Origin: Bordetella genomosp. 2
GTDB lineage: Bacteria; Pseudomonadota; Gammaproteobacteria; Burkholderiales; Burkholderiaceae_B
Direction: 5' to 3'
Length of the DNA: 64,000 nt
Assembly: GCF_002261345.1 (NCBI RefSeq)
Contig: NZ_NEVT01000003.1
Span: forward strand, 310,001 to 374,000
Shown here: positions 1 to 64,000 of the stretch, one piece after another
How positions within the stretch are numbered: position 1 is the stretch's first letter
Layout: each line of letters opens with the position of its first letter
Position numbers and translations under genes: made by a program
Notes under the pieces: model-generated
The model's input: only the letters and a program-made list of their open reading frames with translations
Databases searched by the model: none
Told to the model about the DNA's origin: nothing

Positions 1-83
1 ACGATCCGCAAGGCCCGCTGCACCCGGGACACCCCGCCGCGGCGTAGTAGCATCGGCGTATCGTTGATTGCCAAGGAAGCCGC

Positions 84-689
84 ATGACCGTGCGCACCGA
101 TTTCCAGGACGGCCTGCCGCGCTGCGCCTGGGTGGACCATTCGCAGGGCTACCGGGACTACCACGACCTTGAGTGGGGCCGGCCGGTCGGCGACGACCGC
201 GACCTGTTCGAGCAACTGTGCCTGGAAGGCTTCCAGTCGGGCCTGAGCTGGCGCACCATCCTGGACAAGCGCGACGGGTTCCGCCGCGCCTTCGCCGATT
301 TCGACATCGACAAGGTGGCGCGCTACGGCGCGGCGCGGGTCGAGGCGCTGGTGGCCGATGCCGGCATCGTGCGCCACCGTGGCAAGATCGAGGCGGTGAT
401 CAACAACGCCCGCCGCGCCCAGGAAATGCGCGCCGCGCACGGCTCGCTGGGCGCCTACTTGTGGCGCTACGAAGCGCCGGCCGGCCCGCGCGCCGCGCAG
501 CCGGCGTCCGTGTCGGCGCAATCGCTGGCCTTGTCGAAAGACCTGAAGAAGCTCGGCTGGAAGTTCGTCGGCCCAACCACCGTGTACGCCTTCATGCAGG
601 CGGTGGGCATGGTCAACGACCACAGCCCGGGCTGCCATCATCACGCCGAATGCGAGCAGGCCCGGGCACGCTTCGTGCGTCCCGCCTGA
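84..689 (+). CDS. tag: DNA-3-methyladenine glycosylase I
   Basis: This 201-residue protein should excise 3-methyladenine from alkylated DNA in base-excision repair. It resembles E. coli Tag along its length: CAWVDH near the N terminus, YHDLEWG, the LEGFQSGLSW segment, a RHRGKI segment and a C-terminal VNDHSPGC. The four zinc ligands known for Tag (two Cys, two His) correspond to C14, H27, H180 and C184. The ATG at 84 follows an AAGGAAGC ribosome site. It is followed by 127 bp holding competing hairpins and then by asmA on the same strand. The C terminus after C184 (HHHAEC and onward) is family-variable. No disruption is seen. Confidence 0.95.
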   Translation: MTVRTDFQDGLPRCAWVDHSQGYRDYHDLEWGRPVGDDRDLFEQLCLEGFQSGLSWRTILDKRDGFRRAFADFDIDKVARYGAARVEALVADAGIVRHRGKIEAVINNARRAQEMRAAHGSLGAYLWRYEAPAGPRAAQPASVSAQSLALSKDLKKLGWKFVGPTTVYAFMQAVGMVNDHSPGCHHHAECEQARARFVRPA

Positions 690-701
690 GATCGCGGCGC
701 C

Positions 702-761
702 ATAGGCGGATTTGGAAAAATCCGCACACATTCTCTGGTAAAAATTCCAGTTTCCGCCTAT
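702..761 (+). other. Two mutually exclusive inverted repeats between tag and asmA
   Basis: ATAGGCGGA (702-710) is perfectly complementary to TCCGCCTAT (753-761). A tighter hairpin, GCGGATTT (706-713) with AAATCCGC (718-725) and a GGAA loop, uses five of the same left-arm bases, so the two stems cannot form together. A small CTGG/CCAG stem lies inside the outer pair. No T-run follows the short hairpin. It could be a 3' end for tag, a leader structure for asmA, or a DNA-level element. Confidence 0.5.
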
Positions 762-816
762 ACCCTGATAGCAAGGCCGGGCTGCATCGGGCGCGCCCGG
801 CAAAGGAACAGCGGCC

Positions 817-3015
817 ATGACGCGTACCAAGAAAGTACTGATCGGGCTGGGCGGCACCCTGGTCGTGCTGGTGGCGGCCCTGGTGCTGGTCGTCGCATTG
901 TTCGACTGGAACCAGCTCAAACCCACCATCAACGAGCGCGTGTCGGCCGCTATCGGGCGGCCCTTCGCCATCAATGGCGAATTGACCGTGCAATGGCGGC
1001 GCCCGGCCGACGAGACCGGCTGGCGCAGCTGGGTGCCATGGCCGCGCATCGCCATGGAGGACGTGGCCATCGGCAACCCCGACTGGGCCGAAGATCCGCA
1101 CATGGCCACGCTCCAGCGCGCCGAATTCAGCCTGTCGCCATTGCCGCTGCTGGCGCGGCGCGTGATGATCCGCCAGATCCAGCTGACCGGGCCGGCCGCC
1201 AGCCTGCAGCGCCTGAAGGACGGCCGCGCCAATTGGGTGTTCACGCTGCCGGAAAGCGGCGAGCCGTCGCCCTGGGTCATGGACATCGACAAGATCGGCT
1301 TCGACCAGGGCAAGGTGCGGTTTCGCGACGAGACCCTGCGCGCCGATGTCGAGGCGCAGATCGACCCGCTGGGCAAGCCCATTCCCTTCGCCGCCATCGC
1401 CGGCAAGCCGGCGGACGCGCAGCAGCAGCAGCCCGAAAGCAAGGCGGGCAAGCAGAAAGAGCAGGCGCAAGCCGGCGCCAGGGAACCGGACGCCCAGGCC
1501 GGGCAGCCGGAGGCCAAGACGGAAGGCCCGCGACAGAGTGCGGCCGGGCAGGGTGCCGCGCCGCCCGATTACGTGTTCGGCTGGCGGGTAAAAGGGCGCT
1601 ACAAGGGCCTGCCGCTGCGCGGCGAGGGCAAGATTGGCGGCATGCTGGCGATGCGCGACACGACCCTGCCGTTCCCGCTGCAGGCCGACGTGTCGGTGGG
1701 CGACACGCGCATTGCGCTGGCGGGCACGCTGACCGACCCGGCCAACCTGGGCGCGCTCGACCTGCGCCTGGAGCTGTCGGGCGCCACCATGTCCGACCTC
1801 TATCCCCTGACCGGCGTGACGCTGCCCGACACCCCGCGCTACGCCACCGACGGCCGGCTGGTCGCGCGCCTGCGCGAGCCGGGCGGCGCGGTGTTCCACT
1901 ACCGCGACTTCAACGGCAAGGTGGGCGCCAGCGACCTGCACGGCGACCTGACCTTCACCGCCGGCGCGCCGCGTCCCAAGCTGGCGGGCAAGCTGAATTC
2001 GCGCCTGCTGCGCATGCGCGACCTGGGTCCGCTGGTGGGCGTGCAGCCGGACGCCAAGACCGGCAAGGCGGCCGGCGGCAAGCCGCGGCAGGCCTCCGGC
2101 AAAGTGCTGCCGACCCAGGAGTTCCGCACCGACCGCTGGCGCGTCATGGACGCCGACGTGACCCTGACGGCCGACCGCATCATCTACGACGAAGACCTGC
2201 CGATCACCAAGTTCGACGTCCACCTGGTCATGGACAACGGCCTGCTGACGCTCGACCCGCTGCGCTTCGGCATGGCGGGGGGCTCCATCGACACCAAGCT
2301 GCGCCTGGACGGCGGCCGTACGCCGATGGCGGGCAAGGCCGAGATCGCCGCGCGCGGCCTGCGCCTGAAGCAGCTGTTCCCGAAGGTGGAATCGATGCAG
2401 CGGGCGCTGGGCCAGCTCAACGGCAACGCGGCGCTCACCGGCACCGGCAATTCCGTGGCGGCGCTGCTGGGCAGCGCCAGCGGCGACACGCGGCTGCTGA
2501 TCAACGACGGCGTCATCAGCCGCGCCTTGATGGAGATCGCCGGCCTGAACGTGGGCAACTACGTGGTCAGCAAGCTGTTCGGCGACGAAGAGGTCAAGAT
2601 CAACTGCGGCGCGGCCGACCTGCAGATGCAGCGCGGCGTGATGACGCCGCGCGTGTTCGTGTTCGACACCGAGAACGCCCTGGTGCAGATCGAGGGCAAC
2701 GCCAATTTCAAGGACGAGACCCTGGACCTGGACATCACGCCGCGCAGCAAGGGCGTGCGCGTATTCTCGCTGCGTTCGCCGCTGTATGTGCGCGGCACCT
2801 TCGGCGACCCGCAGGCCGGCGTCCAGGTGCTGCCGCTGGCCGCGCGCGGCGCGGGCGCCGTGGCGCTGGGCGTGCTGCTGACCCCGGTGGCCAGCCTGCT
2901 GGCGCTGGTGGCGCCCAGCGCCGGCGCGGAAGAAAACCAATGCGCCAAATTGCTGCAGGAAATGCGCCAGCCGCCCAAGGCGCCGCCCGCCAAGGGCCGG
3001 GCCGGCGGCAAATGA
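817..3015 (+). CDS. AsmA family protein
   Basis: This 732-residue protein has one N-terminal membrane segment (about residues 6-30, rich in L, V and A, followed by FDWNQLKP). A very large periplasmic part follows. This is the AsmA layout: inner-membrane-anchored proteins with a long beta-rich groove, thought to influence outer-membrane lipid or protein assembly. The AsmA-like opening (NERVSAAIGRPFAINGEL) and the C-terminal AsmA_2-type region (GNAALTGTGNSVAALLGSASGD, then RGVMTPRVFVFDTENALVQIEG) are visible. Residues about 196-250 are a low-complexity Q/A/K/P-rich insertion. It is the sole gene in its unit, with a TetR gene convergent downstream. The exact cargo is unknown. Confidence 0.9.
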   Translation: MTRTKKVLIGLGGTLVVLVAALVLVVALFDWNQLKPTINERVSAAIGRPFAINGELTVQWRRPADETGWRSWVPWPRIAMEDVAIGNPDWAEDPHMATLQRAEFSLSPLPLLARRVMIRQIQLTGPAASLQRLKDGRANWVFTLPESGEPSPWVMDIDKIGFDQGKVRFRDETLRADVEAQIDPLGKPIPFAAIAGKPADAQQQQPESKAGKQKEQAQAGAREPDAQAGQPEAKTEGPRQSAAGQGAAPPDYVFGWRVKGRYKGLPLRGEGKIGGMLAMRDTTLPFPLQADVSVGDTRIALAGTLTDPANLGALDLRLELSGATMSDLYPLTGVTLPDTPRYATDGRLVARLREPGGAVFHYRDFNGKVGASDLHGDLTFTAGAPRPKLAGKLNSRLLRMRDLGPLVGVQPDAKTGKAAGGKPRQASGKVLPTQEFRTDRWRVMDADVTLTADRIIYDEDLPITKFDVHLVMDNGLLTLDPLRFGMAGGSIDTKLRLDGGRTPMAGKAEIAARGLRLKQLFPKVESMQRALGQLNGNAALTGTGNSVAALLGSASGDTRLLINDGVISRALMEIAGLNVGNYVVSKLFGDEEVKINCGAADLQMQRGVMTPRVFVFDTENALVQIEGNANFKDETLDLDITPRSKGVRVFSLRSPLYVRGTFGDPQAGVQVLPLAARGAGAVALGVLLTPVASLLALVAPSAGAEENQCAKLLQEMRQPPKAPPAKGRAGGK

Positions 3016-3040
3016 GCCGCGGGTAGGCGCGCGCCGGCGC

Positions 3041-3652
3041 TCAGGCGGCCGGCGCGGCCAGCGCGTCCCAGGCGTGCATGGCCAGCCGCGCCGATTGCTG
3101 CAGGGCCTTGCGCGAGGCGCCGTCGCGCGCCTGGATCGCCATGCCGTGCAGCACTGTCGCGTAGAAGCCCGCCAGGGCCGGCAGGTCGGCGTCGGCCGGC
3201 AGCTCGCCCTGGCGCACGCCGTCGCGCAGCCGCTGCAGGATCAGCGTCTGCATCTGGCGCCGGCTGTCGCACAACATCTTGCGCACCGGGGCGTGGCCTT
3301 CGGCGCCGGTGGCCGCGCTCAGCACGATCATGCAGCCGCGCGGCCGGCCCGGCTGGGTGCCGGCGCGCGCCGCCGCCAGCAGCATGTTCTGGATGCCGTC
3401 GCGCGCGCTGGGCGCGCGCATCAGCTCGACATGCGTGCAACTGCCTTCCCCATTGCTGTAGAGCGCGACGGCCTCGCGGAACAACTGTTCCTTCGAGCCG
3501 AAGGCGCTGTACAGGCTGGGCGCGTTGATGCCCATCGCGGCCGTCAGGTCGGCCAGCGACGTGCCTTCGTAGCCTTTCTCCCAGAACAGATCCATGGCCT
3601 TGCGCAAGGCGGCGTCACGGTCGAAAGTGCGGGGGCGTCCTCGTTCTGCCAT
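3041..3652 (-). CDS. TetR/AcrR-family transcriptional regulator
   Basis: This 203-residue protein has an N-terminal TetR DNA-binding domain: RTFDRDAALRKAMDLFWEKGYEGTS, then an HTH at about residues 30-50 (LADLTAAMGINAPSLYSAF). The longer ligand-binding half resembles TetR_C regulators of SDR or quinone-responsive genes. It is divergent from the SDR gene starting at 3745. The 92-bp gap contains a 16-bp near-palindrome, so it most likely represses itself and the SDR. The ligand is not predictable. Confidence 0.9.
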   Translation of the reverse strand: MAERGRPRTFDRDAALRKAMDLFWEKGYEGTSLADLTAAMGINAPSLYSAFGSKEQLFREAVALYSNGEGSCTHVELMRAPSARDGIQNMLLAAARAGTQPGRPRGCMIVLSAATGAEGHAPVRKMLCDSRRQMQTLILQRLRDGVRQGELPADADLPALAGFYATVLHGMAIQARDGASRKALQQSARLAMHAWDALAAPAA

Positions 3653-3713
3653 GACAGGATTCTACCCGCCGCACCGCGGGCTTGACGCGGGGTGCCGGCT
3701 GGGCGATGATATT

Positions 3714-3729
3714 TGTATTGATCACTACA
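3714..3729. promoter_or_regulatory. Probable TetR operator
   Basis: TGTATTGATCACTACA is symmetric at 14 of 16 positions with a TGATCA centre. It lies 15 bp upstream of the SDR ATG and between the divergent TetR and SDR genes. Assignment to the TetR protein is inference from position and symmetry. Confidence 0.55.
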
Positions 3730-3744
3730 TATATTGGATTCAAC

Positions 3745-4486
3745 ATGTCAGACTTGAAAGGCAAGATCGCATTCGTCACCGGCGGCAGCCGCGGCATCGG
3801 GGCGGCCATCGCGCGGCGCCTGGCCGCGCAGGGGGGCCGATGTGGCCATTACTTACGTCAGCTCGCCGGACCGGGCCGAGGCGCTGGTCGCCGAGCTGCG
3901 CCAGGCGGGCCGCCGCGCCCATGCCTACGCGGCCGACGCGGCCGACCATGAGCAAGTGCGGGCCGCGGTGGCGCGCGCCGCCCAGGACCTGGGCGGGCTG
4001 GATATCCTGGTGAACAATGCCGGCATCTTCCTCGCCGGCGACATCCACGCCCTGCCGCATGCCGATTACCAGCGCACCATGGACGTCAACGTGGGCGCCG
4101 TGTATGCGGCCATCCAGGCCGCCGTGCCGCACCTGCCCGACGGCGGGCGCATCATCAACATCGGCAGTTGCCTGGCGGTGCGCACCGGCGAGCCCGGCCT
4201 GGCGGTATATGCCGCCAGCAAGGCGGCGCTGGTCGGGCTCACCAAGGGGCTGGCCCGCGACCTGGGGCCGCGCGGCATCACCGTGAACGTGGTGCACCCC
4301 GGGCCCATCGACACCGACATGAACCCGGCCGACCGCCAGGGCGCCGCCGAAAGCGCCGCCGGGCTGGCGCTGGGCCGCTACGGCCACGTGGACGACATCG
4401 CCGGCATGGTGGGCTACCTGGCCAGCGCCGATGCGCGCTACGTGACCGGTTCGGAAGTGTCGGTGGACGGCGGCTTCGGCGCCTGA
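3745..4486 (+). pseudogene. SDR-family oxidoreductase, frameshifted in a G6 run
   Basis: The ATG at 3745 opens a classical short-chain dehydrogenase: the nucleotide-binding motif TGGSRGIG lies at residues 12-19. The frame breaks at the six-G run 3831-3836. Removing one G restores LAAQGADVAITYVSS and joins it to the downstream frame that ends at 4486. The downstream part contains LVNNAGIF, a catalytic Ser in INIGSCLA, the YxxxK motif in VYAASKAAL, and the usual VSVDGGFGA end. The repaired protein would be 246 residues, a normal SDR length. As read, the gene is interrupted. It could be a true pseudogene, slippage in the G run, or a sequencing error. The divergent TetR gene probably regulates it. 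Confidence 0.85.
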
Positions 4487-4517
4487 GCGCCGCGCCCGGC
4501 CGGCGCGGGCCGGCGCA

Positions 4518-5309
4518 TCAGCCCGCGCTGGCCTGCATGTATTCGGCGGCGATCTGTTCGCTGGCGGTCCACAGGCGCTGCGCGCTTTCTTCGATGACCG
4601 CGTCGGTCATCGATTCGGACGGCAGCGTCTGCGCCAGGCTGCCGACCACGCGCTTGTCGGCCGGCAGCAGGATGGGCACGGCCACGCCGCCCAGGTTGGG
4701 CGTGATGCGCTCGCGGCTGATGGCATAGCCGCGCCGCCGGATGGCGGCCAGGTTGCGGCGGAAGCCATCCCAGCTGTCGCCCAGGTCGGCTGCGGCGATG
4801 GCGGGCGCATTGCGCAGGTAAGTCTGGCGCACGCGGTGCGGCGACAAATACGCCAGCAGCGCCAGCGAGGCCGCGCCCTGGAACAGCGGAAAGGGCACGC
4901 CGCGGGCGCGCCGCACCACGATGCGCCGGCCCTTGTGCACCAGCGTGTCGGGGCCTTCCTTGTAAATGCACAGCACCCGGTCGCGGTACAGGTTGTGCAG
5001 CAGCAGCACGCGGTTCTCGGCGTGCAGCGTCCGCAGCACCTTGCGGCCCGCCTTGTAGAGCGGGTCGGTCAGCTGCAGCAGATGTTCCAGTTCGATGATG
5101 CGCGGGCCCAGCGCGTAGGTGGCGCCCGAGGACGGCGCCAGCAGGCCGGCATCGCACAGTGCCTTCAGGTACCGGTAGGCCGTGGAGCGGGTGTAGCCCA
5201 GCAGCGACGAAATCTCTTCGATGCGCAGGATGGGCCTGTCCAGCGAAAACAGGTCGAGTATCTCGAAAGCCTTGCCCAGGCTGGATGAAGCGGTTTCCTT
5301 GGCGGTCAC
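4518..5309 (-). CDS. IclR-family transcriptional regulator
   Basis: This 263-residue protein is a full-length IclR regulator: an N-terminal winged helix (SLGKAFEILDLFSLDRPILR, then SSLLGYTRSTAYRYLKALCDAGLL) and a C-terminal effector domain (GVPFPLFQGAASLALLAYL; IRRRGYAISRERITPNLGGVAVPIL). It is divergent from the rraA-to-aldolase operon that begins at 5510. The 200-bp gap carries a good sigma-70-type promoter overlapped by an inverted repeat. It is the likely local regulator of that operon. The effector is presumably the operon's substrate or an intermediate. Confidence 0.92.
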   Translation of the reverse strand: MTAKETASSSLGKAFEILDLFSLDRPILRIEEISSLLGYTRSTAYRYLKALCDAGLLAPSSGATYALGPRIIELEHLLQLTDPLYKAGRKVLRTLHAENRVLLLHNLYRDRVLCIYKEGPDTLVHKGRRIVVRRARGVPFPLFQGAASLALLAYLSPHRVRQTYLRNAPAIAAADLGDSWDGFRRNLAAIRRRGYAISRERITPNLGGVAVPILLPADKRVVGSLAQTLPSESMTDAVIEESAQRLWTASEQIAAEYMQASAG

Positions 5310-5415
5310 GGAAGCGGTCCGAACGGTGGTCGATCGATGGACAGGTCAACAAGCCCCACATGATAAGCGTGGCTCCGGGCAGGGCAGCCATGCACACCAA
5401 AATAATAAAAAATCC

Positions 5416-5433
5416 CAATATACGAGAATATTG
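5416..5433. promoter_or_regulatory. Inverted repeat overlapping the rraA-operon -35 box
   Basis: CAATAT (5416-5421) and ATATTG (5428-5433) form an inverted repeat with a 6-bp spacer. Its right arm overlaps the TTGACA box at 5431. It is a plausible IclR operator; a site on the -35 box would suit repression. Confidence 0.5.
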
Positions 5434-5459
5434 ACATTACCTAAATGGAGGGATATCTT
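5431..5459 (+). promoter_or_regulatory. Sigma-70-type promoter of the rraA operon
   Basis: A perfect TTGACA (5431-5436) is followed by a 17-bp spacer and TATCTT (5454-5459, four of six consensus matches). It sits about 50 bp before the rraA ATG in an AT-rich stretch that contrasts with the GC-rich surroundings. Confidence 0.6.
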
Positions 5460-5509
5460 TCATTCCATCGCGGGCTCGCGCCCGCCATCGCCGCAAGGTC
5501 CCGAGTCCC

Positions 5510-6256
5510 ATGGTTGATCGCGCCGCCCCCCAGCAGAAGCCGCTCACCGGCCGCGTGCCGCCGGAAGCCGTGCGGCGCCGCGCCTTCCCGGCCCTGGCGC
5601 CGGACCTGCTGGAACGCTACGCCGCCATCGGCGACCTGACCCCCACCGCTTCCGACGCCATGGACAACCTGGGCCTGGCCGGCGTGGTGCCGGCTTCGGT
5701 GCTGGCGCCGCAGCTGCCCGGCCGCCTGGTCGGGCAGGCCGTCACCGTGCGCAACGCCGAACGCCCCGACACCGTGGCCGCCGCGGTGCGCGAAGGCAAG
5801 AGCCGCATGGGCGAGCACGAGGCCTACAACCTGGCCGAGCCGGGCAACGTGGTGGTCATCGAAGGCCTGGCGGGCGTGTCCAACCTGGGCGGCCAGTCAG
5901 CCATGGTGGCGCATCGCGCCGGCTGCGCCGGCGCCATCGTCGACGGCGGTTTTCGCGATCCGGACACCTCGCGCGGCCTGGGCTTCCCCATCTGGTCGCG
6001 CGGCGTCACGCCGGTGACCGGCAAATGGCGCCTGCAGACCGTGGAAATCAACGGCCGCGTGCGCATCGCCGGCGTCTCGGTGGACGCCGGCGACCTGGTG
6101 CTGGCCGACCAGGCCGGCGTGGCCTTCATCCCCTACGCGCAGGCGCAGGCGGTGCTGGCGGAAATGGAGCGCATCCAGGACGGCGACCGGCGCCAGCAGC
6201 GCGACATCGCGGCCGGCATCGACCTGCGCACGCTGGCCGCCACCAAGTACAAGTAG
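5510..6256 (+). CDS. RraA-family protein, probable 4-hydroxy-2-oxo acid aldolase
   Basis: This 248-residue protein belongs to the RraA/HMG-aldolase family. Members are either regulators of RNase E (RraA itself, about 160 residues) or class II aldolases that make pyruvate from 4-hydroxy-4-methyl-2-oxoglutarate-type substrates. The aldolase-type motif is present: NLGGQSA around residues 125-131 and an RD pair at R149-D150 in DGGFRDPD. It is longer than RraA and is first in an operon with a lactonase, a hydroxyacid dehydrogenase and an HpaI-type aldolase. That context favours a metabolic role over RNase regulation. Expression is likely from the TTGACA/TATCTT promoter just upstream. Confidence 0.85.
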   Translation: MVDRAAPQQKPLTGRVPPEAVRRRAFPALAPDLLERYAAIGDLTPTASDAMDNLGLAGVVPASVLAPQLPGRLVGQAVTVRNAERPDTVAAAVREGKSRMGEHEAYNLAEPGNVVVIEGLAGVSNLGGQSAMVAHRAGCAGAIVDGGFRDPDTSRGLGFPIWSRGVTPVTGKWRLQTVEINGRVRIAGVSVDAGDLVLADQAGVAFIPYAQAQAVLAEMERIQDGDRRQQRDIAAGIDLRTLAATKYK

Positions 6257-6301
6257 TCCGATAACAAGCAGTCCGATAAACGTTCCTCGAAGCAGGGAGC
6301 C

Positions 6302-7186
6302 ATGGAGACAAACATCGAATGCGTGGTCGGCGGCGCCGACATCCTGGGCGAAGTGCCGCTGTGGTGCGCGCGCACCCGGCGCCTGTGGTGGATCGACGTG
6401 CGGCGCAGCGCGCTGCAGTCATACGACCCGTCCGCCCGCCGGCACGAGGCCCGCCGCATGCCGGAAGGCATGTTGGTGGGGTCGATCGCGCTGCGCGAAG
6501 CCGGCGGCTTCCTGCTGGCCACCAATACCGGCCTGTACCGGTACGACCCGGCGCAGCCGCGCCCGCCCGAGTTCCTGGCCAACCCCGAGGCCGACAAGCC
6601 GGACAACCGCCTGAACGACGGCAAGTGCGACCGCCGCGGCCGCTTCTGGGTGGGCAGCATGCGCGATGCCCAGCGCCTGCCCGAAGGCACGCTGTACCGG
6701 TTCGATCCCGACCATTCCTGCCACCCGCAATTCGGCGGCATCGTGGTGCCCAACTCCATCGCCTGGAGCCCCGACGACCGCACCATGTATTTCGCCGACA
6801 CGCACCGGCAGGTCATCTGGGCATTCGACTTCGACCTGGACGACGGCGCCATCTCGAACCGGCGCGTCTTCAAGGACTGGACCGGGCACCATGGCCGCCC
6901 CGACGGCTCGACGGTGGACCGCGAAGGCTACCTGTGGAACTGCATGGTGGCCAGCGGCGAGCTGGTGCGGCTGGCGCCCGACGGCAGCGTCGACCGCGTC
7001 ATCGCGCTGCCGGTCACCAATCCCACTTGCCCGGCCTTCGGCGGCGAGAACCTGGACACCCTCTACATCACCAGCCATTCGCAGCGCATTCCGCCCGAGC
7101 GGCTGGCGGCCGAGCCCTGGGCGGGGGCATTGCTGGCGCTGGACGTGGGCGTGCGGGGCCTGCCCGAACCGCGCTTCGCCGGCTGA
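6302..7186 (+). CDS. SMP-30/gluconolactonase-family hydrolase
   Basis: This 294-residue protein fits the six-bladed SMP-30/regucalcin lactonase family, which hydrolyses aldonolactones using a divalent metal. The three metal ligands known from SMP-30 have clear counterparts with near-identical spacing: E17 (LGEVPLW), N151 (VPNSIAW) and D201 (GRPDGS). RLNDGKCD near residue 105 corresponds to the substrate-binding segment. It is preceded by a good GGGAG ribosome site, 46 bp after rraA and 17 bp before a Bug receptor gene. In this operon it would open a lactone to a sugar acid for the downstream enzymes. Confidence 0.9.
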   Translation: METNIECVVGGADILGEVPLWCARTRRLWWIDVRRSALQSYDPSARRHEARRMPEGMLVGSIALREAGGFLLATNTGLYRYDPAQPRPPEFLANPEADKPDNRLNDGKCDRRGRFWVGSMRDAQRLPEGTLYRFDPDHSCHPQFGGIVVPNSIAWSPDDRTMYFADTHRQVIWAFDFDLDDGAISNRRVFKDWTGHHGRPDGSTVDREGYLWNCMVASGELVRLAPDGSVDRVIALPVTNPTCPAFGGENLDTLYITSHSQRIPPERLAAEPWAGALLALDVGVRGLPEPRFAG

Positions 7187-7203
7187 CTCCACAAGGAATC
7201 GTC

Positions 7204-8148
7204 ATGCGTATCCTGTTCACATGGCTGGCGCTGGCCGGCATGCTGGCGGCCGCCCCGGCCGGCGCCAGCGACGTGGTGCGGCTGGTGGTGCCGTTCTCGG
7301 CCGGCGGGCCGGTCGACCAGGTGACGCGCATCCTGGCGCCCGGCCTGGAAGCGGCGCTGGGCGCCACGGTGGTGGTCGAGAACCGCGGCGGCGCCGGCGG
7401 CACCGTGGGCACCAACTACGTCGCCAAGTCCGCGCCCGATGGCCGCACGGTGCTGATGGCCACCTCCGGCTTCGTGATCTCGTCCGAGACCACGCCCAAC
7501 CTGCCTTACGACCCGCACAAGGACCTGGAACCGATCGCGCTGGTCGGCCAGGTGCAGACGCTGCTGGTGGTGCGGCCCTCGCTCGGGGTCGACAGCCTGG
7601 CCGAACTGGTCGCGCGCGCCAAGGCCGGCGAGCCGCTGTCGTTCGGCTCCACCGGCGTGGGCGGCACCATGCACGTGGGCGGCGAACTGCTCAACCGCGC
7701 CGCCGGCATCCATGCGCTGCACGTGCCGTATCGCGGCGCCGCGCCCGCCATCACCGCGCTGATCGGCGGCGAGATCGACATGGTCAACGCCGACGTGCCG
7801 GTGCTGCAACCCTACGTGAAGAGCGGCCGGGTCAAGGCCCTGGTGATCTACGACACCAAGCGTTCCGTCGAACTGCCCGACGTGCCCGACGCCGTCGAGG
7901 CGGGCTACCCGCAATTGCTGATGAGCAACTGGTACAGCGCCATGGTGCCGGCCGGCACGCCCGCCGCCGACAAGCAGAAACTGGAGCAAGCCTTCCTGGC
8001 CGCCATCTATACGCCCGCCATCGCCAAGCGCCTGGCCGAAGCCGGCCTGCGCGGACCGCTGGGCACGGCCGAGTTCCGCAAGAAACTCGATGCCGAGTTC
8101 GCGCGCTGGGTGCCGTTCCTGCGCGAAACCGGGCTGAGCGCACGATGA
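7204..8148 (+). CDS. Bug/TctC-family periplasmic solute receptor
   Basis: The protein has 314 residues, starting at the ATG at 7204 after an AAGGAATC ribosome site. A signal peptide of about 21 residues (MRILFTWLALAGMLAAAPAG, then AS) precedes the Bug fold: VRLVVPFSAGGPVDQVTR, then VVVENRGGAGGTVGTNYVAKSAPDGRT, and later FGSTGVGGTMHVGGELL and HVPYRGAAPAI. Such receptors bind small carboxylates in the periplasm and serve TctAB-type transporters. No TctA/TctB genes lie in this operon, so its membrane partner must be elsewhere. Its stop overlaps the next start (ATGA). Confidence 0.93.
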   Translation: MRILFTWLALAGMLAAAPAGASDVVRLVVPFSAGGPVDQVTRILAPGLEAALGATVVVENRGGAGGTVGTNYVAKSAPDGRTVLMATSGFVISSETTPNLPYDPHKDLEPIALVGQVQTLLVVRPSLGVDSLAELVARAKAGEPLSFGSTGVGGTMHVGGELLNRAAGIHALHVPYRGAAPAITALIGGEIDMVNADVPVLQPYVKSGRVKALVIYDTKRSVELPDVPDAVEAGYPQLLMSNWYSAMVPAGTPAADKQKLEQAFLAAIYTPAIAKRLAEAGLRGPLGTAEFRKKLDAEFARWVPFLRETGLSAR

Positions 8149-9104
8149 ACGCCCCCGTCCGCCACCGCCTGCTGCAGCTCGGGCCGCTGCCGCCCGACCT
8201 GCAGCGCCGCGCCGCCGAGCAATACGTGCTGGAGCCGCTGTGGACCCAGCCGGCGCCGGCCGATTTCCTGGCCGCGCAGCATGGCGCGTTCGACGGCGCC
8301 ATCATGATGTCGCGCCACGGCTGCCAGGCGCCCGTCATCGCCTGCCTGGGCGCCGCGCCGCGTCCCGGCGTGGTGGCCTGCTTCGGCGTGGGCTACGACG
8401 GCATCGACCTGGCGGCCGCCCGCCGGCACGGCGTGCAGGTCAGCACCACGCCCGACGTGCTCACCGATTGCGTGGCCGACACCGCCCTGGGCCTGATGCT
8501 GGCCTGCGCGCGCCAACTGGTGGCCGCCGACCGCCACGTGCAGAGCGGCGCCTGGCTGCAGGGCCCGTTCCCGCTGGCCACGCGCGTCAGCGGCAAGCGC
8601 GTCGGCATCGTCGGGCTGGGGCGCATCGGCCAGGCCATCGCGCGGCGCGCCCAGGGCTTCGACATGCCGGTGCGCTACCACGCGCGCAGCGCCCGACCCG
8701 GCGTCGCGTACCCCTTCGTGGCCCGGCTCGGCGAGCTGGCGGACTGGGCCGACTTCCTGGTGCTGGCATGCCCGGGCGGCCCGCAGACCCGCCACTTGGT
8801 GTCGGCCGCGGTGCTCGAGGCCCTGGGGCCGGACGGCTACCTGATCAACATCGCGCGCGGCAGCGTGGTCGACGAGGACGCGCTGGTGGCGGCCATCCGG
8901 GCCGGGCGCATCGCCGGCGCCGGGCTGGACGTGTACGCCGACGAGCCGCGCGTGCCCGCCGGCCTGCTGGGCAACGACCGGGTCGTGACGCTGCCGCACG
9001 TCGCCGCCTCGACCCGCGAGACGCGCCGCGCCATGGAACAACTGGTGCTGGACAACCTGGCGGCCTTCTTCGCCACCGGCAAGGTCCTGACGCCGCCCTG
9101 CTGA
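8145..9104 (+). CDS. D-isomer-specific 2-hydroxyacid dehydrogenase
   Basis: This 319-residue protein reduces a 2-oxo acid or oxidises a D-2-hydroxyacid with NAD(P). The Rossmann motif GLGRIG is at residues 157-162. The catalytic triad of the family is R238 (NIARGSVVDEDAL), E267 (YADEP) and H285 (LPHVAAST). The start overlaps the Bug stop in an ATGA. It probably interconverts a hydroxy/oxo acid intermediate of the pathway encoded by the operon, for example a glyoxylate- or hydroxypyruvate-type compound. The substrate cannot be fixed from sequence. Confidence 0.92.
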   Translation: MNAPVRHRLLQLGPLPPDLQRRAAEQYVLEPLWTQPAPADFLAAQHGAFDGAIMMSRHGCQAPVIACLGAAPRPGVVACFGVGYDGIDLAAARRHGVQVSTTPDVLTDCVADTALGLMLACARQLVAADRHVQSGAWLQGPFPLATRVSGKRVGIVGLGRIGQAIARRAQGFDMPVRYHARSARPGVAYPFVARLGELADWADFLVLACPGGPQTRHLVSAAVLEALGPDGYLINIARGSVVDEDALVAAIRAGRIAGAGLDVYADEPRVPAGLLGNDRVVTLPHVAASTRETRRAMEQLVLDNLAAFFATGKVLTPPC

Positions 9105-9122
9105 ACCCGCCATCGCCCGCCC

Positions 9123-9443
9123 ATGACCATCATCGAGCATCGCACCTACACCGTGCCCCACGGCGCGCTGGAAGACTACCTGGCCCGCTACGAGCAGCAG
9201 GCGCTGCCCGTGCTGGTGCGCCACCTGGGCCACCTGGTGGGCACCTTCGTCAGCGAGATCGGCCCGCTGAACCAGGTGCTGCACATCTGGGCCTACGAAA
9301 GCCTGGCCGACCGCGAACGCCGCCGCGAGCGCCTGGACGCCGACCCGGAGTGGATCGCCTTCAAGATCCGCAACCGCGGCTCGTTCACCGCGCAGGAAGT
9401 GAAGATACTGCGCCCGGCGCCATTCTCGCCGCGGCTCTGGTAG
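9123..9443 (+). CDS. NIPSNAP-family protein
   Basis: This 106-residue protein matches the small NIPSNAP (dimeric alpha-beta barrel) family: it starts TIIEHRTYTVPHGALEDYLARYE, then LVGTFVSEIGPLNQVLHIWAYESLADRERRRERLDADPEW. Bacterial members often sit in catabolic operons and have no proven reaction. Here it lies 18 bp after the dehydrogenase and 5 bp before the aldolase, so it is clearly co-transcribed. A role with a small hydrophobic or unstable intermediate is speculative. Confidence 0.88.
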   Translation: MTIIEHRTYTVPHGALEDYLARYEQQALPVLVRHLGHLVGTFVSEIGPLNQVLHIWAYESLADRERRRERLDADPEWIAFKIRNRGSFTAQEVKILRPAPFSPRLW

Positions 9444-9448
9444 GCGCC

Positions 9449-10264
9449 ATGGAAGCCCCGGCCCCCTGGCGCAATGCCCTGAAAGCCAAGCTGGCGCGCG
9501 GCGAGCTGGTCGTGTCCATGATCGTGCGCGCCGCGCGGGGGCCCGACATCGCCCTGGTGGCGCACAGCAGCGGCTGCGACGCGCTGTACGTTGATCTGGA
9601 ACACAGCCCCATGTCGCTGGAGACCGCCGGCGCGATCTGCATCGCCAGCCAGGCGGCCGGCGTGACGCCGTTGGCGCGCGTGCCCGAAGCCAGCGCCGCC
9701 TGGGTGGCGCGCGCGCTGGACGGCGGCGCGGCGGGCGTCATCGTGCCGCACATGGAAGACGCCGCGGCCGCGCGCGCCGCCGTGGCGCTGGCCAAGTACC
9801 CGCCGCAGGGCCGGCGCTCGGTGTCGACGACCTTGCCGCAACTGGCCTTCCGCAGCCTGCCCGGGGCGCAGGCGCACGAATTGCTCAACCGCGAAACCCT
9901 GGTCGTGGCCATGATCGAAAGCCGCCAAGGCCTGGAGCAGGCCGATGCCATCGCCGCCGTGGACGGGGTGGACATGCTGCTGGTCGGCGCCGGCGACCTG
10001 GCGGCCGACCTGGGCGTGGCCGGCCAGCCGGGCCACGCGCTGGTGGCCGCGGCCTTCGACACCGTCATCGCGGCCTGCCGGCGCCATGGCAAGGCGGCCG
10101 GCGCGGGCGGGCTGGCCGGCCATCCCGAGGCCCTGGCCCAGGCCGTGGCGCGCGGCGTGCGCTTCGTCTCCGCAGGCACGGATACCGGCTTCCTGCTGGC
10201 GGCCGCCACCGCCAAGGTCGCGGCGATCCGGGCGCTGGGGCCGTCCGGCGCGGCCGGCAGCTAG
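9449..10264 (+). CDS. HpcH/HpaI-family aldolase
   Basis: This 271-residue class II aldolase should cleave a 4-hydroxy-2-oxo acid to pyruvate plus an aldehyde. Family features seen are VDLEHSPMS (E51, H52), the R77 of ARVPE, the metal ligand E157 in AMIESRQGLEQ, and a second metal ligand D183 in LVGAGDLAADLG. The ATG at 9449 is 5 bp after the NIPSNAP stop. It is the last gene of the operon. With the RraA-like enzyme at the start, the operon holds two pyruvate-producing aldolase families, which suggests complete breakdown of a sugar-acid-like substrate. Confidence 0.9.
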   Translation: MEAPAPWRNALKAKLARGELVVSMIVRAARGPDIALVAHSSGCDALYVDLEHSPMSLETAGAICIASQAAGVTPLARVPEASAAWVARALDGGAAGVIVPHMEDAAAARAAVALAKYPPQGRRSVSTTLPQLAFRSLPGAQAHELLNRETLVVAMIESRQGLEQADAIAAVDGVDMLLVGAGDLAADLGVAGQPGHALVAAAFDTVIAACRRHGKAAGAGGLAGHPEALAQAVARGVRFVSAGTDTGFLLAAATAKVAAIRALGPSGAAGS

Positions 10265-10265
10265 T

Positions 10266-10321
10266 TTGTCCACGTATTTGTGCACGGGGTTATGCACGGG
10301 GTTTTCACCAGCTTATCCACA
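10266..10321. repeat. Array of DnaA-box-like 9-mers with 12-bp period
   Basis: TTGTCCACG (10266), TTGTGCACG (10278) and TTATGCACG (10290) start exactly 12 bp apart. A weaker TTTTCACCA follows at 10302, and a perfect consensus DnaA box TTATCCACA lies at 10313-10321. All read in the same direction. The array lies in the gap between the aldolase gene and tRNA-Lys. No replication genes are nearby. Confidence 0.5.
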
Positions 10322-10384
10322 GTCTTTTCCCCAGGGTGGAAGAGGGGGATGGGGCGGGCACGTGATCGATTCCGGAAAACTGTG

Positions 10385-10390
10385 TATAAT
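10385..10390 (+). promoter_or_regulatory. -10 box of the tRNA-Lys promoter
   Basis: A perfect TATAAT lies 47 bp upstream of the tRNA. No convincing -35 hexamer is seen at the usual distance, so only the -10 is claimed. Confidence 0.5.
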
Positions 10391-10437
10391 CTTCGTCTTT
10401 CCTGCAGCGGGGCGCTGGTTGGCCCGGCACGCAGCAG

Positions 10438-10513
10438 GGGCTGTTAGCTCAGTTGGTAGAGCAGCGGACTCTTAATCCGTAGGTCGAGTGTTCGAGCCAC
10501 TCACAGCCCACCA
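10438..10513 (+). tRNA. tRNA-Lys(CTT)
   Basis: This is a 76-nt cloverleaf with encoded CCA. The acceptor arms GGGCTGT and ACAGCCC pair perfectly over 7 bp. The D arm holds GCTCAGTTGGTAGAGC. The anticodon loop CTCTTAA has anticodon CTT at 10471-10473, positions 34-36. The T arm is GAGTG-TTCGAGC-CACTC. It would read lysine AAG codons. A terminator follows 10 bp downstream. Confidence 0.97.
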
Positions 10514-10523
10514 GGTATTCATG

Positions 10524-10559
10524 CGGGTTCCAAGGCAATTTCGCTTTGGAACCCGTTTT
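10524..10559 (+). terminator. Rho-independent terminator after tRNA-Lys
   Basis: The 10-bp stem CGGGTTCCAA/TTGGAACCCG (10524-10533 with 10546-10555) has a 12-nt loop and is followed by TTTT. It ends the tRNA transcript; the next gene is convergent. Confidence 0.85.
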
Positions 10560-10599
10560 CACATCTGGGCCTGGCGCCAGTCCCCGCACCCATTCTCCA

Positions 10600-11559
10600 T
10601 CACGCCCCATTGGCCCCCACCGCTTCGGCCAGGCTCTGCAACAACAGGCGCAGCGCCGGGGTTTCATGCTCGCGCCGCCATAGCGCGCGCACTTCCTGGG
10701 CGGTGCGCGAGAAGGCCAGCGGCAGGATGGCGAGCGTCTGGCGATGGACGTATTCCTGCGCATAGGCGCGCGGCATCAGGCCGACGAGCTGGCCGTCGGC
10801 CAGCAGCCTGGGCAGCACAGTGATCGAATTCGCCGTGATGGCGCCGGGCCCGGCCCGCAGGGCGTGGCGCTCGAACAGGCGCATCAGGCCGTCATGGATG
10901 GCGGAGCCTTCCGGCGGGAGTACCCAGGAGCATGCGGCCAGGTCGGCCCATCGCAGCGACTTGCGGCCGGCCAGGGGGTGCTGGCCGGAGCAGGCGATGA
11001 CCAGCGGGTCGCGGCCCAGCAGGCGTTCTTCCAGCATGTCCTGCCGGTCCGCGGTCCGGCCCATGCGAGTGCGCGACACAACGACGTCCAGTTCTCCTTC
11101 GCGCACCAGCGGGAACAGCGTGTCGGTGGTCGCCTCCATCAAGCTTATCGTGACGGCCGGCGCGCGCTGGCGCAGCCGCGCGACGCCTTCGGCAACCAGT
11201 GTGGGCATGGTGGTGGCGACGGCCCCGATGCGCAGCGTCCCGGCCAGCCCTTCGCGCAGGTCCTCGAGTTCGCGCCGCGCGGCGTCCAGGTTGTAGAGCA
11301 CCTGCCGGCCATGTCTTGCCAGGATTTCCCCGGTGGGCGTCAGCACGACCCGGCGCCCGGACCTGGCCACCACCGGCATGCCGAGCAGCATTTCCAGTTC
11401 GCCCAGTTGCTTGGAGATCGCCGGCTGTGTCACGTTGAAGAGTTCGGCGACGCGGCTGACGCGTCCGACCTTGGCCAGCGCCGCGAGGATGCGCAGATGC
11501 CCGAGCTTCAATCCCGAGCGAAAGGCTCTTTCCAGGGCTGTGGGCGGCAGGACGTCCAT
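10600..11559 (-). CDS. LysR-family transcriptional regulator
   Basis: This 319-residue protein has an N-terminal LysR HTH (ILAALAKVGRVSRVAELFNVTQPAISKQLGELE, residues about 24-56) followed by the periplasmic-binding-like effector domain (GTLRIGAVATTMPTLVAEGV onward). It is divergent from a Bug-sulfatase-FAD oxidase operon. Two adjacent inverted repeats lie in the 109-bp gap, as expected for a LysR activator and its target. The inducer is probably the substrate of that operon. Confidence 0.93.
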   Translation of the reverse strand: MDVLPPTALERAFRSGLKLGHLRILAALAKVGRVSRVAELFNVTQPAISKQLGELEMLLGMPVVARSGRRVVLTPTGEILARHGRQVLYNLDAARRELEDLREGLAGTLRIGAVATTMPTLVAEGVARLRQRAPAVTISLMEATTDTLFPLVREGELDVVVSRTRMGRTADRQDMLEERLLGRDPLVIACSGQHPLAGRKSLRWADLAACSWVLPPEGSAIHDGLMRLFERHALRAGPGAITANSITVLPRLLADGQLVGLMPRAYAQEYVHRQTLAILPLAFSRTAQEVRALWRREHETPALRLLLQSLAEAVGANGA

Positions 11560-11569
11560 GCGGTCAATT

Positions 11570-11587
11570 CATTACTGTTCAGTAATG
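11570..11587. promoter_or_regulatory. Inverted repeat, probable LysR site 1
   Basis: CATTACTG-TT-CAGTAATG is a perfect 8-bp-arm palindrome immediately upstream of the LysR start. It also contains the T-N11-A spacing typical of LysR sites. Position suggests the autoregulatory site. Confidence 0.6.
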
Positions 11588-11589
11588 TC

Positions 11590-11610
11590 AAAGTGAATAT
11601 ATATCACTTT
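11590..11610. promoter_or_regulatory. Inverted repeat, probable LysR site 2
   Basis: AAAGTGA and TCACTTT flank the 7-bp AT spacer ATATATA. It lies 2 bp from the first palindrome and about 59 bp before the Bug ATG. The AT-only spacer may also form part of a promoter. Confidence 0.55.
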
Positions 11611-11668
11611 TCGTTGATTTCTCCGTAGCCGATACTGGCGCCACGCATACCAATAACAGGAGAGAGAC

Positions 11669-12640
11669 ATGCGAATGCGCGCGTTGAGCCGCGTCCTGGC
11701 GGTGTTCGCCCTGGCGGTCTGTGCCGGCGCGGCCGTCCAGGCCGCGGAGCCTGCCACCCGCCTAATCGTCGGGTTCCAGGCCGGCGGCGGGCTCGATTCG
11801 GTGGCGCGGGCATTGGCGGATGCATTGAACCGGGACGGCGGGCAGAAGGTCATCGTCGAGAATCGGCCGGGCGCCAGCGGCATCATCGCCATCGACGCGG
11901 TCCGCAATGCCAGGGATGGCGATTCCGTGCTGGTGATCCTGCCCAGCGGCAGCATCACCATGACGCCGCACACCAACAAGCATTTCAAGTACGACCCGCG
12001 CCGCGACCTGGCGCCCGTTGCCCGCCTGGCGACGTATACGCTCGGCATCGCGGTGGGGCCGCAGACCGGCGCCGCGACGCTGCCCGACTTCCTGGCGCGG
12101 GCGCGGCGCTCGAGCGCGCTGGCTGCCTATGGCACGGCTGGCGTGGGCCTGTCGCCTCATTACATCGGCGTGAAGTTGGCCGGTGAGTCAGGCGTGAACC
12201 TGGTCCATGTGCCGTACAAGGGCGCCGGCCCGGCTATCAACGACGCGCTGGGCGGGCAGATTCCGGCCGTTATTTCGACGGTTCCCGCGCTGCTGCCCGC
12301 GGCGCGCGACCAACGGCTGAAGCTGCTGGCCACGACGGGGTCGCGGCGCGACCCGATCGCCGCCGATGTGCCGACGTTCGCCGAGCTGGGCTATGCGGGG
12401 CTGGAGCTGGAGGAGTGGTTCGGCATCCTGGCGCCGGCCGCCACGCCGCCAGAGACGGTGGCGCGATGGAACGCCGCCATCAACCGGGCGCTGGAATCGA
12501 ACGCCCTGCGCGATGCGCTGGCATCGCAAGGTTTCGCGCCGGCGCCCGCTTCGGTTGGCGCTTTCCGCGACCTCGTCATTGCCGACTATGAGAAGTGGGG
12601 CAATGCCCTGCGAGGCACCGGCGACACGTTCAGCAACTGA
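11669..12640 (+). CDS. Bug/TctC-family periplasmic solute receptor
   Basis: This 323-residue protein starts after a strong AGGAG ribosome site. Its signal peptide is about 26 residues (RVLAVFALAVCAGAAVQA, then AEP). The mature part shows the Bug pattern: [39 protein letters not shown], then HVPYKGAGPAINDALGGQI. It is first in a tight three-gene operon with a sulfatase and an FAD-linked oxidase. The likely ligand is therefore a small sulfated or hydroxylated carboxylate. No TctAB partner is adjacent. Confidence 0.93.
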   Translation: MRMRALSRVLAVFALAVCAGAAVQAAEPATRLIVGFQAGGGLDSVARALADALNRDGGQKVIVENRPGASGIIAIDAVRNARDGDSVLVILPSGSITMTPHTNKHFKYDPRRDLAPVARLATYTLGIAVGPQTGAATLPDFLARARRSSALAAYGTAGVGLSPHYIGVKLAGESGVNLVHVPYKGAGPAINDALGGQIPAVISTVPALLPAARDQRLKLLATTGSRRDPIAADVPTFAELGYAGLELEEWFGILAPAATPPETVARWNAAINRALESNALRDALASQGFAPAPASVGAFRDLVIADYEKWGNALRGTGDTFSN

Positions 12641-12671
12641 GTTTTTTCACCGACTGATAGACAGACAAGCC

Positions 12672-14114
12672 ATGCCCGCCACCAATGTCCTGATTCTGCT
12701 GTCCGACGAGCACAATGCCCGCGTCATGGGTTGTGCCGGCCATCCGCTGGTCCAGACACCGCGCCTCGACCGGCTGGCGCGCGAGGGCACGCGGTTCGCC
12801 AACGCCTACACTTCCTCGCCGATCTGCGTGCCGGCCCGGGCCAGCATTGCCACGGGCCGTTACGTGCACGAGCACCGGTGCTGGGACAACGCCCTGGCGT
12901 ACCAAGGCAGCCCGCCAAGCTGGGGGCACCGCATGCAGTCCGCCGGCGTGGCGGTCGAATCGATAGGGAAGCTCCACTATCGCAACCAGGATGACGATAC
13001 CGGCTTCGACCGCCAGCAATGGGCGGCGCACATCCTGGACGGCATCGGCCAGGTATGGGGGTCGGTGCGCGAGCCGCTGCCCGAGGCGCATCCGGCCGCC
13101 GCCTTGTTCAAGGATATCGGCGCCGGCGAATCGAGCTACAACCGCTTCGATCGCGCGGTGGCGGATGAGGCCGTGCGCTGGCTGCACGAGCGCGCCGGCC
13201 GGCGCGATTCATCCCCCTGGGTGCTGTTCGTCGGCCTGGTGGCCCCGCATTTCCCGCTCATTGTCCCGCGCGAATATCTGGACCGCTACCCGATCGACGA
13301 CATGCCGCTGCCGCGCTTGCACCCGGACCGCGGCTATCGCCGCCATCCGTGGGTAGAGCGGCATGCCCGCTTCAGCCGGCACGACGAGCAACTGGGCACC
13401 GACGCCCGGCGCCGGCTGGCCCTGGCGTCGTACCTGGCGCTGACCTCTTTCATGGACGAACAGATCGGCAAAGTGCTGGATGCGCTGGCGCAGTCGGGCC
13501 AGGCGGACCGCACCACGGTCGTTTATTCCAGCGATCACGGGGACAATCTGGGCGAGCGCGGGCTGTGGAACAAGTGCACGCTTTATCGGGAATCGACCGC
13601 CGTGCCAATGATCGTCCGGGGGCCCGGCATACCGGCGGGGCAGGTGACACGGACCAACGTATCGCTGGTGGACCTATTCCCCACCGTGCTGCAAGCGACC
13701 GGTATCGCGCCCGACCCAGCCGATGCCGACCTGCCGGGCCGGTCCCTGATTGCCAGCGCCTGCGGGCCGGACGACCCCGGGCGCCTGGCGTTCTCGGAGT
13801 ATCACGCGGTGGGTTCGGAATCCGCCGGCTACATGCTGGCCGACAGCCGCTACAAATATCATCATTATGTCGGCCATGCTCCCGAGCTGTTCGACCTGCA
13901 GGCTGATCCGCAGGAAGCCAACGACCTGGCCGGCGATCCGGCGTACGCGCCGGTGCTGGAGCGGTTCCGGCGCCGGCTGCTGGACATGCTGGATCCGGTC
14001 GAAGTCGATCGCCGGGCGAAGTCCGACCAGCGGCAATTGATCGAGCGCTTCGGCGGCCGCGAGGCCGCCCTGCGGATCGGCACCCCCGGCGCGACGCCGG
14101 TGCCGGCCGCTTGA
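12672..14114 (+). CDS. Sulfatase (FGly-type, CxPxR)
   Basis: This 480-residue protein is a type I sulfatase. The modification motif C52-V-P-A-R56 within SSPICVPARASIATGRY would have its Cys oxidised to formylglycine, the catalytic residue. The metal-site regions are LLSDEHNARVMG (D12) and SSDHGDNLGERG (D288, D291). The layout resembles choline-sulfatase-like enzymes. No signal peptide is visible, so it should act in the cytoplasm on an imported sulfate ester. It lies 31 bp after the Bug gene, and its stop is followed within 15 bp by the oxidase start. The maturation enzyme is not in this window. Confidence 0.92.
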   Translation: MPATNVLILLSDEHNARVMGCAGHPLVQTPRLDRLAREGTRFANAYTSSPICVPARASIATGRYVHEHRCWDNALAYQGSPPSWGHRMQSAGVAVESIGKLHYRNQDDDTGFDRQQWAAHILDGIGQVWGSVREPLPEAHPAAALFKDIGAGESSYNRFDRAVADEAVRWLHERAGRRDSSPWVLFVGLVAPHFPLIVPREYLDRYPIDDMPLPRLHPDRGYRRHPWVERHARFSRHDEQLGTDARRRLALASYLALTSFMDEQIGKVLDALAQSGQADRTTVVYSSDHGDNLGERGLWNKCTLYRESTAVPMIVRGPGIPAGQVTRTNVSLVDLFPTVLQATGIAPDPADADLPGRSLIASACGPDDPGRLAFSEYHAVGSESAGYMLADSRYKYHHYVGHAPELFDLQADPQEANDLAGDPAYAPVLERFRRRLLDMLDPVEVDRRAKSDQRQLIERFGGREAALRIGTPGATPVPAA

Positions 14115-14128
14115 ATCGCGGGGCCGCC

Positions 14129-15472
14129 ATGAGTCTTCCTGCCGCCTTGCCCGAGGCCGAACGGGATATCGATGCGCGTTTTTTTGCGGACTGGAGCGGC
14201 ATGGTGCGCGGCGTTCCCGGCGCCTTGTATCGGCCGCGCAGCGTGGAGGAAGTCAGTGCGATCTTGCGGCATTGCCACCAGCAGGCGCTGCCGGTCACGA
14301 TCCAGGGCGGCTTGACCGGGCTGGCCGGGGGCGGGGTGCCCGCCGACGGCGACGTGGTCGTCAACCTGGAGCGCATGGCGCAGATCGAACATATCGACGA
14401 GCTGGAAGGCATCATGACCGTGCAGGCGGGCGCCACCCTGCAAGCGGTGCAGGAGGCCGCCAGCCGGGCGGGGTGGTACTTCCCGGTGGATTTCGGCGCG
14501 CGCGGCTCGTGCCAGGTCGGCGGCAACGCCGCCACCAATGCCGGGGGAGAGCGGGTGATCCGCTATGGCACCATGCGCGACAGCGTGCTCGGGCTGGAAG
14601 CGGTGCTGGCCGACGGCACCGTGTTGAGTTCCCTGACCCGCCTGGTCAAGAACAGCGCGGGGCTGGACCTCCGTTTCCTGTTCATTGGCTCGGAGGGCAC
14701 GCTGGGCATCATTACCCGCTTGCGGCTCAAGCTCCAGCCGATGCCGGCGTCCGCCGCCGCCGCGTTCGCCGCGGCGTCCGATATGCACGCGCTGGCTTGC
14801 CTGCTGCGAGATCTGAAGCGCGCGCCCGGCGTGAACTTGACGGCATTCGAGTTCATGTCGGGCGAGTTTGTGGCGGCCGCCAGCCGGCTGGCCGGCCGTT
14901 CATGCCCACTGGATGGCCGTTACCCGTGGTATGTGCTGATCGAATCGGCAGAGCACGCCGAGAGCGGCGGCGCATTGCAGCGCGCGCTCGAGCGGGCGCT
15001 GGAAAGCGGGCGCATCGCCGATTGCGCCGTGTCCGCCAGCCTGGCCGACACGGACGCGTTCTGGCAGTTGCGGCATAGTATTCCGGAGTTGCTGGCCGGA
15101 TTGAAGCCCACCGTGAACTTCGATTGCGGCCTGCCCTGGGCCGAAATGGAAGGCTTCGTCGACCGCGTCAATGCCGCGATGCGCGCGCGCTACCCCGATG
15201 CGGCGCATCTGTTCTTCGGCCACTTGGGCGATAACAACATTCACCTGATGAGCGGTCCGCACCGCGTGGAAGATCTGCACGCGGTGGAGGCGCAGGTGTA
15301 CGCGCAACTGCGCGGGCGCGAAGGCACGATCAGCGCCGAGCACGGCATCGGCTTCATCAAGAAGCCCTTTCTGGGCTACACGCGCAGCGCCGCCGAACTC
15401 GACGTCCTGCGCCGCCTGAAGGCCGCCCTGGATCCGCGCAACATCTTGAATCCGGGGCGCGTACTGGATTGA
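14129..15472 (+). CDS. FAD-linked oxidase, GlcD/D-2-hydroxyacid dehydrogenase type
   Basis: With the ATG at 14129 the protein has 447 residues; a TTG at 14111 that overlaps the sulfatase stop is an alternative start. The N-terminal FAD_binding_4 domain shows GGLTGLAGGGVPADGDVV and GSCQVGGNAATNAGG. The C-terminal oxidase domain shows FGHLGDNNIHLM and EHGIGFIKKPFL. These are hallmarks of the GlcD/D-lactate/D-2-hydroxyglutarate dehydrogenase family, which oxidises 2-hydroxyacids. Placed after a Bug receptor and a sulfatase, it could oxidise the hydroxyl released by desulfation. That pathway link is inference. Confidence 0.9.
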   Translation: MSLPAALPEAERDIDARFFADWSGMVRGVPGALYRPRSVEEVSAILRHCHQQALPVTIQGGLTGLAGGGVPADGDVVVNLERMAQIEHIDELEGIMTVQAGATLQAVQEAASRAGWYFPVDFGARGSCQVGGNAATNAGGERVIRYGTMRDSVLGLEAVLADGTVLSSLTRLVKNSAGLDLRFLFIGSEGTLGIITRLRLKLQPMPASAAAAFAAASDMHALACLLRDLKRAPGVNLTAFEFMSGEFVAAASRLAGRSCPLDGRYPWYVLIESAEHAESGGALQRALERALESGRIADCAVSASLADTDAFWQLRHSIPELLAGLKPTVNFDCGLPWAEMEGFVDRVNAAMRARYPDAAHLFFGHLGDNNIHLMSGPHRVEDLHAVEAQVYAQLRGREGTISAEHGIGFIKKPFLGYTRSAAELDVLRRLKAALDPRNILNPGRVLD

Positions 15473-15532
15473 CGCCAACGGTCCGTCTTCCATGTCGCGG
15501 CAGACCCCGCAGCCGGCCACCGCCTCGCCCGC

Positions 15533-16684
15533 CTACGCGACCCGATACCGCTCGATCACGTCCTCGCGCAGCCGCACGCCCAGCCCGGGTTCCTGCGGCA
15601 CCTGCATGTAGCCGTTCTCGATCTTGGGGAAGCCGTCGGGCAGTTCCCACAGCAGCGGGTCGCGCTGCTTGTTGGCGAAGATCTCGACGAACAAGGCGTG
15701 CGGGTTGGCCGCCATCAGGTGGACGGCCACCTGGGGCTCTTCATGGTGCGCCATTTCGACGTTCATGAAGCGCGCCATTTCCGCCACGCGCTGCCATTCG
15801 GTGATGCCGCCGCACAGGGTGCAATCGAGGTTGAGGATCGAGACGCCGCCCTTGGTGATCAGGTCGCGGCAGGCGCGTCCGCTGATCTCGCCCTGGCCCA
15901 CGTTGATGGGAATGGAGGTCTTCATGGCCAGCAGCATCAGCCCGTCGGTCTGGTCATACCATTTGCACGGCTCTTCCATCCAGCGCACGCCGAGGTCGGC
16001 GCGCTCCATGGCGACGCAGAACTTGACGGCGTCGAGCGGGTCCCAGCCCTGGTTGGCGTCCACGGTGATGACGAAGTCCGGCCCGCCGGCCTGGCGGGCC
16101 GCCCGCACGCGGGCGAAGTCTTCTTCGAGGCTGGCCCGGCCGACTTTCATCTTGATGCCGATGCAGCCGGCCGCGCGCACCATGTCGACTTCTTCGGCAA
16201 TGGCGTCGAGCGGATCCTTGCCGTCCTTGGGGTAGTACCCGCCGATGGAGATGACCGGCACGCGATCGCGCACGCCGCCCAGCAGTTTGTACACGGGTGC
16301 GCCGTAGAGTTTGCCGCGGGCGTCCCACATGGCGTTGTCCAGGCCGCTGACCGCCTGCATCAGGATGCCGCGCGGATGCATGTCCAGCTGGTGCAGGCCG
16401 CGGTTGCCCAGGTCCAGGTTGAGCTTGAACATGGCGTCCCACAAGCGCTGGTAGTCGCGCACGTCCTGGCCCACCAGCAGGGGGGCCAGGTGGTCCCGGA
16501 TGACCCGCACGATGTCGCGCTGGGTGTGGAATTCGTCGCCGCCGTAGGTTTCGCCGACGATGCCGTTGTCCAGGTGGACGCGGGTGACGATGGTGGGGCG
16601 GGTGCTGACCTGGTAGGTGCCGCCCTTGAATACTTCGCTCAGGCTCATGTCCAGCGCAATGGCTTCGACGTGGGCGATCTTCAT
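15533..16684 (-). CDS. Enolase-superfamily enzyme (mandelate racemase/muconate-lactonizing group)
   Basis: The protein has 383 residues from the ATG at 16684, which has a GAGAGGA site at proper spacing; an ATG at 16690 abuts the ribosome site and is less likely. Members abstract a proton alpha to a carboxylate and then dehydrate, racemise or lactonise sugar acids. Catalytic and metal features are KxK at K178/K180 (GIKMKVG), D209 (VTVDANQGW), E237-E238 (WMEEP), E266 (GQGEISG) and a His pair at 313-314. The gene follows the Bug gene below in the same direction. The substrate is not identifiable; a sugar-acid dehydratase is most likely. Confidence 0.88.
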   Translation of the reverse strand: MKIAHVEAIALDMSLSEVFKGGTYQVSTRPTIVTRVHLDNGIVGETYGGDEFHTQRDIVRVIRDHLAPLLVGQDVRDYQRLWDAMFKLNLDLGNRGLHQLDMHPRGILMQAVSGLDNAMWDARGKLYGAPVYKLLGGVRDRVPVISIGGYYPKDGKDPLDAIAEEVDMVRAAGCIGIKMKVGRASLEEDFARVRAARQAGGPDFVITVDANQGWDPLDAVKFCVAMERADLGVRWMEEPCKWYDQTDGLMLLAMKTSIPINVGQGEISGRACRDLITKGGVSILNLDCTLCGGITEWQRVAEMARFMNVEMAHHEEPQVAVHLMAANPHALFVEIFANKQRDPLLWELPDGFPKIENGYMQVPQEPGLGVRLREDVIERYRVA

Positions 16685-16784
16685 CTGCATTCCTCTCGGT
16701 GATGGTTCGTGGCCCGCGGCGGGCCAGGCTGGAAAAGGGGCGGCTCCGGCCCGCCGGCGCCGCCGCCGGACTGGTGATCCGGCC

Positions 16785-17774
16785 TTACTGCGGCGCGATG
16801 CCCGCGTCGCGGATCACGCGCTGCCATTTCTGCTGTTCGCTGGCGGTGAAGTCGCGCAGGGCGTCAGGTCCGGTTTGCGCGGCGGGCAGGACGTCGATGC
16901 CGTTCTGCCGCAGGCCGTCGGTGAAGGACGGGTCGGCCAGCGCTTTCATGTAGGCGTCGCGCAAGGCGTCGATGGCCGGCTGGGGCGTGCCGGTCGGCGC
17001 ATAGATGCCGTACCAGGTGGAAGCCAGGAAGCCCGGCAGTTCGCCGCCGGCCAGGGTCGGCACGCCGGGAAACAGCGACATCTCCGATTGCGAAGTAAGG
17101 GCCAGCGCCTTGAGCCGTCCGCCTTGCACCTGGGGCAGCGAGACGTTGGTCTGGTCCAGCATCGCGTCGATCTGGCCACCCATCAGGTCGGTCATCGCCG
17201 GCCCGGTGCCCTTGTACGGCACGAAGGTGAATTTCACTTGGGCCGTGGCGGCCAGGTGTTCGGCCGCCAGGTGCGACGACGAGCCGACGCCGGCGGTGCC
17301 GAACGTGAGTTTCTCGGGGTGCTTGCGCGCCTCGGCAAGCAGGTCGGCCGCGCTGTTGTAGCGCGCATCCTGCTTGACCAGCAATACCATCGGCGTGTCG
17401 GGGAAGCGGAACACCGGCGTGAAGTCGCGCAGCGGATCGTATTTCAGCGACTTGAACAGGTACGGCGCGGCGGCCATGGTGCCGATGTGGCCGACGAACA
17501 GGGTGTAGCCATCGGCTTGGGCGCGCGCGGCGCGCATGGCGCCCAGGGTGCCGCCCGCGCCCGGCACGTTCTCGACGATGATGCTCTGGCCCAGTTCGGT
17601 CGCCACGCGTTGCGCGACGGTGCGGGCGATGGCGTCCGTGGGGCCGCCCACCGCGAACGGCACGATCCAGGTAATGGCCCGCTCCGGATAGGGCGCGGCG
17701 CTGGCCGAGCCCAGGATGGCGGCGGCGGCCATGCCCGCCGCCCAGCGCCATGCTGCTGTGGCAATGCTTGTCAT
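16785..17774 (-). CDS. Bug/TctC-family periplasmic solute receptor
   Basis: This 329-residue protein starts at 17774 after a GGGGAG ribosome site. Its signal peptide is about 26 residues (AAWRWAAGMAAAAILGSASA, then AP). Bug motifs follow: ITWIVPFAVGGPTDAIARTVAQ, IIVENVPGAGGTLGAMRAARA, FGTAGVGSSSHLAAEHLA, and FVPYKGTGPAMTDLMGG. It is upstream of and co-directional with the enolase-superfamily gene (100-bp gap) and divergent from a LysR gene. It probably delivers that enzyme's sugar-acid substrate. Confidence 0.93.
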   Translation of the reverse strand: MTSIATAAWRWAAGMAAAAILGSASAAPYPERAITWIVPFAVGGPTDAIARTVAQRVATELGQSIIVENVPGAGGTLGAMRAARAQADGYTLFVGHIGTMAAAPYLFKSLKYDPLRDFTPVFRFPDTPMVLLVKQDARYNSAADLLAEARKHPEKLTFGTAGVGSSSHLAAEHLAATAQVKFTFVPYKGTGPAMTDLMGGQIDAMLDQTNVSLPQVQGGRLKALALTSQSEMSLFPGVPTLAGGELPGFLASTWYGIYAPTGTPQPAIDALRDAYMKALADPSFTDGLRQNGIDVLPAAQTGPDALRDFTASEQQKWQRVIRDAGIAPQ

Positions 17775-17893
17775 GTTGTCTCCCCTCTCTGTGCTTGAAA
17801 TTCCCGCGACCGGGCCTGGCGACACGCCTTGGCCGCGTGATGCGGACGCTTGGGCGTGGCACGGAGGGAATCATATCGGCCACAGTTGGCTAT

Positions 17894-17910
17894 ACAATCC
17901 ACCGGATTGT
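17894..17910. promoter_or_regulatory. Inverted repeat, probable LysR operator
   Basis: ACAATCC-ACC-GGATTGT is perfect over 7-bp arms. It lies 20 bp before the LysR GTG start and between the divergent Bug and LysR genes, fitting autoregulation and control of the Bug/enolase unit. Confidence 0.55.
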
Positions 17911-17930
17911 CACTTCATGATGCACGAATC

Positions 17931-18860
17931 GTGGCTGATCTTTCCAACCTGTCCGACCTGCGCCTGTTCGTCGAAGTGATCCGGCATGGCAATTTCGTGC
18001 GCACGGCCACCGAGCTGGGCATGTCCCCTTCCTATGTCAGCAAGCGCATCGGGTTGCTGGAGGCGGAGCTCGGCGTGCGCCTGCTGCACCGGACCTCGCG
18101 GCAGGTCAGCGCCACGCCGCAGGGCGAGAAGACCTATGAATGGGCGCGCGGTATTCTCGACCGGGTGCGGCAGATGCAGGACGCGCTGGCCGAAGACGCC
18201 AGCGAACCGCGCGGCTCGCTGCGGGTCAGTTCGAGCTTCCGGCTGGGACGCAACCATGTGGCGCCGGCGATTTCGTTGCTGGCCAAGCGCTATCCCCGGC
18301 TGGACGTGTCGTTGACGGTCCTGGACCGCCCGGTCGACCTGCTGAGCGAGGGGCTGGATATCGACATCCGCATCGGCCAGGTGCCCGAGCCTCATCTCGT
18401 CGCGCATCGCATCCTGCAGAGCCACCGGATCCTCTGCGCCGCGCCGTCCTACATCGAGCGCCACGGCGCCCCGGCGCAGTTATCCGACCTGGCGCGGCAT
18501 TCGTGCCTGGTGTTCCGCGAACGCGACCAGCCCTTCGGCACCTGGCGGCTGACCGGGCCGCGCGGCCTGGAGTCGGTCAAGGTGACCGGGACCCTGTCTT
18601 CCAACAACAACGACATCATCCGCCAGTGGGCGTTGGACGGGCACGGCATCGTGCGGCTGGCCGAATGGGATTGCGCCAAGAGCCTGTGCGCGGGCGAACT
18701 GGTCCAGGTGCTGCCGGCCTACCGATGGCCGGCCGATATCTGGGCGGTGACCACGGGCCGCCTGTCGGAGTCGGCCAAGGTCAGGGTCTGCGTCAACTTC
18801 CTGCGCGAGCAGCTCACCTCCGGGCCCTATGCACTGTGGCCCACCTTGCCGGCGCGCTGA
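17931..18860 (+). CDS. LysR-family transcriptional regulator
   Basis: From the GTG at 17931 the protein has 309 residues and begins MADLSNLSDLRLFVEVIRHGNF, the usual LysR opening; the longer ATG form would add an unlikely 27-residue tail. The HTH spans about residues 16-43 (FVRTATELGMSPSYVSKRIGLLEAELG). The effector domain resembles the DsdC/TtuA-like subgroup (GSLRVSSSFRLGRNHVAPAI). It is divergent from the Bug/enolase-superfamily pair and probably controls it. Confidence 0.88.
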   Translation: MADLSNLSDLRLFVEVIRHGNFVRTATELGMSPSYVSKRIGLLEAELGVRLLHRTSRQVSATPQGEKTYEWARGILDRVRQMQDALAEDASEPRGSLRVSSSFRLGRNHVAPAISLLAKRYPRLDVSLTVLDRPVDLLSEGLDIDIRIGQVPEPHLVAHRILQSHRILCAAPSYIERHGAPAQLSDLARHSCLVFRERDQPFGTWRLTGPRGLESVKVTGTLSSNNNDIIRQWALDGHGIVRLAEWDCAKSLCAGELVQVLPAYRWPADIWAVTTGRLSESAKVRVCVNFLREQLTSGPYALWPTLPAR

Positions 18861-19247
18861 CGCCGGCGCCAGCCGCCACCTGTTGTGACTGCGGGGCGCG
18901 CGCATCGTCGATGCCCGTCGTCCGGGCGCAGCCCCGCCGCCGCGCGCCACCCTTTTTGTGGCGGCGGCGCGTCAAAAGATGAAAATTAGATTGAATTGAG
19001 ATATTTAGGAAAGATTTTGAATCTGGGCTAAATATCATTTATTCGGAGATATTGATTTCAAATAAAAGCGTCATTATTTCGGGCATGGATTGCTGATTAT
19101 TCATTTGCATTTCAAAAGCATTGAAAAGTTGGTTTCCGGGCCGTAGTTGTTTTCCATCCGCGCAGATACGATCGCCGGGCATTCAGTTGTTTCGTGGGCC
19201 GCAAGGCCGAATGCCATTGATTTATCGACTCGAATGGAAAGTTAATA
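18861..19247. other. Non-coding AT-rich leader upstream of the Hint gene
   Basis: This is the longest gene-free stretch in the window, 387 bp. The first 115 bp are GC-rich like the rest of the genome. From about 18975 the composition falls sharply: runs such as GAAAATTAGATTGAATTGAG and TAAATATCATTTATTC dominate. No ORF with coding character or RNA gene is evident. The AT-rich part probably holds the Hint gene promoter and may be a nucleoid-protein silencing target. I could not fix a -35/-10 pair with confidence. Confidence 0.5.
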
Positions 19248-20843
19248 ATGGCGAAAATAACCCTCGGCCCATGGCCTCTCTCGAATACTCAGGATGTAGA
19301 TCAATCCGATTATGTCGGTGACACGCTGACCGTTGATACGATTATCGGAAATTCCACCATCAATATTGCCAATTCCAGCGGTTCCGATGAAACCTTGATG
19401 CTGAAATTGACGCGCCTGAGCCCGATCGGCGGTACTACCACGGTGAATATCGGGGAAAATGCCCACGTAGGCCTGGCGGAAGGCTTCGATTTCAGCATCG
19501 GGCAGGTCAATAATTTCAATCTTGCCGATGGCGCGACGCTGCAGTATTCGTCCGCCACCTTCTCGGTGGGCGGCCTGAATTCGGCCAATTTCAACCTGGG
19601 GGCCGGCGGCCAGTCCACGCTGATCTACGACCCGCAGGGCACCGACCTGACCCTGTTCAACAGCACGCCCAAGGTCAGCGGCCTGTCGGCCGGCGACCAG
19701 ATCCAGGTGCTGGGCGCCACCAGCGGCAGCGTGGAAGGCAGCGAACTGGTGTTCCGCGATGCCGATGGCAGGGTGCTGGGCCGGTTCAACGCGGAAGGCG
19801 AGGATCTTTCCAAGGTCGTGTTCGAGAACGGCGTCATGACGTACGCCTGCTTCCTGAAGGGCACGCACATCGCCACCCCGGACGGCGAAGCGGCGGTGGA
19901 AACGCTGCGGGCCGGTGACCGCGTGCTGACGGCGGACGGCAAGGTCGCCACCGTCAAGTGGGTAGGCTACCGCAAGCTGCACAAGGCCAGGATCCCGGCG
20001 CGCGACGCGGTGCGGGCCTTCCCGATCACCTTCCAGCGCGGCTCGATCGCCGACAACGTGCCGCACCGGGACCTGTGCCTGTCGCCGGGGCACCATGTCT
20101 ATTTCGACGGCCTGCTGGTGCCGGCCATGGCGCTGGTCAACGGCCAGACCATCGTGCAGGACTTCAAGGTCTCCACGTTCGAGTATTTCCATGTCGAGCT
20201 GGAAGAGTTCGGGATCCTGCTGGCCGAAGGCCTGCCGGCCGAGTCGTATGTCGATACCGGCAACCGCTCCATGTTCCAGAACGCCGGCGAAGTCGCCCTG
20301 AACCCCGATTTCGGCCCCGCCACCGGCCGGCCCGACATCGCCGGGATCAAGGTGGTGCAGCAAGGTCCCCAGGTGGAGGCCATTCGCAAGCGCCTGCTGG
20401 CACGCGCCGCGTTGCTCAGCGGCGCCCGGCTGGTCAAGGATGCCGAGCTGTGCCTGATGGTCGGCGCGCAGCGGGTCGATTGCGGCGCGCCATGCGACCG
20501 GGACGGCATGTACCGGTTCGCGTTGCCGGCCGGGCTGCACGACGATGTGCGCATTGTTTCCAACAGCGCCGTGGTGCGCGACGTCTCGGCGCATGCGCGG
20601 CGGGATCTCCGCTGCATCGGCGTCGGTATCGTCGCCCTGTCGATCGAGACGGCCGACGGCGTGCGCAGCATTGCCCTGGATGATGCGGCGCTGCAGGGAT
20701 TCCATCCCGTGCAGGATGTGCATGGCGTGAAGATGCGCTGGACCACCGGCGAGGCCCGCATTCCGGCCGCGCTGCTGCACGGCGCGACGGCGATCGAGGT
20801 GCACGTGCTGCGCACCTATCAATACTGGAAGAAGGCCGCCTGA
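19248..20843 (+). CDS. Hint (Hedgehog/intein)-domain protein of unknown function
   Basis: This 531-residue protein has three parts. Residues 1-200 are rich in N, G, T and S with recurring short strands (TINIANSSGSDE, TTVNIGENAHVGLAEG, NFNLADGATL, NFNLGAGG), suggesting a beta-solenoid. Residues 201 to about 345 are a Hint_2-type domain: C201 opens ACFLKGTHIATPDGEAAVE, then LRAGDRVLTADGKVATVKWVGYR, LCLSPGHHVYFDGLLVPA and a closing SYVDTGNRSMF. Residues 346-531 are a second globular region ending RTYQYWKKAA. Hint folds cleave or splice at their first Cys. No splicing C-extein is apparent and no signal peptide is seen. It is followed by a terminator-like stem and the winged-helix gene. Confidence 0.8.
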   Translation: MAKITLGPWPLSNTQDVDQSDYVGDTLTVDTIIGNSTINIANSSGSDETLMLKLTRLSPIGGTTTVNIGENAHVGLAEGFDFSIGQVNNFNLADGATLQYSSATFSVGGLNSANFNLGAGGQSTLIYDPQGTDLTLFNSTPKVSGLSAGDQIQVLGATSGSVEGSELVFRDADGRVLGRFNAEGEDLSKVVFENGVMTYACFLKGTHIATPDGEAAVETLRAGDRVLTADGKVATVKWVGYRKLHKARIPARDAVRAFPITFQRGSIADNVPHRDLCLSPGHHVYFDGLLVPAMALVNGQTIVQDFKVSTFEYFHVELEEFGILLAEGLPAESYVDTGNRSMFQNAGEVALNPDFGPATGRPDIAGIKVVQQGPQVEAIRKRLLARAALLSGARLVKDAELCLMVGAQRVDCGAPCDRDGMYRFALPAGLHDDVRIVSNSAVVRDVSAHARRDLRCIGVGIVALSIETADGVRSIALDDAALQGFHPVQDVHGVKMRWTTGEARIPAALLHGATAIEVHVLRTYQYWKKAA

Positions 20844-20850
20844 GGCCGAT

Positions 20851-20876
20851 GTCCCGGCCGCGCCAGCGGCCGGGAC
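20851..20876 (+). terminator. Strong hairpin after the Hint gene
   Basis: GTCCCGGCCG (20851-20860) pairs perfectly with CGGCCGGGAC (20867-20876) across a 6-nt loop. It starts 8 bp after the Hint gene's TGA stop. Only TTCG follows rather than a T-run, so it may be an RNA-stability stem or a weak terminator. Confidence 0.55.
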
Positions 20877-20942
20877 TTCGCCGCCAGGAGGCGTTGGCGT
20901 GAGAAGGCCCGTCCCGGGCCGCGGTGTCGCCGGGGCGGCCGG

Positions 20943-20966
20943 CCTGCAATCACGGTATTTTGCAGG
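20943..20966. promoter_or_regulatory. Inverted repeat before the winged-helix regulator
   Basis: CCTGCAA (20943-20949) and TTGCAGG (20960-20966) are separated by 10 bp, ending 12 bp before the GTG start at 20979. It could be an operator; the binding protein is unknown. Confidence 0.35.
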
Positions 20967-20978
20967 CAGGCAGGTAGC

Positions 20979-21749
20979 GTGCGGAAAAGAACCAAGTACA
21001 GCGCGAAGATCCTGATCTGCTCGGATGTCCGCGCCGCAAACCTCATTGCAGATGGCTTGACCGCCCTGGGCTGTCCGGCCCGGGTGTATCGGGAAGACGA
21101 ATATCCGCTTGGCGACGGCCGCGCCAGCCGGCGCGTCATTGTCTGCGCGCCGCCGCCGCAGCGGGCGCTGGCGGCGGCGGGCGATATCGTGCGCATCCGG
21201 CCCGACGCCTTGCTGATCTGTGTCGGCTATGACCAGCACCTGGGCACCCGGCTGTTGTTGGCCGGCGCGGACAGCTGGATGCCGCTGCCCGAAAGCGACC
21301 TGCTGGTTTTTGCGATGCTGCAGGCGCTTGACCGCCTGCTGCGGCGGCGCGCCGGGCGGGATGCGGCGGACGACCGGGGCCTGCCGGCGGCGACAGCCCG
21401 CGCGCTACGGCTTGGCGCGGCGCGCCAGCGCCCGGCCGGGAACGCAACCGGCGCGGCGGGGGCCTGGTGCCTGTCGAAGAACAATGCCCTGATCGCGCCC
21501 GATGGCGCGGGCGTGGTGCTCTCCGCGCAGGAGGCGCGCCTTATACGAGGCTTCTTGCGCAGCCGGGATCACATCGTCATGAAGGGCGACCGGGAGATTT
21601 TCGGCGGCCATGCGCTGGCGGCCCGCTCCACCGCGCTGATGATCAGCCGCCTGCGGGCGAAGTTCCGCAGGCTCGGCGCCGAGCTGCCGATCAAGTCGCT
21701 CTATGGCATTGGCTACCGGTTCCACGCCCCGCTCGAGGGCGAGGCGTGA
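20979..21749 (+). CDS. Winged-helix (OmpR-type) protein with degenerate receiver domain
   Basis: This 256-residue protein starts at a GTG. Residues about 8-120 have the alternating pattern of a receiver domain (KILICSDVRAANLIADGL, VIVCAPPP, ADSWMPLPES). The phosphorylation residues are missing: no acidic pair ends strand 1, CAPPP stands where the phospho-Asp belongs, and no Lys is in the LPES segment. Residues about 170-252 are an OmpR/PhoB winged helix (LSAQEARLIRGFLRSRDHIVMKGDREIFGG; ISRLRAKFRRLG; LYGIGYRFHAP). It should bind DNA without classical phosphorylation. It follows the Hint gene on the same strand and may regulate it. No histidine kinase is nearby. Confidence 0.75.
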   Translation: MRKRTKYSAKILICSDVRAANLIADGLTALGCPARVYREDEYPLGDGRASRRVIVCAPPPQRALAAAGDIVRIRPDALLICVGYDQHLGTRLLLAGADSWMPLPESDLLVFAMLQALDRLLRRRAGRDAADDRGLPAATARALRLGAARQRPAGNATGAAGAWCLSKNNALIAPDGAGVVLSAQEARLIRGFLRSRDHIVMKGDREIFGGHALAARSTALMISRLRAKFRRLGAELPIKSLYGIGYRFHAPLEGEA

Positions 21750-21898
21750 CGCGGCTGGCCGCGCCAGCCCGGCGCTCGCCATGGCCCAGGCCGAATCACC
21801 ATTCTTGGCACTTCCGGCCGTGGCATGGACGCCGCAGCATAGGGGTTGCGCGCCAGGCCCGGCCTGGCGCCGCGCGATCCCGCTTCAAAGGCCCATCC

Positions 21899-22381
21899 AT
21901 GACCCGACAACGCCTGGACTATTTTGCAGTTTCCCCCGAGTTTTCCAAAGCCTATCTGGCGTTCAGCGCCGCCCTGAAGGCCAAGCCCGTCATCCGCGAA
22001 TTCGAGGACCTGGTGACGATCCGGGCCTCGCAGATCAACCAGTGCGGCTTCTGCCTGGACATGCACGTCAAGCAGGCCCGGATCCATGGCGAGCGCGAGC
22101 TGCGCCTGCATCACATCGCCATCTGGCGCGACTCCACGCTGTTCTCGCCGCGCGAGCGCGCCGCGCTGGCCTGGACCGAGGCGCTGACCGTGCTGTCGCC
22201 GCAGGGCGTGCCGGATGCGGTGTATGAGTCGGTGCGCCAGGAACTGTCGGAAACCGAGCTCTCGGACCTGACCTTCCTGGTGGTCGGCATCAACGGCTGG
22301 AACCGCCTGAACGTCGGTTTCTGCACCACGCCGGGCTCGGCCGACCGGCAGTTCGGCCTGGACAAGGCCGGCCTGGACTGA
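21899..22381 (+). CDS. AhpD/carboxymuconolactone-decarboxylase-family protein
   Basis: This 160-residue protein has the peroxidase-type AhpD motif: C49-G-F-C52 with H56 in NQCGFCLDMHVKQ, preceded by an acidic residue in FEDLVTIRASQ. Such proteins are small thiol peroxidases or reductases and are widespread near oxidant-response genes. The ending FLVVGINGWNRLNVGF is typical. It is convergent with the MocR regulator and lies 149 bp after the winged-helix gene. Its reductant partner is not in the window. Confidence 0.9.
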   Translation: MTRQRLDYFAVSPEFSKAYLAFSAALKAKPVIREFEDLVTIRASQINQCGFCLDMHVKQARIHGERELRLHHIAIWRDSTLFSPRERAALAWTEALTVLSPQGVPDAVYESVRQELSETELSDLTFLVVGINGWNRLNVGFCTTPGSADRQFGLDKAGLD

Positions 22382-22397
22382 AGGCTGGCGCGCCGCC

Positions 22398-23813
22398 TTA
22401 CAACAGCGCCGCGATGCGCCGGCCGAGTTCCTCGGCCTGCTGGCGCGACGCGATATTGGTGAAGCTCAGCATCAGCCCGCGCGGGCCCGCGGCCGACGAC
22501 CAGCGCGACAGCGCCTGGGCATACATGCCGTGTTCGAGCATGCGGTCGGCCAGCCGGGCGTCGCTGGCGCGGCCCGCCAGGCGCACCACCAGGTGCATGC
22601 CGCCCGGCTGCGGCTCGATCTGCATGCGCGACCCGAAGGCGGCCGCCAGCCCGGCCGCCGTGGCCTGCCGCCGTTCGGCATAGAGCTTGCGCATACGCTG
22701 GATGTGCCGCGCGAAATGTCCTTCGGTCATGAACTGGCTGACGATGCCCTGCGCCAGGCCGGGCGCGCCCGCGCCCAGCACCTGGTTGATGCGTTCGAAG
22801 CGCGGCACCAGCGCCGTCGGCACGACCAGGTAGGCCAGCCGGATGCCCGGGAACAGCACCTTGCTGAAAGATCCGGCATACACCACGCGGCCATGGCGGT
22901 CCAGGCTCTGCAGCGCCGGCAGCGGGCGGCTGACATAGCGGTATTCGCCGTCGTAGTCGTCTTCGACGATCCAGGCCTTGCGCTGGCGCGCCCAGTCCAG
23001 CAGCGCCTGGCGCCGCGGCAGGCTCAGCGACATGCATAGCGGGCTCTGGTGGGCGGGCGTCACGATGGCGGCCTGCGCGTCCGCGTAGCGGGCCACGCCT
23101 TGCGCGACCTGCATGCCTTCGGCGTCCACGGCGACCGGCGCCGGCTCGATGCCGGCTTGCGCCAGCAGTTCGCGGGTGGGCGGATAGCCGGGATCTTCCA
23201 CCCAGGCGCGCGCGCCCGGGTGCAGCAGCGCCTGCACGATCAACTGCAGGCTGCCGCGATAGCCGGTGGTGACGAATACCTGCTCGGGCGAGCACAGGAT
23301 GCCGCGCGCTACCTGCAGGTGCGCGGCAATGGCGGTGCGCAGCGCGGGCAGGCCATGCGGCGGCGGGTACATCAGGTCGGCCGCCTGCATGCCGCGCAGG
23401 TAGCGGGCGCCCAGCCGCGCCCAGAGCTTGCGGGGAAATGCATCGAGCGCCGGCATGCCCATCTGGAACGGCAATAGCGCGGCGGGCGACAGCCAGGCGC
23501 CGCCAGCAGCCGTGCGCGTCGGCGCGGCGGCGACCGCGGCTGCCCGCGGCTGCAGGCCCGGGGTCACGATGGTGCCGGCCTGGCCGCGCGGCTGGATATA
23601 GCCTTCGGCGCCGAGCAGCGCGTAGGCCGTTTCGACCGTGCCGCGGGCCACGCCCAGTTCCTTGGCCAGCGCGCGCGCCGCCGGAATGCGCCCGCCCGGC
23701 TTGAGCACCCCCTTGGCAATCGCATCGCGAAAGCGCGCGTAGATCTGCCGGTACAGGGGCTCGGCCCCGGCGCCCGAGAGCGGTGGCGAATGGTGCGGGG
23801 GCGATAATTTCAT
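22398..23813 (-). CDS. MocR-family (GntR-HTH plus aminotransferase) regulator
   Basis: This 471-residue protein fuses a GntR winged helix (residues about 18-85: LYRQIYARFRDAIAKGVLKPGGRIPAARALAKELGVARGTVE) to a class I aminotransferase-like domain. The PLP lysine lies in AGSFSKVLFPGIRLAYLV, and YDGEYRY and the aspartate region VEDDYDG are present. Such proteins sense PLP or an amino compound and usually control a divergent gene. Here the divergent unit is the GNAT plus AzoR-like pair. A 14-bp palindrome overlaps its own start codon, fitting autoregulation. Its closest named relative is PdxR, but no pdxST genes are present, so that name is not used. Confidence 0.9.
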   Translation of the reverse strand: MKLSPPHHSPPLSGAGAEPLYRQIYARFRDAIAKGVLKPGGRIPAARALAKELGVARGTVETAYALLGAEGYIQPRGQAGTIVTPGLQPRAAAVAAAPTRTAAGGAWLSPAALLPFQMGMPALDAFPRKLWARLGARYLRGMQAADLMYPPPHGLPALRTAIAAHLQVARGILCSPEQVFVTTGYRGSLQLIVQALLHPGARAWVEDPGYPPTRELLAQAGIEPAPVAVDAEGMQVAQGVARYADAQAAIVTPAHQSPLCMSLSLPRRQALLDWARQRKAWIVEDDYDGEYRYVSRPLPALQSLDRHGRVVYAGSFSKVLFPGIRLAYLVVPTALVPRFERINQVLGAGAPGLAQGIVSQFMTEGHFARHIQRMRKLYAERRQATAAGLAAAFGSRMQIEPQPGGMHLVVRLAGRASDARLADRMLEHGMYAQALSRWSSAAGPRGLMLSFTNIASRQQAEELGRRIAALL

Positions 23814-23862
23814 GGACTAGTCCATATGTCGTTTTATGGCTCTTTCGATTATGTCATGGACT
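23812..23862. promoter_or_regulatory. Probable MocR operator: palindrome plus repeat
   Basis: ATGGACTAGTCCAT (23812-23825) is a perfect 14-bp palindrome overlapping the MocR ATG. A third ATGGACT half-site recurs at 23856-23862 in the divergent gap. Repeated half-sites of this kind are usual for MocR regulators. Assignment is by position and repetition. Confidence 0.6.
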
Positions 23863-23936
23863 GCCTAGCATGACGGCATCGCTGGTGGCGCGCCACGCGC
23901 GGCCGCGGCCCACCCCATGTTTCAGCAAGGACAGTC

Positions 23937-24383
23937 ATGAACCCACCGCCCCTCCGCCACGTCGAGACCGCCGCGGAGCTGCGCGCCTGCTTTCCGGTGA
24001 TGCGGCAATTGCGGCCGCGGCTGGCGGACGCCGCCGATTTCATCGAGCGCGTGGCGCGCCTGCGCGCGGAAAACTACCAATTGCTGGCCGCCTGGGACCA
24101 GGACCAGGTCGTGGCGCTGGCCGGCTATCGCCTGCAGGAAAACCTGATCTACGGGCGCTTTCTTTATGTGGACGACCTGGTCGTCAGCGAGGCGCAGCGC
24201 GGCGCCCGCTGGGGCGCCCGGCTGCTGCAGGCGCTGGACGGCATCGCGCGCGGCGCGGACTGCCGGCAACTGGTGCTGGACACCGGCCTGGCCAACGCCC
24301 TGGCGCAGCGGTTCTACTTCCGCCAGGGCCTGCTGACCGGCGCGATCCGCTTCAACAAGATCCTGGACAATCCATCCTCATGA
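23937..24383 (+). CDS. GNAT-family N-acetyltransferase
   Basis: This 148-residue protein has the GNAT acetyl-CoA motif in LVVSEAQRGARWGARLLQALDG and the usual strand-helix order (DDLVVSE, LVLDTGLANALAQRFYFRQGL). Its substrate, probably an amine, is unknown. It starts the unit divergent from the MocR gene and overlaps the next gene by ATGA. The MocR protein is therefore its likely regulator. Confidence 0.88.
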   Translation: MNPPPLRHVETAAELRACFPVMRQLRPRLADAADFIERVARLRAENYQLLAAWDQDQVVALAGYRLQENLIYGRFLYVDDLVVSEAQRGARWGARLLQALDGIARGADCRQLVLDTGLANALAQRFYFRQGLLTGAIRFNKILDNPSS

Positions 24384-25027
24384 GCATTCTGCGCATCACT
24401 TGCAGCCCGCGCGGCGCCGCCTCGGAAAGCCATCGCCTGGCGCAGGCCATCATCGGCCGGATCGCCTGCGCCGATGCCGCCGCCGCCGAATCCGTCGTCG
24501 AAGTCGACGCCGGCCGGCTGCCGCATGTAGACCCCGACTACGCCGCCGCGCTGTGCGCGGCGGCCGATCCGGCCGGGCCGGTGGCCGAACGCGGCTCGTT
24601 GGGCCTGTCGTCGCGCCTGATCGCCTCGCTGGCGCAGGCCGACTACGTGGTGATCGCCACGCCGATGCACAACTTCACGGTGCCGTCGGCCCTGAAGGCC
24701 TGGATCGACCATGTCGTGCGCGTACGCCACACCTTCAACATCACGCCGGAAGGCAAGATCGGCGTCCTGGCCGACCGCCCGGTATTCGTGGCGATTTCGG
24801 CGGGCGGCCTGTTCTCGGGCAGCGGCCCGCGGCAGCCGGATTTCCTGACGCCCTACCTGAAGACGGTGCTGGGCACCATCGGGCTGCGCGATGTGACGTT
24901 CTTTTCCGTGGAAGGCACTGTGCGCGGCCTGGATGCGCTGCGCGCCGCCCGCGCCGACGCCGAAGCGCAGATCGCGGCGGCGGTGGCGCGAACCATGGCG
25001 CGCCGCGCGGCGGTTGCGGCTTGCTAG
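24380..25027 (+). CDS. AzoR-like FMN-dependent NAD(P)H oxidoreductase
   Basis: This 215-residue protein belongs to the flavodoxin-like AzoR/quinone reductase family. It starts with the phosphate-binding region ITCSPRGAASESHRLAQ. The central TPMHNFTVPSALKAWIDHVVRVRHTF is the signature region, and AISAGGLFSG follows. It would reduce quinones or azo compounds with NAD(P)H. It is translationally coupled to the GNAT gene. The real target may be a quinone stress compound. Confidence 0.88.
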   Translation: MSILRITCSPRGAASESHRLAQAIIGRIACADAAAAESVVEVDAGRLPHVDPDYAAALCAAADPAGPVAERGSLGLSSRLIASLAQADYVVIATPMHNFTVPSALKAWIDHVVRVRHTFNITPEGKIGVLADRPVFVAISAGGLFSGSGPRQPDFLTPYLKTVLGTIGLRDVTFFSVEGTVRGLDALRAARADAEAQIAAAVARTMARRAAVAAC

Positions 25028-25065
25028 CGCCGCGCGTCCCGCAGCCGCCATCACGGCGACGAGGA

Positions 25066-26058
25066 TCAAGATGGCGTGATACCCGCCGCTTCGACATAGC
25101 CTTTCCAGCGCAGTTTGTCCTGCTTGACGAAGGCGTCGATCTCTGCGGGCGAGGCGGGGGGATAAACCAGGAAGCCCTGCTTCATATAAGTGTCTTGCAC
25201 GCTGGGCGTGTCCAGGGTCGCCTGGAACTCCCGGTTCAGCAGTTCCACCACGTCCGCGGGCGTCTTGCGCGGCGCGAACACGGCGTGCCAGGTGACCACG
25301 TCATAATCGCTCCCGACGATGCTGGCGATGGTGGGCAATTTGGGCGCCCAGGGCAGCGTCTCGCTGCTGGACACGGCCAGCGCCACCAGCTTGCCGGCCT
25401 TGACCAGCGGGTCGACGACCGACCAGGCGTCGATATGAAAGGTATTGCGGCCGGCCGCCAGGTCGGACATGGCCGTCATATCCTTGTACGGCACGTGCAG
25501 CACGCCGGGTGCGCCGATTTTCTGGCAGAAGATCGAGCCGGCAATATGGCTGGACGTGCCCACGCCGTAGGAACTGAAGCTGCATTTCGCCGGATCCTTG
25601 CGAATGTGGGCGACCAGCTCTTCGGCCGTCTTGATGCCCAGGCCGGCGTGGGCCACCAGCACCAGCGGCAGCTTGGCGGTGCGCGACACGGCCGCGAAGT
25701 CATGGTCCGGATCGAAGGGCAGGCTGCGGTACACGTACGGATTGATGCAGAATGGCGTGGCGGTGGAATACAGCAGGGTTGCGCCATCGGGGCGCGAGAC
25801 GGCCACCTGGCGGGTGCCGATGTTGCCGGCTGCGCCCGGCTTGTTCTCGACGATGAAATTCCCGCCCAGGCGGTTGGCGACGTCATCGACGAGCAGGCGG
25901 GCGATCACGTCCGTGCTGCCGCCCGAACCGTATGGCACGATGACGGTTACCGGGCCGGCCGGGTAGCCGCCGGATTTCGCCCGCGCGAATCCGGGCAAGG
26001 CGGCGGTTCCGCACAGGCTGGCCAGCACTCTCAAGGCATTGCGACGCTGATGGTTCAT
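25066..26058 (-). CDS. Bug/TctC-family periplasmic solute receptor
   Basis: This 330-residue protein is last in the hydantoinase-type operon on the minus strand. The N terminus MNHQRRNALRVLASLCGTAA contains a twin-Arg pair before a hydrophobic stretch, so export could be by Tat, though the motif is only partly conserved. Bug features are VTVIVPYGSGGSTDVIARLL, FIVENKPGAAGNIGTRQ and VPYKDMTAMSDLAAG. It probably supplies the substrate of the hydantoinase and oxidase genes upstream. No TctAB genes are adjacent. Confidence 0.9.
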   Translation of the reverse strand: MNHQRRNALRVLASLCGTAALPGFARAKSGGYPAGPVTVIVPYGSGGSTDVIARLLVDDVANRLGGNFIVENKPGAAGNIGTRQVAVSRPDGATLLYSTATPFCINPYVYRSLPFDPDHDFAAVSRTAKLPLVLVAHAGLGIKTAEELVAHIRKDPAKCSFSSYGVGTSSHIAGSIFCQKIGAPGVLHVPYKDMTAMSDLAAGRNTFHIDAWSVVDPLVKAGKLVALAVSSSETLPWAPKLPTIASIVGSDYDVVTWHAVFAPRKTPADVVELLNREFQATLDTPSVQDTYMKQGFLVYPPASPAEIDAFVKQDKLRWKGYVEAAGITPS

Positions 26059-26233
26059 GGATTGCTCCTGTAGTTGGGATCACGTCCGACCCCTTCATCG
26101 CGGCCTGGGTCCGGGACCCGGCCGCGTCGGACGGTGCAAGGCTGGAGCCGGCTGCAGAGTGCCTGGGCACAGAACGAACCGGATGAATCCCGACAGCTTA
26201 TGGATGGATGGAGAGCTTGCCCCCGCTCGTCGG

Positions 26234-27568
26234 TCAGCGGGCCCTCCAGTGGTCATAGGCATCCCGCGCCTGGTACCAGCTGCCTATGCCGAACAGGAAC
26301 CAGGTATTGCCGAAGTAAAACGGATGGCCGGGTATTTCCCCCATGTCGAAGGCATTGATCGGATCGCGCGACTGCGCGGCGATCTTGCGGCCGACGCTGT
26401 CTCCCAGGTAGCTCATCATGGCCACGCCGCTGCCATTGCAGCCGAGCGCGTAATACAGGCCGTCGGCGCCGCCGATATGCGGCATGGAGTCCAGCGTCAT
26501 GGCCACATTGCCGCCCCAGCTGTGGCTGATGCGGGTGCCCGCCAGCTGCGGAAAGCGCTTGAGCATCGCGCGATGCAGCAGCCGGGCCGTAGTGTCTTCG
26601 CGGGTCGGGGTAAAGCGTGCCCGGCCGCCGAACAACAGGCGCCGCCCGTCGGGCGACAGGCGGTAATGGTTGACCACGCGCCGCGATTCGGACACCGCGC
26701 GATTGGTGGGCAGCAGGCTGGCCGCCAGGTCGGGCGACAGTTCTTCAGTGGCGATCATGTAGGTGGCGATCGGAACCACCTTGCGGCCCAGGTCCGCCAG
26801 GCCGGGGCCGGTGTAGCCGTTGGTGGCGATCACCACTTGTTGCGCGCGCACGGTGCCGCGCGGCGTGTCGATGTCGTAGCCGCCCGCCAGGCGGGCGATG
26901 CGCTGCACCGGGGTGTTGCCGTGCACCCGCGCGCCGGCGTCGCGCGCGGCTTGCAGCATGCCGCCGTACAGCTGCGCCGGATGCAGGTGGCCGGCGCGCT
27001 CGATCAGCGCGGCGCCGTGATAGATGGGCGAGCCGATCTCCGCGGCGAGCTGGTCGCGCGGAATCATGCGGGCATTGGAGCCGGTGCAACTGTTCAGCTG
27101 GTCCAGGCGCTGCTGCCAGGCCTGGTAGTGTTGCGGCACCCACATGGTGGTCAACCGCCCGGTTTTTCGCCAGCCGCATTGGATGCCGTGCGTCTCGATC
27201 AGCGATTCCACGTAGGTCATGGAATCGGCCGCGTCGCGCAGCCGCTGGGCCAGGCGCTGCTCGCGCTGCGCGGGGCTTTCGCCGACGGAGGCCAGCGCCT
27301 TCTTCTGCACATTCACGCCGCCGGAGACCTGCCCGCCCGAGCGCGTGCTGGCCCCCTGGCCCGGCCGTCCGGCCTCCAGCACCAAGGCCTCTATGCCGGC
27401 CCGGCGCAAGGCCAGGGCGCAGCAAATGCCGGTGTAGCCGCCGCCCACGATCACGACGTCGGCGTGGGCCGGCAGCGTGTCCAGGCCGGTCTCGGGCGGT
27501 TCGTAGGCCTCCCACCAGTAGGGGCGGCGCTGGAAGTCCGGGGTGAATATGTCAGCGGTAGAAGCCAT
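26234..27568 (-). CDS. DAO-type FAD-dependent amine/amino-acid oxidoreductase
   Basis: This 444-residue protein starts at 27568 (MASTADIFTPDFQ). The FAD-binding GxGxxG is in DVVIVGGGYTGICCALALRRAG, followed by the acidic residue in VLEAGRPGQGASTRSGGQ. The remainder resembles PuuB or glycine/sarcosine-oxidase-like enzymes (PYWWEAYEPPE, then LYYALGCNGSGVAMMSYLGD). It oxidises an amine or N-substituted amino acid. It sits 34 bp after the hydantoinase B gene and before the Bug gene, so it likely acts on the hydantoinase product. The exact substrate is unknown. Confidence 0.9.
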   Translation of the reverse strand: MASTADIFTPDFQRRPYWWEAYEPPETGLDTLPAHADVVIVGGGYTGICCALALRRAGIEALVLEAGRPGQGASTRSGGQVSGGVNVQKKALASVGESPAQREQRLAQRLRDAADSMTYVESLIETHGIQCGWRKTGRLTTMWVPQHYQAWQQRLDQLNSCTGSNARMIPRDQLAAEIGSPIYHGAALIERAGHLHPAQLYGGMLQAARDAGARVHGNTPVQRIARLAGGYDIDTPRGTVRAQQVVIATNGYTGPGLADLGRKVVPIATYMIATEELSPDLAASLLPTNRAVSESRRVVNHYRLSPDGRRLLFGGRARFTPTREDTTARLLHRAMLKRFPQLAGTRISHSWGGNVAMTLDSMPHIGGADGLYYALGCNGSGVAMMSYLGDSVGRKIAAQSRDPINAFDMGEIPGHPFYFGNTWFLFGIGSWYQARDAYDHWRAR

Positions 27569-27602
27569 GCGATGCTCCCGATGTGGTGGAAACCGCCAGG
27601 CT

Positions 27603-29621
27603 TCAGGCCCCGGCCGTGGCGCCTGCGCTGATGGTGTGCAGCGGCGGCAGGTCGGCATAGCGCTCGCTCAGCCGCGCATAGACGCGCTCGATGTCTGCCG
27701 CGCCGCCACCGGAAGGCGGCGGCGTGTCCGACAGGGCGGCAAACAACTGGTGCTTGACGAAAAACCGCCAGGCGACGGGGATGGCTGCCAGGATGCGCGT
27801 CATGGCGTCATAGCGCTGGGCCGTCCAGATGCTTTCGAAGCGTGTGCGGCCGGGCCCATAGTCGAAATGACTGTCGGCGCCGCGGGCGGCGCCGCGCAAT
27901 TCGCGCGTCGCGGCCTCGTCCACGGTCAGGTCGTCGCGCACCACGACGCCGTAGGCGGCGCGGGCGCGTGCCGGCGATACAAAGCCGCAGCGCACATCTT
28001 CCAGCACCTGTTCCACCGGCCGTTCATGGGGATGCCCGTAGCCGCCGCCGGCCGGGCCTTGCAGGCGGATGACGTCGCCGGGGGCGCAGTTCACCAGGTC
28101 GCTGTTGCGCAATTCTTCAGGGTTTTCGGAGTCCGGGTTCTTGATGAAGCGCGAATTGGCCCCGGCCTTGCCGCCGACCACGCCCCAGGCCGCCAGTTCC
28201 GAGCGGTTGCGGTTGCGCGCCGTGACGACGCCGTTGGGCGCCAGCAGCCTGAACTCCATGGTGGCGGCATTGCCGCCGCGCAGCCGGCCGGCGCCGCCCG
28301 TATCCGGGACCAGGCCGTAGCGGATGATCTCGATGGGGACTTCGGCTTCGTTGATTTCCACCGGGGTGTTCTTCAGGAACGCGTTGTTGGCGCCGCAACC
28401 TTCCACTCCGTCATGCTCCGGCCCGCCGCCGGCGCCCCCGCCGCACGGTCCGATGGACGACAGCACCTGGCGGCCTTCGCGGGTGGCCGTCTTGACGTTC
28501 AGCAGGGTCGATCCGCCTGCGGGGCAGGCCGGCAGGCGGTCGGGCAAGGCCCGGCTGAAGACGCCGAAGGTGCAGGCCTGGATGACGGCCGCCATCAGGC
28601 TGCGCATGCCTACCGCGGCGGGGGCGTGCGGGTTCACCACCGAACCTTCGGGCAGGATTGCGTGCATGGGGCGCACCGATCCGGCGTTCAGGACATTGCG
28701 CGGCGCCAGGGTATGCATGACATAGATCAGCCCCACCGTGATGACCGAATGGTGGCCATCCCCGCCGGTCGGCACGTTCAGGGACGAGGCCACCTGGGGA
28801 TCGCTGCCGGTGAAGTCCAGCTCCAGTTCGTCGCCGCGCACCCGCAGGGTGATATGTATGCGGCAGGGATAGCCGCCCACCGAATCTTCGTCGGCATACT
28901 CCGAGAACTCGTACTCGCCGTCGGGGATGCCGCGAACCAGGGCGCGCGTCTGCTGTTCGGCGTAATCCAGGATCGCTTCCGCGCCCTGCATGAATTCTTC
29001 GACGCCGAAGCGGTCGATGATCTCGTGCACTTTGCGCTCGCCCACGTTCAGCGCGGCGATCTGCGCATTGAGGTCGCCCTGGTTCTGTTCGGGCATGCGC
29101 ACATTCACCTGCATGATGCGCAGCAGTTTTTCGTCGATGACGCCGTCGCGCATCAGCAGCATGGGCGGTATACGCAGTCCTTCCTGGTGTACTTCGGTCA
29201 GGGTGCGCGACAGCGAGGCCGGCACGGCGCCGCCCATGTCGGTATTGTGGATGTGGGTGCCCACGAAGCAGACCAGCGTGCCGCCGCGGAAAACCGGCTT
29301 CCATACGTGCATGTCCGGCGTGTGCGTCGACACATAGCCGCTGTAGGGGTCGTTGGTCAGGTAGATGTCGCCTTCGCGGTAGTCGTCGAACATCGCGATG
29401 ACGCGGCCGTAGTCCAGCCCGGTGTACCAGGTGGCGCCGAAGGTCTTGGGCGAGGCGAAAGTCTTGCCCGCCGGCGTCATCAGTTGCGCCGAGAAGTCCT
29501 CGGTTTCCTTGACGAAGGTGGAGTAGGCCGTGCGCATCAGCGTATAGCCCATGGCCTCGGCGGCGGCCGTGCAGTGGTTGGCCAGGACTTGCAGGCGGAA
29601 ATTGTCCAGGGTCGTGCTCAC
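27603..29621 (-). CDS. hyuB: Hydantoinase B/oxoprolinase-family protein
   Basis: From the GTG at 29621, which overlaps the hyuA stop in GTGA, the protein has 672 residues. It starts MSTTLDNFRLQVLANHCTAA and continues with MGYTLMRTAYSTFVKETEDFSAQLMTP, the typical HyuB opening. Family regions YLTNDPYSG, HTPDMHVWKPVF, VGTHIHNTDMGG and GPAGGGYGHPHERP are present. HyuA and HyuB form ATP-dependent hydrolases opening hydantoin, N-methylhydantoin or 5-oxoproline rings. Much of the reverse strand is also open, but that is a GC artefact. Confidence 0.92.
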   Translation of the reverse strand: MSTTLDNFRLQVLANHCTAAAEAMGYTLMRTAYSTFVKETEDFSAQLMTPAGKTFASPKTFGATWYTGLDYGRVIAMFDDYREGDIYLTNDPYSGYVSTHTPDMHVWKPVFRGGTLVCFVGTHIHNTDMGGAVPASLSRTLTEVHQEGLRIPPMLLMRDGVIDEKLLRIMQVNVRMPEQNQGDLNAQIAALNVGERKVHEIIDRFGVEEFMQGAEAILDYAEQQTRALVRGIPDGEYEFSEYADEDSVGGYPCRIHITLRVRGDELELDFTGSDPQVASSLNVPTGGDGHHSVITVGLIYVMHTLAPRNVLNAGSVRPMHAILPEGSVVNPHAPAAVGMRSLMAAVIQACTFGVFSRALPDRLPACPAGGSTLLNVKTATREGRQVLSSIGPCGGGAGGGPEHDGVEGCGANNAFLKNTPVEINEAEVPIEIIRYGLVPDTGGAGRLRGGNAATMEFRLLAPNGVVTARNRNRSELAAWGVVGGKAGANSRFIKNPDSENPEELRNSDLVNCAPGDVIRLQGPAGGGYGHPHERPVEQVLEDVRCGFVSPARARAAYGVVVRDDLTVDEAATRELRGAARGADSHFDYGPGRTRFESIWTAQRYDAMTRILAAIPVAWRFFVKHQLFAALSDTPPPSGGGAADIERVYARLSERYADLPPLHTISAGATAGA

Positions 29622-31669
29622 GACGCGGCTCCTTCGGAAGTGATGCGCAGGTTGGCGAACTCGTCGACATGGCAGGCGTGGTCGCACGGGATCACCGTGG
29701 TGCAGTCGTCTTGCGTAACGATGGCCGGCCCGCTGAAGCGTTGCCCGGCGTGCAGGGCGGTGCGGGCATACAGGTCGACCTCGCGGAAGCCGCCGTCCAG
29801 CCAGACACGCAGCGAGCGTTCCGGACGCGGGGCGCCCGGGCGCGACGGGTGGCGCGGGAAACGCGGCTTGTCGTTGTTGCCGGCAATGACGACGCGCAGG
29901 CTGACGATCTGCACCGGAGCGCGCTCGTCGGCATGTCCGTACAGCTGGCGGTGCATGGCGTGGAAGGCCTGCCCTATGGCCTGCAGATTGCCGGCTTGCA
30001 GGTCGGCCGGGTCCAGTACGGTGTCGATTTCGTACGATTGGCCGCGGTAGCGCATTTCCGCGGAATAAACCAGTTCGGCCTGGTCGACATGGCCCTGTTC
30101 TTGCATCAGCCACTGCTCCGCGCGTTGGCGCAGCGTGGCGAACTCGTCGCGCACGGTGGGCAGGTTGGCCGGCGTCAGGTCTGTGTACACCGTCTTCAGG
30201 AAGTCGCTTTTCAGGTCGGCGATCAGGCCGCCCAGGGCGCTCAGCGTGCCGGGCGAGGGCGGCACGACGACTTCCTTGACCTTGATCTCGCGCGCCAGGA
30301 AGCAGCCCAGCATGGGGCCGGCGCCGCCGAAGGCCAGCACGGCGTATTCGCGCGGGTCGATGCCGTAGCGCGACACCAGCCCGCTGACTTCCGCGCACAT
30401 GCCCGACACCGCGATCTGGATAATGGCTTCGGCGGTCTCTTCGATACCGCGGCCCAGCTGGCCGGCCAGTTCGCCCACGGCTTCGCGCGCCGCCTCGACG
30501 TCCACTTCCACCGCCTGGTAACCCAGGTCGGAATGCCCCACCAGGCCGCAGCACACGAAGGCATCGGTAATGGTGGCGCGGGTGCCGCCGCGCCGGTAGC
30601 AGGCCGGCCCGGGGCGCGAGCCGGCGCTTTCCGGGCCGACCTTCAGCACGCCCAGCGGGTCGACCCAGGCGATGGAGCCGCCGCCTTCGCCGACCGACGA
30701 CACCGACACTGACGGGATGTGGATCTGGAAGTCGCCGATCAGTTCGCCGACCCCGTACATCGGCTTGCCATCCATGATGACCGCGATGTCGGCGCTGGTG
30801 CCGCCGATGTCGAGGCTCAGGCAGCGGGGAATGCCGGCGGTGGCCGCCACATGGCTGGCCCCGATGACGCCGGCCGCGGTGCCCGAGAGAATCATCTGCA
30901 CGCAGTCGCGCTTGCCTTGTTCGGCGGTCATGACGCCGCCGTTGGACTTGGTCAGCCGGGGTTCCGGCCGCACGCCGGCGTTCTTCAAGGCGCTTTGCAG
31001 CGACCCCAGGTAATGCGCGACGCGCGGTTGCACGTAGCCGCCGATGACCGCGGTGATGGTGCGCTCGTATTCGCGGATGATGGGCCAGGTCTCGCTGGAG
31101 CACGACACGGGCAGGTCGGGCGCGAGCGACTCGATGATCTGCTTGGCGCGCAGTTCGTGGGCCGGGTTGCGGTAGGAGTGCAGCAGCGAAATGACGATGC
31201 CTTCGGCGCCGGCCGCCCGCGCCGCCTGGACGGCGCGCTGCACGCTGGCTTCGTCCAGCGGCTTGCGCACCGAGCCGTCCGGCGCCATGCGTTCGGCGAT
31301 GCCGAACACCATGCTGCGCTTGACCAGCGGCTCGGGGCGCCGCGACAGCAGGTGGTACATGTCGGGCGTCTTCAGGCGCGCGAGTTCCAGCACGTCGCAG
31401 AAGTTCTCTGTGGTGAAGAGCGCCAGCTTCAGGCCCTTGCGCTGGATGACGGTGTTGATGCCCACCGTCGTGCCGTGGGTGAAGTAGCTGATCTGCCCGG
31501 GCTGGATGCCGTAGCGCTCGCCCAGCATGCGCACCCCGGCGATGACTTCCTGCCCCGGCTCGTCCGGGCGGGAAAACACTTTCAGGCTCTTGATCTCGCC
31601 GCTGTCTTCGTCAAACACCGCGAAATCCGTGAACGACCCGCCGATGTCGACGCCTACTCTGTACCCCAT
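29618..31669 (-). CDS. hyuA: Hydantoinase A/oxoprolinase-family protein
   Basis: From the ATG at 31669 the protein has 683 residues. The N-terminal ATPase region VGVDIGGSFTDFAVFDEDSG is diagnostic, followed by YFTHGTTVGINTVIQRKG and a central ATP-site region LSLDIGGTSADIAVIMDG. It is the large ATP-binding partner of HyuB. Together they cleave a cyclic amide such as N-methylhydantoin or 5-oxoproline. It heads a four-gene unit with hyuB, the DAO-type oxidase and a Bug receptor. The divergent IclR-like gene is its likely regulator, with a 17-bp operator-like repeat between them. Confidence 0.93.
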   Translation of the reverse strand: MGYRVGVDIGGSFTDFAVFDEDSGEIKSLKVFSRPDEPGQEVIAGVRMLGERYGIQPGQISYFTHGTTVGINTVIQRKGLKLALFTTENFCDVLELARLKTPDMYHLLSRRPEPLVKRSMVFGIAERMAPDGSVRKPLDEASVQRAVQAARAAGAEGIVISLLHSYRNPAHELRAKQIIESLAPDLPVSCSSETWPIIREYERTITAVIGGYVQPRVAHYLGSLQSALKNAGVRPEPRLTKSNGGVMTAEQGKRDCVQMILSGTAAGVIGASHVAATAGIPRCLSLDIGGTSADIAVIMDGKPMYGVGELIGDFQIHIPSVSVSSVGEGGGSIAWVDPLGVLKVGPESAGSRPGPACYRRGGTRATITDAFVCCGLVGHSDLGYQAVEVDVEAAREAVGELAGQLGRGIEETAEAIIQIAVSGMCAEVSGLVSRYGIDPREYAVLAFGGAGPMLGCFLAREIKVKEVVVPPSPGTLSALGGLIADLKSDFLKTVYTDLTPANLPTVRDEFATLRQRAEQWLMQEQGHVDQAELVYSAEMRYRGQSYEIDTVLDPADLQAGNLQAIGQAFHAMHRQLYGHADERAPVQIVSLRVVIAGNNDKPRFPRHPSRPGAPRPERSLRVWLDGGFREVDLYARTALHAGQRFSGPAIVTQDDCTTVIPCDHACHVDEFANLRITSEGAAS

Positions 31670-31736
31670 GAATGCCCCCAAAACGATGTCGCGGAGTGAG
31701 CGAACCGCTTGCAGGCGCCCCTGAAGCGGGTTATGA

Positions 31737-31753
31737 TGTTCACTAGATGAACA
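31737..31753. promoter_or_regulatory. Inverted repeat, probable IclR operator of the hyu operon
   Basis: TGTTCA-CTAGA-TGAACA is perfect over 6-bp arms. It lies midway in the 105-bp gap between hyuA and the IclR-like gene, the expected place for a shared operator. Confidence 0.6.
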
Positions 31754-31774
31754 ATAATTTCATACAGTGGTCAA

Positions 31775-32422
31775 ATGAATGATAATAGGTCGGTCCAGAG
31801 GTGTCTAGCCATCCTGCGCGCTTTCCGTAGCGGGCCGGGGCAATCCCTGACGGCTCTGTCCAAGGCGGTGGAACTGCCGCATTCCACGGTGCTGCGCCTG
31901 CTCAACACGCTGCAAAGCGAGGGCTATGTGCGCAAGGAAGGCACGCTGTGGTCGCTGACGCCGCAGTTGCTGGAAATCGGCTTTGCCGCCCTGGCCAATA
32001 CGGGCGTCAACGATGTCATCCAGGCGGCGCTGCAGGCGCTGGCCGAACGCTGTTCGGGCACCGTGAACATCGGCGAAAAAAGCAAGGACGAAGTCATCAT
32101 CATTGCGCGCGCCAGTTCCGAGTCCGAACGCCGCAAGATCCTGGTCGTCAATCTGCGGGTGGGCAATTCCCTGCCGCCGGGCAGCGCCCTGTGCGCCGCG
32201 CTGGACCTCCCCGAAGACCAGTGGTCAATCGCCGTCTACCCCGATCGCAAGGTCACCACGGTGGGCATATCGCTGTTCAGCGGGCCCGCGCGCAGCCTGT
32301 CGCTCGGGCTGTCCGTGAATGACGAGGACTATTCCCGGCAGCGCATAGAAAGCGAACTGCTGCCGATGTTGCGGGCGGCGCGCGACGAGATTCGGCGGTT
32401 GATGCGGTTGGGCGAGGTATGA
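31775..32422 (+). CDS. IclR-family transcriptional regulator (short)
   Basis: This 215-residue protein has the IclR winged helix (SVQRCLAILRAFRSGPGQSLTALSKAVELPHSTVLRLLNTLQSEGYV) and an IclR effector domain (SGTVNIGEKSKDEVIIIARA; ISLFSGPARSLSLGLSVND). It is some 35-40 residues shorter than usual. The effector domain's central part looks compact rather than truncated at an end. It is divergent from hyuA with a symmetric repeat between, so it most likely regulates the hyu operon. Confidence 0.88.
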   Translation: MNDNRSVQRCLAILRAFRSGPGQSLTALSKAVELPHSTVLRLLNTLQSEGYVRKEGTLWSLTPQLLEIGFAALANTGVNDVIQAALQALAERCSGTVNIGEKSKDEVIIIARASSESERRKILVVNLRVGNSLPPGSALCAALDLPEDQWSIAVYPDRKVTTVGISLFSGPARSLSLGLSVNDEDYSRQRIESELLPMLRAARDEIRRLMRLGEV

Positions 32423-32502
32423 AGGCGCCCGTCCGCCGCCTGGCCGGATAGACTCCGGCCAGGCAGGAAGCGGACAGGGCGCTGCGCGGTTCTTTGCGTG
32501 TG

Positions 32503-33723
32503 TCAGCGCCGCGCGTCCCCCAGCCTGCGACGCAGGCCGGCGGCCGCGGCCACGGCCAGCAGCGCGGCCAAGCCGACGATCAGCGCGGCCGCGCGCCAGC
32601 CATAGGCGTCGATGGCGCGGCCCACCGCGACCGGCCCGACGATCTGGCCGAGGTTGTTGCCCTGCATGATCAGGCCGATGACCATCGGCGTCAGCGCGGC
32701 CGCCGGCGCCGCGAGCGGCGCGCTGGACAACAGGGTGGCGGGGATCAGGCCGCCCACCGCGGAGAACAGCATGCAGAGCAGGAAGGTCGGCGTCGCGGGC
32801 AGCACTGCCAGGAAGACCAGCAGGCCGGTCGCGCCCATCGCCAGGCTGGCTCCCGCCAGCAGCAGGGGCCGTGGCACGCCGCGCGACAGCAAGTAGCCGG
32901 CGGCCAGGTTGCCAAGAATGTTCACCGCCGAGGCCAGCGCGCTCAATGCGCCGGCCGCGCCGTGGGCGACGGCCATGCGCTCCATGAGCAGGACCGGCAG
33001 GAAGCTGAACAGCGCGAAGAACATCAGGCTGTACAGCCCGAAGGCGCCGGCCAGTATGGCGGGGCTGCCGGCGCGCCATACGCCGGCGGCGTCGCGCGGC
33101 AGGTCGCGCCACGCCACTGCGCGCCGCGCGCGCGCCGCCGGCACGCACATCATGACGCCGAGCGCGGCCAGCAGGGCCAGGCCCGCGCCGGCCCACCACA
33201 GCGCTTGCCAGCTGCTTGCCAGCGGTCCCAGCAGCATGGCCGCCGCCATGCCGGCGGGCATGAAGCAGCTCCACAGCGCGAAGGCCTGGTCGCGGTGACG
33301 GGCCGCGACTACGTCGGGACGTCCCAGTATGGCGGGCGCCGCCACGGTGACGAACAGAAAGCCCGCGCCTTCGAGGACGCGCGAGCCGAGCAGCACGGCG
33401 TAGGAACTGGTGGCGGCGCCCAGCGCCGCTCCGGCGGCGATGCCCAGCAGCCCGGCCGCCAGCACGCGCTTGTCGCCCGCGCTGCTGACCACCGCGCCGG
33501 CCGGAATGCCGCCGACCACGCCGAGAATGGCGAAGATGCCCGTCAGCCAGCCGATCGCGCCGAGGTTCAGGCCGAGGTCGGCCTGCAGCATGGGCACGGC
33601 GATGGCGGCCTTGCCGACCTGCACGGCGGCGACCACGCCGCTGGCCACCACCATTGCCACGGTGGCCCATTGTGTCGCGCCGGCCGGCGCGCGGAGTGGC
33701 GCATCTTGGGTGAGGGTGGACAT
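32503..33723 (-). CDS. Major facilitator superfamily transporter
   Basis: This 406-residue protein starts MSTLTQDAPLRAPAGATQW and has about 12 hydrophobic helices. The MFS loop 2-3 feature appears as GIPAGAVVSSAGDKRVLAAG. Both halves are rich in A, G and L as expected (FWAGAG-type helices; LMQGNNLGQIVGPVAVGRAIDAYGWR). It resembles CynX/YbfB-type or drug-efflux carriers; the substrate cannot be called. It is divergent from a LysR gene 97 bp away, which is its likely regulator. Confidence 0.88.
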   Translation of the reverse strand: MSTLTQDAPLRAPAGATQWATVAMVVASGVVAAVQVGKAAIAVPMLQADLGLNLGAIGWLTGIFAILGVVGGIPAGAVVSSAGDKRVLAAGLLGIAAGAALGAATSSYAVLLGSRVLEGAGFLFVTVAAPAILGRPDVVAARHRDQAFALWSCFMPAGMAAAMLLGPLASSWQALWWAGAGLALLAALGVMMCVPAARARRAVAWRDLPRDAAGVWRAGSPAILAGAFGLYSLMFFALFSFLPVLLMERMAVAHGAAGALSALASAVNILGNLAAGYLLSRGVPRPLLLAGASLAMGATGLLVFLAVLPATPTFLLCMLFSAVGGLIPATLLSSAPLAAPAAALTPMVIGLIMQGNNLGQIVGPVAVGRAIDAYGWRAAALIVGLAALLAVAAAAGLRRRLGDARR

Positions 33724-33820
33724 GGATGATCTCTTCAATGCAAAACAGGCAAATGCTAGCGAGCCAGGTCGAACAGCAGAAGTGACATAATTACGATAGT
33801 TTTGATCAGAAAAACAGATC

Positions 33821-34741
33821 ATGCTGGACGCCCTGACCCTGGACCAGATCCGCACTTTCGTGGCCGTGGCCGACTGCGGCAGTTTTCGCGCCGGCGCCGG
33901 CAAATTGCGGCGTGTGCAGTCGGGCGTCAGCGCCAGCATCGCCAACCTCGAGACCCAGCTCGGCATCCAGCTGTTCGACCGGTCCGGCCATCGTCCGGTA
34001 CTCACGCCCCAGGGCCAGGCGCTGCTGGCCAATGCGCGCGACATCCTGCTGCGCGTCGACGCCATGCGGGCCCGCGCGCGCGGTTTCGGCGACGGGGTGG
34101 AAGCGGAGCTGGCACTGGTGGTCGACACGCTGTTCCCCTTGCACCAGATCGGGCAGGCCATCGCCGCCCTGCGGCCGGCTTATCCGTGGGTGTCGGTGCG
34201 GCTCGCCATCGAGCCGCTGGGCGGCCCGCTGCAGGCCCTGCTGGACCAGCGCTGCACCCTGGCCGTCACGGTCGGCGAGAACTTCCGCGATCCGCGCATC
34301 GCGCTGGAGGCGCTGTCGTCCGTTGAGCAAGTGGCGGTGGTGGCGGCCGCGCATCCGCTGGCCGCCACCGACACGCGCGCGCTGGATGCCGCGGACCTGG
34401 CCGACCATGTGCAGATCGTGCTGGCCGACCCGACTCCGCTGTCCAGGGGGCGCGATTTCGGCGTCATGTCGCCGCAGACCTGCCGGGTCAGCACCCAGGA
34501 CGCCAAGCACGCGCTGATCCTGGCGGGAGCAGGGTGGGGGCGCCTGCCCTTGTGGCTGGTGCAGCGCGACCTGGACGAAGGCCGGCTGGCCCGGGTGCGC
34601 ACCAGGGCGCTGGGCCGCAATGGCGCGGTGGCCTCGGAAGTCTACCTGGCGCATCGCGTCGACGCGCCGCTGGGGCCGGCGGCGCGCCATCTGGCCGACG
34701 CGCTCAGGCGCTGCGCCCGCCAGGGCTTTCGGTCAGCGTGA
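33821..34741 (+). CDS. LysR-family transcriptional regulator
   Basis: This 306-residue protein begins MLDALTLDQIRTFVAVADCGSFRAG, with the HTH at about residues 20-47 (GAGKLRRVQSGVSASIANLETQLGIQLF). The effector domain follows (ELALVVDTLFPLHQIGQAI). It is divergent from the MFS transporter and ends 9 bp inside the convergent MEKHLA gene. It probably controls the transporter. Confidence 0.92.
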   Translation: MLDALTLDQIRTFVAVADCGSFRAGAGKLRRVQSGVSASIANLETQLGIQLFDRSGHRPVLTPQGQALLANARDILLRVDAMRARARGFGDGVEAELALVVDTLFPLHQIGQAIAALRPAYPWVSVRLAIEPLGGPLQALLDQRCTLAVTVGENFRDPRIALEALSSVEQVAVVAAAHPLAATDTRALDAADLADHVQIVLADPTPLSRGRDFGVMSPQTCRVSTQDAKHALILAGAGWGRLPLWLVQRDLDEGRLARVRTRALGRNGAVASEVYLAHRVDAPLGPAARHLADALRRCARQGFRSA

Positions 34742-35200
34742 GCAGCCGCCAGGCTCCACGGCGGGGATCATGGCCGCCTGGCCGTGCAGGGCGCCATCGG
34801 CATCGCGCAATTGCCAGACCGTGGCGCCGGCGATCCAGAAGTGGCGCTGGTGCTTGGTGATGCGTTCGCCGCGGTAGTCGTCCACATAGCCGTCGCGCCG
34901 CACCCGCTGCAGGAAGCGTTCGCGCTCGTCGCGCTGCGGCGCGGCGGCCGACAGGCGCGACGGCAGGGCGGTGAGCTCGTGCCAGTCGTATTCGAACAGC
35001 GCCTGTGCGCGTCGATTGCCATAAACGAATACCGGGTCGGCGGCGGTGTTGTGCGCCAGCAGCCCGAATGGGGCCTCTTCATACAGCCAGCGGGCGGCCG
35101 CGTGGGCGGGCAGGTCCGCCGGCAGCAGCGGCCGGCCGGTCAGGCGGCGGTAGCTGCCGGCCAGCAGTTCGGCGAAAGCGAGGTCGGTGCGCAGGTCCAT
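34733..35200 (-). CDS. MEKHLA-domain protein
   Basis: This 155-residue protein consists almost wholly of a MEKHLA domain, a PAS-like fold first described at the C terminus of plant HD-ZIP III proteins. Visible features are FAELLAGSYRRLTGRPLL, YEEAPFGLLAHNTAADPVFVYGNRRAQALFEYDWHELTALPSRLSA, and the end YRGERITKHQRHFWIAGATVW. Stand-alone bacterial members are common and have no known function; a small-ligand or redox sensor is plausible. It overlaps the convergent LysR gene by 9 bp. Confidence 0.88.
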   Translation of the reverse strand: MDLRTDLAFAELLAGSYRRLTGRPLLPADLPAHAAARWLYEEAPFGLLAHNTAADPVFVYGNRRAQALFEYDWHELTALPSRLSAAAPQRDERERFLQRVRRDGYVDDYRGERITKHQRHFWIAGATVWQLRDADGALHGQAAMIPAVEPGGCSR

Positions 35201-35241
35201 GCGGGCATTGTAATGAGGCGGCTTCGACCTGCCGCGCCCGG

Positions 35242-35424
35242 TCAGCGCGGCTTCACGTTTTGCGCGCGCGGCTTGTCGTGGGGCAGGGCGCTTGCTTCGT
35301 CGGCGAAGATCTCCCGCTTGAGCTTGCGCAGCAGCCGCGCGGCGTCCCGGTTCGAGTCGCCGATGGCTTCGGCCAGCTTGGCGAGGGTGTAGGCGATCTG
35401 CTCGCGGCGGTAGGGATCGATCAT
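35242..35424 (-). CDS. Small hypothetical protein
   Basis: This 60-residue, charged, predicted-soluble protein reads MIDPYRREQIAYTLAKLAEA at the start and ends PHDKPRAQNVKPR. A helix-rich middle (NRDAARLLRKLKREIFADEA) is likely. It starts on an ATG, lies 41 bp before the MEKHLA gene on the same strand, and no competing frame is better. It may share that gene's transcript. No family is recognised, so this is a moderate-confidence call. Confidence 0.5.
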   Translation of the reverse strand: MIDPYRREQIAYTLAKLAEAIGDSNRDAARLLRKLKREIFADEASALPHDKPRAQNVKPR

Positions 35425-35702
35425 GATGGAGCGCCCGGATGGGGCAGGGTCTTCGAGGGGGGGCGAACATGCGCAATGCGGCGACCGTCAATGTTTCACC
35501 AAACAGCCGGCGCCCATGCGTGCGAATAAGCCAGGGAAAATGGCCTTGAACGCGGCTTTGGCCTGCCGCCCAGTAAGCCGGCCCGGCCGGCATGGCGTCA
35601 AGCAACAAAATTGTCTAGTATCAAGGGCAGTTGCAATATTTGAATAACCAGGCAACGGCCCCGCATGCGCTCCCGCGCCGGACGGCCGAGGAGACATCGT
35701 TC

Positions 35703-36662
35703 ATGCAACGCATCATGAAAGTACTGGCTGTTTCCATTGTGACCGCCATCACCATGCCGCTGGCCGCGCTGGCGGCGCCGGCCAAAGTGATGGCGCCGGG
35801 CGGCCCGGGCGGCGGCTATGATGCCGCGGCGCGGGTCCCGCTGCAGGTCATGCAGGAGGCCGGCATTTTCACCGACGGCTTTCAGGTCACCAACAAGGGC
35901 GGGGCCGGCGGCACCATCGGCCTGGCCGAGTTCATCAACACCAGCAAGAACGACGACAACGCCATCATGTCGATGGGCGCGATCCTGGTGGGCGGCATCA
36001 TCCTCAACAAGTCGCCCGTATCGCTGGACGGCACCACGCCGCTGGTGCGCCTGACCGACGACGCCGACGTGCTGGCCGTGCCGGTCGATTCCCCCCTCAA
36101 GACGGTCGACGATGTGATCGCCGCGCTGCGCAAGAACCCCGGCGCGCTGGCCATCGGCGGCGGCTCGGTGGGCGGCGTGGATCACGTGGCGGCGGGCCTG
36201 ATCGCCAAGGCCGCCGGCGTTGCGCCCGGCAAGCTGAACTACATCCCCTATCCGAGCGGTGCCGAACTGGTGCCGCTGCTGGTCAGCGGCCAGCTCAAGC
36301 TGGCGCTGTCGGGCCTGTCGGAATTCAAGCCCTATGCGGACCAGAAGCGCCTGCGCATCATCGCGGTCACGTCCGAACAGCGCCTTCCCGGCGTCGACGC
36401 CCCCACGTTGAAGGAATCGGGCGTGGACGTGGTCATCGGCAACTGGCGCGGCATCATCGGCGCGCCGGGCATGAGCGACAAGGGCCGCGCCATGTGGCTG
36501 GAGCGCTTCGAGAAAATGCACGCCTCGCCGCAATGGAAGAAGACGCTGGCCGATCACGGCTGGGCCGATGCCTACCTGGCCGGCGACGAGTTCGCCAAGT
36601 TCCTGGAAGCGGAGAAGGTCCGCCAGGAGCAAGTGCTGAAGGACCTGGGCCTGATCAAGTAA
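35703..36662 (+). CDS. tctC: TctC-type tricarboxylate receptor
   Basis: This 319-residue protein starts MQRIMKVLAVSIVTAITMPL, with a signal peptide ending near AALA before APAK. The fold is TctC-like: KVMAPGGPGGGYDAAARVPLQVM, VTNKGGAGGTIGLAEFINTSK and IGGGSVGGVDHVAAGLIAKAA. It starts the one complete tctCBA operon in this window, so it is the binding component of a sodium-driven tripartite tricarboxylate transporter. The ligand is probably citrate-like. There is no TctDE two-component pair nearby. Confidence 0.92.
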   Translation: MQRIMKVLAVSIVTAITMPLAALAAPAKVMAPGGPGGGYDAAARVPLQVMQEAGIFTDGFQVTNKGGAGGTIGLAEFINTSKNDDNAIMSMGAILVGGIILNKSPVSLDGTTPLVRLTDDADVLAVPVDSPLKTVDDVIAALRKNPGALAIGGGSVGGVDHVAAGLIAKAAGVAPGKLNYIPYPSGAELVPLLVSGQLKLALSGLSEFKPYADQKRLRIIAVTSEQRLPGVDAPTLKESGVDVVIGNWRGIIGAPGMSDKGRAMWLERFEKMHASPQWKKTLADHGWADAYLAGDEFAKFLEAEKVRQEQVLKDLGLIK

Positions 36663-36686
36663 CACGCCGGGCCACGGGAGGCCGCG

Positions 36687-37175
36687 ATGTCAGCAACGCC
36701 GCAACGCCGCCGGCCATGGTGGCTCGGGCTGGCCGTGATCGCCATCGGGGCGGTCTGGGTGCAGCAGGGATACGGGTTGCCCAAGATGGGCGGCTACGCC
36801 GGGGTCGGCCCGGGCGATTTCGTCATGATCGTCGGCCTGGCGCTGATCGCGCTGGGCCTGGCCCTGCTGGCGCAGATCGCGCGCGGCGCCTCGTTCGAGC
36901 CGCAGGAAGCCGAGAGCGCCGAGGCGGGCGCGCCGCCGTCGCGCAAGGCGCTGGCCTGCGCCGCCGCCGGCGCCGCCATTCCGTTGCTGACCATGCGGCC
37001 GCTGGGCTTCCCGCTGACCGCCATGCTGGCGTTCGTCCTGGTCACGCATGCCTTCGGCTCGCGCCGTCTGCTGCTGGACTGCGTCATCGGGCTGGCGCTG
37101 GGGCTGCTCTGCTGGTTCGGCTTTTCCAGGCTGGGCGTGACCCTGGGCGGCGCGCTGCCGCTGGCGGGGTGGTGA
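36687..37175 (+). CDS. tctB: Tripartite tricarboxylate transporter small membrane subunit
   Basis: This 162-residue protein is the small membrane part (TctB) of the transporter. It starts after a GGGAGGCCGCG site. Four hydrophobic stretches are visible, with [23 protein letters not shown] near the N terminus, a TctB-like pattern. A charged loop ([13 protein letters not shown]) separates the halves. It lies 24 bp after tctC and is followed at once by tctA. Confidence 0.9.
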
Positions 37176-37176
37176 C

Positions 37177-38664
37177 ATGGACGCTTTCGATTCCCTGATG
37201 GCCGGCTTCGGCGTGGCCTTGCAGCCGGCCCACCTGATGTGGGCGTTTTTCGGGTCGCTGCTGGGCACGGCGGTCGGCGTGCTGCCTGGCATCGGCCCGG
37301 CGCTGACCATCGCGCTGCTGCTGCCGGTGACGGTGAAAGTGGCGCCCACGGCCGCCTTCATCATGTTCGCCGGCGTGCTGTATGGCGCCATGTATGGCGG
37401 CTCGACCACCTCCATCCTGCTCAACACGCCGGGCGAGAGCGGCTCGATGATGACCGCGCTCGAAGGCAACAAGATGGCCCGCGCGGGGCGCGGCGCCGCG
37501 GCGCTGGCGACCGCCGCGATCGGCTCGTTCGTGGCCGGCACGCTGGCCACGCTGGCGCTGACGTTCCTGGCGCCGGCGATTGCCGAGCTGGCCTTCGTGT
37601 TCGGCCCGGCCGACTATTTCGCCCTGATGCTGCTGGCCTTCACGTCGGTGTCGGTGGTGCTGGGCGCCTCGCGCGTGCGCGGCTTTATTGCCCTGTTCCT
37701 GGGGTTGGCCATGGGCGTGGTCGGCATCGACGGCCCGACCGGGCAGGCGCGGCTGGCGTTCGGCTCGCCCGACCTGCTCGACGGCATCGACGTCACGGTG
37801 GTGCTGGTGTCGCTGTTCGCGGTCGGCGAGATTCTCTACGTGGCCAGCCGCTATCGCAACGCGCCGCCGGCGGTCAACCCGCTGGCCGGCGGCCGCTGGA
37901 TGACGCGGCAGGACTGGCAGCGGTCCTGGAAGCCGTGGCTGCGCGGCACGGTCATCGGTTTTCCCATCGGCGCCCTGCCGGCTGGCGGCACCGAAGTGCC
38001 TACCTTCCTGTCCTACACGCTGGAGCGGCGCCTCAGCCGCCACAAGGACGAATTCGGGCGCGGCGCCATCGAGGGCGTGGCCGGGCCGGAGGCCGCCAAT
38101 AACTCGGCCGCGGCGGGCATCCTGGTGCCGCTGTTGACGCTGGGCCTGCCGACTTCCGCCACGGCCGCGGTGCTGCTGGCCGCTTTCCAGAGCTACGGCC
38201 TGCAGCCGGGGCCGTTCCTGTTCGTCAACAGCGCCGACCTGGTGTGGGGGCTGATCGCCTCCCTGTATGTCGGCAACCTGATGCTGCTGGTGCTGAACCT
38301 GCCGCTGGTCGGCCTGTGGGTGCGCCTGCTGCTGATCCCGCGCCCCTACCTGTACGCCGGCATCCTGGTGTTCGCGCTGGTCGGCATCTGGGGCGTGGGG
38401 ACGTCCTGGATGGACCTGCTGCTGATGTTCGTCATCGGCCTGCTGGGCTATGTGATGCGCGTGTACGACTTCCCGATCGCGCCGGTGCTGATCGGGCTGA
38501 TTCTCGGGCCGCTGGCGGAAACGCAGCTGCGCCGCGCCCTGTCCATCGGCGAAGGCAACCCGCTGGTGCTGGTGTCGTCGCCGCTGTCGATCACCTTCTT
38601 CGTGCTGGCGCTGGCGGTGCTGTTCCTGCCGGGCCTGTTGCGCAAGCTGCGGGCCGGCGCGTAG
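37177..38664 (+). CDS. tctA: Tripartite tricarboxylate transporter large membrane subunit
   Basis: This 495-residue polytopic protein is the TctA permease. Hallmarks are [46 protein letters not shown], a second PVG-like half (GLGPxSAT-type: [21 protein letters not shown]), and [17 protein letters not shown]. It would couple substrate import to cation entry with TctB and TctC. It starts 1 bp after tctB and its end is convergent with the XRE-cupin gene. Confidence 0.93.
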
Positions 38665-38673
38665 CGGCGCGGC

Positions 38674-39276
38674 TCAGCCGCGCTTGGAGTGCGCCGGCGT
38701 CACCACCATCAGCATGCGGGCCGGCGTCTTGCCGATGTTGCGGCCCATGTGCGGCTTGCTGCAATTGAAGTGCACGCAGTCGCCGGCCTTCATGGTGAAG
38801 GTGTGGTCGGCGATCTGGAATTCGATCGCGCCTTCCAGCAAGTACAGGACTTCCTCGCCTTCGTGCGTCAACAGCTTGGGCTTCATTTTCCCGTCGGGGG
38901 GAAAGCTCAGCTCGAAGGCGCTCATCTGCTGGTCCGGCAGGTCGCCGCTGGACAGCCGATAGGTGTAGCCGTGGGCCGTCAGCGCGGGCGTCTCGGCGCG
39001 CTCGTCGGCGCGGTATAGCACGTAGTCGGGGCTGGCCGCTTCCGGTTCTTCGAAGAACTCGCGCAGCGGAATATCCAGATGCGTGGCGATGGCGATCAGG
39101 TTCGAGATGGAGGCGCTGGCCTCGCCGCGTTCCAGCCGCGACAGGAAACCGGCCGACAGCCCGGTCTGCTCGCTCAACCCCTCAAGCGTGATGCGATGCG
39201 CCTGGCGGGCATGGCGGATGCGCGCGCCCAGCTGGCGCGCCACCCATTCGATGCGCTCGGTGACTTTCTGGTTCAT
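38674..39276 (-). CDS. XRE-family regulator with cupin domain
   Basis: This 200-residue protein joins an N-terminal Cro/XRE HTH (residues about 18-72: LGARIRHARQAHRITLEGLS, then SGLSAGFLSRLERGEASASISNL-like helices) to a C-terminal cupin (residues about 105-185: SFPPDGKMKPKLLTHEGEEVLYLLEGAIEF, with FNCSKPHMGRN). Such regulators sense a small metabolite in the cupin and control catabolic or polyamine genes. It is divergent from an ABC-type receptor gene. A striking 40-bp perfect inverted repeat lies between them and is its most likely operator. Confidence 0.92.
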   Translation of the reverse strand: MNQKVTERIEWVARQLGARIRHARQAHRITLEGLSEQTGLSAGFLSRLERGEASASISNLIAIATHLDIPLREFFEEPEAASPDYVLYRADERAETPALTAHGYTYRLSSGDLPDQQMSAFELSFPPDGKMKPKLLTHEGEEVLYLLEGAIEFQIADHTFTMKAGDCVHFNCSKPHMGRNIGKTPARMLMVVTPAHSKRG

Positions 39277-39365
39277 GGGTCCTGGACATTCATGGGCCGG
39301 CCGACGAAAACCGGCCGCCCATTGTAGTGGCGGGACGCCGTCGGCCGGGCATGCGCGCACCGCCA

Positions 39366-39393
39366 TTGCGCGCCGGCGCAAACTGGCTATAAT
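39366..39393 (+). promoter_or_regulatory. Promoter of the ABC-receptor/cupin/ADH unit
   Basis: TTGCGC (39366-39371) is followed by a 16-bp spacer and a perfect TATAAT (39388-39393). The large inverted repeat begins inside the -10 box, so a protein bound there would block transcription. Confidence 0.55.
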
Positions 39394-39431
39394 TTGCTTT
39401 GTATGCAAAAAAATTTGCATACAAAGCAAAT
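39392..39431. promoter_or_regulatory. 40-bp inverted repeat with perfect 18-bp arms
   Basis: ATTTGCTTTGTATGCAAA (39392-39409) and its exact reverse complement TTTGCATACAAAGCAAAT (39414-39431) are separated by AAAA. It lies between the divergent XRE-cupin and ABC-receptor genes and starts within the -10 box. The shorter 12-mers TTTGTATGCAAA/TTTGCATACAAA inside suggest two overlapping XRE-type half operators. In RNA the arms would also fold into a very stable hairpin in the leader. Confidence 0.7.
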
Positions 39432-39474
39432 ATGACGCCGTCCGACCCAGGCCGGCGCGGGAGAGAGACAAATC

Positions 39475-40734
39475 ATGAACACCCAACAAAGCAGCCGGCC
39501 GCCAGCGCGGCGAGCGCGCCAATGCCGGCTTCGCGCCGCCCTGCGGGCGGTGCTGCTGGCGCCCGCGGCCGTCATGATGTCCGCCGCCACAGCTTCGGGC
39601 ATTTCCGGCGACGTCGTCAAGATCGGCATTCTCAACGACCAGTCCGGCACGTATGCCGACCTGGCCGGGCCCGGCTCGGTGGAGGCGGCCAGGATGGCAA
39701 TCGAGGAGATGGGCGGCACGGCGGCCGGCAAGAAAATCGAGCTGATCGCCGGCAATCACCAGAACAAGGCCGATGTAGGCGCCGGCATCGCGCGCACCTG
39801 GTTCGACCGCGAGGGGGTGGACGCCATCGCGGATTTCTCCAATTCCGCCGTCGGCTTCGCGGTGCAGGCGCTGGCCGGCGAGCGCGGCAAGGTCACCCTG
39901 ATCGCGGCCGCCTCGCCGGATTTCACCGGCAAGGCCTGCACCGCGACTTCGGCCCAGTGGGTCTACACCAGCTACACCAACGGCCACGGGCTGGCCCAGG
40001 TGCTGACCGCCCAGGGCTACAAGAGCTGGTTCCTGCTGACGGTCGACTACGCCTTCGGCCATGCCTTCGCCGCCGACATCCGCCGCGCCGTCGAGGCCGG
40101 CGGCGGCAAAGTGGCCGGCGAGGTGCGCCATCCGCTGAATACGGCCGACATGAGCTCCTTCCTGTTGCAGGCGCAGGCTTCCGGGGCGTCGATCATCGCG
40201 CTGGCCAATGCCGGCAGCGACATGACTACCGCCATCAAGCAGGCCGCCGAGTTCGGCATCACGCCGAAGCAGGCGCTGGCCGCGCCGGCGGTGTTCCTGA
40301 CCGATATCCATGGCATGGGCCTGAAGGCGGCGCAGGGCCTGCAGTTCGTGACCGCCTTCTACTGGAACCGCACGCCCGAGACGCGCGCCTGGTCGATGAA
40401 ATTCTTCGAGCGGCACGGCGCCATGCCGACCATGACGCAGGCCGGCGTGTACTCGGCGGTGCTGCATTACCTGCGCGCCGTGGATGCGGCCGGCACCGAT
40501 GACGGCAAGGCCGTCATGGCCAAGATGCGCGAGCTGCCGGTGCGCGACGTCTTTGCCGGGGAAGGGCGGCTGCGCGCCGACGGGCAGATGGTGCACGACA
40601 TGTACCTGGTGCGCGCCAAGGCGCCGCAGGACTCGAAAGAGCCGTGGGATTACTACGAGATCCTCGAGACCATCCCCGGCGACAAGATATTCAAGCCCTT
40701 GTCGGCCAGCGAGTGCCCGCTCGTCCGGCAGTGA
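39475..40734 (+). CDS. ABC-type periplasmic receptor, Leu/Ile/Val-binding-like
   Basis: This 419-residue protein has a signal peptide running to about residue 42 (LRAALRAVLLAPAAVMMSAATASG). The mature part is a type I periplasmic binding fold: VVKIGILNDQSGTYADLAGPGSVEAARMAIEEMGG and ANAGSDMTTAIKQAAEFGI. It belongs to the branched-chain amino acid/amide/urea receptor group. No permease or ATPase genes are adjacent, so it is an orphan receptor. It starts a unit with a cupin and an iron alcohol dehydrogenase, under the XRE-cupin operator region. Ligand unknown. Confidence 0.9.
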   Translation: MNTQQSSRPPARRARQCRLRAALRAVLLAPAAVMMSAATASGISGDVVKIGILNDQSGTYADLAGPGSVEAARMAIEEMGGTAAGKKIELIAGNHQNKADVGAGIARTWFDREGVDAIADFSNSAVGFAVQALAGERGKVTLIAAASPDFTGKACTATSAQWVYTSYTNGHGLAQVLTAQGYKSWFLLTVDYAFGHAFAADIRRAVEAGGGKVAGEVRHPLNTADMSSFLLQAQASGASIIALANAGSDMTTAIKQAAEFGITPKQALAAPAVFLTDIHGMGLKAAQGLQFVTAFYWNRTPETRAWSMKFFERHGAMPTMTQAGVYSAVLHYLRAVDAAGTDDGKAVMAKMRELPVRDVFAGEGRLRADGQMVHDMYLVRAKAPQDSKEPWDYYEILETIPGDKIFKPLSASECPLVRQ

Positions 40735-40756
40735 TACACGACCCAAGGAGACCGCC

Positions 40757-41194
40757 ATGAATGCCCCGCAACACGCTACGCAAGATCCGCCGCCCCGCAT
40801 CCGCCATGTCGACGAGATGGACTGGGAGACGATCCGCTGGCCGGGCGAGACCGGCAAGATGCTGTTCCATCCCACGCCCGAAGAGCCGACCTTGCCGAAC
40901 GCCGGCCTGCTGCGGCTGGAACCCGGCGCCTATCACCCCTGGCATCGCCACGACTTCGCCCAGGTCTGGTACATCCTGGAAGGCGAGTTCACCATCGGCG
41001 GCCGCCGCTGCGGCCCCGGCACCATGCTGTGCCATGGCGATCCCCATTGCGAGGAGGAACTCAAGACCGAAACCGGCGGCCTGATGGTGATCGTGCAGTA
41101 TCCCGGCCCGACCACCGGCGGCCGGCCCATCTACGACAAGCGCTTCAACATGTACCAGCGCATCGAGGTGGCGCGCGAACGGACCGACGTGTGA
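40757..41194 (+). CDS. Cupin-domain protein
   Basis: This 145-residue single-domain cupin shows the metal motif HPWHRHDFAQVWYILEGEF (His-X-His with a downstream Glu) and a second motif region TMLCHGDPHCEEELKTE. It has an AAGGAG ribosome site and is 22 bp after the receptor gene. Such proteins can be isomerases, dioxygenases or sugar-binding enzymes. It may handle a compound delivered by the receptor. Reaction unknown. Confidence 0.88.
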   Translation: MNAPQHATQDPPPRIRHVDEMDWETIRWPGETGKMLFHPTPEEPTLPNAGLLRLEPGAYHPWHRHDFAQVWYILEGEFTIGGRRCGPGTMLCHGDPHCEEELKTETGGLMVIVQYPGPTTGGRPIYDKRFNMYQRIEVARERTDV

Positions 41195-41198
41195 CGCC

Positions 41199-42338
41199 AT
41201 GGCGCTGATCAACTACCTGACCCAGATCCAGTTCGGCTATGGCGCGCTGGCCACGCTGGCCGGCGAATGCGCCCGGCTCGGCATGCGCGCGCCGCTGGTG
41301 GTCACCGATGCCGGCGTACGCGCGGCCGGGTTGCTCGACCGCGTGCTGGATGCGCTCGGCGACGCGCCCGGCGTCGCGGTGTACGACGCCACGCCGCCCA
41401 ACCCCAACGAGGCCGCGCTGCGCGACGCCGTCGCGCTGTTCCGCGGCGGCCGCCATGACGGCGTCATCGCGGTCGGCGGCGGATCGGCCATCGACCTGGC
41501 CAAGGGCGTGACCCTGTGCGGCACCCATGACGGGCCGCTGAAGACCTATGCGGCGATCGAGGGCGGCGCGCCGCGCATCACCGCGCGCGTGGCGCCGTTG
41601 ATCGCCATTCCCACCACGGCCGGCACCGGCAGCGAAGTCGGGCGCGGCGCGATCCTCATCCTGGATGACGGGCGCAAGGTCGGCGTGCTGTCGCCGCACT
41701 TGATCCCGAAGGCGGCGATCTGCGACCCCGAGTTGACGCTGGGGCTGCCGGCGCGCCTGACGGCGGCCACCGGCATGGACGCCATCGCGCATTGCATCGA
41801 GACCTTCCTCGCGCCGGCCTTCAACCCGCCCGCCGACGGCATCGCGCTGGATGGGCTGCGCCGCGCCTGGCGGCACATCGAGCGGGCCACGCGCGAGCCG
41901 GGCGACCGCGAGGCGCGGCTGAACATGATGAGCGCATCCATGCAGGGGGCGCTGGCCTTCCAGAAGGGCCTGGGATGCGTGCACAGCCTCAGCCACGCGC
42001 TGGGCGGGATCGACCCGGCGCTGCACCATGGCACGCTGAACGCGATCTTCCTGCCGGCCGTCATTGCCTTCAACGGGCAGGCCGATTCGGTGCGCGCCGA
42101 AGCGAAGCTGGATCGGCTGGCCCAGGCCATGGCGCTGCCCGGCGGCGACGCGGTCGGCCCGGCGATCCGCGAGATGAGCGCCCGTCTGGGCCTGCCCGGC
42201 GGGCTGGCGCAACTGGGCGTGACCGAGGATCAATATCCGCGCATCGTCGCCGGCGCGCTGGCCGACCACAGCCACAAGACCAACCCGCGCGAGGCATCGG
42301 CGCAGGATTACGTCGAACTATTGCGAAATTCCATGTAA
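41199..42338 (+). CDS. Iron-containing alcohol dehydrogenase
   Basis: This 379-residue protein belongs to the Fe-ADH family. NAD binding is at GGGSAID (residues 93-99). The metal ligands expected from FucO-type enzymes are D194 and H198 (GMDAIAHCIE), H262 (VHSLSHALGG) and H277 (HHGTL). The C-terminal DHSHKTNPREAS is typical. It starts 4 bp after the cupin gene. It likely reduces or oxidises an aldehyde/alcohol from the same pathway; maleylacetate reductase-like members also exist, so the substrate is open. Confidence 0.92.
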   Translation: MALINYLTQIQFGYGALATLAGECARLGMRAPLVVTDAGVRAAGLLDRVLDALGDAPGVAVYDATPPNPNEAALRDAVALFRGGRHDGVIAVGGGSAIDLAKGVTLCGTHDGPLKTYAAIEGGAPRITARVAPLIAIPTTAGTGSEVGRGAILILDDGRKVGVLSPHLIPKAAICDPELTLGLPARLTAATGMDAIAHCIETFLAPAFNPPADGIALDGLRRAWRHIERATREPGDREARLNMMSASMQGALAFQKGLGCVHSLSHALGGIDPALHHGTLNAIFLPAVIAFNGQADSVRAEAKLDRLAQAMALPGGDAVGPAIREMSARLGLPGGLAQLGVTEDQYPRIVAGALADHSHKTNPREASAQDYVELLRNSM

Positions 42339-42435
42339 GGGTGGCGGTACAAAAAGTTGCAGCGCCGCATGGCCGCCTTGCTAGCATAGGTGTGCCGGTT
42401 CGCCGGTACCGTCAACAAGAGCCATGGAGGCTGCC

Positions 42436-43083
42436 ATGCAAGCAAGAAGAACATTCAACCGTGTTGCCGTCATTGCGGCCGTCGCCGTGCTGGCGGCGGG
42501 CTGCGCCACTCAGCAGCAGACCAACACCGCGGTCGGCGCGGGCGCCGGCGCCGCCGCGGGCGCGGGTATCGGCGCCCTGATCGGGCATGGCAAGGGCGCG
42601 GCCATCGGCGCCGGCATCGGCGCCGTGGCGGGCGGCCTGATCGGCTACAACTGGTCGGGAGTCAAGAAAGACGTGCAGCAATCGGGCGCGACGTCGCTGG
42701 GTATCGACGTGGTCGAAATGCCCGACGGCAGCCTGAAGGTCAACATTCCCAGCAACGTGTCGTTCGACACCGACAAGGCCGTCCTCAAGCCGGCCCTGTT
42801 GCCGGTGCTGGACAGCGTGGCGCGCGCCCTCAGCCAGCATCCCGAGCTGCGCACCAAGGTGGTGGGGCATACCGACAGCACCGGCTCGGCCGCGCACAAC
42901 CAGACCTTGTCCGAGAACCGCGCCAAGAGCGTGACCGCCTATCTGGCCCAACAGGGCGTGGCGCCGGCGCGCATGTCGATCGAAGGGCGCGCCGCGCGCG
43001 ACCCGATCGCCGACAACGGCACCGCCGAAGGGCGCGCCGCCAACCGGCGGGTGGAAGTCTACCTGTACGCGGTCAAGCAATAA
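42436..43083 (+). CDS. OmpA-family lipoprotein with glycine zipper
   Basis: From the ATG at 42436, which has a GGAGG site at ideal spacing (an ATG at 42424 is less likely), the protein has 215 residues. A lipobox LAAGC places the lipid on C23. Residues about 33-75 form a glycine zipper ([20 protein letters not shown], then [18 protein letters not shown]). The C terminus is an OmpA peptidoglycan-binding domain ([40 protein letters not shown]). It resembles YiaD. It should anchor the outer membrane to peptidoglycan. A strong terminator follows. Confidence 0.93.
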
Positions 43084-43093
43084 GCAGCCGCCG

Positions 43094-43129
43094 GGCGGCC
43101 GCGGGCAGGCGTCCGCGGCCGCCTTTTTT
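43094..43129 (+). terminator. Rho-independent terminator after the OmpA-like gene
   Basis: GGCGGCCGCGG (43094-43104) pairs perfectly with CCGCGGCCGCC (43113-43123) across an 8-nt loop and is followed by six T. It is the clearest terminator of the window. Confidence 0.92.
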
Positions 43130-43142
43130 ATGGAGCGTCACC

Positions 43143-43457
43143 ATGAGCGAATCATCATTGCCGCGCCTGGGCGCCCAGGCCGTCCTGGGCGGATTGCCCG
43201 GCTGGCGCGCCCAGGAAGGGCGCGACGCCATCGCGAAGAGCTTCCGTTTCGACGATTTCAACGCCGCGTTCGGCTTCATGGCGCGCGTCGCCCTGCATGC
43301 CGAGAAACTCGACCATCACCCGGAATGGTCCAACGTCTATAACCGCGTCGACGTGGTGCTGGCGACCCATTCGGCCGGCGGCGTCACCGACCTGGACGCG
43401 CGCATGGCGCGCTTCATGGACGAGGCCGCCGCCCGCCTGGGCGGCGCCGCGACCTGA
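43143..43457 (+). CDS. phhB: Pterin-4a-carbinolamine dehydratase
   Basis: This 104-residue protein shows the family signature [18 protein letters not shown], then [13 protein letters not shown]. It dehydrates 4a-hydroxytetrahydropterin, recycling the cofactor of phenylalanine hydroxylase. The start ATG lies just after the preceding terminator, with a GGAG site at 43132-43135. Phenylalanine hydroxylase itself is not in this window. It is convergent with the next gene. Confidence 0.92.
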
Positions 43458-43464
43458 GGCGGCT

Positions 43465-44169
43465 TCAGCCGCGCACGTAGTAGATGCGCATGGCCTGCTG
43501 GCGCTGCGAGGGGTCCAGCACCTGGATGCGCACCGAGCGCGGGGTGAAGCCTTCCGGCATTTCGGCCGTGCCCTGGGCCACCTGGTAGCGGCCCAGCGAG
43601 ACGTCGATGGGATCGAGCTCGATGGTGCCGGACCGGCCATTGCGGTAGACGCCCTGCACGGCCAGGTGCAGCGTGCCCTTGAAGGCCGGCGCGTCGGCCT
43701 TGTCGCGCATCAGCAGCACTTGGTAGTCGAGCTTGCCCGGATCGCGCGAGAACGAACCCGAACGCACGCCGATGTCGGTGCCGCGCGGGTCGGGCGGGAC
43801 GGCGTCCTGGAACACCTGGAATTCTTGCGTCAGTTCCTGGATGCGGGTGCGCGCTTGCGCCAGGTCGGCCGTGAGCTGCGCATTGGAAGCCTGGTTGGTG
43901 TCGCGCTGCTTGGTGGCTTCCTCGAGCTGGGTGCGCAGGCGCTGGCGGTCGAGGTTGGCGGCGTTGAGCTCGGACTGCAGTTGTTCGGACTGTTCGGCGG
44001 TCAGGCGCGGCGGGCCGTAGTTGGCCTGTAGGAACAATACGCCGCCGGCTCCCAGGCCGATGCCGATGAGCAGCAGCACCAGCCAGCGCGGCATGCGCCG
44101 CGTGCGCTTGCCGGGCTGGTAGACCGACGGTTTGAAAGCGGGCCGTTGCGAGCGTCCGAACATCCCCAT
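43465..44169 (-). CDS. Membrane-anchored coiled-coil protein (DUF6776-like)
   Basis: This 234-residue protein has a basic N terminus, one membrane helix (MPRWLVLLLIGIGLGAGGVLF, about residues 26-46), and a coiled coil at about 56-118 (TAEQSEQLQSELNAANLDRQ, TRIQELTQEFQVFQDA). The C-terminal domain is beta-rich (LHLAVQGVYRNGRSGTIELD). It matches the layout of a betaproteobacterial DUF6776-type family as I remember it; function unknown. An envelope or division role is only a guess. A 7-bp GGCCGGC/GCCGGCC stem lies upstream at 44201-44222. Confidence 0.75.
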   Translation of the reverse strand: MGMFGRSQRPAFKPSVYQPGKRTRRMPRWLVLLLIGIGLGAGGVLFLQANYGPPRLTAEQSEQLQSELNAANLDRQRLRTQLEEATKQRDTNQASNAQLTADLAQARTRIQELTQEFQVFQDAVPPDPRGTDIGVRSGSFSRDPGKLDYQVLLMRDKADAPAFKGTLHLAVQGVYRNGRSGTIELDPIDVSLGRYQVAQGTAEMPEGFTPRSVRIQVLDPSQRQQAMRIYYVRG

Positions 44170-44304
44170 GTGAGAAAAATCCTGTATCGAGTGTGTACGC
44201 GGCCGGCCCCGGGGAGCCGGCCAAAGCCGTAAAGGATAACGTGTCGTGGCCTGCCAAGGTTACGTCAGACAAGTCTAGTTGCCTACGTACGGCTTGGAAA
44301 CACT

Positions 44305-45003
44305 TTATTGGGCGCCGCGCGCGCGCTCCAGGGCGGCGTCCAGCCGGGCCAGGCGCTCCGGCGTGCCGACGTCGGTCCAGGCGCCGCCGTGGCGGGCGCC
44401 CAGCACGGCGTCGCGGGCCATGGCCTCGCGCAGCAGGGGCGCCAGCGGCGCCGGCGCATCCGGGTCCAGGCCGGCGAACAGGGTGGGGCGGTACAGGCCG
44501 ATGCCGGCAAAGGTCAGGCGCCGCGGGCCCTCGGCCAGTACGCGGCCGCCGGCCGACAGGGCGAAGTCGCCGCGCGCATGGTGTTCCGGGTTGTCCACCA
44601 GCAGCAGCCAGGCGTCGGCGCGTTCCGTGTCCAGGCGGCCCGCCCAGCCGGCCGCCTCGCGCGGGTCCCAGTCGCACCAGATGTCGCCGTTGACGACCAG
44701 GAACGGTTCCGTGCCGAGCAGGGGCAGGGCGTGCGCGATGCCGCCGGCCGTCTCCAGGGCGGGGGATTCGGCGGAATAGCGGATGCGCACGCCATGGCGG
44801 GCGCCGTCGCCCAGCTGCCCGGGCAACTGCGCGCCCAGCCAGGCGTGGTTGATGACGATATCGCGGATGCCGGCCGCCGCCAGGCGCTCCAGGTGCCAGA
44901 CGATCAGGGGCTTGCCGCCGACCGGCAGCAGCGGCTTGGGCGTGCGGTCGGTCAGGGGCCGCATGCGCTCGCCGCGTCCCGCGGCCAGGATCATGGCGCG
45001 CAT
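44305..45003 (-). CDS. murU: N-acetylmuramate alpha-1-phosphate uridylyltransferase
   Basis: This 232-residue nucleotidyltransferase shows MILAAGRGERMRPLTDRTPKPLLPVGGKPLI at its start, the sugar-1-phosphate nucleotidylyltransferase signature, then VNGDIWCDWDP, the metal/phosphate site. Its start overlaps the AmgK-like kinase stop (ATGA). In Pseudomonas the same pair, amgK-murU, sits beside lptD and recycles MurNAc to UDP-MurNAc, bypassing fosfomycin-sensitive MurA. The same context is seen here, divergent from lptD. Confidence 0.9.
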   Translation of the reverse strand: MRAMILAAGRGERMRPLTDRTPKPLLPVGGKPLIVWHLERLAAAGIRDIVINHAWLGAQLPGQLGDGARHGVRIRYSAESPALETAGGIAHALPLLGTEPFLVVNGDIWCDWDPREAAGWAGRLDTERADAWLLLVDNPEHHARGDFALSAGGRVLAEGPRRLTFAGIGLYRPTLFAGLDPDAPAPLAPLLREAMARDAVLGARHGGAWTDVGTPERLARLDAALERARGAQ

Positions 45004-46043
45004 CAGAACGTGTATCCCACGCGCACTTCGCGCTCGTCGAGCCGGTCCAGCAGGCGCAGCAGCGGCGTGAACACGCCGTAGCGCTGCGCCACCTGGCGCA
45101 CGTAGGCGTTCATGCGCGGCATGTGCGCCAGGTAGTGCGATTTGCCGTCGCGATGGTGCAGCCGCGCGAACACGCCCATGATGCGCAGGTTGCGCTGCAG
45201 GCTCATCCATTCGTAGGCCTGGTGGAAGGCCGCGAAATCGCTGTCCACCGGCAGGCCGGCGGCGCGCGCCATTTCCCAGTAGCGCACCGCCCAATCCAGT
45301 TGCTGGGGTTCTTCCACGGTGGTGCGGGCGTCGGTCACCAGCGAGGCCAGGTCGTACGTGATGGGGCCGGCCAGGGCGTCCTGGAAGTCCAGGATGCCGG
45401 GATTCGGCCCGTAGGCGGGCTGGTCGCACACCATCAGGTTGGGCGAATGGTAGTCGCGGTGCACCAGCACGGTGGCCTGCGCCGCGTTGGCGTCGGAGAG
45501 CAGGTCGAAAATCTGCCGCAGGGCGGCGGCCGTCTTGTCGTCGAGTTGCACGCCGTGATGCCGGCCCACATACCATTCCGGGAACAATTCGAGCTCGGCG
45601 GCGAGGCGGTCGCGGTCGTAGGTCGCCAGGCCGTCGGCGCGCGCCTGTTGCAGGCGCACCAGGGCGGCCAAGGCGTCGCGGTACAGGCCCTGCAGCTGGG
45701 CGTCGCTCAGGCCGGACTGGATGCGCTGGTAGTACGTGTCCTGGCCCAGGTCGGACAGCAGCAGCAGGCCCTGGTCGAGGTCGCGCGCCAGCACGGCGGG
45801 GACGTTCAGGCCGGCGTCGCGCAGCAGCTCGCCGACGTGCAGGAAGGGGCGCACGTCTTCATGGGGCGGCGGGGCGTCCATGACGATGGCGGTGCGGTCG
45901 CCGGCGTCCAGGCGGAAGTAGCGGCGGAAGCTGGCGTCGCTGGACGCCGGGCGCAGGGTGTCGGGCGCCAGCGCCAGCTCGGCGGGCAGGGTGCGCAGCC
46001 AGGCGTGGATCAGGGCCAGGCGCGGGTCGTGGTTGGTGCTCAA
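45003..46043 (-). CDS. amgK: N-acetylmuramate/N-acetylglucosamine-1-kinase (AmgK-like)
   Basis: From a TTG at 46043 the protein has 346 residues and begins MSTNHDPRLALIHAW; no in-frame ATG lies nearby, and the distant upstream one would cross the lptD leader. It is an aminoglycoside-phosphotransferase-type kinase: SSDASFRRYFRL (nucleotide region), VLVHRDYHSPNLMV (catalytic HxD) and GILDFQDALAGPITYDLAS (metal Asp). AmgK phosphorylates MurNAc and GlcNAc at C1 for peptidoglycan recycling. It is coupled to murU. Confidence 0.88.
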   Translation of the reverse strand: MSTNHDPRLALIHAWLRTLPAELALAPDTLRPASSDASFRRYFRLDAGDRTAIVMDAPPPHEDVRPFLHVGELLRDAGLNVPAVLARDLDQGLLLLSDLGQDTYYQRIQSGLSDAQLQGLYRDALAALVRLQQARADGLATYDRDRLAAELELFPEWYVGRHHGVQLDDKTAAALRQIFDLLSDANAAQATVLVHRDYHSPNLMVCDQPAYGPNPGILDFQDALAGPITYDLASLVTDARTTVEEPQQLDWAVRYWEMARAAGLPVDSDFAAFHQAYEWMSLQRNLRIMGVFARLHHRDGKSHYLAHMPRMNAYVRQVAQRYGVFTPLLRLLDRLDEREVRVGYTF

Positions 46044-46094
46044 GGGGGCCGTCTCGTGGTGCGGTAGAGTTTGGTTGCGAACCGCGCGTGCCTG

Positions 46095-46126
46095 TTGACG
46101 GTCATAACGCGCGGCTTCTCTATAAT
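46095..46126 (+). promoter_or_regulatory. Possible lptD promoter elements
   Basis: A perfect TATAAT (46121-46126) lies 104 bp before the lptD start. A TTGACG (46095-46100) lies 20 bp upstream of it, wider than the usual 17 bp, so the -35 assignment is weak. Confidence 0.4.
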
Positions 46127-46230
46127 ACCGGGTCGTTCCCGCTCGTAGCGCCTTTGGCGCCCGCCGATCGGGCCGCCACCGTCGCCGCGCCGCGGGGCGG
46201 GAGTCTCTGTCGATAAGGTTTGCATTCACG

Positions 46231-48576
46231 GTGCGTATGGTCCGGTGGTTGATCCTCTCTGCTGTCAGCATGGCCGGGGCCGTTCACGCCCAAGGCAGCG
46301 GAACGGTCCCGCCCGCCGATAACGGCCTGCGGCTGACGCCCCAGCTGCGTACTTCGCCGGGCCTGCGCGTGCACCGGCTGCCCGACGACGACATCCCCGC
46401 CTACCTGCAGGCCGACCACATGCAGGGCGACCCCGATTCCAACGTCACCCTGACCGGCACCGCCGAAGTGCGCCGCATCGACGGCGTGGCCAAGGGCGAC
46501 CGCATCGATTACCGCAGCGACACCGGCGCCGTCGACATCAAGGGCAATGCGCGGCTGATGCGCGACGGCACCTTGGTCACCGGCCCCTCGGCGCAGTTCA
46601 ATATCGATACCGACAGCGGCGAGATCGAATCGCCCAATTTCTGGATCGGCGCCAGCGGCGGCTCGGCCCGCGCCGAGCGCGCCGAGATCTTCAGCCGCTC
46701 GCAGATGCGCCTGACCACCGTGCAATACAGCGGCTGCGCGTGCGTCGAGCCATCCTGGTACATCAAGGCCGACAGCGTCGACCTGGATTTCGACGAGAAC
46801 GAGGGCGTGGCGCGCAACGGCGTGCTCTATTTCAAGGACGTGCCGCTGCTGGCGTCGCCCTACCTGACTTTCCCGGTCAAGAAAGAACGCAAGTCCGGCT
46901 TCCTGGTGCCCACCTATGGCTACACCAGCAACAGCGGCCTCGATCTGTCGCTGCCGTACTACTTCAACCTGGCGCCCAACTACGACCTGACCCTGCAGCC
47001 GCGCTTCCTGAGCAAGCGCGGCCCGCAACTGGGCGCCGAGTTCCGCTACCTGGGCCAGTCGTACTCCGGCAACATGGTGGGCACGTACCTGTCCAGCGAC
47101 CGCGAGACCGGCGATTCGCGCTGGATGTTCCGCTCGCGCCACCAGCAGCTGCTGGGCGCCGGCTTCTATGCCGACTGGGACTTCGCCAAGGTCTCGGACG
47201 ACGACTACTTTCGCGACTTCTCCTCGCTGGGCCTGAACGAGGCCTCGACCACCTACCTGCCGCAGCGCGGCCGGGTGGGCTGGGGCAGCCGCTACTGGCA
47301 ATCGTACGTGCAGGTGTTCAAGTACCAGACCCTGCAGGATCCGGACGCGCCGCTCGCCCCGCCCTACGACAAGGTGCCCGAGTTCTACCTGAAGGGCGCG
47401 CGCTACGACTTCGGCGGCTTCGACCTCGAATGGACCAACTCCGCGGTGCGCTTCGAGCAGCCGCTGTTGGACGGCGTGCGCCTGGGGCCGGACGGCGACC
47501 GCCTGCAGAGCTACGCCACGGCTTCGTATCCCATCGTGCGGCCCGGCTGGTTCCTCATTCCCAAGGCGGGCATCAACTACACCCAGTACGACACCGACTG
47601 GTACAGCCTGTCCAACAACCCGCGCTCGATGTCGCGCACGGTGCCGATCTTCTCGCTCGACGCCGGCCTGGTGTTCGAGCGCGACACCACGCTGTTCGGC
47701 AACGCATCCATCCAGACGCTGGAGCCGCGCCTGTACTACCTGCGGGTGCCGTACCGCGACCAGTCCAAGCTGCCGGTCTACGACACGACGCTGGCCGATT
47801 TCAGCTTCGACCAGGCCTTCCAGGAAAACATCTACACCGGCGGCTGGGACCGCATCGCCAACGCCAACCAGCTCACGGCCGCGCTGACCACGCGCTGGCT
47901 GGACGCCGACACCGGCTTCGAGCGCCTGGCGCTGTCGGCGGCGCAGCGGCTGTATTTCGAAGACCAGAAAGTCACCCTGCCGGGCGAGACGCCGCGCGAC
48001 AACGTGCGTTCCGACTTCCTCGTGTCGGCCAGCGCCGCCCTGACCGACACGCTCAGCACCGAGGTCGCGGCGCAATACGACCCGTACCGCAACAACTGGT
48101 CGCGCGGCCTGATCAGCGCGCGCTGGCGGCCGCAGCGCCTGACCTCCGTGGCGGTGGCGTACCGCTACCAGCGCGATCCGCTGCCGGGCGTGGCCTACCA
48201 GCCGCGCGGGCAGGACCAGATCAGCGTGGCTTTCCAGTGGCCGTTCAGCGAACGCTGGTACGGCGTGGGCCGCGTCGATTATTCGCTGCGCACCGAGGCC
48301 GCCACCGACACCGCCGCGCGGGAATCGCCGCGCGTCACCCAGGCCATTGCCGGCCTCGAGTACAAGGGCGATTGCTGCTGGACCGGCCGCGTGGTGTTCC
48401 AGCGCTATGCCGTCTCTTCGGCCGACACCAACAGCGCGGTGTTCTTCCAGCTGGAACTGAACGGGCTGGGCTCGCTGGGCACCGATCCCATGAGCCTGCT
48501 GAACAAGAGTATTCCGGGGTACCAGTCGGTCACTCCCGCGCCGCCTCCCGGCACGACGTTTGAAAGGTATGAATGA
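46231..48576 (+). CDS. lptD: LPS-assembly outer-membrane protein LptD
   Basis: This 781-residue protein starts at a GTG (an ATG two codons in is an alternative). It has a signal peptide ending VHA before QGSG. The N-terminal OstA/LptA-like jellyroll comes first (YLQADHMQGDPDSNVTLTGTAEVRR; GVAKGDRIDYRSDTGAVDIKG), then a C-terminal barrel. LptD inserts LPS in the outer leaflet with LptE. Cys are at C169, C171, C715 and C716; the 715-716 pair matches the CC pair of E. coli LptD, but no early Cys equivalent to E. coli C31 is present. It is followed by surA in overlap, the conserved order. Confidence 0.96.
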   Translation: MRMVRWLILSAVSMAGAVHAQGSGTVPPADNGLRLTPQLRTSPGLRVHRLPDDDIPAYLQADHMQGDPDSNVTLTGTAEVRRIDGVAKGDRIDYRSDTGAVDIKGNARLMRDGTLVTGPSAQFNIDTDSGEIESPNFWIGASGGSARAERAEIFSRSQMRLTTVQYSGCACVEPSWYIKADSVDLDFDENEGVARNGVLYFKDVPLLASPYLTFPVKKERKSGFLVPTYGYTSNSGLDLSLPYYFNLAPNYDLTLQPRFLSKRGPQLGAEFRYLGQSYSGNMVGTYLSSDRETGDSRWMFRSRHQQLLGAGFYADWDFAKVSDDDYFRDFSSLGLNEASTTYLPQRGRVGWGSRYWQSYVQVFKYQTLQDPDAPLAPPYDKVPEFYLKGARYDFGGFDLEWTNSAVRFEQPLLDGVRLGPDGDRLQSYATASYPIVRPGWFLIPKAGINYTQYDTDWYSLSNNPRSMSRTVPIFSLDAGLVFERDTTLFGNASIQTLEPRLYYLRVPYRDQSKLPVYDTTLADFSFDQAFQENIYTGGWDRIANANQLTAALTTRWLDADTGFERLALSAAQRLYFEDQKVTLPGETPRDNVRSDFLVSASAALTDTLSTEVAAQYDPYRNNWSRGLISARWRPQRLTSVAVAYRYQRDPLPGVAYQPRGQDQISVAFQWPFSERWYGVGRVDYSLRTEAATDTAARESPRVTQAIAGLEYKGDCCWTGRVVFQRYAVSSADTNSAVFFQLELNGLGSLGTDPMSLLNKSIPGYQSVTPAPPPGTTFERYE

Positions 48577-50129
48577 TGCGTAGCTTGCACACTTTGCGCC
48601 GGCTGCCCGGCAACCTGCTGGTCCTGGCCGCGTGCACGGCCGCGCCCGCCGTGCTGGCCGCCCAGCAGCCCGCGCCCGCCCGTTCCGGCGCGGCCGCGAC
48701 GCCAGCGCCGGCGGCGGCCCCGGCGCCGCGCGAGCAGTTCGTCGACGGCATCGCCGCCGTCGTCAACAAGGACGTGATCACCCTGCGCGAAGTCGATGTC
48801 GCGGCGGGGCGGGCCACGGCGGAGCTCAAGCAGCGCGGCATCCAGGTGCCCCCGCAGGACATCCTGCGCCGGCAAGTGCTGCAGAACCTCATCATGGATC
48901 GCCTGCAGCGGCAGGAGGCCGACCGCCTGGGGATCCGCGTCAACGACCAGCAGGTCGACCGGGCCATCGAAAGCATCGCCGCGCGCAACAACATCCCGGT
49001 GGCGCAGATGCGCGCCGAGATCGAGAAAAGCGGCGTGCCCTGGGATCAGTACCGCCAGTCGCTCAGCAACGAAATCCGCATGAACCGCCTGCGCCAGCGC
49101 ACGGTCGATTCCACCATCGTCATCACCGACGCCGAGGTAGATGCCTTCCTGAAGGACCAGGAACGCAACCCCGCCGCCGCAGCAGCAGCGCGCGCGCCGG
49201 CGCCCGGCCAGGCGGCGCAGCCGGCTCCCGCGCCGGCGCAGTCCGGGCCGGTGCAGATCGCCCTGGCGCAGATCCTGGTGCGCGTGCCTGAAGGCTCCAC
49301 CCCCGACCAGGTGGCGGCGCTGCGCAAGAAGGCCGAGGACCTGCTGGCGCGGATCAAGCAGGGCGGCGATTTCGCCAGCCTGGCCGCCGCCGAGTCCGAC
49401 GGTCCCGAGGCGCTCCAGGGGGGTGTCATGGGCGCGCGGCCGCTGGAGGGCTGGCCGGACCTCTTCATCAAGGCGGTCGGCTCGCTGCAGCAGGGGCAGG
49501 TCAGCGGCCTGGTCCAGAGCGGCAATGGTTTCCATATCCTGAAGGTCCTCGACCGCTCCGGCGGCGCGCCGGCCCGGCCGGCGGCGCCGCCGCAGCAGCA
49601 GGCCCCGGTGGCGCCGCAGCCCGGCGCCGGCATGCCGGCCCGGCAGGGGCCCGTGCAGGTCACCCAGACGCACGCGCGGCACATCCTGATCAAGACCTCG
49701 ACGGTCATGAGCGACGACCAGGCGCGCCAGCGGCTCGAGCAGATCCGCCAGCGCATCGTCAACGGCGGCGCGTCGTTCGCCGACATGGCGCGCCAGTATT
49801 CGCAGGACGCCAACGCGCCGCAGGGCGGCGACCTGGGCTGGGTCAACCCCGGCGAAATGGTGCCGCCTTTCGAGCAGGCCATGAACGCGCTGCCGGTCGG
49901 CGGCATCAGCCAGCCGGTGATGTCGCCGTTCGGCTGGCACCTGATCCAGGTCGAGGAACGCCGCGAGCATGACGTCAGCGACGAGCTGCAGCGCATGCAG
50001 GCGCGCCAGATCCTGTTCGAGCGTCGCGCCGAGCCGGCCTTCGAAGACTGGCTGGCGCAGCTGCGCAACGAGGCGTATATCGACAACCGCCTCGAGAAGC
50101 AGAGCCGCATGGAAGAGAACGCCCGTTAG
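48573..50129 (+). CDS. surA: Periplasmic chaperone/peptidyl-prolyl isomerase SurA
   Basis: This 518-residue protein has a signal peptide (ending AVLAA before QQP), a long P/A-rich linker, the SurA N domain (EQFVDGIAAVVNKDVITLREV), and two parvulin domains at about residues 228-327 and 363-466 (THARHILIKTSTVMSDDQAR; GGDLGWVNPGEMVPPFEQAM). It delivers unfolded outer-membrane proteins, including LptD, to the BAM complex. The ATG overlaps the lptD stop. It is longer than E. coli SurA (428) because of P/A/Q-rich linkers at the N terminus and between the parvulin domains. Confidence 0.95.
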   Translation: MMRSLHTLRRLPGNLLVLAACTAAPAVLAAQQPAPARSGAAATPAPAAAPAPREQFVDGIAAVVNKDVITLREVDVAAGRATAELKQRGIQVPPQDILRRQVLQNLIMDRLQRQEADRLGIRVNDQQVDRAIESIAARNNIPVAQMRAEIEKSGVPWDQYRQSLSNEIRMNRLRQRTVDSTIVITDAEVDAFLKDQERNPAAAAAARAPAPGQAAQPAPAPAQSGPVQIALAQILVRVPEGSTPDQVAALRKKAEDLLARIKQGGDFASLAAAESDGPEALQGGVMGARPLEGWPDLFIKAVGSLQQGQVSGLVQSGNGFHILKVLDRSGGAPARPAAPPQQQAPVAPQPGAGMPARQGPVQVTQTHARHILIKTSTVMSDDQARQRLEQIRQRIVNGGASFADMARQYSQDANAPQGGDLGWVNPGEMVPPFEQAMNALPVGGISQPVMSPFGWHLIQVEERREHDVSDELQRMQARQILFERRAEPAFEDWLAQLRNEAYIDNRLEKQSRMEENAR

Positions 50130-50144
50130 GCGCGCGCACCCGCC

Positions 50145-50933
50145 ATGTCCAGACATCAGGCGCGCAAGCGCTTCGGGCAGCACTTCCTGACCGACGAGAG
50201 CGTGGTCGAGGCGATCGTGCGCGCCATCGCGCCGGCGCGCGACGATTGCATGGTCGAGATCGGTCCGGGGTTGTCGGCCCTGACCCAGCCCTTGCTGCGC
50301 AGCCTGGCGCGCCTGACCGTGGTCGAGATCGACCGCGACCTGGCGGCGCGCCTGCGCGGGCAGTATCCGGCCGACCGCCTGACGGTGGTCGAGGCCGATG
50401 CGCTGACAGTCGATTTCGCCAGCCTGGGCGCACGGCTGCGCGTGGTCGGCAACCTGCCCTACAACATTTCCAGCCCCTTGCTGTTCCACCTGATGGCCGC
50501 GGCCCACCAGGTGCAGGACCAGCACTTCATGCTGCAGCGGGAGGTCATCGACCGCATGGTGGCCGCGCCCGGCAGCGCCGACTACGGCCGCTTATCGGTG
50601 ATGCTGCAATCGCGCTATCACATGGACAAGCTGTTCGACGTGCCGCCCGAGGCCTTCGACCCGCCGCCGCGGGTGGTGTCGGCGGTGGTGCGCATGGTGC
50701 CGCTGCCGCCCGACCGCCTGCGTCCGGCCAGCGAAGCGGCGCTGCAGGCCGTGGTGGCGCGCGCCTTCGCGCAGCGGCGCAAGATGCTGCGCCGCGCGCT
50801 GGGCGACTGGGCCGCGCTGGTGCCCTGGGATGCGCTGGATATCCCGCCCACCGCGCGCGCCGAGGAGGTGCCGGTGGAGAAATTCATCCGGCTGGCCGAT
50901 GCGCTGCTGCAGGCCGGCGCCGTGCAGCCCTGA
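50145..50933 (+). CDS. rsmA: 16S rRNA (adenine1518-N6/adenine1519-N6) dimethyltransferase
   Basis: This 262-residue protein (KsgA/RsmA) dimethylates two adjacent adenines of 16S rRNA. It starts [20 protein letters not shown], the family opening. The SAM site is EIGPGLS (residues 38-44) and the catalytic motif is NLPYNIS (103-109). It follows surA by 15 bp, continuing the envelope-assembly operon; the common pdxA gene between surA and ksgA in enterobacteria is absent. Confidence 0.96.
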
Positions 50934-50957
50934 GCCCGGCCGTTTCCGGTATTCCGC

Positions 50958-52100
50958 CTACAACATCCGCTTGCCGGCCGCGAGCCACAGCTGCATCACG
51001 TCGCGCGCGCGGTCGGCCAGGTATTGGGCCGCGTTGTCGCAGGCCTGTTGCAGCGTGAGCGGCCCGGGCGCCAGGCTGAACGCGGCGGTGATGCCGCCCG
51101 CATGCAGTTCCTGGTAGCCGTCGCCCAGGGAACCCGCCAGCGCCACTACCGGCACGCCCGCCTGCTGCGCGATGCGCGCCACGCCCGCCGGCGTCTTGCC
51201 GCGCAAGGTCTGGGCGTCCATGCGGCCTTCGCCGGTGAAGGCCAGCGCGGCGCCCTGCATGGCTTGCGCCAGGCCGCCCAGTTCAGCCACCAGTTCGACC
51301 CCCGGCCGGAAATGCGCGTCCAGGAAGGCGTGCGCGGCGAACCCCAGGCCGCCAGCCGCGCCGGCGCCCGGCGCGTCGCGCAGGTCGCGTCCCAGGTGGC
51401 GCGCGCAGACGTCCGCCAGCCGCGCCAGGCTGGCGTCCAGTTCGGCCACCTGCTGCGGCGACGCGCCTTTCTGCGGGCCGAAGGTATGCGATGCGCCGTG
51501 CGGGCCGCACAAGGGGTTGTCGACATCGGAAGCGATCTCGATGCGGGTATCGGCCAGACGCGCATCCAGGCCGCTGGTGTCGATGCTGTCGAGCGCCGCC
51601 AGCGCCGCGCCGCCCGGCGGCAATTCACGTCGGCCGGCATCCAGGAAGCGCACGCCCAGCGCGCGCAGCAGGCCGGTGCCGCCGTCGTTGGTGGCCGACC
51701 CGCCCAGCCCCAGGATGATGCGGCGCGCGCCGGCATCGAGGGCGGCGCGCACCAGCTGGCCCACGCCGTGGCTGTCGGCGCGCAGCGGGTCGCGCTGCTC
51801 GGGCGGCGTTTGCTCCAGCCCGGCCGCGGCGGCCATCTCGATGACGGCGGTGGCGTCCGGCAGCCAGCCCCAGTCCGCGTCGAGCGCTTCGCCCAGCGCG
51901 CCGCGCACCGGCGTGCTGCGCCATTGGCCGCCGGTGGCCGCCAGCACCGCCGCCACCGTGCCTTCACCGCCGTCGGCCATGGGGATGCACACGGTGTGCG
52001 CGCCCGGGTAGGCCTGCTTGATGCCGCGCGCGATGGCGGCGGCGGCGTCCGGGGCGGACAGGCTTTCCTTGAAGGAGTCGGGGGCGATGACGATTTTCAC
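50958..52100 (-). CDS. Glycerate kinase (GlxK/GarK type)
   Basis: This 380-residue protein has the family opening MKIVIAPDSFKESLSAPDAA, then MADGGEGTVAAVLAATGG, LGLGGSATNDGGTGLLRALG and AFTGEGRMDAQTLRGKTPAGVARIA. It phosphorylates D-glycerate at C2 or C3, feeding photorespiratory-type or sugar-acid carbon into glycolysis. It faces rsmA convergently and is divergent from pyruvate kinase, which uses its product downstream. The pair may serve glycerate catabolism. Confidence 0.92.
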   Translation of the reverse strand: MKIVIAPDSFKESLSAPDAAAAIARGIKQAYPGAHTVCIPMADGGEGTVAAVLAATGGQWRSTPVRGALGEALDADWGWLPDATAVIEMAAAAGLEQTPPEQRDPLRADSHGVGQLVRAALDAGARRIILGLGGSATNDGGTGLLRALGVRFLDAGRRELPPGGAALAALDSIDTSGLDARLADTRIEIASDVDNPLCGPHGASHTFGPQKGASPQQVAELDASLARLADVCARHLGRDLRDAPGAGAAGGLGFAAHAFLDAHFRPGVELVAELGGLAQAMQGAALAFTGEGRMDAQTLRGKTPAGVARIAQQAGVPVVALAGSLGDGYQELHAGGITAAFSLAPGPLTLQQACDNAAQYLADRARDVMQLWLAAGKRML

Positions 52101-52211
52101 GGCGGTCGGTGGCGGGGGCGCAACGGAGTGGAATCAGGTATCCGCATAATACCCGTGCGACAGGCGGGCGGCGTACCATAGCGATTTCGTCGTTTTGCGA
52201 GAGGGGTATCC

Positions 52212-53654
52212 ATGTCCGTATTGCGCCGCACCAAAATCGTCGCCACGCTGGGCCCGGCAAGTTCCACGCCCGAGCAGCTCGAGGCCCTGGTGCGCGCCGG
52301 CATCGACGTGGCCCGCTTGAATTTCTCGCACGGCACCGCCGACGACCACCGCGAGCGCGCGCGCCTGGTCCGCGAGATCGCGGCGCGCCAGGGCCGCTTC
52401 GTGGCGCTGATGGGCGACCTGCAAGGCCCCAAGATCCGCATCGCGCGCTTTGCCGACAAGCAGGTGGTGCTGCGCGCGGGCCAGCCCTTCACGCTGTCGA
52501 ACAGCCATCCCAAGGACGCCGGCGACGCCACCATCGTCGGCATCGACTATCCCGAACTGGTGCAGGACTGCAAGCCCGGCGACGAGCTGCTGCTCGACGA
52601 CGGCCGCGTGGTGCTGGTGGTCGACCGCATCGCCGCCGACGCGGTGCACACCACGGTGGCGGTGGGCGGCCCGCTGTCCAACAACAAGGGCATCAACCGG
52701 CGCGGCGGCGGCCTGTCGGCGCCCAGCCTCACCGACAAGGACCGCGCCGACATCCTGGTGGCGGCCGAGCTCAAGCTGGACTATGTCGCGGTGTCGTTTC
52801 CGCGCTATGGCCGCGATATCGACGAGGCGCGCCAGCTGGTGCGCGCGGCCGGCAGCGAGGCCTGGATCATCGCCAAGATCGAGCGCGCCGAAGCGGTGGT
52901 CGACGACGAAGCGCTCGATTCGCTCATCCGCGCCAGCGACGGCGTCATGGTGGCGCGCGGCGACCTCGGCGTGGAAGTGGGCGATGCCGAGCTGGTGGGC
53001 ATCCAGAAGCGCATCATCCAGCATGCCCGCACGCTGAACAAGGTGGTCATCACGGCCACCCAGATGATGGAGTCGATGATCTCCAGCCCGCTGCCGACGC
53101 GGGCCGAAGTCTCCGACGTGGCCAACGCGGTGCTCGACTACACCGACGCCGTGATGCTCTCGGCCGAGAGCGCCTCCGGTCAGTATCCCGTCGAGGCCGT
53201 GCAGGCCATGGCGCGGGTCTGCCTGGGCGCGGAAAAGCATCCCACCACCACGCATTCGCATCATCGCCTGGGCGAGACGTTCTCCCGCTGCGACGAAACC
53301 ATCGCGCTGGCCGCCATGTACGCGGCCAACCATTTCCCGGGCGTGAAGGCCATCATTGCTTTGACCGAGAGCGGCCACACGCCGCTGATCATGTCGCGCA
53401 TCCGCTCCGGCGTGCCCATCTACTGCTACAGCCCGCACAGCCAGACGCAGAACCGGGTGGCCATGTTCCGCGGCGTGTACACCGTGCCGTTCGATCCGGC
53501 CGCCTACGATCCGGCCGACCTCAGCAACGCGGCCATCGACGAACTGAAAAAGCGCGGCCGCGTGCAGCCCGGCGACTGGGTCATCCTGACCAAGGGCGAC
53601 TTCTATCGCGACAGCGGCGGCACCAACGGCATGAAGATCCTGATGGTGGAATGA
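52212..53654 (+). CDS. pyk: Pyruvate kinase
   Basis: This 480-residue enzyme makes pyruvate and ATP from phosphoenolpyruvate. Hallmarks are TKIVATLGPASS, VARLNFSHGTADDH, IAKIERAEAVVDD, VARGDLGVEVG and ATQMMESMISSPLPTRAEVSDVANAVLD. The usual E-T-A of the following motif reads LSAESASGQYP here. It starts after GAGAGGGG. A possible -10 CATAAT lies upstream at about 52145. Terminal palindromes follow. Confidence 0.95.
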   Translation: MSVLRRTKIVATLGPASSTPEQLEALVRAGIDVARLNFSHGTADDHRERARLVREIAARQGRFVALMGDLQGPKIRIARFADKQVVLRAGQPFTLSNSHPKDAGDATIVGIDYPELVQDCKPGDELLLDDGRVVLVVDRIAADAVHTTVAVGGPLSNNKGINRRGGGLSAPSLTDKDRADILVAAELKLDYVAVSFPRYGRDIDEARQLVRAAGSEAWIIAKIERAEAVVDDEALDSLIRASDGVMVARGDLGVEVGDAELVGIQKRIIQHARTLNKVVITATQMMESMISSPLPTRAEVSDVANAVLDYTDAVMLSAESASGQYPVEAVQAMARVCLGAEKHPTTTHSHHRLGETFSRCDETIALAAMYAANHFPGVKAIIALTESGHTPLIMSRIRSGVPIYCYSPHSQTQNRVAMFRGVYTVPFDPAAYDPADLSNAAIDELKKRGRVQPGDWVILTKGDFYRDSGGTNGMKILMVE

Positions 53655-53685
53655 GTCCCCCGGGCGCGCCGGCCGCCGGCTTGCC

Positions 53686-53805
53686 GGGTGTCAGACACCC
53701 AGAAGGTGTCTGACACCTTTCCGTGCAAAGGGTGTCCCGGCCTGCCAGGCGTCGAGCGTCCGTTGGCTGCACCAGGTGTCAGACACCCAGAGGGTGTCTG
53801 ACACC
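53686..53805. repeat. Cluster of four GGTGTCWGACACC palindromes (left)
   Basis: Perfect 13-mers lie at 53687-53699 (A centre), 53705-53717 (T centre), 53775-53787 (A) and 53793-53805 (T). Each A/T pair is 18 bp apart and each is itself a palindrome around the central base. The copies lie between pyk and the convergent SpmA/B-like gene and could fold as terminators for both. The same 13-mer recurs at 57425-57557. Confidence 0.85.
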
Positions 53806-53814
53806 TTTCATCCT

Positions 53815-55044
53815 TCACCCGAAGAACCAGTAGCACACGCCGATGGCGGCCAGCACCCCGGCCAGGTCGGCCAGCAGCGCGCACCCCACGGCATGGCGGG
53901 CGCGCAGGATGCCCACCGAGCCGAAGTACACCGCCAGCACGTAGAAGGTGGTCTCGGTGCTGCCCTGCATGACGGCCGCCAGCAGCGCCGGGAAGCTGTC
54001 CACCCCGAAATGGGTCATGGTCTCCAGCATCATGGCGCGCGCCGCGCTGCCCGAGAACGGCTTGACCAGGGCGGTGGGCAGGGCGTCGACGAAGCGGGTG
54101 TCCCAGCCGGCGGCGTGCGCCAGCCAGCGTATGCCGTCCAGCACCACATCCAGCGCGCCGGAGGCGCGCAGCACCCCGACCGCGCACAGCATGGCCACCA
54201 GGTAGGGCAGCAGGCTCTTGGCCACATCGAAGCCTTCCTTGGCGCCGGCGATGAAGGTCTCATACACCGGCACGCGCTTCCAGGCGCCCACGGCCAGGAA
54301 CGCCAGCAGCACGCCGAACAGCATCAGGTTGCCCAGCAGCGACGACAGGCTCGCGATGGCGGCGGCCGACATGCTCGCCAGCAGGGCCATGAAGCCGCCC
54401 AGCAGCAGGGCGATGCCGCCCAGCCAGGCGAGTGCCACCGGGTCGTACAGCTTCAGGCGCTGGCACGCGGCCACCGCCAGCAGTCCGGCCAGCGTCGACG
54501 CGCTGGTGGCCAGCAGGATCGGCAGGAACACCAGCGTGGGGTCGGCCGCGCCCTGTTGCGCGCGGAACATGAAGAGCGTCACCGGCAGCAGGGTCAGCGA
54601 GGACGCGTTCAGCACCAGGAACAGGATCTGCGCGTTGCTGGCGGTGTCCGGGCGCGGGTTGAGGCTTTGCAGTTCCCGCATGGCGCGCAAACCGATGGGC
54701 GTCGCGGCGTTGTCCAGGCCCAGCCCGTTGGCGGCGAAGTTCAGCGTGATCAGGCCGATGGCGGGATGGCCGCGCGGCACCTCGGGCATCAGGCGGGCGA
54801 ACAGCGGGCCAAGCAGGGCGGCCAGCTTCTCCACCAGGCCGGCCGATTCGGCGATGCGCAGGAAGCCCAGCCACAGCGTCAGCGTGCCGAACAGCAGCAC
54901 CATGACTTCGACCGAGACGCGCGCCATGTCGAACAGGCTGGCGACGATCTGGCGGAACACGTCCGCATCGCCGATGGCCAGCCAGCGGTACAGGCCCGCC
55001 ACGGCGGCGGCTGCGAAGAAACCCAACCAGAGCTTATTGAGCAT
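53815..55044 (-). CDS. SpmA/SpmB-like nucleoside-recognition membrane protein
   Basis: This 409-residue polytopic protein joins two halves that each resemble the nucleoside-recognition (Gate) domain: an N-terminal SpmA-like half (LWLGFLRIAESAGLVEKLAALLGPLFARLMPEVP; NFAANGLGLDNAATPIGLRAMRELQ) and a C-terminal SpmB-like half (GAKEGFDVAKSLLPYLVAML; PFSGSAARAMM; MQGSTETTFYVLAVYFGSVG). In sporulating Firmicutes SpmA and SpmB affect spore core dehydration. In this non-sporulating lineage the function is unknown; a transporter role is likely. Confidence 0.88.
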   Translation of the reverse strand: MLNKLWLGFFAAAAVAGLYRWLAIGDADVFRQIVASLFDMARVSVEVMVLLFGTLTLWLGFLRIAESAGLVEKLAALLGPLFARLMPEVPRGHPAIGLITLNFAANGLGLDNAATPIGLRAMRELQSLNPRPDTASNAQILFLVLNASSLTLLPVTLFMFRAQQGAADPTLVFLPILLATSASTLAGLLAVAACQRLKLYDPVALAWLGGIALLLGGFMALLASMSAAAIASLSSLLGNLMLFGVLLAFLAVGAWKRVPVYETFIAGAKEGFDVAKSLLPYLVAMLCAVGVLRASGALDVVLDGIRWLAHAAGWDTRFVDALPTALVKPFSGSAARAMMLETMTHFGVDSFPALLAAVMQGSTETTFYVLAVYFGSVGILRARHAVGCALLADLAGVLAAIGVCYWFFG

Positions 55045-55179
55045 GACAGAGGACAAGGCTGCGGGGAAAAAGGCCGCTCGCGGCGCCGTCATTGTCGCAG
55101 ACTTGCCGCCCCGGGGATGTCGGCCGGCCGGCAATTCTGTTAACTTGGGCCGGTACGTGCACCGCATAAAAGGTTGAAC

Positions 55180-57400
55180 ATGGACTTCAATGCCTGGCGC
55201 CGCCGCCGCATTTCCGACCCCGCCTACCGTTGGGCCCGCGGCGCCATGCCGGGCCTGTCCGACACCGAACGCGCAGCCATCGAGGCCGGCGACGTCTGGT
55301 GGGACGCCGACCTGTTCACCGGCGACCCGGACTGGCACAAGCTGCTGGCCGTGCCGCAGGCCACCCTCACGCCGGCCGAACAACAGTTCCTCGACGGCCC
55401 CGTCGCGCAGCTGTGCGCCATGCTCGACGAATGGGACATCACCTGGAACCTCGGCGACCTGCCCGAGCCCGTGTGGCGCTTCATGCGCGAACAGCGCTTC
55501 TTCGGCATGATCATCCCGCAGCAGTACGGCGGGCTGGGGTTCTCGCCCTATGCGCATTCCGAAGTGGTGCGCCGCATTTCGGCCCGTTCCATCACCGCGG
55601 GCGTCACCGTGATGGTGCCCAATTCGCTGGGGCCCGGCGAGCTGCTGCTGCAGTTCGGCACGCCCGAGCAGCGCGACTACTGGCTACCGCGGCTGGCCGA
55701 CGGCACCGAGGTGCCTTGCTTCGGCCTGACCAGCCCCGAGGCCGGCTCCGACGCCGCCTCCATGACCGACACCGGCGTGGTGTGCCGCCAGGTGGTCGAC
55801 GGCCGCGAGATCCTCGGCATCCGCCTGAACTGGCACAAGCGCTACATCACCCTGGGGCCCATCGCCACCGTGCTGGGGCTGGCCTTCAAGCTGCAGGACC
55901 CGGACGGCCTGCTGGGCGGCCCCGCCGACGTGGGCATCTCGGTGGCGCTGGTGCCCACCGATGCGCCGGGCGTCAGCATCGGGCGCCGCCACCTGCCGTC
56001 CATGCAGGTCTTCCAGAACGGCCCCAACCAGGGCCAGGACGTCTTCGTGCCGCTGGAGGCGCTCATCGGCGGGCCGGCCAAGGCCGGCCAGGGCTGGCAG
56101 ATGCTCATGAGCGCGCTCGCCGCCGGGCGCGGCATCTCGCTGCCGTCGCTGTCGGCCGCGGCGGCCGTCTACAGCGCCCACACCACCGGCATGTACGCGC
56201 GCGTGCGCCAGCAGTTCGGCATCCCGGTGGGCCGCTTCGAGGGCGTGCAGGAAAAGCTTGGCCGGCTGGCCGCCAACGCCTACCTGGTCGAGGCCGCGCG
56301 CCGGCTCACCTGCGCCGCGCTCAACCAGGGCCACAAGCCGGCGGTGGTGTCCGCCATCATGAAATACCACGCCACCGAACGCATGCGCGAGTCGGTCAAC
56401 GACGCCATGGACGTGCACGGCGGCAAGGCGGTCATCGACGGCCCGGCCAACTACCTGAGCCCGCTGTACCGCGCGCTGCCCATCGCCATCACCGTCGAGG
56501 GCGCCAACATCCTCACCCGCTGCCTGATCATCTTCGGCCAGGGCGCCATCCGCGCCCACCCATACCTGATGCGCGAAGTGCTGGCGGTCGGCGACGCCGA
56601 CGAAGCCCGCGGCGCGCAGGCTTTCCACGAGGTCTTCTGGAAGCACCTGGGGCACGCCCTGAAGAACGGCTTGCGCGCCTGGGGGCGCGCCTGGACGGGC
56701 GGCCTGCTGGCGCGGGCGCCGGCCACCCCCCACCGCGCGCCACTACCGGCGCCTGGGCCGCTACGCGTCGGCCTTCGCGCTGCTGGCCGACGCCGCCATG
56801 GGCACGCTGGGCGGGGCGCTCAAGCGCCGCGAGATGCTGTCGGCGCGGCTGGGCGACATCCTGGCCGAACTGTACCTGCTGTCGGCCGTGCTCAAGCGCT
56901 GGGAAGACGAAGGCCGCTGCCACGCCGACCTGCCGCTGGTGCAGTGGTGCATGGACGATGGCTGCGCGCGCATCGAAACCCGCATGGACCAGGTGCTGGC
57001 CAACCTGCCGGCCCGGCCGCTGGCCTGGGCGCTGCGGGCCCTGGTGCTGCCGGTGCGGCTGAACCGCGGTCCCGGCGATGCGCTGACCCGCGATTGCGCC
57101 GACCTGCTGCTGGCCCCGTCTCCCACCCGCGACCGCCTGACCGCCGACCTGCAGCGCGGCGCCGGCGACGATACCCTGGCCGAGCTCGAACGCGCCTTCG
57201 GCCTGGTCGATACCGTGCAACCCCTGCACGACCGGCTGCGCCGCGAAGGGGTGCGCGACTGGCGCGAGGCCCATCGCGGCGGCGCCATCACCGACGAGCA
57301 GGCCCGCCAGATCGAAGCCGCCGAAGCGGCGGTGGCCAAAGTGGTGGCGGTGGACGACTTCGCGCCGGGCGAATTCGCGCGCAAGCCTGCGCAGACCTGA
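55180..57400 (+). pseudogene. fadE: FadE-type acyl-CoA dehydrogenase, frameshifted in a C6 run
   Basis: From the ATG at 55180 the first about 515 codons encode an acyl-CoA dehydrogenase: FGMIIPQQYGGLGFSPYAHSEVVRR, CFGLTSPEAGSDAASMTDTG and PVGRFEGVQEKLGRLAANAYL. The frame then breaks at the six-C run 56726-56731. Removing one C restores PTARHYRRLGRYASAFALLADAAMG and joins the downstream frame, which ends with a FadE-type tail (VDDFAPGEFARKPAQT) at 57400. The repaired product would be 739 residues, typical of FadE enzymes doing the first beta-oxidation step. It is divergent from the SpmA/B-like gene. The defect has the same form as in the SDR gene at 3745. Confidence 0.85.
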
Positions 57401-57424
57401 AGGGCGTCATTGCGGGGGCCGCAA

Positions 57425-57557
57425 GGTGTCTGACACCCGGGCCAGGCCTCGGCAAAAGCTGGACTGTCTCGACGGGTGTCAGACACCTGACTTCGAAAAA
57501 CTGGACTGTCTCGACGGGTGTCAGACACCCGACTTCGGCAGGACGGGTGCGGACACC
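57425..57557. repeat. Palindrome cluster (right) with a 42-bp tandem unit
   Basis: GGTGTCWGACACC 13-mers lie at 57425-57437 (T), 57475-57487 (A) and 57517-57529 (A), with a degenerate copy at 57546-57557. The last two perfect copies lie in a tandem duplication with a 42-bp period; each unit begins CTGGACTGTCTCGACGGG (57459 and 57501). The cluster lies between the fadE remnant and convergent def. Confidence 0.85.
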
Positions 57558-57599
57558 TGTCTTCGGCGCCGCCCCGGCCGCGCCGCATGGGTTGGGCCG

Positions 57600-58133
57600 T
57601 CAGTCGTCCTGGTTCGGGTCCATGCCGGGAAACAGCACTTCGGTGAAGCCGAACTTGGAGAAGTCCTCCATCCGCGACGGGTACAGGCGGCCGATGAGGT
57701 GGTCGCATTCGTGCTGCACCACGCGCGCATGGAAGCCTTCCGCCTCGCGCTCGATGCGCTGGCCGTCGGGGTCCAGGCCGCTGTAGCGGATGTGCCGGTA
57801 GCGCGGCACCAGGCCGCGCAGGCCGGGCACCGACAGGCAGCCTTCCCAGCCGTCCTCGCGCTCGTCGGACAGCGGCGTGATGACCGGGTTGCACAACACC
57901 GTCTGCGGCACCGGCGGCGCGTCGGGGTAGCGTTCGTTGTGCTGGAAACCGAAGATCACCAGTTGCAGATCCACGCCGATCTGCGGCGCGGCCAGGCCGA
58001 CGCCCCGGGCATGGACCATGGTCTCGAACATGTCGGCCACCAGCGCGTGCAGGTCGGGGGTATCGAAGCGCTCGACTGGCTGCGCCACGCGCAGCAGGCG
58101 CGGGTCGCCCATCTTGAGAATGGCGTGGATCAT
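57600..58133 (-). CDS. def: Peptide deformylase
   Basis: This 177-residue metalloenzyme removes the formyl group from new proteins. The three motifs are complete: [10 protein letters not shown] (residues 44-53), EGCLS with C99, and QHECDHLIG with H141, E142 and H145. It is 10 bp before gloA is read, in the order gloA-def on the minus strand. The usual fmt partner is absent, and most genomes have a second def elsewhere. Confidence 0.95.
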
Positions 58134-58143
58134 GGCGGGGCGG

Positions 58144-58539
58144 TCAGTCGTCGCGGCCCTTGCGCTGGATGAACTCGATCTTGTAGCCGTCCGGGTCCTC
58201 GACGAAGGCGATGACCGTGGTGCCGTGCTTCATGGGGCCGGCCTCGCGCGTGACCTTGCCGCCTTTCTGCTTGACCTTTTCACAGGCGTCGTAGGCGTCT
58301 TCCACTTCCAGGGCGATATGGCCGTAGCCGTTGCCCAGGTCGTAGCTGGCGGTGTCCCAGTTGTGGGTCAGCTCGATGACGGCGCCTTCGCTTTCATCCT
58401 GGTAGCCGACGAAGGCCAGGGTGAACTTGCCGTCGGGGTAGTCTTTGCGGCGCAGCACGCGCATGCCCAGGACATTGGTGTAGAAATCGATGGACTTGTC
58501 CAGGTTGCCGACGCGCAGCATGGTGTGCAGGAGACGCAT
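58144..58539 (-). CDS. gloA: Lactoylglutathione lyase (glyoxalase I)
   Basis: This 131-residue protein converts the methylglyoxal-glutathione hemithioacetal to S-lactoylglutathione. It matches the short bacterial nickel-type enzyme: metal ligands H5, E56, H74 and E122 fall at the same residue numbers as in E. coli GlxI. It starts [20 protein letters not shown]. It is followed at 10 bp by def on the same strand. Confidence 0.96.
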
Positions 58540-58622
58540 GGGGAATTCCTTGTGCTTGTAATGCCAGTCTGACATCGTAGCAAACCGCAAGGCCCGGCGC
58601 TCCCGCCACTGTGTCTCCCTGG

Positions 58623-59600
58623 CTAGTTCGCCGACGCGCCGGAGGCCTTGACCGCCTCCGCCCAGGCCGCGATCTCGCTCTGGATGAACGCACCGAACTC
58701 GCCGGTATTGATGGCGGCCGCCTCGGCACCTTCCTCCATCAGCCGCTGGCGCACCTCGGGGGCGGCCAGCGCCTTCGAAAAGGCCTGGTTCAGCGTGTCC
58801 ACCACCGCCGGCGGCGTGCCCGCCGGCGCGACGATGCCGTGCCAGGAAATCGCCTGGAACCCGGGCAGGCCCGACTCGGCCATGGTGGGCAGGTCGGGCA
58901 GGGCCGGCGAGCGCCGCGGCGAGGTCACGGCCAGCGCGCGCAGGGTGCCGGCCTTGATGTGGGGCAGGGCGCCCGGGATGGTGGTGAACAGGAACTGCAC
59001 CTGGCCGCCGATCAGGTCGGCCAGCGCCGGGCTGCCGCCCTTGTACGGGACGTGCACGAACTCCAGGCCGGCGCGCTGCTTGAACATCTCGCCGGCCAGG
59101 TGGCCGGGCGTGCCGGCGCCGGCCGACGCCATGTTGAAGGCATTGCCGTCGGCCTTGATCTCGGCGATCAGCTGCTGCACGTCGGTGGCCTGGACCTGCT
59201 TGTTGACCACCAGCACGTTCGGCACGGTGGCCAGCAGCGTCACCGGCGTGAAGTCCTTCACGGCGTCGTACTGCAGCTTCTTGTACAGCGCCGGGTTGAT
59301 GCCGTGCGTGCTGGCGGTGGCCAGCAGCAGCGTGTAGCCGTCGGGGGCGGCGGTGGCCACCGCCTTGGCGGCGATCGAGCCGTTGGCGCCGCCCTTGTTG
59401 TCGACCACGATGGTCTGGCCCAGCGTCTTGCCGACTTCGGCGGCGACCGTGCGCGCCAGGATGTCCGATGTGCCGCCGGCCGAGTGCGGCACGATCAGCG
59501 TGATGGCGCGCCGCGGGAAGTCCTGGGCGGCCGCGGGAAAGGTACAGGCATATGCCGCCAGCGCCGCCCCGCAGGCGGCCCGGGTGAGGATTGTCTTCAT
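58623..59600 (-). CDS. Bug/TctC-family receptor of the tcu cluster
   Basis: This 325-residue protein starts [20 protein letters not shown] and has a signal peptide ending near PAAA before QDF. The Bug pattern is clear: [65 protein letters not shown]. It is last on the minus strand after tcuA and tcuB. In Salmonella the tcu operon has an MFS transporter TcuC; here a Bug receptor takes that place. It likely binds citrate, tricarballylate or a similar tricarboxylate. Confidence 0.92.
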
Positions 59601-59662
59601 CGGAATGTCTCCGTGGTTCCGCAATGTAGAGATGGAACGCCCGCCCCGCGCGGACGCGGGCG

Positions 59663-60865
59663 TCAGTCGGCTCCGAGCTTGAGCGGGTCCGGTTGGCGTT
59701 TTTCAATGGCCCATTTCAGCAGGGCCGCGCAGCGGAAGATGCCGTGCGCGAACTTGCCGTAGGGCAGGGTCAGGAACAGCGCCATCACCACCCCCAGGTG
59801 GATCGCCAGCAGCAGGCCCATGAGCGCGGTGTCGCGCAAGGCCAGCAGCAGCAGGCCGGTCAGGCTGGTCAGGAACAGCAGCGCGATGAAGCCGCGGTCC
59901 ATGGGGCGCTGGTCCGGGTCGCCCTGCAGCGGGTGGCGGCGCAGGTTCAGCCACAGCAAGCCGGCCGGGCCGATCAGCAGGCCGATGCCGCCCGTCGTGC
60001 CCAGCAGCACCGGCAGGCTCAGGAACGGATAGGGAGCCTGCCAGCCGAAGGCGTAGTGGTACAGCGTGGCGACGCTGGTGGCGGCGAAGCACAGCATGAA
60101 ACCGTAGAAAGTGAAGTGGTGGAAGCGCCGGCGCCACAGCGTGAAAGCGTCGTCGGCATTGTTGCAGCCCTTGCCGTGCCCGCCGTCCAGGTACTTGAGG
60201 CGCAGCGCGTCGTGGGTGGCCTCGGCCACCGCGGGGCCCGAAGCCGCGCCCGGCGCGACATCGCGCCAGAAGCGCGCCACGCCGATGCCCAGCGCCAGCA
60301 TGGCGAACACGAACACCAGGCCGAACATCAGCGCCAGCGTGTTGTGCGGGAAGATGGCGTAGAAATTGCCGGCCAGGGGCTCGTGCAGCAGGCCGCCGGT
60401 GATGGCCACCGTCAGGACCAGGAACAGCGCCAGCGCGCCGGCGGCGGCCAGCGACAGCGTCAGGCCGTTGCGCTTGTACAGCTTGCCCAGCGCCGCCGGC
60501 CAGGCGTAGTCGCTGTAGGTCTGGACCCGCACCTTGGCCATGGCCTGCGGCACGTTCACGCCGAACTCGTGCGGCGGGGCGTACTGGCAGGCGTGCAGGC
60601 AGGCGCCGCAGTTGTGGCACAGGTTGGCCAGGTAGTTGACGTCGGCCTTGCCGAATTCCAGCCGCCGCGTCATGGCCGGGAATACCGCGCAGAAGCCTTC
60701 GCAATAGCGACAGGCATTGCAGATCTGCATGACGCGCGCCACCTCGGTTTCGTCGGCGGTCAGGCTGGCCGGCGCCTTGCCGTGCCAGCGCACGGGTTGT
60801 TCGGCCATCATGGCCGGCGCCGCGTCGCCGCGCGCCTGGCGGGTCAATTCTTCAAGCTGCTTCAC
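59663..60865 (-). CDS. tcuB: Tricarballylate utilization protein TcuB
   Basis: This 400-residue protein combines two 4Fe-4S clusters (C49, C52, C55, C59 and C83, C86, C89, C93) with a hydrophobic membrane part of about six helices. TcuB reoxidises the FADH2 of TcuA and passes electrons to the quinone pool or beyond. The start lies within the end of tcuA, a 14-bp overlap. It is followed by the Bug gene. Confidence 0.93.
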
Positions 60866-62267
60866 GTTGTGCTCCGTTTGCCTCCTGGGCGCGCGCGGCG
60901 GCGGCCGCGCGGGTGCCGGCGATGCGGCCGAAGGCCGTGCCGATCGACATGCCGACGCCGGCGGTATAGCCTTTGCCGAGCACGTTGCCGGCCATCATTT
61001 CGCCGGCCACGAAGAGGTTCTGGCTGGGGCGGTCGTTGAACCGCACGGCCGCGGTGTCGTCCACCTTGAGGCCCAGGTAGGTGAAGGTGATGCCCGGCCG
61101 CAGCGCGTAGCCGTAGAACGGCGGCGTGTCGATGGGGCGCGCCCAGTGTGTCTTGGCGGGTTCCACGCCTTCGGTGTGGCAGTCGTCGAGCCTGGTGTGG
61201 TCGAACGTGCCGACGCGGCATGCCGCGTTGTATTCCGCCAGCGTGCGCGTGAACTGCGCCTCGTCCAGCCCCAGCTTGCGCGCCAGCTCGGGCAGGGTGT
61301 CGGCCTGCACGCCCGGGAACACGGGCGGCATGAAGCGGCCGACCGCCTTGGAATCGATGATGGAGTAGGCGATCTGGCCCGGCTGCATGGCCGTCAGCCG
61401 GCCCCAGATGGCGTAGCGCTTGGGCCAGAAGTCCTCGCCTTCGTCGTAGAAGCGGCGCGCCTCGCGGTTGACCACCACCCCCAGCGATACGCAGTCGATG
61501 CGGGTACAGATGCCGCCGTCGTAGAGCGGCGCGCGCGCATCGATGGCCACGCAATGCGACTGAGACGGATCGCCGATGGTGTCGGCGCCGGCGTCGATCA
61601 TGAATTTCAGCAGCACGCCCATGTTGAAGCGCGTGCCGCGGATCAGGAAATTGTCGGCCGGCCATTCGCCGCGCTCGTTCTGGCCCCACGCCTCGCGCAG
61701 CCATTCGCGGTTCGATTCGAAGCCGCCCGCCGCCAGCACGCAGGCGCGCGCCTCGATGCGCTCGGCGCCGATGCGGGCGGCCACGAAGCGGCCGTTGTCC
61801 AGTTCCAGCGCGTCCACCGGCGCTTCGTAGCGGATCCGCACGCCGAGGGCTTCGGCGCTGCGGTAGTAGGCGTTGACCAGGGCCTTGCCGCCGCCCATGA
61901 AGAAGGCGTTGGTGCGCGCCACGTGCAGCGCGCCCGACAGCGGCGGCTGGAAGTTCACGCCGTGCTTGCGCATCCAGTCGCGACAGGTGGACGATTCGCG
62001 GATGACCAGCCGGGCGAGGTGTTCATTGGTGAGGCCGCCGGTGACCTTGAGCAGGTCCTGCCAGTATTCCTCTTCCGGGTACGCCTCGACCAGCACGTCC
62101 TGCGGCGCATCGTGCATGCAGCGCAGGTTGCGGGTGTGTTGCGAATTGCCGCCGCGCCATTCGCGCGGGGCCGCTTCCAGCAGCAGCACGCTGGCGCCCG
62201 CTTCGCGCGCCATCAAGGCCGCGCACAGGGCCGCGTTGCCGCCGCCGATTACCAATACGTCGATCAT
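60852..62267 (-). CDS. tcuA: FAD-dependent tricarballylate dehydrogenase TcuA
   Basis: This 471-residue flavoprotein of the fumarate reductase-like family oxidises tricarballylate to cis-aconitate. The FAD site is [22 protein letters not shown] near the N terminus, with [13 protein letters not shown] and the late [14 protein letters not shown]-like region ([21 protein letters not shown]). It is first in tcuA-tcuB-Bug. A LysR gene lies upstream in the same direction, 84 bp away. Confidence 0.93.
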
Positions 62268-62350
62268 GATCAGGGCCTGGCCTAGAGAATCAGGCCCGGA
62301 CTATAGGATGACCCGGCGCGGCGGCGCCATCCCCATATCGTCAATAGCTG

Positions 62351-62365
62351 TTCACGATTTGTGAA
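62351..62365. promoter_or_regulatory. Possible LysR site before tcuA
   Basis: TTCAC-GATTT-GTGAA is a symmetric 15-mer with T-N11-A form. It overlaps the stop codon of the LysR gene, about 84 bp before tcuA. It may be chance; position alone suggests it. Confidence 0.3.
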
Positions 62366-63278
62366 GAGTCGCCCCGGGCCAGGCGCCCGCCCGGACCAGT
62401 GTTTCGGCCGTTTGGGCCAGCAGGACACGGGCGGCCAGGGCGGCCGGCGACAGTTCGTCGTCGGACACGCTGGCCAGCAGATTGGCGCGCCGCACCTGGC
62501 GGTCGGCGATCTGTCGCAGCGCCAGCGGCTCGCCGCGCAGGCGCACGGTCGCGGCGCCGGGCTGGATGGTGGCGCCGAAGCCGGCGCGCACCAGGTCCAT
62601 GAGCACGTCCAGGCCGTCGATCTCGGCGGCGATGTTGGGTTCGATGCGCAGGCGCGCGCAGGAGGCGTCGACCAGCGCGCGCAGCCCGTGGCTGCCGCTG
62701 GGCAGCAACAAGGGCAGGCCGGCGACGTCGCGCAGGCGCGTAGGCCCTTCGGGCGGCAGCCCGGGCAGGTCGGGCGGGGCGATCAGGAACAGCCGCTCGT
62801 CGATCAGCGGCAGCGTGCTCCAGCGGCGCGCCGCCTCGGTGCGAAACACCACGGCCAGGTCGAGCTGGCGGGCATTGAGCATGGCGCTCAGGTAGCCCGA
62901 CAGGCTTTCCACCAGGTGCACGCGCACGTCCGGATAGCGCTCGCGCATGGCGCGCAGGAAGGGCACGGCCAGCACCGAGGCCGTGGTGGCCGGCAGCCCG
63001 ACGCTGACCGCGCCGGTCAGGCGCGAGGCCTTGGCGGCGCGCGCCGCGCCGTCGACATGGCGCAGGGCCAGCTGGGCCTGGCGCAGGAACGCCAGGCCGG
63101 CGTCGGTGGGCACCACCCCGCTGGAGGTGCGGGTCAGCAGCCGTGTCGAGAGCTCGCTTTCCAGGCGGCTGATCTGCTGGCTGAGGGCGGAGGTGACCAT
63201 GCCGAGGTCGGCGGCGGCGCGCCCCATGCTGCCGAATTCGGCCACTTTGACGAAATAGCGGAGCTGGCGCAGTTCCAT
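62352..63278 (-). CDS. LysR-family transcriptional regulator, probable tcu regulator
   Basis: This 308-residue protein begins MELRQLRYFVKVAEFGSMGRAAADLGMVTSALSQQISRLESELSTRLL, a textbook LysR HTH. The effector domain follows (TGAVSVGLPATTASVLAVPFL). It lies upstream of tcuA and co-directional with it, as tcuR does in Salmonella, so it likely activates tcu in response to the substrate. The YgjP-like gene is 12 bp upstream, so the two may share a transcript. Confidence 0.9.
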   Translation of the reverse strand: MELRQLRYFVKVAEFGSMGRAAADLGMVTSALSQQISRLESELSTRLLTRTSSGVVPTDAGLAFLRQAQLALRHVDGAARAAKASRLTGAVSVGLPATTASVLAVPFLRAMRERYPDVRVHLVESLSGYLSAMLNARQLDLAVVFRTEAARRWSTLPLIDERLFLIAPPDLPGLPPEGPTRLRDVAGLPLLLPSGSHGLRALVDASCARLRIEPNIAAEIDGLDVLMDLVRAGFGATIQPGAATVRLRGEPLALRQIADRQVRRANLLASVSDDELSPAALAARVLLAQTAETLVRAGAWPGATLHKS

Positions 63279-63290
63279 TGCGACGGGCCG

Positions 63291-64000
63291 CTAGAACTGC
63301 GGCAGGCTGGCCGGGTCATGCCGGCGCAGCACGTTCTTGGCTTCTTCGAAGCCCGGCAGGATATTGCCGACTTCGGCCCAGAAGTCGCGGCTGTGGTTCA
63401 TTTCGCGCAGGTGGGCGAGCTCGTGCGCGATGACGTAGTCGATGATGGACGGCGCGAAGTGGATCAGGCGCCAGTTCAGCATGATGTTGCCGTCGCTGGT
63501 GCACGAGCCCCAGCGGGTGGCCGCCGACGACAGGCGCCAGCGGCGGATCTTCAGGCCGCTGACCTGCAGGAAATGCGCCAGGCGCGCGCCGAACCAGGCG
63601 CCGGCGCGCTGTTGCAGCCAGGCCTGCGCGGCGTCGCGGATGCGCGCCTGGTCCGCGTCGGCCGGCAGGGCCAGCCAGAGGGTGTCGCCGTCGTTGGGCG
63701 CGTCGGCATCGCCCGACAGGAACGCCTGGCGCCGGTCGGCGCCCATGCCCAGCACGATGCGCCGGCCCAGGTAGGGAAGCTCGCCGCCGGCCTGCCAGCG
63801 GGTCTGGGACATGGCCAGTTGTTCCTTGCGGGCCTGCCAGTCGCGCAGCTTGGCGAGGATCCAGCGCGCTTTCTCGCGCACCGCGTCGTCGATCTGGGTC
63901 AGCGTGACCCAGTTGGGCGCGGTGACGCGCAGGCCGTCGTCGGCCACCACGAAGCCGATGCTGCGCCGGCGCGAGCGCAGCAGGACGAAGCCGATGGTTT
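63291..64000 (-). CDS. YgjP-like zinc metallohydrolase (DUF45), partial
   Basis: The frame is open from 63291 to the right edge, so the N terminus is outside the window; the visible part is about 235 residues. The zinc motif HELAHLREMNH (HExxH plus downstream His) in VIAHELAHLREMNHSRDFWAEV marks the SprT-like/DUF45 YgjP family. RSRRRSIGFVVADDGLRVTAPNWV near the edge matches the usual N-terminal part. A GTG at 63950 would be internal to this domain, so it is not the true start. A peptidase-like role is inferred. Confidence 0.88.
   Translation of the reverse strand, partial: TIGFVLLRSRRRSIGFVVADDGLRVTAPNWVTLTQIDDAVREKARWILAKLRDWQARKEQLAMSQTRWQAGGELPYLGRRIVLGMGADRRQAFLSGDADAPNDGDTLWLALPADADQARIRDAAQAWLQQRAGAWFGARLAHFLQVSGLKIRRWRLSSAATRWGSCTSDGNIMLNWRLIHFAPSIIDYVIAHELAHLREMNHSRDFWAEVGNILPGFEEAKNVLRRHDPASLPQF

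Follow-up and report, generated by a model that had tools for sequence, protein, structure and literature searches.

Several described systems come close to the protein analyzed here. B-type BIL domains carry the intein motifs except the C-terminal one and cleave N-terminally, and A-type BIL domains are defined by a C-terminal His-Asn, as described in passages of PMC7765530. Hedgehog proteins consist of a functional front, a Hint domain, and then a C-terminal part that recognizes the acceptor (according to passages of PMC7765530 and PMC7664689). Among glycosylated adhesins, TibA and AIDA-I are both glycosylated by TibC (PMC4358343).

The window is a stretch of 64,000 nt of Bordetella genomosp. 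2 (assembly GCF_002261345.1, contig NZ_NEVT01000003.1, positions 310,001 to 374,000, forward strand). The Hint protein read from it in the original prediction is real: it matched the Pfam family Hint_2 (PF13403) with 140.1 bits against a curated cut-off of 28.4, covering model positions 2-146 of 147. The features of the locus are as follows.

18975..19247, + strand: AT-rich leader of the Hint gene (41% GC across the 300 bp preceding the gene)
19248..20843, + strand: Hint protein gene, 531 aa, with variable front, Hint_2, and C-terminal domain (CTD)
19248..19847, + strand: front, residues 1-200, all-beta, predicted beta-solenoid, evolving fast
19848..20258, + strand: Hint_2 domain, residues 201-337, Pfam Hint_2 match
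19848..19850, + strand: Cys201 codon, presumed acyl-shift nucleophile, with the presumed scissile site between Ala200 and Cys201
20091..20093, + strand: His282 codon, block B motif [ST]-x-x-H, here S279-P-G-H282
20268..20840, + strand: CTD, residues 341-531, with the motif D453-x-R455-x-x-G458-V459 ... R497-W498-T499 and a C-terminal Ala-Ala
20979..21749, + strand: P0002, a putative winged-helix protein of 256 aa whose receiver-like front is degenerate; a neighbor outside the conserved context of the Hint family

For comparison, relatives were collected from family f1, yielding at least 30 full-length copies from 13 genomes, with at most five candidates per genome scored; more copies unlinked to capsule clusters may exist beyond these 30. 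Excluded from the counts were copies shorter than 500 aa or without CTD, the degenerate paralog described below, L084 (654 aa, dissimilar to all others), and L067, a second record of the L006 gene. A second bacterial family (f51) was represented by 120 genomes, of which 80 contained Hint-CTD proteins (370 CTD matches in total). Conservation in f51 was assessed on 22 full-length proteins from 20 loci, drawn from the better-scoring matches. The wider family, its conserved CTD, and the paralog in a capsule cluster described below were all absent from the original prediction.

As read from sequence, the protein has three parts, and this architecture of variable front, Hint_2, and CTD is unstudied. 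The earlier statement that bacterial Hint_2 proteins of this form have no known function agrees with the literature searched, in which none was described. Across the 30 f1 copies, mean pairwise identity was 0.74 for residues 201-340 and 0.40 for the front, with the C-terminal part (0.57) being more constant than the front. The adhesin-like front is predicted to adopt a beta-solenoid, and the CTD was modeled as a beta-sandwich at low confidence, with the fold search covering it weakly. Residues D453, R455, G458, V459, R497, W498, and T499 of the CTD were invariant in the 22 full-length f51 proteins. No Pfam family exceeded its cut-off for the CTD (best was DUF7024, E 0.013, in one or two members), no NCBIfam match was obtained for the window protein, and the CTD profile found nothing better among PDB sequences than ribosomal uL6 at E 0.29.

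The putative catalytic residues are highly conserved. Cys201 and the block B His were kept in 30/30 family-f1 and 22/22 f51 full-length proteins. Invariant positions in the f1 copies (13 genomes) were C201, S279, P280, H282, H315, E317, E332, Y334, and D336; in the f51 proteins, these were C201, H282, H315, E317, E332, Y334, and D336, and this invariance holds although the fronts differ strongly among the 30 and 22 proteins. Position 279 was T in 21 of the f51 proteins and S in one. Hog proteins carry a TxxH motif. The intein C-terminal His-Asn followed by Cys, Ser, or Thr was absent, the Hint domain ending in D-T-G-N-R with an Asn that varies among relatives (TGD, TGH, TPH, and VGD in the family alignment). 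The protein lacks the splicing motif of an intein and the C-terminal His-Asn of an A-type BIL domain. In the family alignment, blocks A and B are present and the C-terminal motif is missing; the nearest PDB sequence match was the BIL domain 2lwy (E 1e-5).

Pairs of paralogs in two genomes displayed a sharp change of identity at the Cys codon. For L049/L053 and L051/L055, the fronts shared 49-62% DNA identity, the region from Cys codon to stop codon 93-100% per 100 bp, and the sequence past the stop codon only 22-53%. High identity set in just upstream of that codon, at distances of 6 and 24 bp, and lasted to the stop codon. This pattern indicates that Hint-CTD is exchanged as a cassette, with its edge at the Cys codon, under different fronts.

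We also detected a link to capsule genes, which were located by a PF05159 search of 30 genomes and compared with the Hint positions. KpsC or KpsS lay within 20 kb (0.5-18.1 kb) of 10 of the 30 copies, one each in 10 of the 13 genomes, and 8 of these 10 lay within 6 kb. The probability of such linkage by chance is about 2e-10, a value that assumes p=0.02 per copy and an independence that orthologs do not have. In the window's own genome, a paralog (58% identity) located 5.6 kb from KpsS adjoins a ManC-like gene, two glycosyltransferases, KpsS, and KpsC. A second paralog in this cluster retains the CTD but neither Cys201 nor His282, so that catalysis is not always needed; its gene and that of a glycosyltransferase overlap by 4 bp. 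Against a capsule role, 20 of the 30 copies are unlinked to a capsule cluster. These include the window copy, which lies on contig C8, as opposed to C5 for the PF05159 genes, and its closest matches (62-63% identity, among the at most five candidates scored per genome) were capsule-unlinked copies as well. Two genomes (G205 and G233) carry the Hint protein and the capsule genes on separate contigs, and in another (G005) the Hint sequence close to KpsS is just a fragment. Furthermore, kps genes were present in 9 of 16 genomes without Hint protein (G007, with short Hint proteins only, set aside; G010, with one marginal PF05159 match of E 9e-4, counted as without), so the Hint protein is not required for the capsule cluster.

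In f51, a TibC-like autotransporter heptosyltransferase was found near the Hint gene at 3 of 20 loci, and no recognized glycan gene stood beside it at most f51 loci. At one locus (L138), the gene with an AIDA-stalk front begins 3 bp past the TibC-like gene. TibC_1st matched in 17 of 30 Hint-CTD-positive f51 genomes tested (from 80) versus 2 of 20 negative ones (from 40), a comparison that may be biased, as the positives were picked mostly for strong or many matches. All 13 family-f1 genomes were devoid of TibC_1st. Among seven f51 proteins scanned, the fronts above Pfam cut-off comprised (i) an AIDA stalk, (ii) RTX repeats, and (iii) an EEP nuclease domain, one each; the remaining four gave no match except Hint_2.

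With respect to export, neither a membrane segment nor one resembling a signal peptide occurred in the 30 copies (the 19-residue Kyte-Doolittle mean peaked at 1.48). A search for TIGR01843, the type I secretion adaptor, at E<=1e-40 was negative in 10 of the 13 f1 genomes, the window's own included. At the thresholds used, that genome showed no TIGR01843, TIGR01842, or TIGR03375 among the 40 of 49, 32 of 188, and 26 of 189 candidates scored, the search covering these three families.

The best explanation, which we consider to have an even chance of being right, is a self-processing surface-type protein, in which Hint would cleave at Cys201, the front would be the product, and the CTD would target a surface glycan. 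Given the invariant Hint residues and the cassette boundary near the Cys codon, the original suggestion that autoprocessing at C201 may free the front or pass it on to a nucleophile is still the favored one. In the mechanism that we infer for cleavage, thioester resolution, CTD binding, and cellular site, Hint_2 would perform the first intein step, an N-to-S acyl shift at Ala200 and Cys201 aided by His282, so that the front would end in a C-terminal thioester. An outside nucleophile would then resolve this thioester, because the conserved C-terminal His-Asn and the +1 nucleophile for splicing are absent. The beta-solenoid front would be the functional product, one exchangeable Hint-CTD cassette could serve different fronts, and the CTD would guide the precursor to its site and to an acceptor, most probably the capsule or some other polysaccharide of the surface, a role that may be likened to that of the Hedgehog sterol-recognition part in bringing cholesterol to Hint. 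As related genomes often have one such gene within or next to a capsule cluster, the protein may cleave itself and attach its front half to the sugar coat of the cell. Rather unlikely is that Hint-CTD constitutes a built-in sortase for surface glycans, with the front ending covalently fixed to the capsule. The CTD would in that case dock the precursor on nascent or exported polysaccharide, Hint would form the Ala200 thioester, and the front would pass to a sugar hydroxyl or amine. With fronts swapped on a shared cassette, a strain could show different fronts with one anchoring device; and if the conjugate left by the capsule route, neither a signal peptide nor a type I exporter would be needed.

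Possibly, though doubtfully, water resolves the Cys201 thioester, so that the front goes free as a soluble protein of the matrix or surface and the CTD serves only as an aid in export or folding. The catalytic evidence for such plain hydrolysis is identical to that for a self-processing protein with a glycan-targeting CTD, some fronts are of secreted kinds, and B-type BIL domains are reported to cleave N-terminally (excerpts of PMC7765530), but by itself hydrolysis leaves both a CTD of ~190 residues with an invariant core and the capsule linkage unexplained. The degenerate paralog beside the glycosyltransferase gene, with its retained CTD, would also suit a Hint domain that remains uncleaved as a structural linker, the whole protein being a capsule- or surface-associated binder acting via its CTD; the retention of Cys and His in 30/30 and 22/22 other proteins makes this unlikely. 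In many polymorphic toxins, HINT directly precedes the C-terminal toxin (parts of PMC3482391), and the third region could accordingly be read as a toxin freed by Hint, with the next gene as its protection. This is extremely improbable: here the C-terminal part is the more constant one (0.57) and the N-terminal part is variable (0.40), the opposite of polymorphic toxins, and the next gene, which resembles a DNA-binding regulator, stands beside no other fetched copy.

That neighbor, P0002, was central to the original prediction, which had taken 18975..21749 as an islet of two genes, Hint and pseudo-response regulator, acquired by horizontal transfer. We regard this as very unlikely. GC does drop locally near 18975, yet over the bulk of the interval it equals that of the flanking DNA, and each of the 30 full-length copies examined has a leader low in GC; the shared profile argues against transfer. 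The leader of the window copy lacks the 19-bp palindrome that precedes six other Hint copies. P0002 has no close relative in the other 8 genomes of the genus (best matches 28-37% identity), which would fit acquisition, and winged-helix relatives of about 25-37% identity occur in 9/9 genomes of the genus. A search of 781 ORFs, called by a crude script, at the fetched Hint loci (phmmer, E<=1) returned only P0002 itself, which leaves the claim that both genes form one system unsupported. P0002 matched Trans_reg_C weakly (17.8 bits, under the 26.2 cut-off), and no receiver domain was matched up to E 1. As had been predicted, its phosphorylation residues are lacking: by inspection, the Asp and Lys positions are not kept, and its front does not qualify as an OmpR/PhoB receiver.

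The family offers several handles, i.e. a conserved partner domain unnamed in Pfam, a predicted cut site, and a genomic context of capsule genes; in addition, naturally occurring swaps of the cassette mark the module edges within a few codons. Should the front be transferred to polysaccharide, this would represent a new way to anchor proteins on bacterial surfaces and possibly a tool for protein-glycan ligation. Plain cleavage alone would still concern hundreds of proteins, judging by the CTD matches in f51.

Compared with known systems, residues 201-337 match nearly the whole Hint_2 model, whereas the Pfam family spans the Hint part alone and not the CTD. The protein shares with B-type BIL domains Cys1, block B, and the missing C-terminal His-Asn, but CTD, capsule link, and cassette exchange are not described for BIL domains in the excerpts of PMC7765530. 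As in polymorphic toxins with HINT, an autoprocessing Hint would sit inside a large modular protein; in contrast to them, the family has a constant C-terminus, a variable front, and no recognized immunity-like gene. The AIDA-stalk front adjoining a TibC-like gene in f51 recalls AIDA-I and TibA with their BAHT heptosyltransferases, although Hint-CTD occupies the place of the autotransporter beta-barrel and the 13 f1 genomes lack a TibC_1st match. Finally, the order of front, Hint, and C-terminal part is that of Hedgehog, the CTD sitting where the sterol-recognition region would be. The window protein differs in being bacterial and in having a CTD for which no homology to that region was found. 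If true, a built-in sortase would be what cholesterol transfer is in Hedgehog, now in bacteria and with sugar replacing the sterol.

The Hint gene of the window belongs to a 5.0-Mb genome, G000, of genus g1, where it lies on contig C8 and is followed by a gene for the regulator-like winged-helix protein P0002:

19248-20843, Hint gene, encoding 531 residues (P0001) with Hint_2 at residues 201-337
20979-21749, plus strand, P0002 gene

At E ≤ 1e-20, matches to P0001 were found in 14 of 250 genomes of the own family, f1 (4 of 43 genera); at E ≤ 0.001, five of the nine genus genomes had matches. With at most five candidates scored per genome, the set retained for study comprised at least 30 full-length copies, of which 30 are used here, in 13 genomes. 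All share one layout, namely a front of about 190-230 residues, the Hint domain, and a C-terminal domain (CTD) of about 190 residues. Averaged over pairs of copies, identity was 0.40 in the front, 0.74 in Hint, and 0.57 in the CTD. C201, S279, P280, H282, H315, E317, E332, Y334, and D336 were invariant. The alignment of the family revealed no conserved His-Asn at the Hint end, and splicing by this domain would therefore not be expected. The C-terminal residue was Ala in all 30 copies (Ala-Ala in 27), following a linker of varying length.

The original prediction had described an AT-rich islet holding the Hint gene and the regulator-like gene as a pair. GC content indeed falls at about 18975, but it has recovered to 0.66 by 19500, and the profile is common to the whole set: in 30 of 30 full-length copies, counting that of the window, GC was lower over the 300 bp 5′ of the gene than over the locus (a difference of only 0.01 in L056) and lower over the gene's initial 300 bp than over the CTD part. 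Because this GC-poor leader and gene start recur in every copy, the composition of the islet is a habit of the Hint family. The downstream gene is real, but the proposed survey of co-occurrence found a P0002-like gene beside none of the other fetched Hint genes. Winged-helix relatives of P0002 (25-37% identity; L036-L042) were present in all nine genus genomes.

The neighborhoods of other copies point to capsule genes, whose names are our reading of the sequences except for those found by the PF05159 search (KpsC/KpsS). A paralog in the own genome (58% identity to P0001) is flanked by a ManC-like gene on one side and by two glycosyltransferase genes on the other, and beyond these lie KpsS, KpsC, and a degenerate Hint-CTD paralog:

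L004:15865-17397, minus strand, own genome (contig C5), in the capsule cluster; Cys201 and His282 replaced, CTD kept

One copy lies within 20 kb of KpsC/KpsS in each of G000, G004, G008, G016, G077, G100, G137, G152, G178, and G188, i.e. in 10 of 13 genomes and for 10 of 30 copies, at distances of 0.5 to 18.1 kb. Near KpsS of G005 there is only a Hint fragment, 3 kb away; no linkage was found in G205 and G233, where Hint and kps genes are on different contigs. Genomes with the protein all carry kps genes (13/13), versus 9 of 16 without it (Fisher P = 0.007; 10 of 16 counting one marginal match). The binomial chance of 10 in 30 is 2 × 10−10 at an assumed p of 0.02, but the copies are related by shared descent, and what counts as independent evidence is instead the linkage, in different gene orders, in three genera (g1, g9, and g40). 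In the Hint-CTD tree, which includes long branches, the g40 capsule copies except that of G100 formed one clade (100/100), with the g1, g9, and G100 capsule copies outside it.

A 19-bp palindrome, CTTTCCNNATGGGAGAAAG, was found 5′ of the capsule copies in G000, G004, G008, and G016 and of the one copy that each of G205 and G233 has. Allowing one mismatch, the 30 genomes contain exactly six sites, one per genome, all upstream of Hint genes and 84-220 bp ahead of the called start:

L102-L107, CTTTCCNNATGGGAGAAAG sites, 5′ regions of the Hint genes at L070, L071, L056, L004, L058, and L072

About 0.85 sites would be expected by chance (equal base frequencies); a control search with the pattern reversed matched once, in G137. 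The same search found no site upstream of the window copy or the g40 copies. The palindrome links the g4 copies with those of capsule type. Two of these loci also encode small zinc-ribbon-like proteins with cysteine pairs (86-120 residues). L070 has one following its Hint gene, and L071 has one on either side of its own:

L070:9109-9405, small zinc-ribbon-like protein
L071:8019-8279, small zinc-ribbon-like protein
L071:10854-11216, small zinc-ribbon-like protein

The solitary copies in L053, L054, and L055 are preceded by a same-direction gene read from its sequence as a GAF/LytTR-like regulator (cluster 33).

Fronts and Hint-CTD modules can part company. In G077 (L049, L053) and G152 (L051, L055), the paralog fronts differ (49-62% DNA identity), between the Cys and stop codons identity is 93-100% per 100 bp, and past the stop it is 22-53%. 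High identity sets in 6 bp and 24 bp upstream of the Cys codon and ends at the stop codon. Such a pattern indicates that on two occasions, in separate genomes, the Hint-CTD module was either recently copied or moved by gene conversion beneath a different front. Other pairs compared had a milder identity step near the Cys codon, or none.

The CTD profile matched 5 of 398 Pseudomonadota genomes, the own one included, and, in a second family, f51, which we infer to be Acetobacteraceae, 80 of 120 genomes, spread over 70 of 102 genera and with as many as 21 copies in one genome. A single match spanned Hint and CTD in 39 of the 41 ORFs examined, some loci being near-duplicates; the remaining two are the pieces into which a frameshift divides L134. 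The catalytic Cys, the [ST]xxH His, and the CTD core were invariant in 22 full-length f51 proteins (20 loci), although the four f51 rows in alignment A4 are only 25-28% identical to the CTD of the window protein. Among the fronts of seven f51 proteins scanned, one had AIDA stalk repeats, one RTX repeats, one an endo/exonuclease-phosphatase domain, and four no match. The Hint-CTD protein at L144:7953-9209 has a Gly-, Trp-, and His-rich front of just 76 residues. A TibC-like autotransporter heptosyltransferase is close to Hint genes in 3 of 20 f51 loci; of the 31 TibC_1st matches, 7, at five sites, are no more than about 5 kb from one of the Hint-CTD genes listed, and among the f51 genomes tested TibC_1st occurred in 17 of the 30 that were Hint-CTD-positive and in 2 of the 20 that were negative (P = 0.0008). 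At L138:776-7387, in an apparent operon, such a heptosyltransferase gene stops 3 bp ahead of an AIDA-stalk-Hint-CTD gene.

These data fit a self-processing protein whose front would be the product, with Hint-CTD as a putative reusable unit for processing and targeting. As the neighborhoods of Hint genes point there, we infer that a surface glycan is the place of action and perhaps the acceptor. The gene end of the degenerate paralog overlaps a glycosyltransferase gene start by 4 bp, a hint that the CTD may work in the cytoplasm together with the polysaccharide machinery. Export is the largest gap in the proposed mechanism, since no signal peptide-like segment was found in the 30 full-length copies and, among the candidates scored, no type I adaptor (TIGR01843, E ≤ 1e-40) in 10 of 13 genomes.

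In the literature searched, which took in few subscription papers but included PMC7664689, PMC7765530, PMC2362128, PMC3482391, PMC11999647, PMC12487129, PMC4236516, and PMC4358343, no description of the CTD, the capsule link, or cassette exchange was found. One of the mutations listed for a cellulose-overproducing mutant is a missense change in a Hint domain protein of unassigned function (PMC11999647), and for fast-growing marine bacteria PF13403 is given as an enriched family (PMC12487129).
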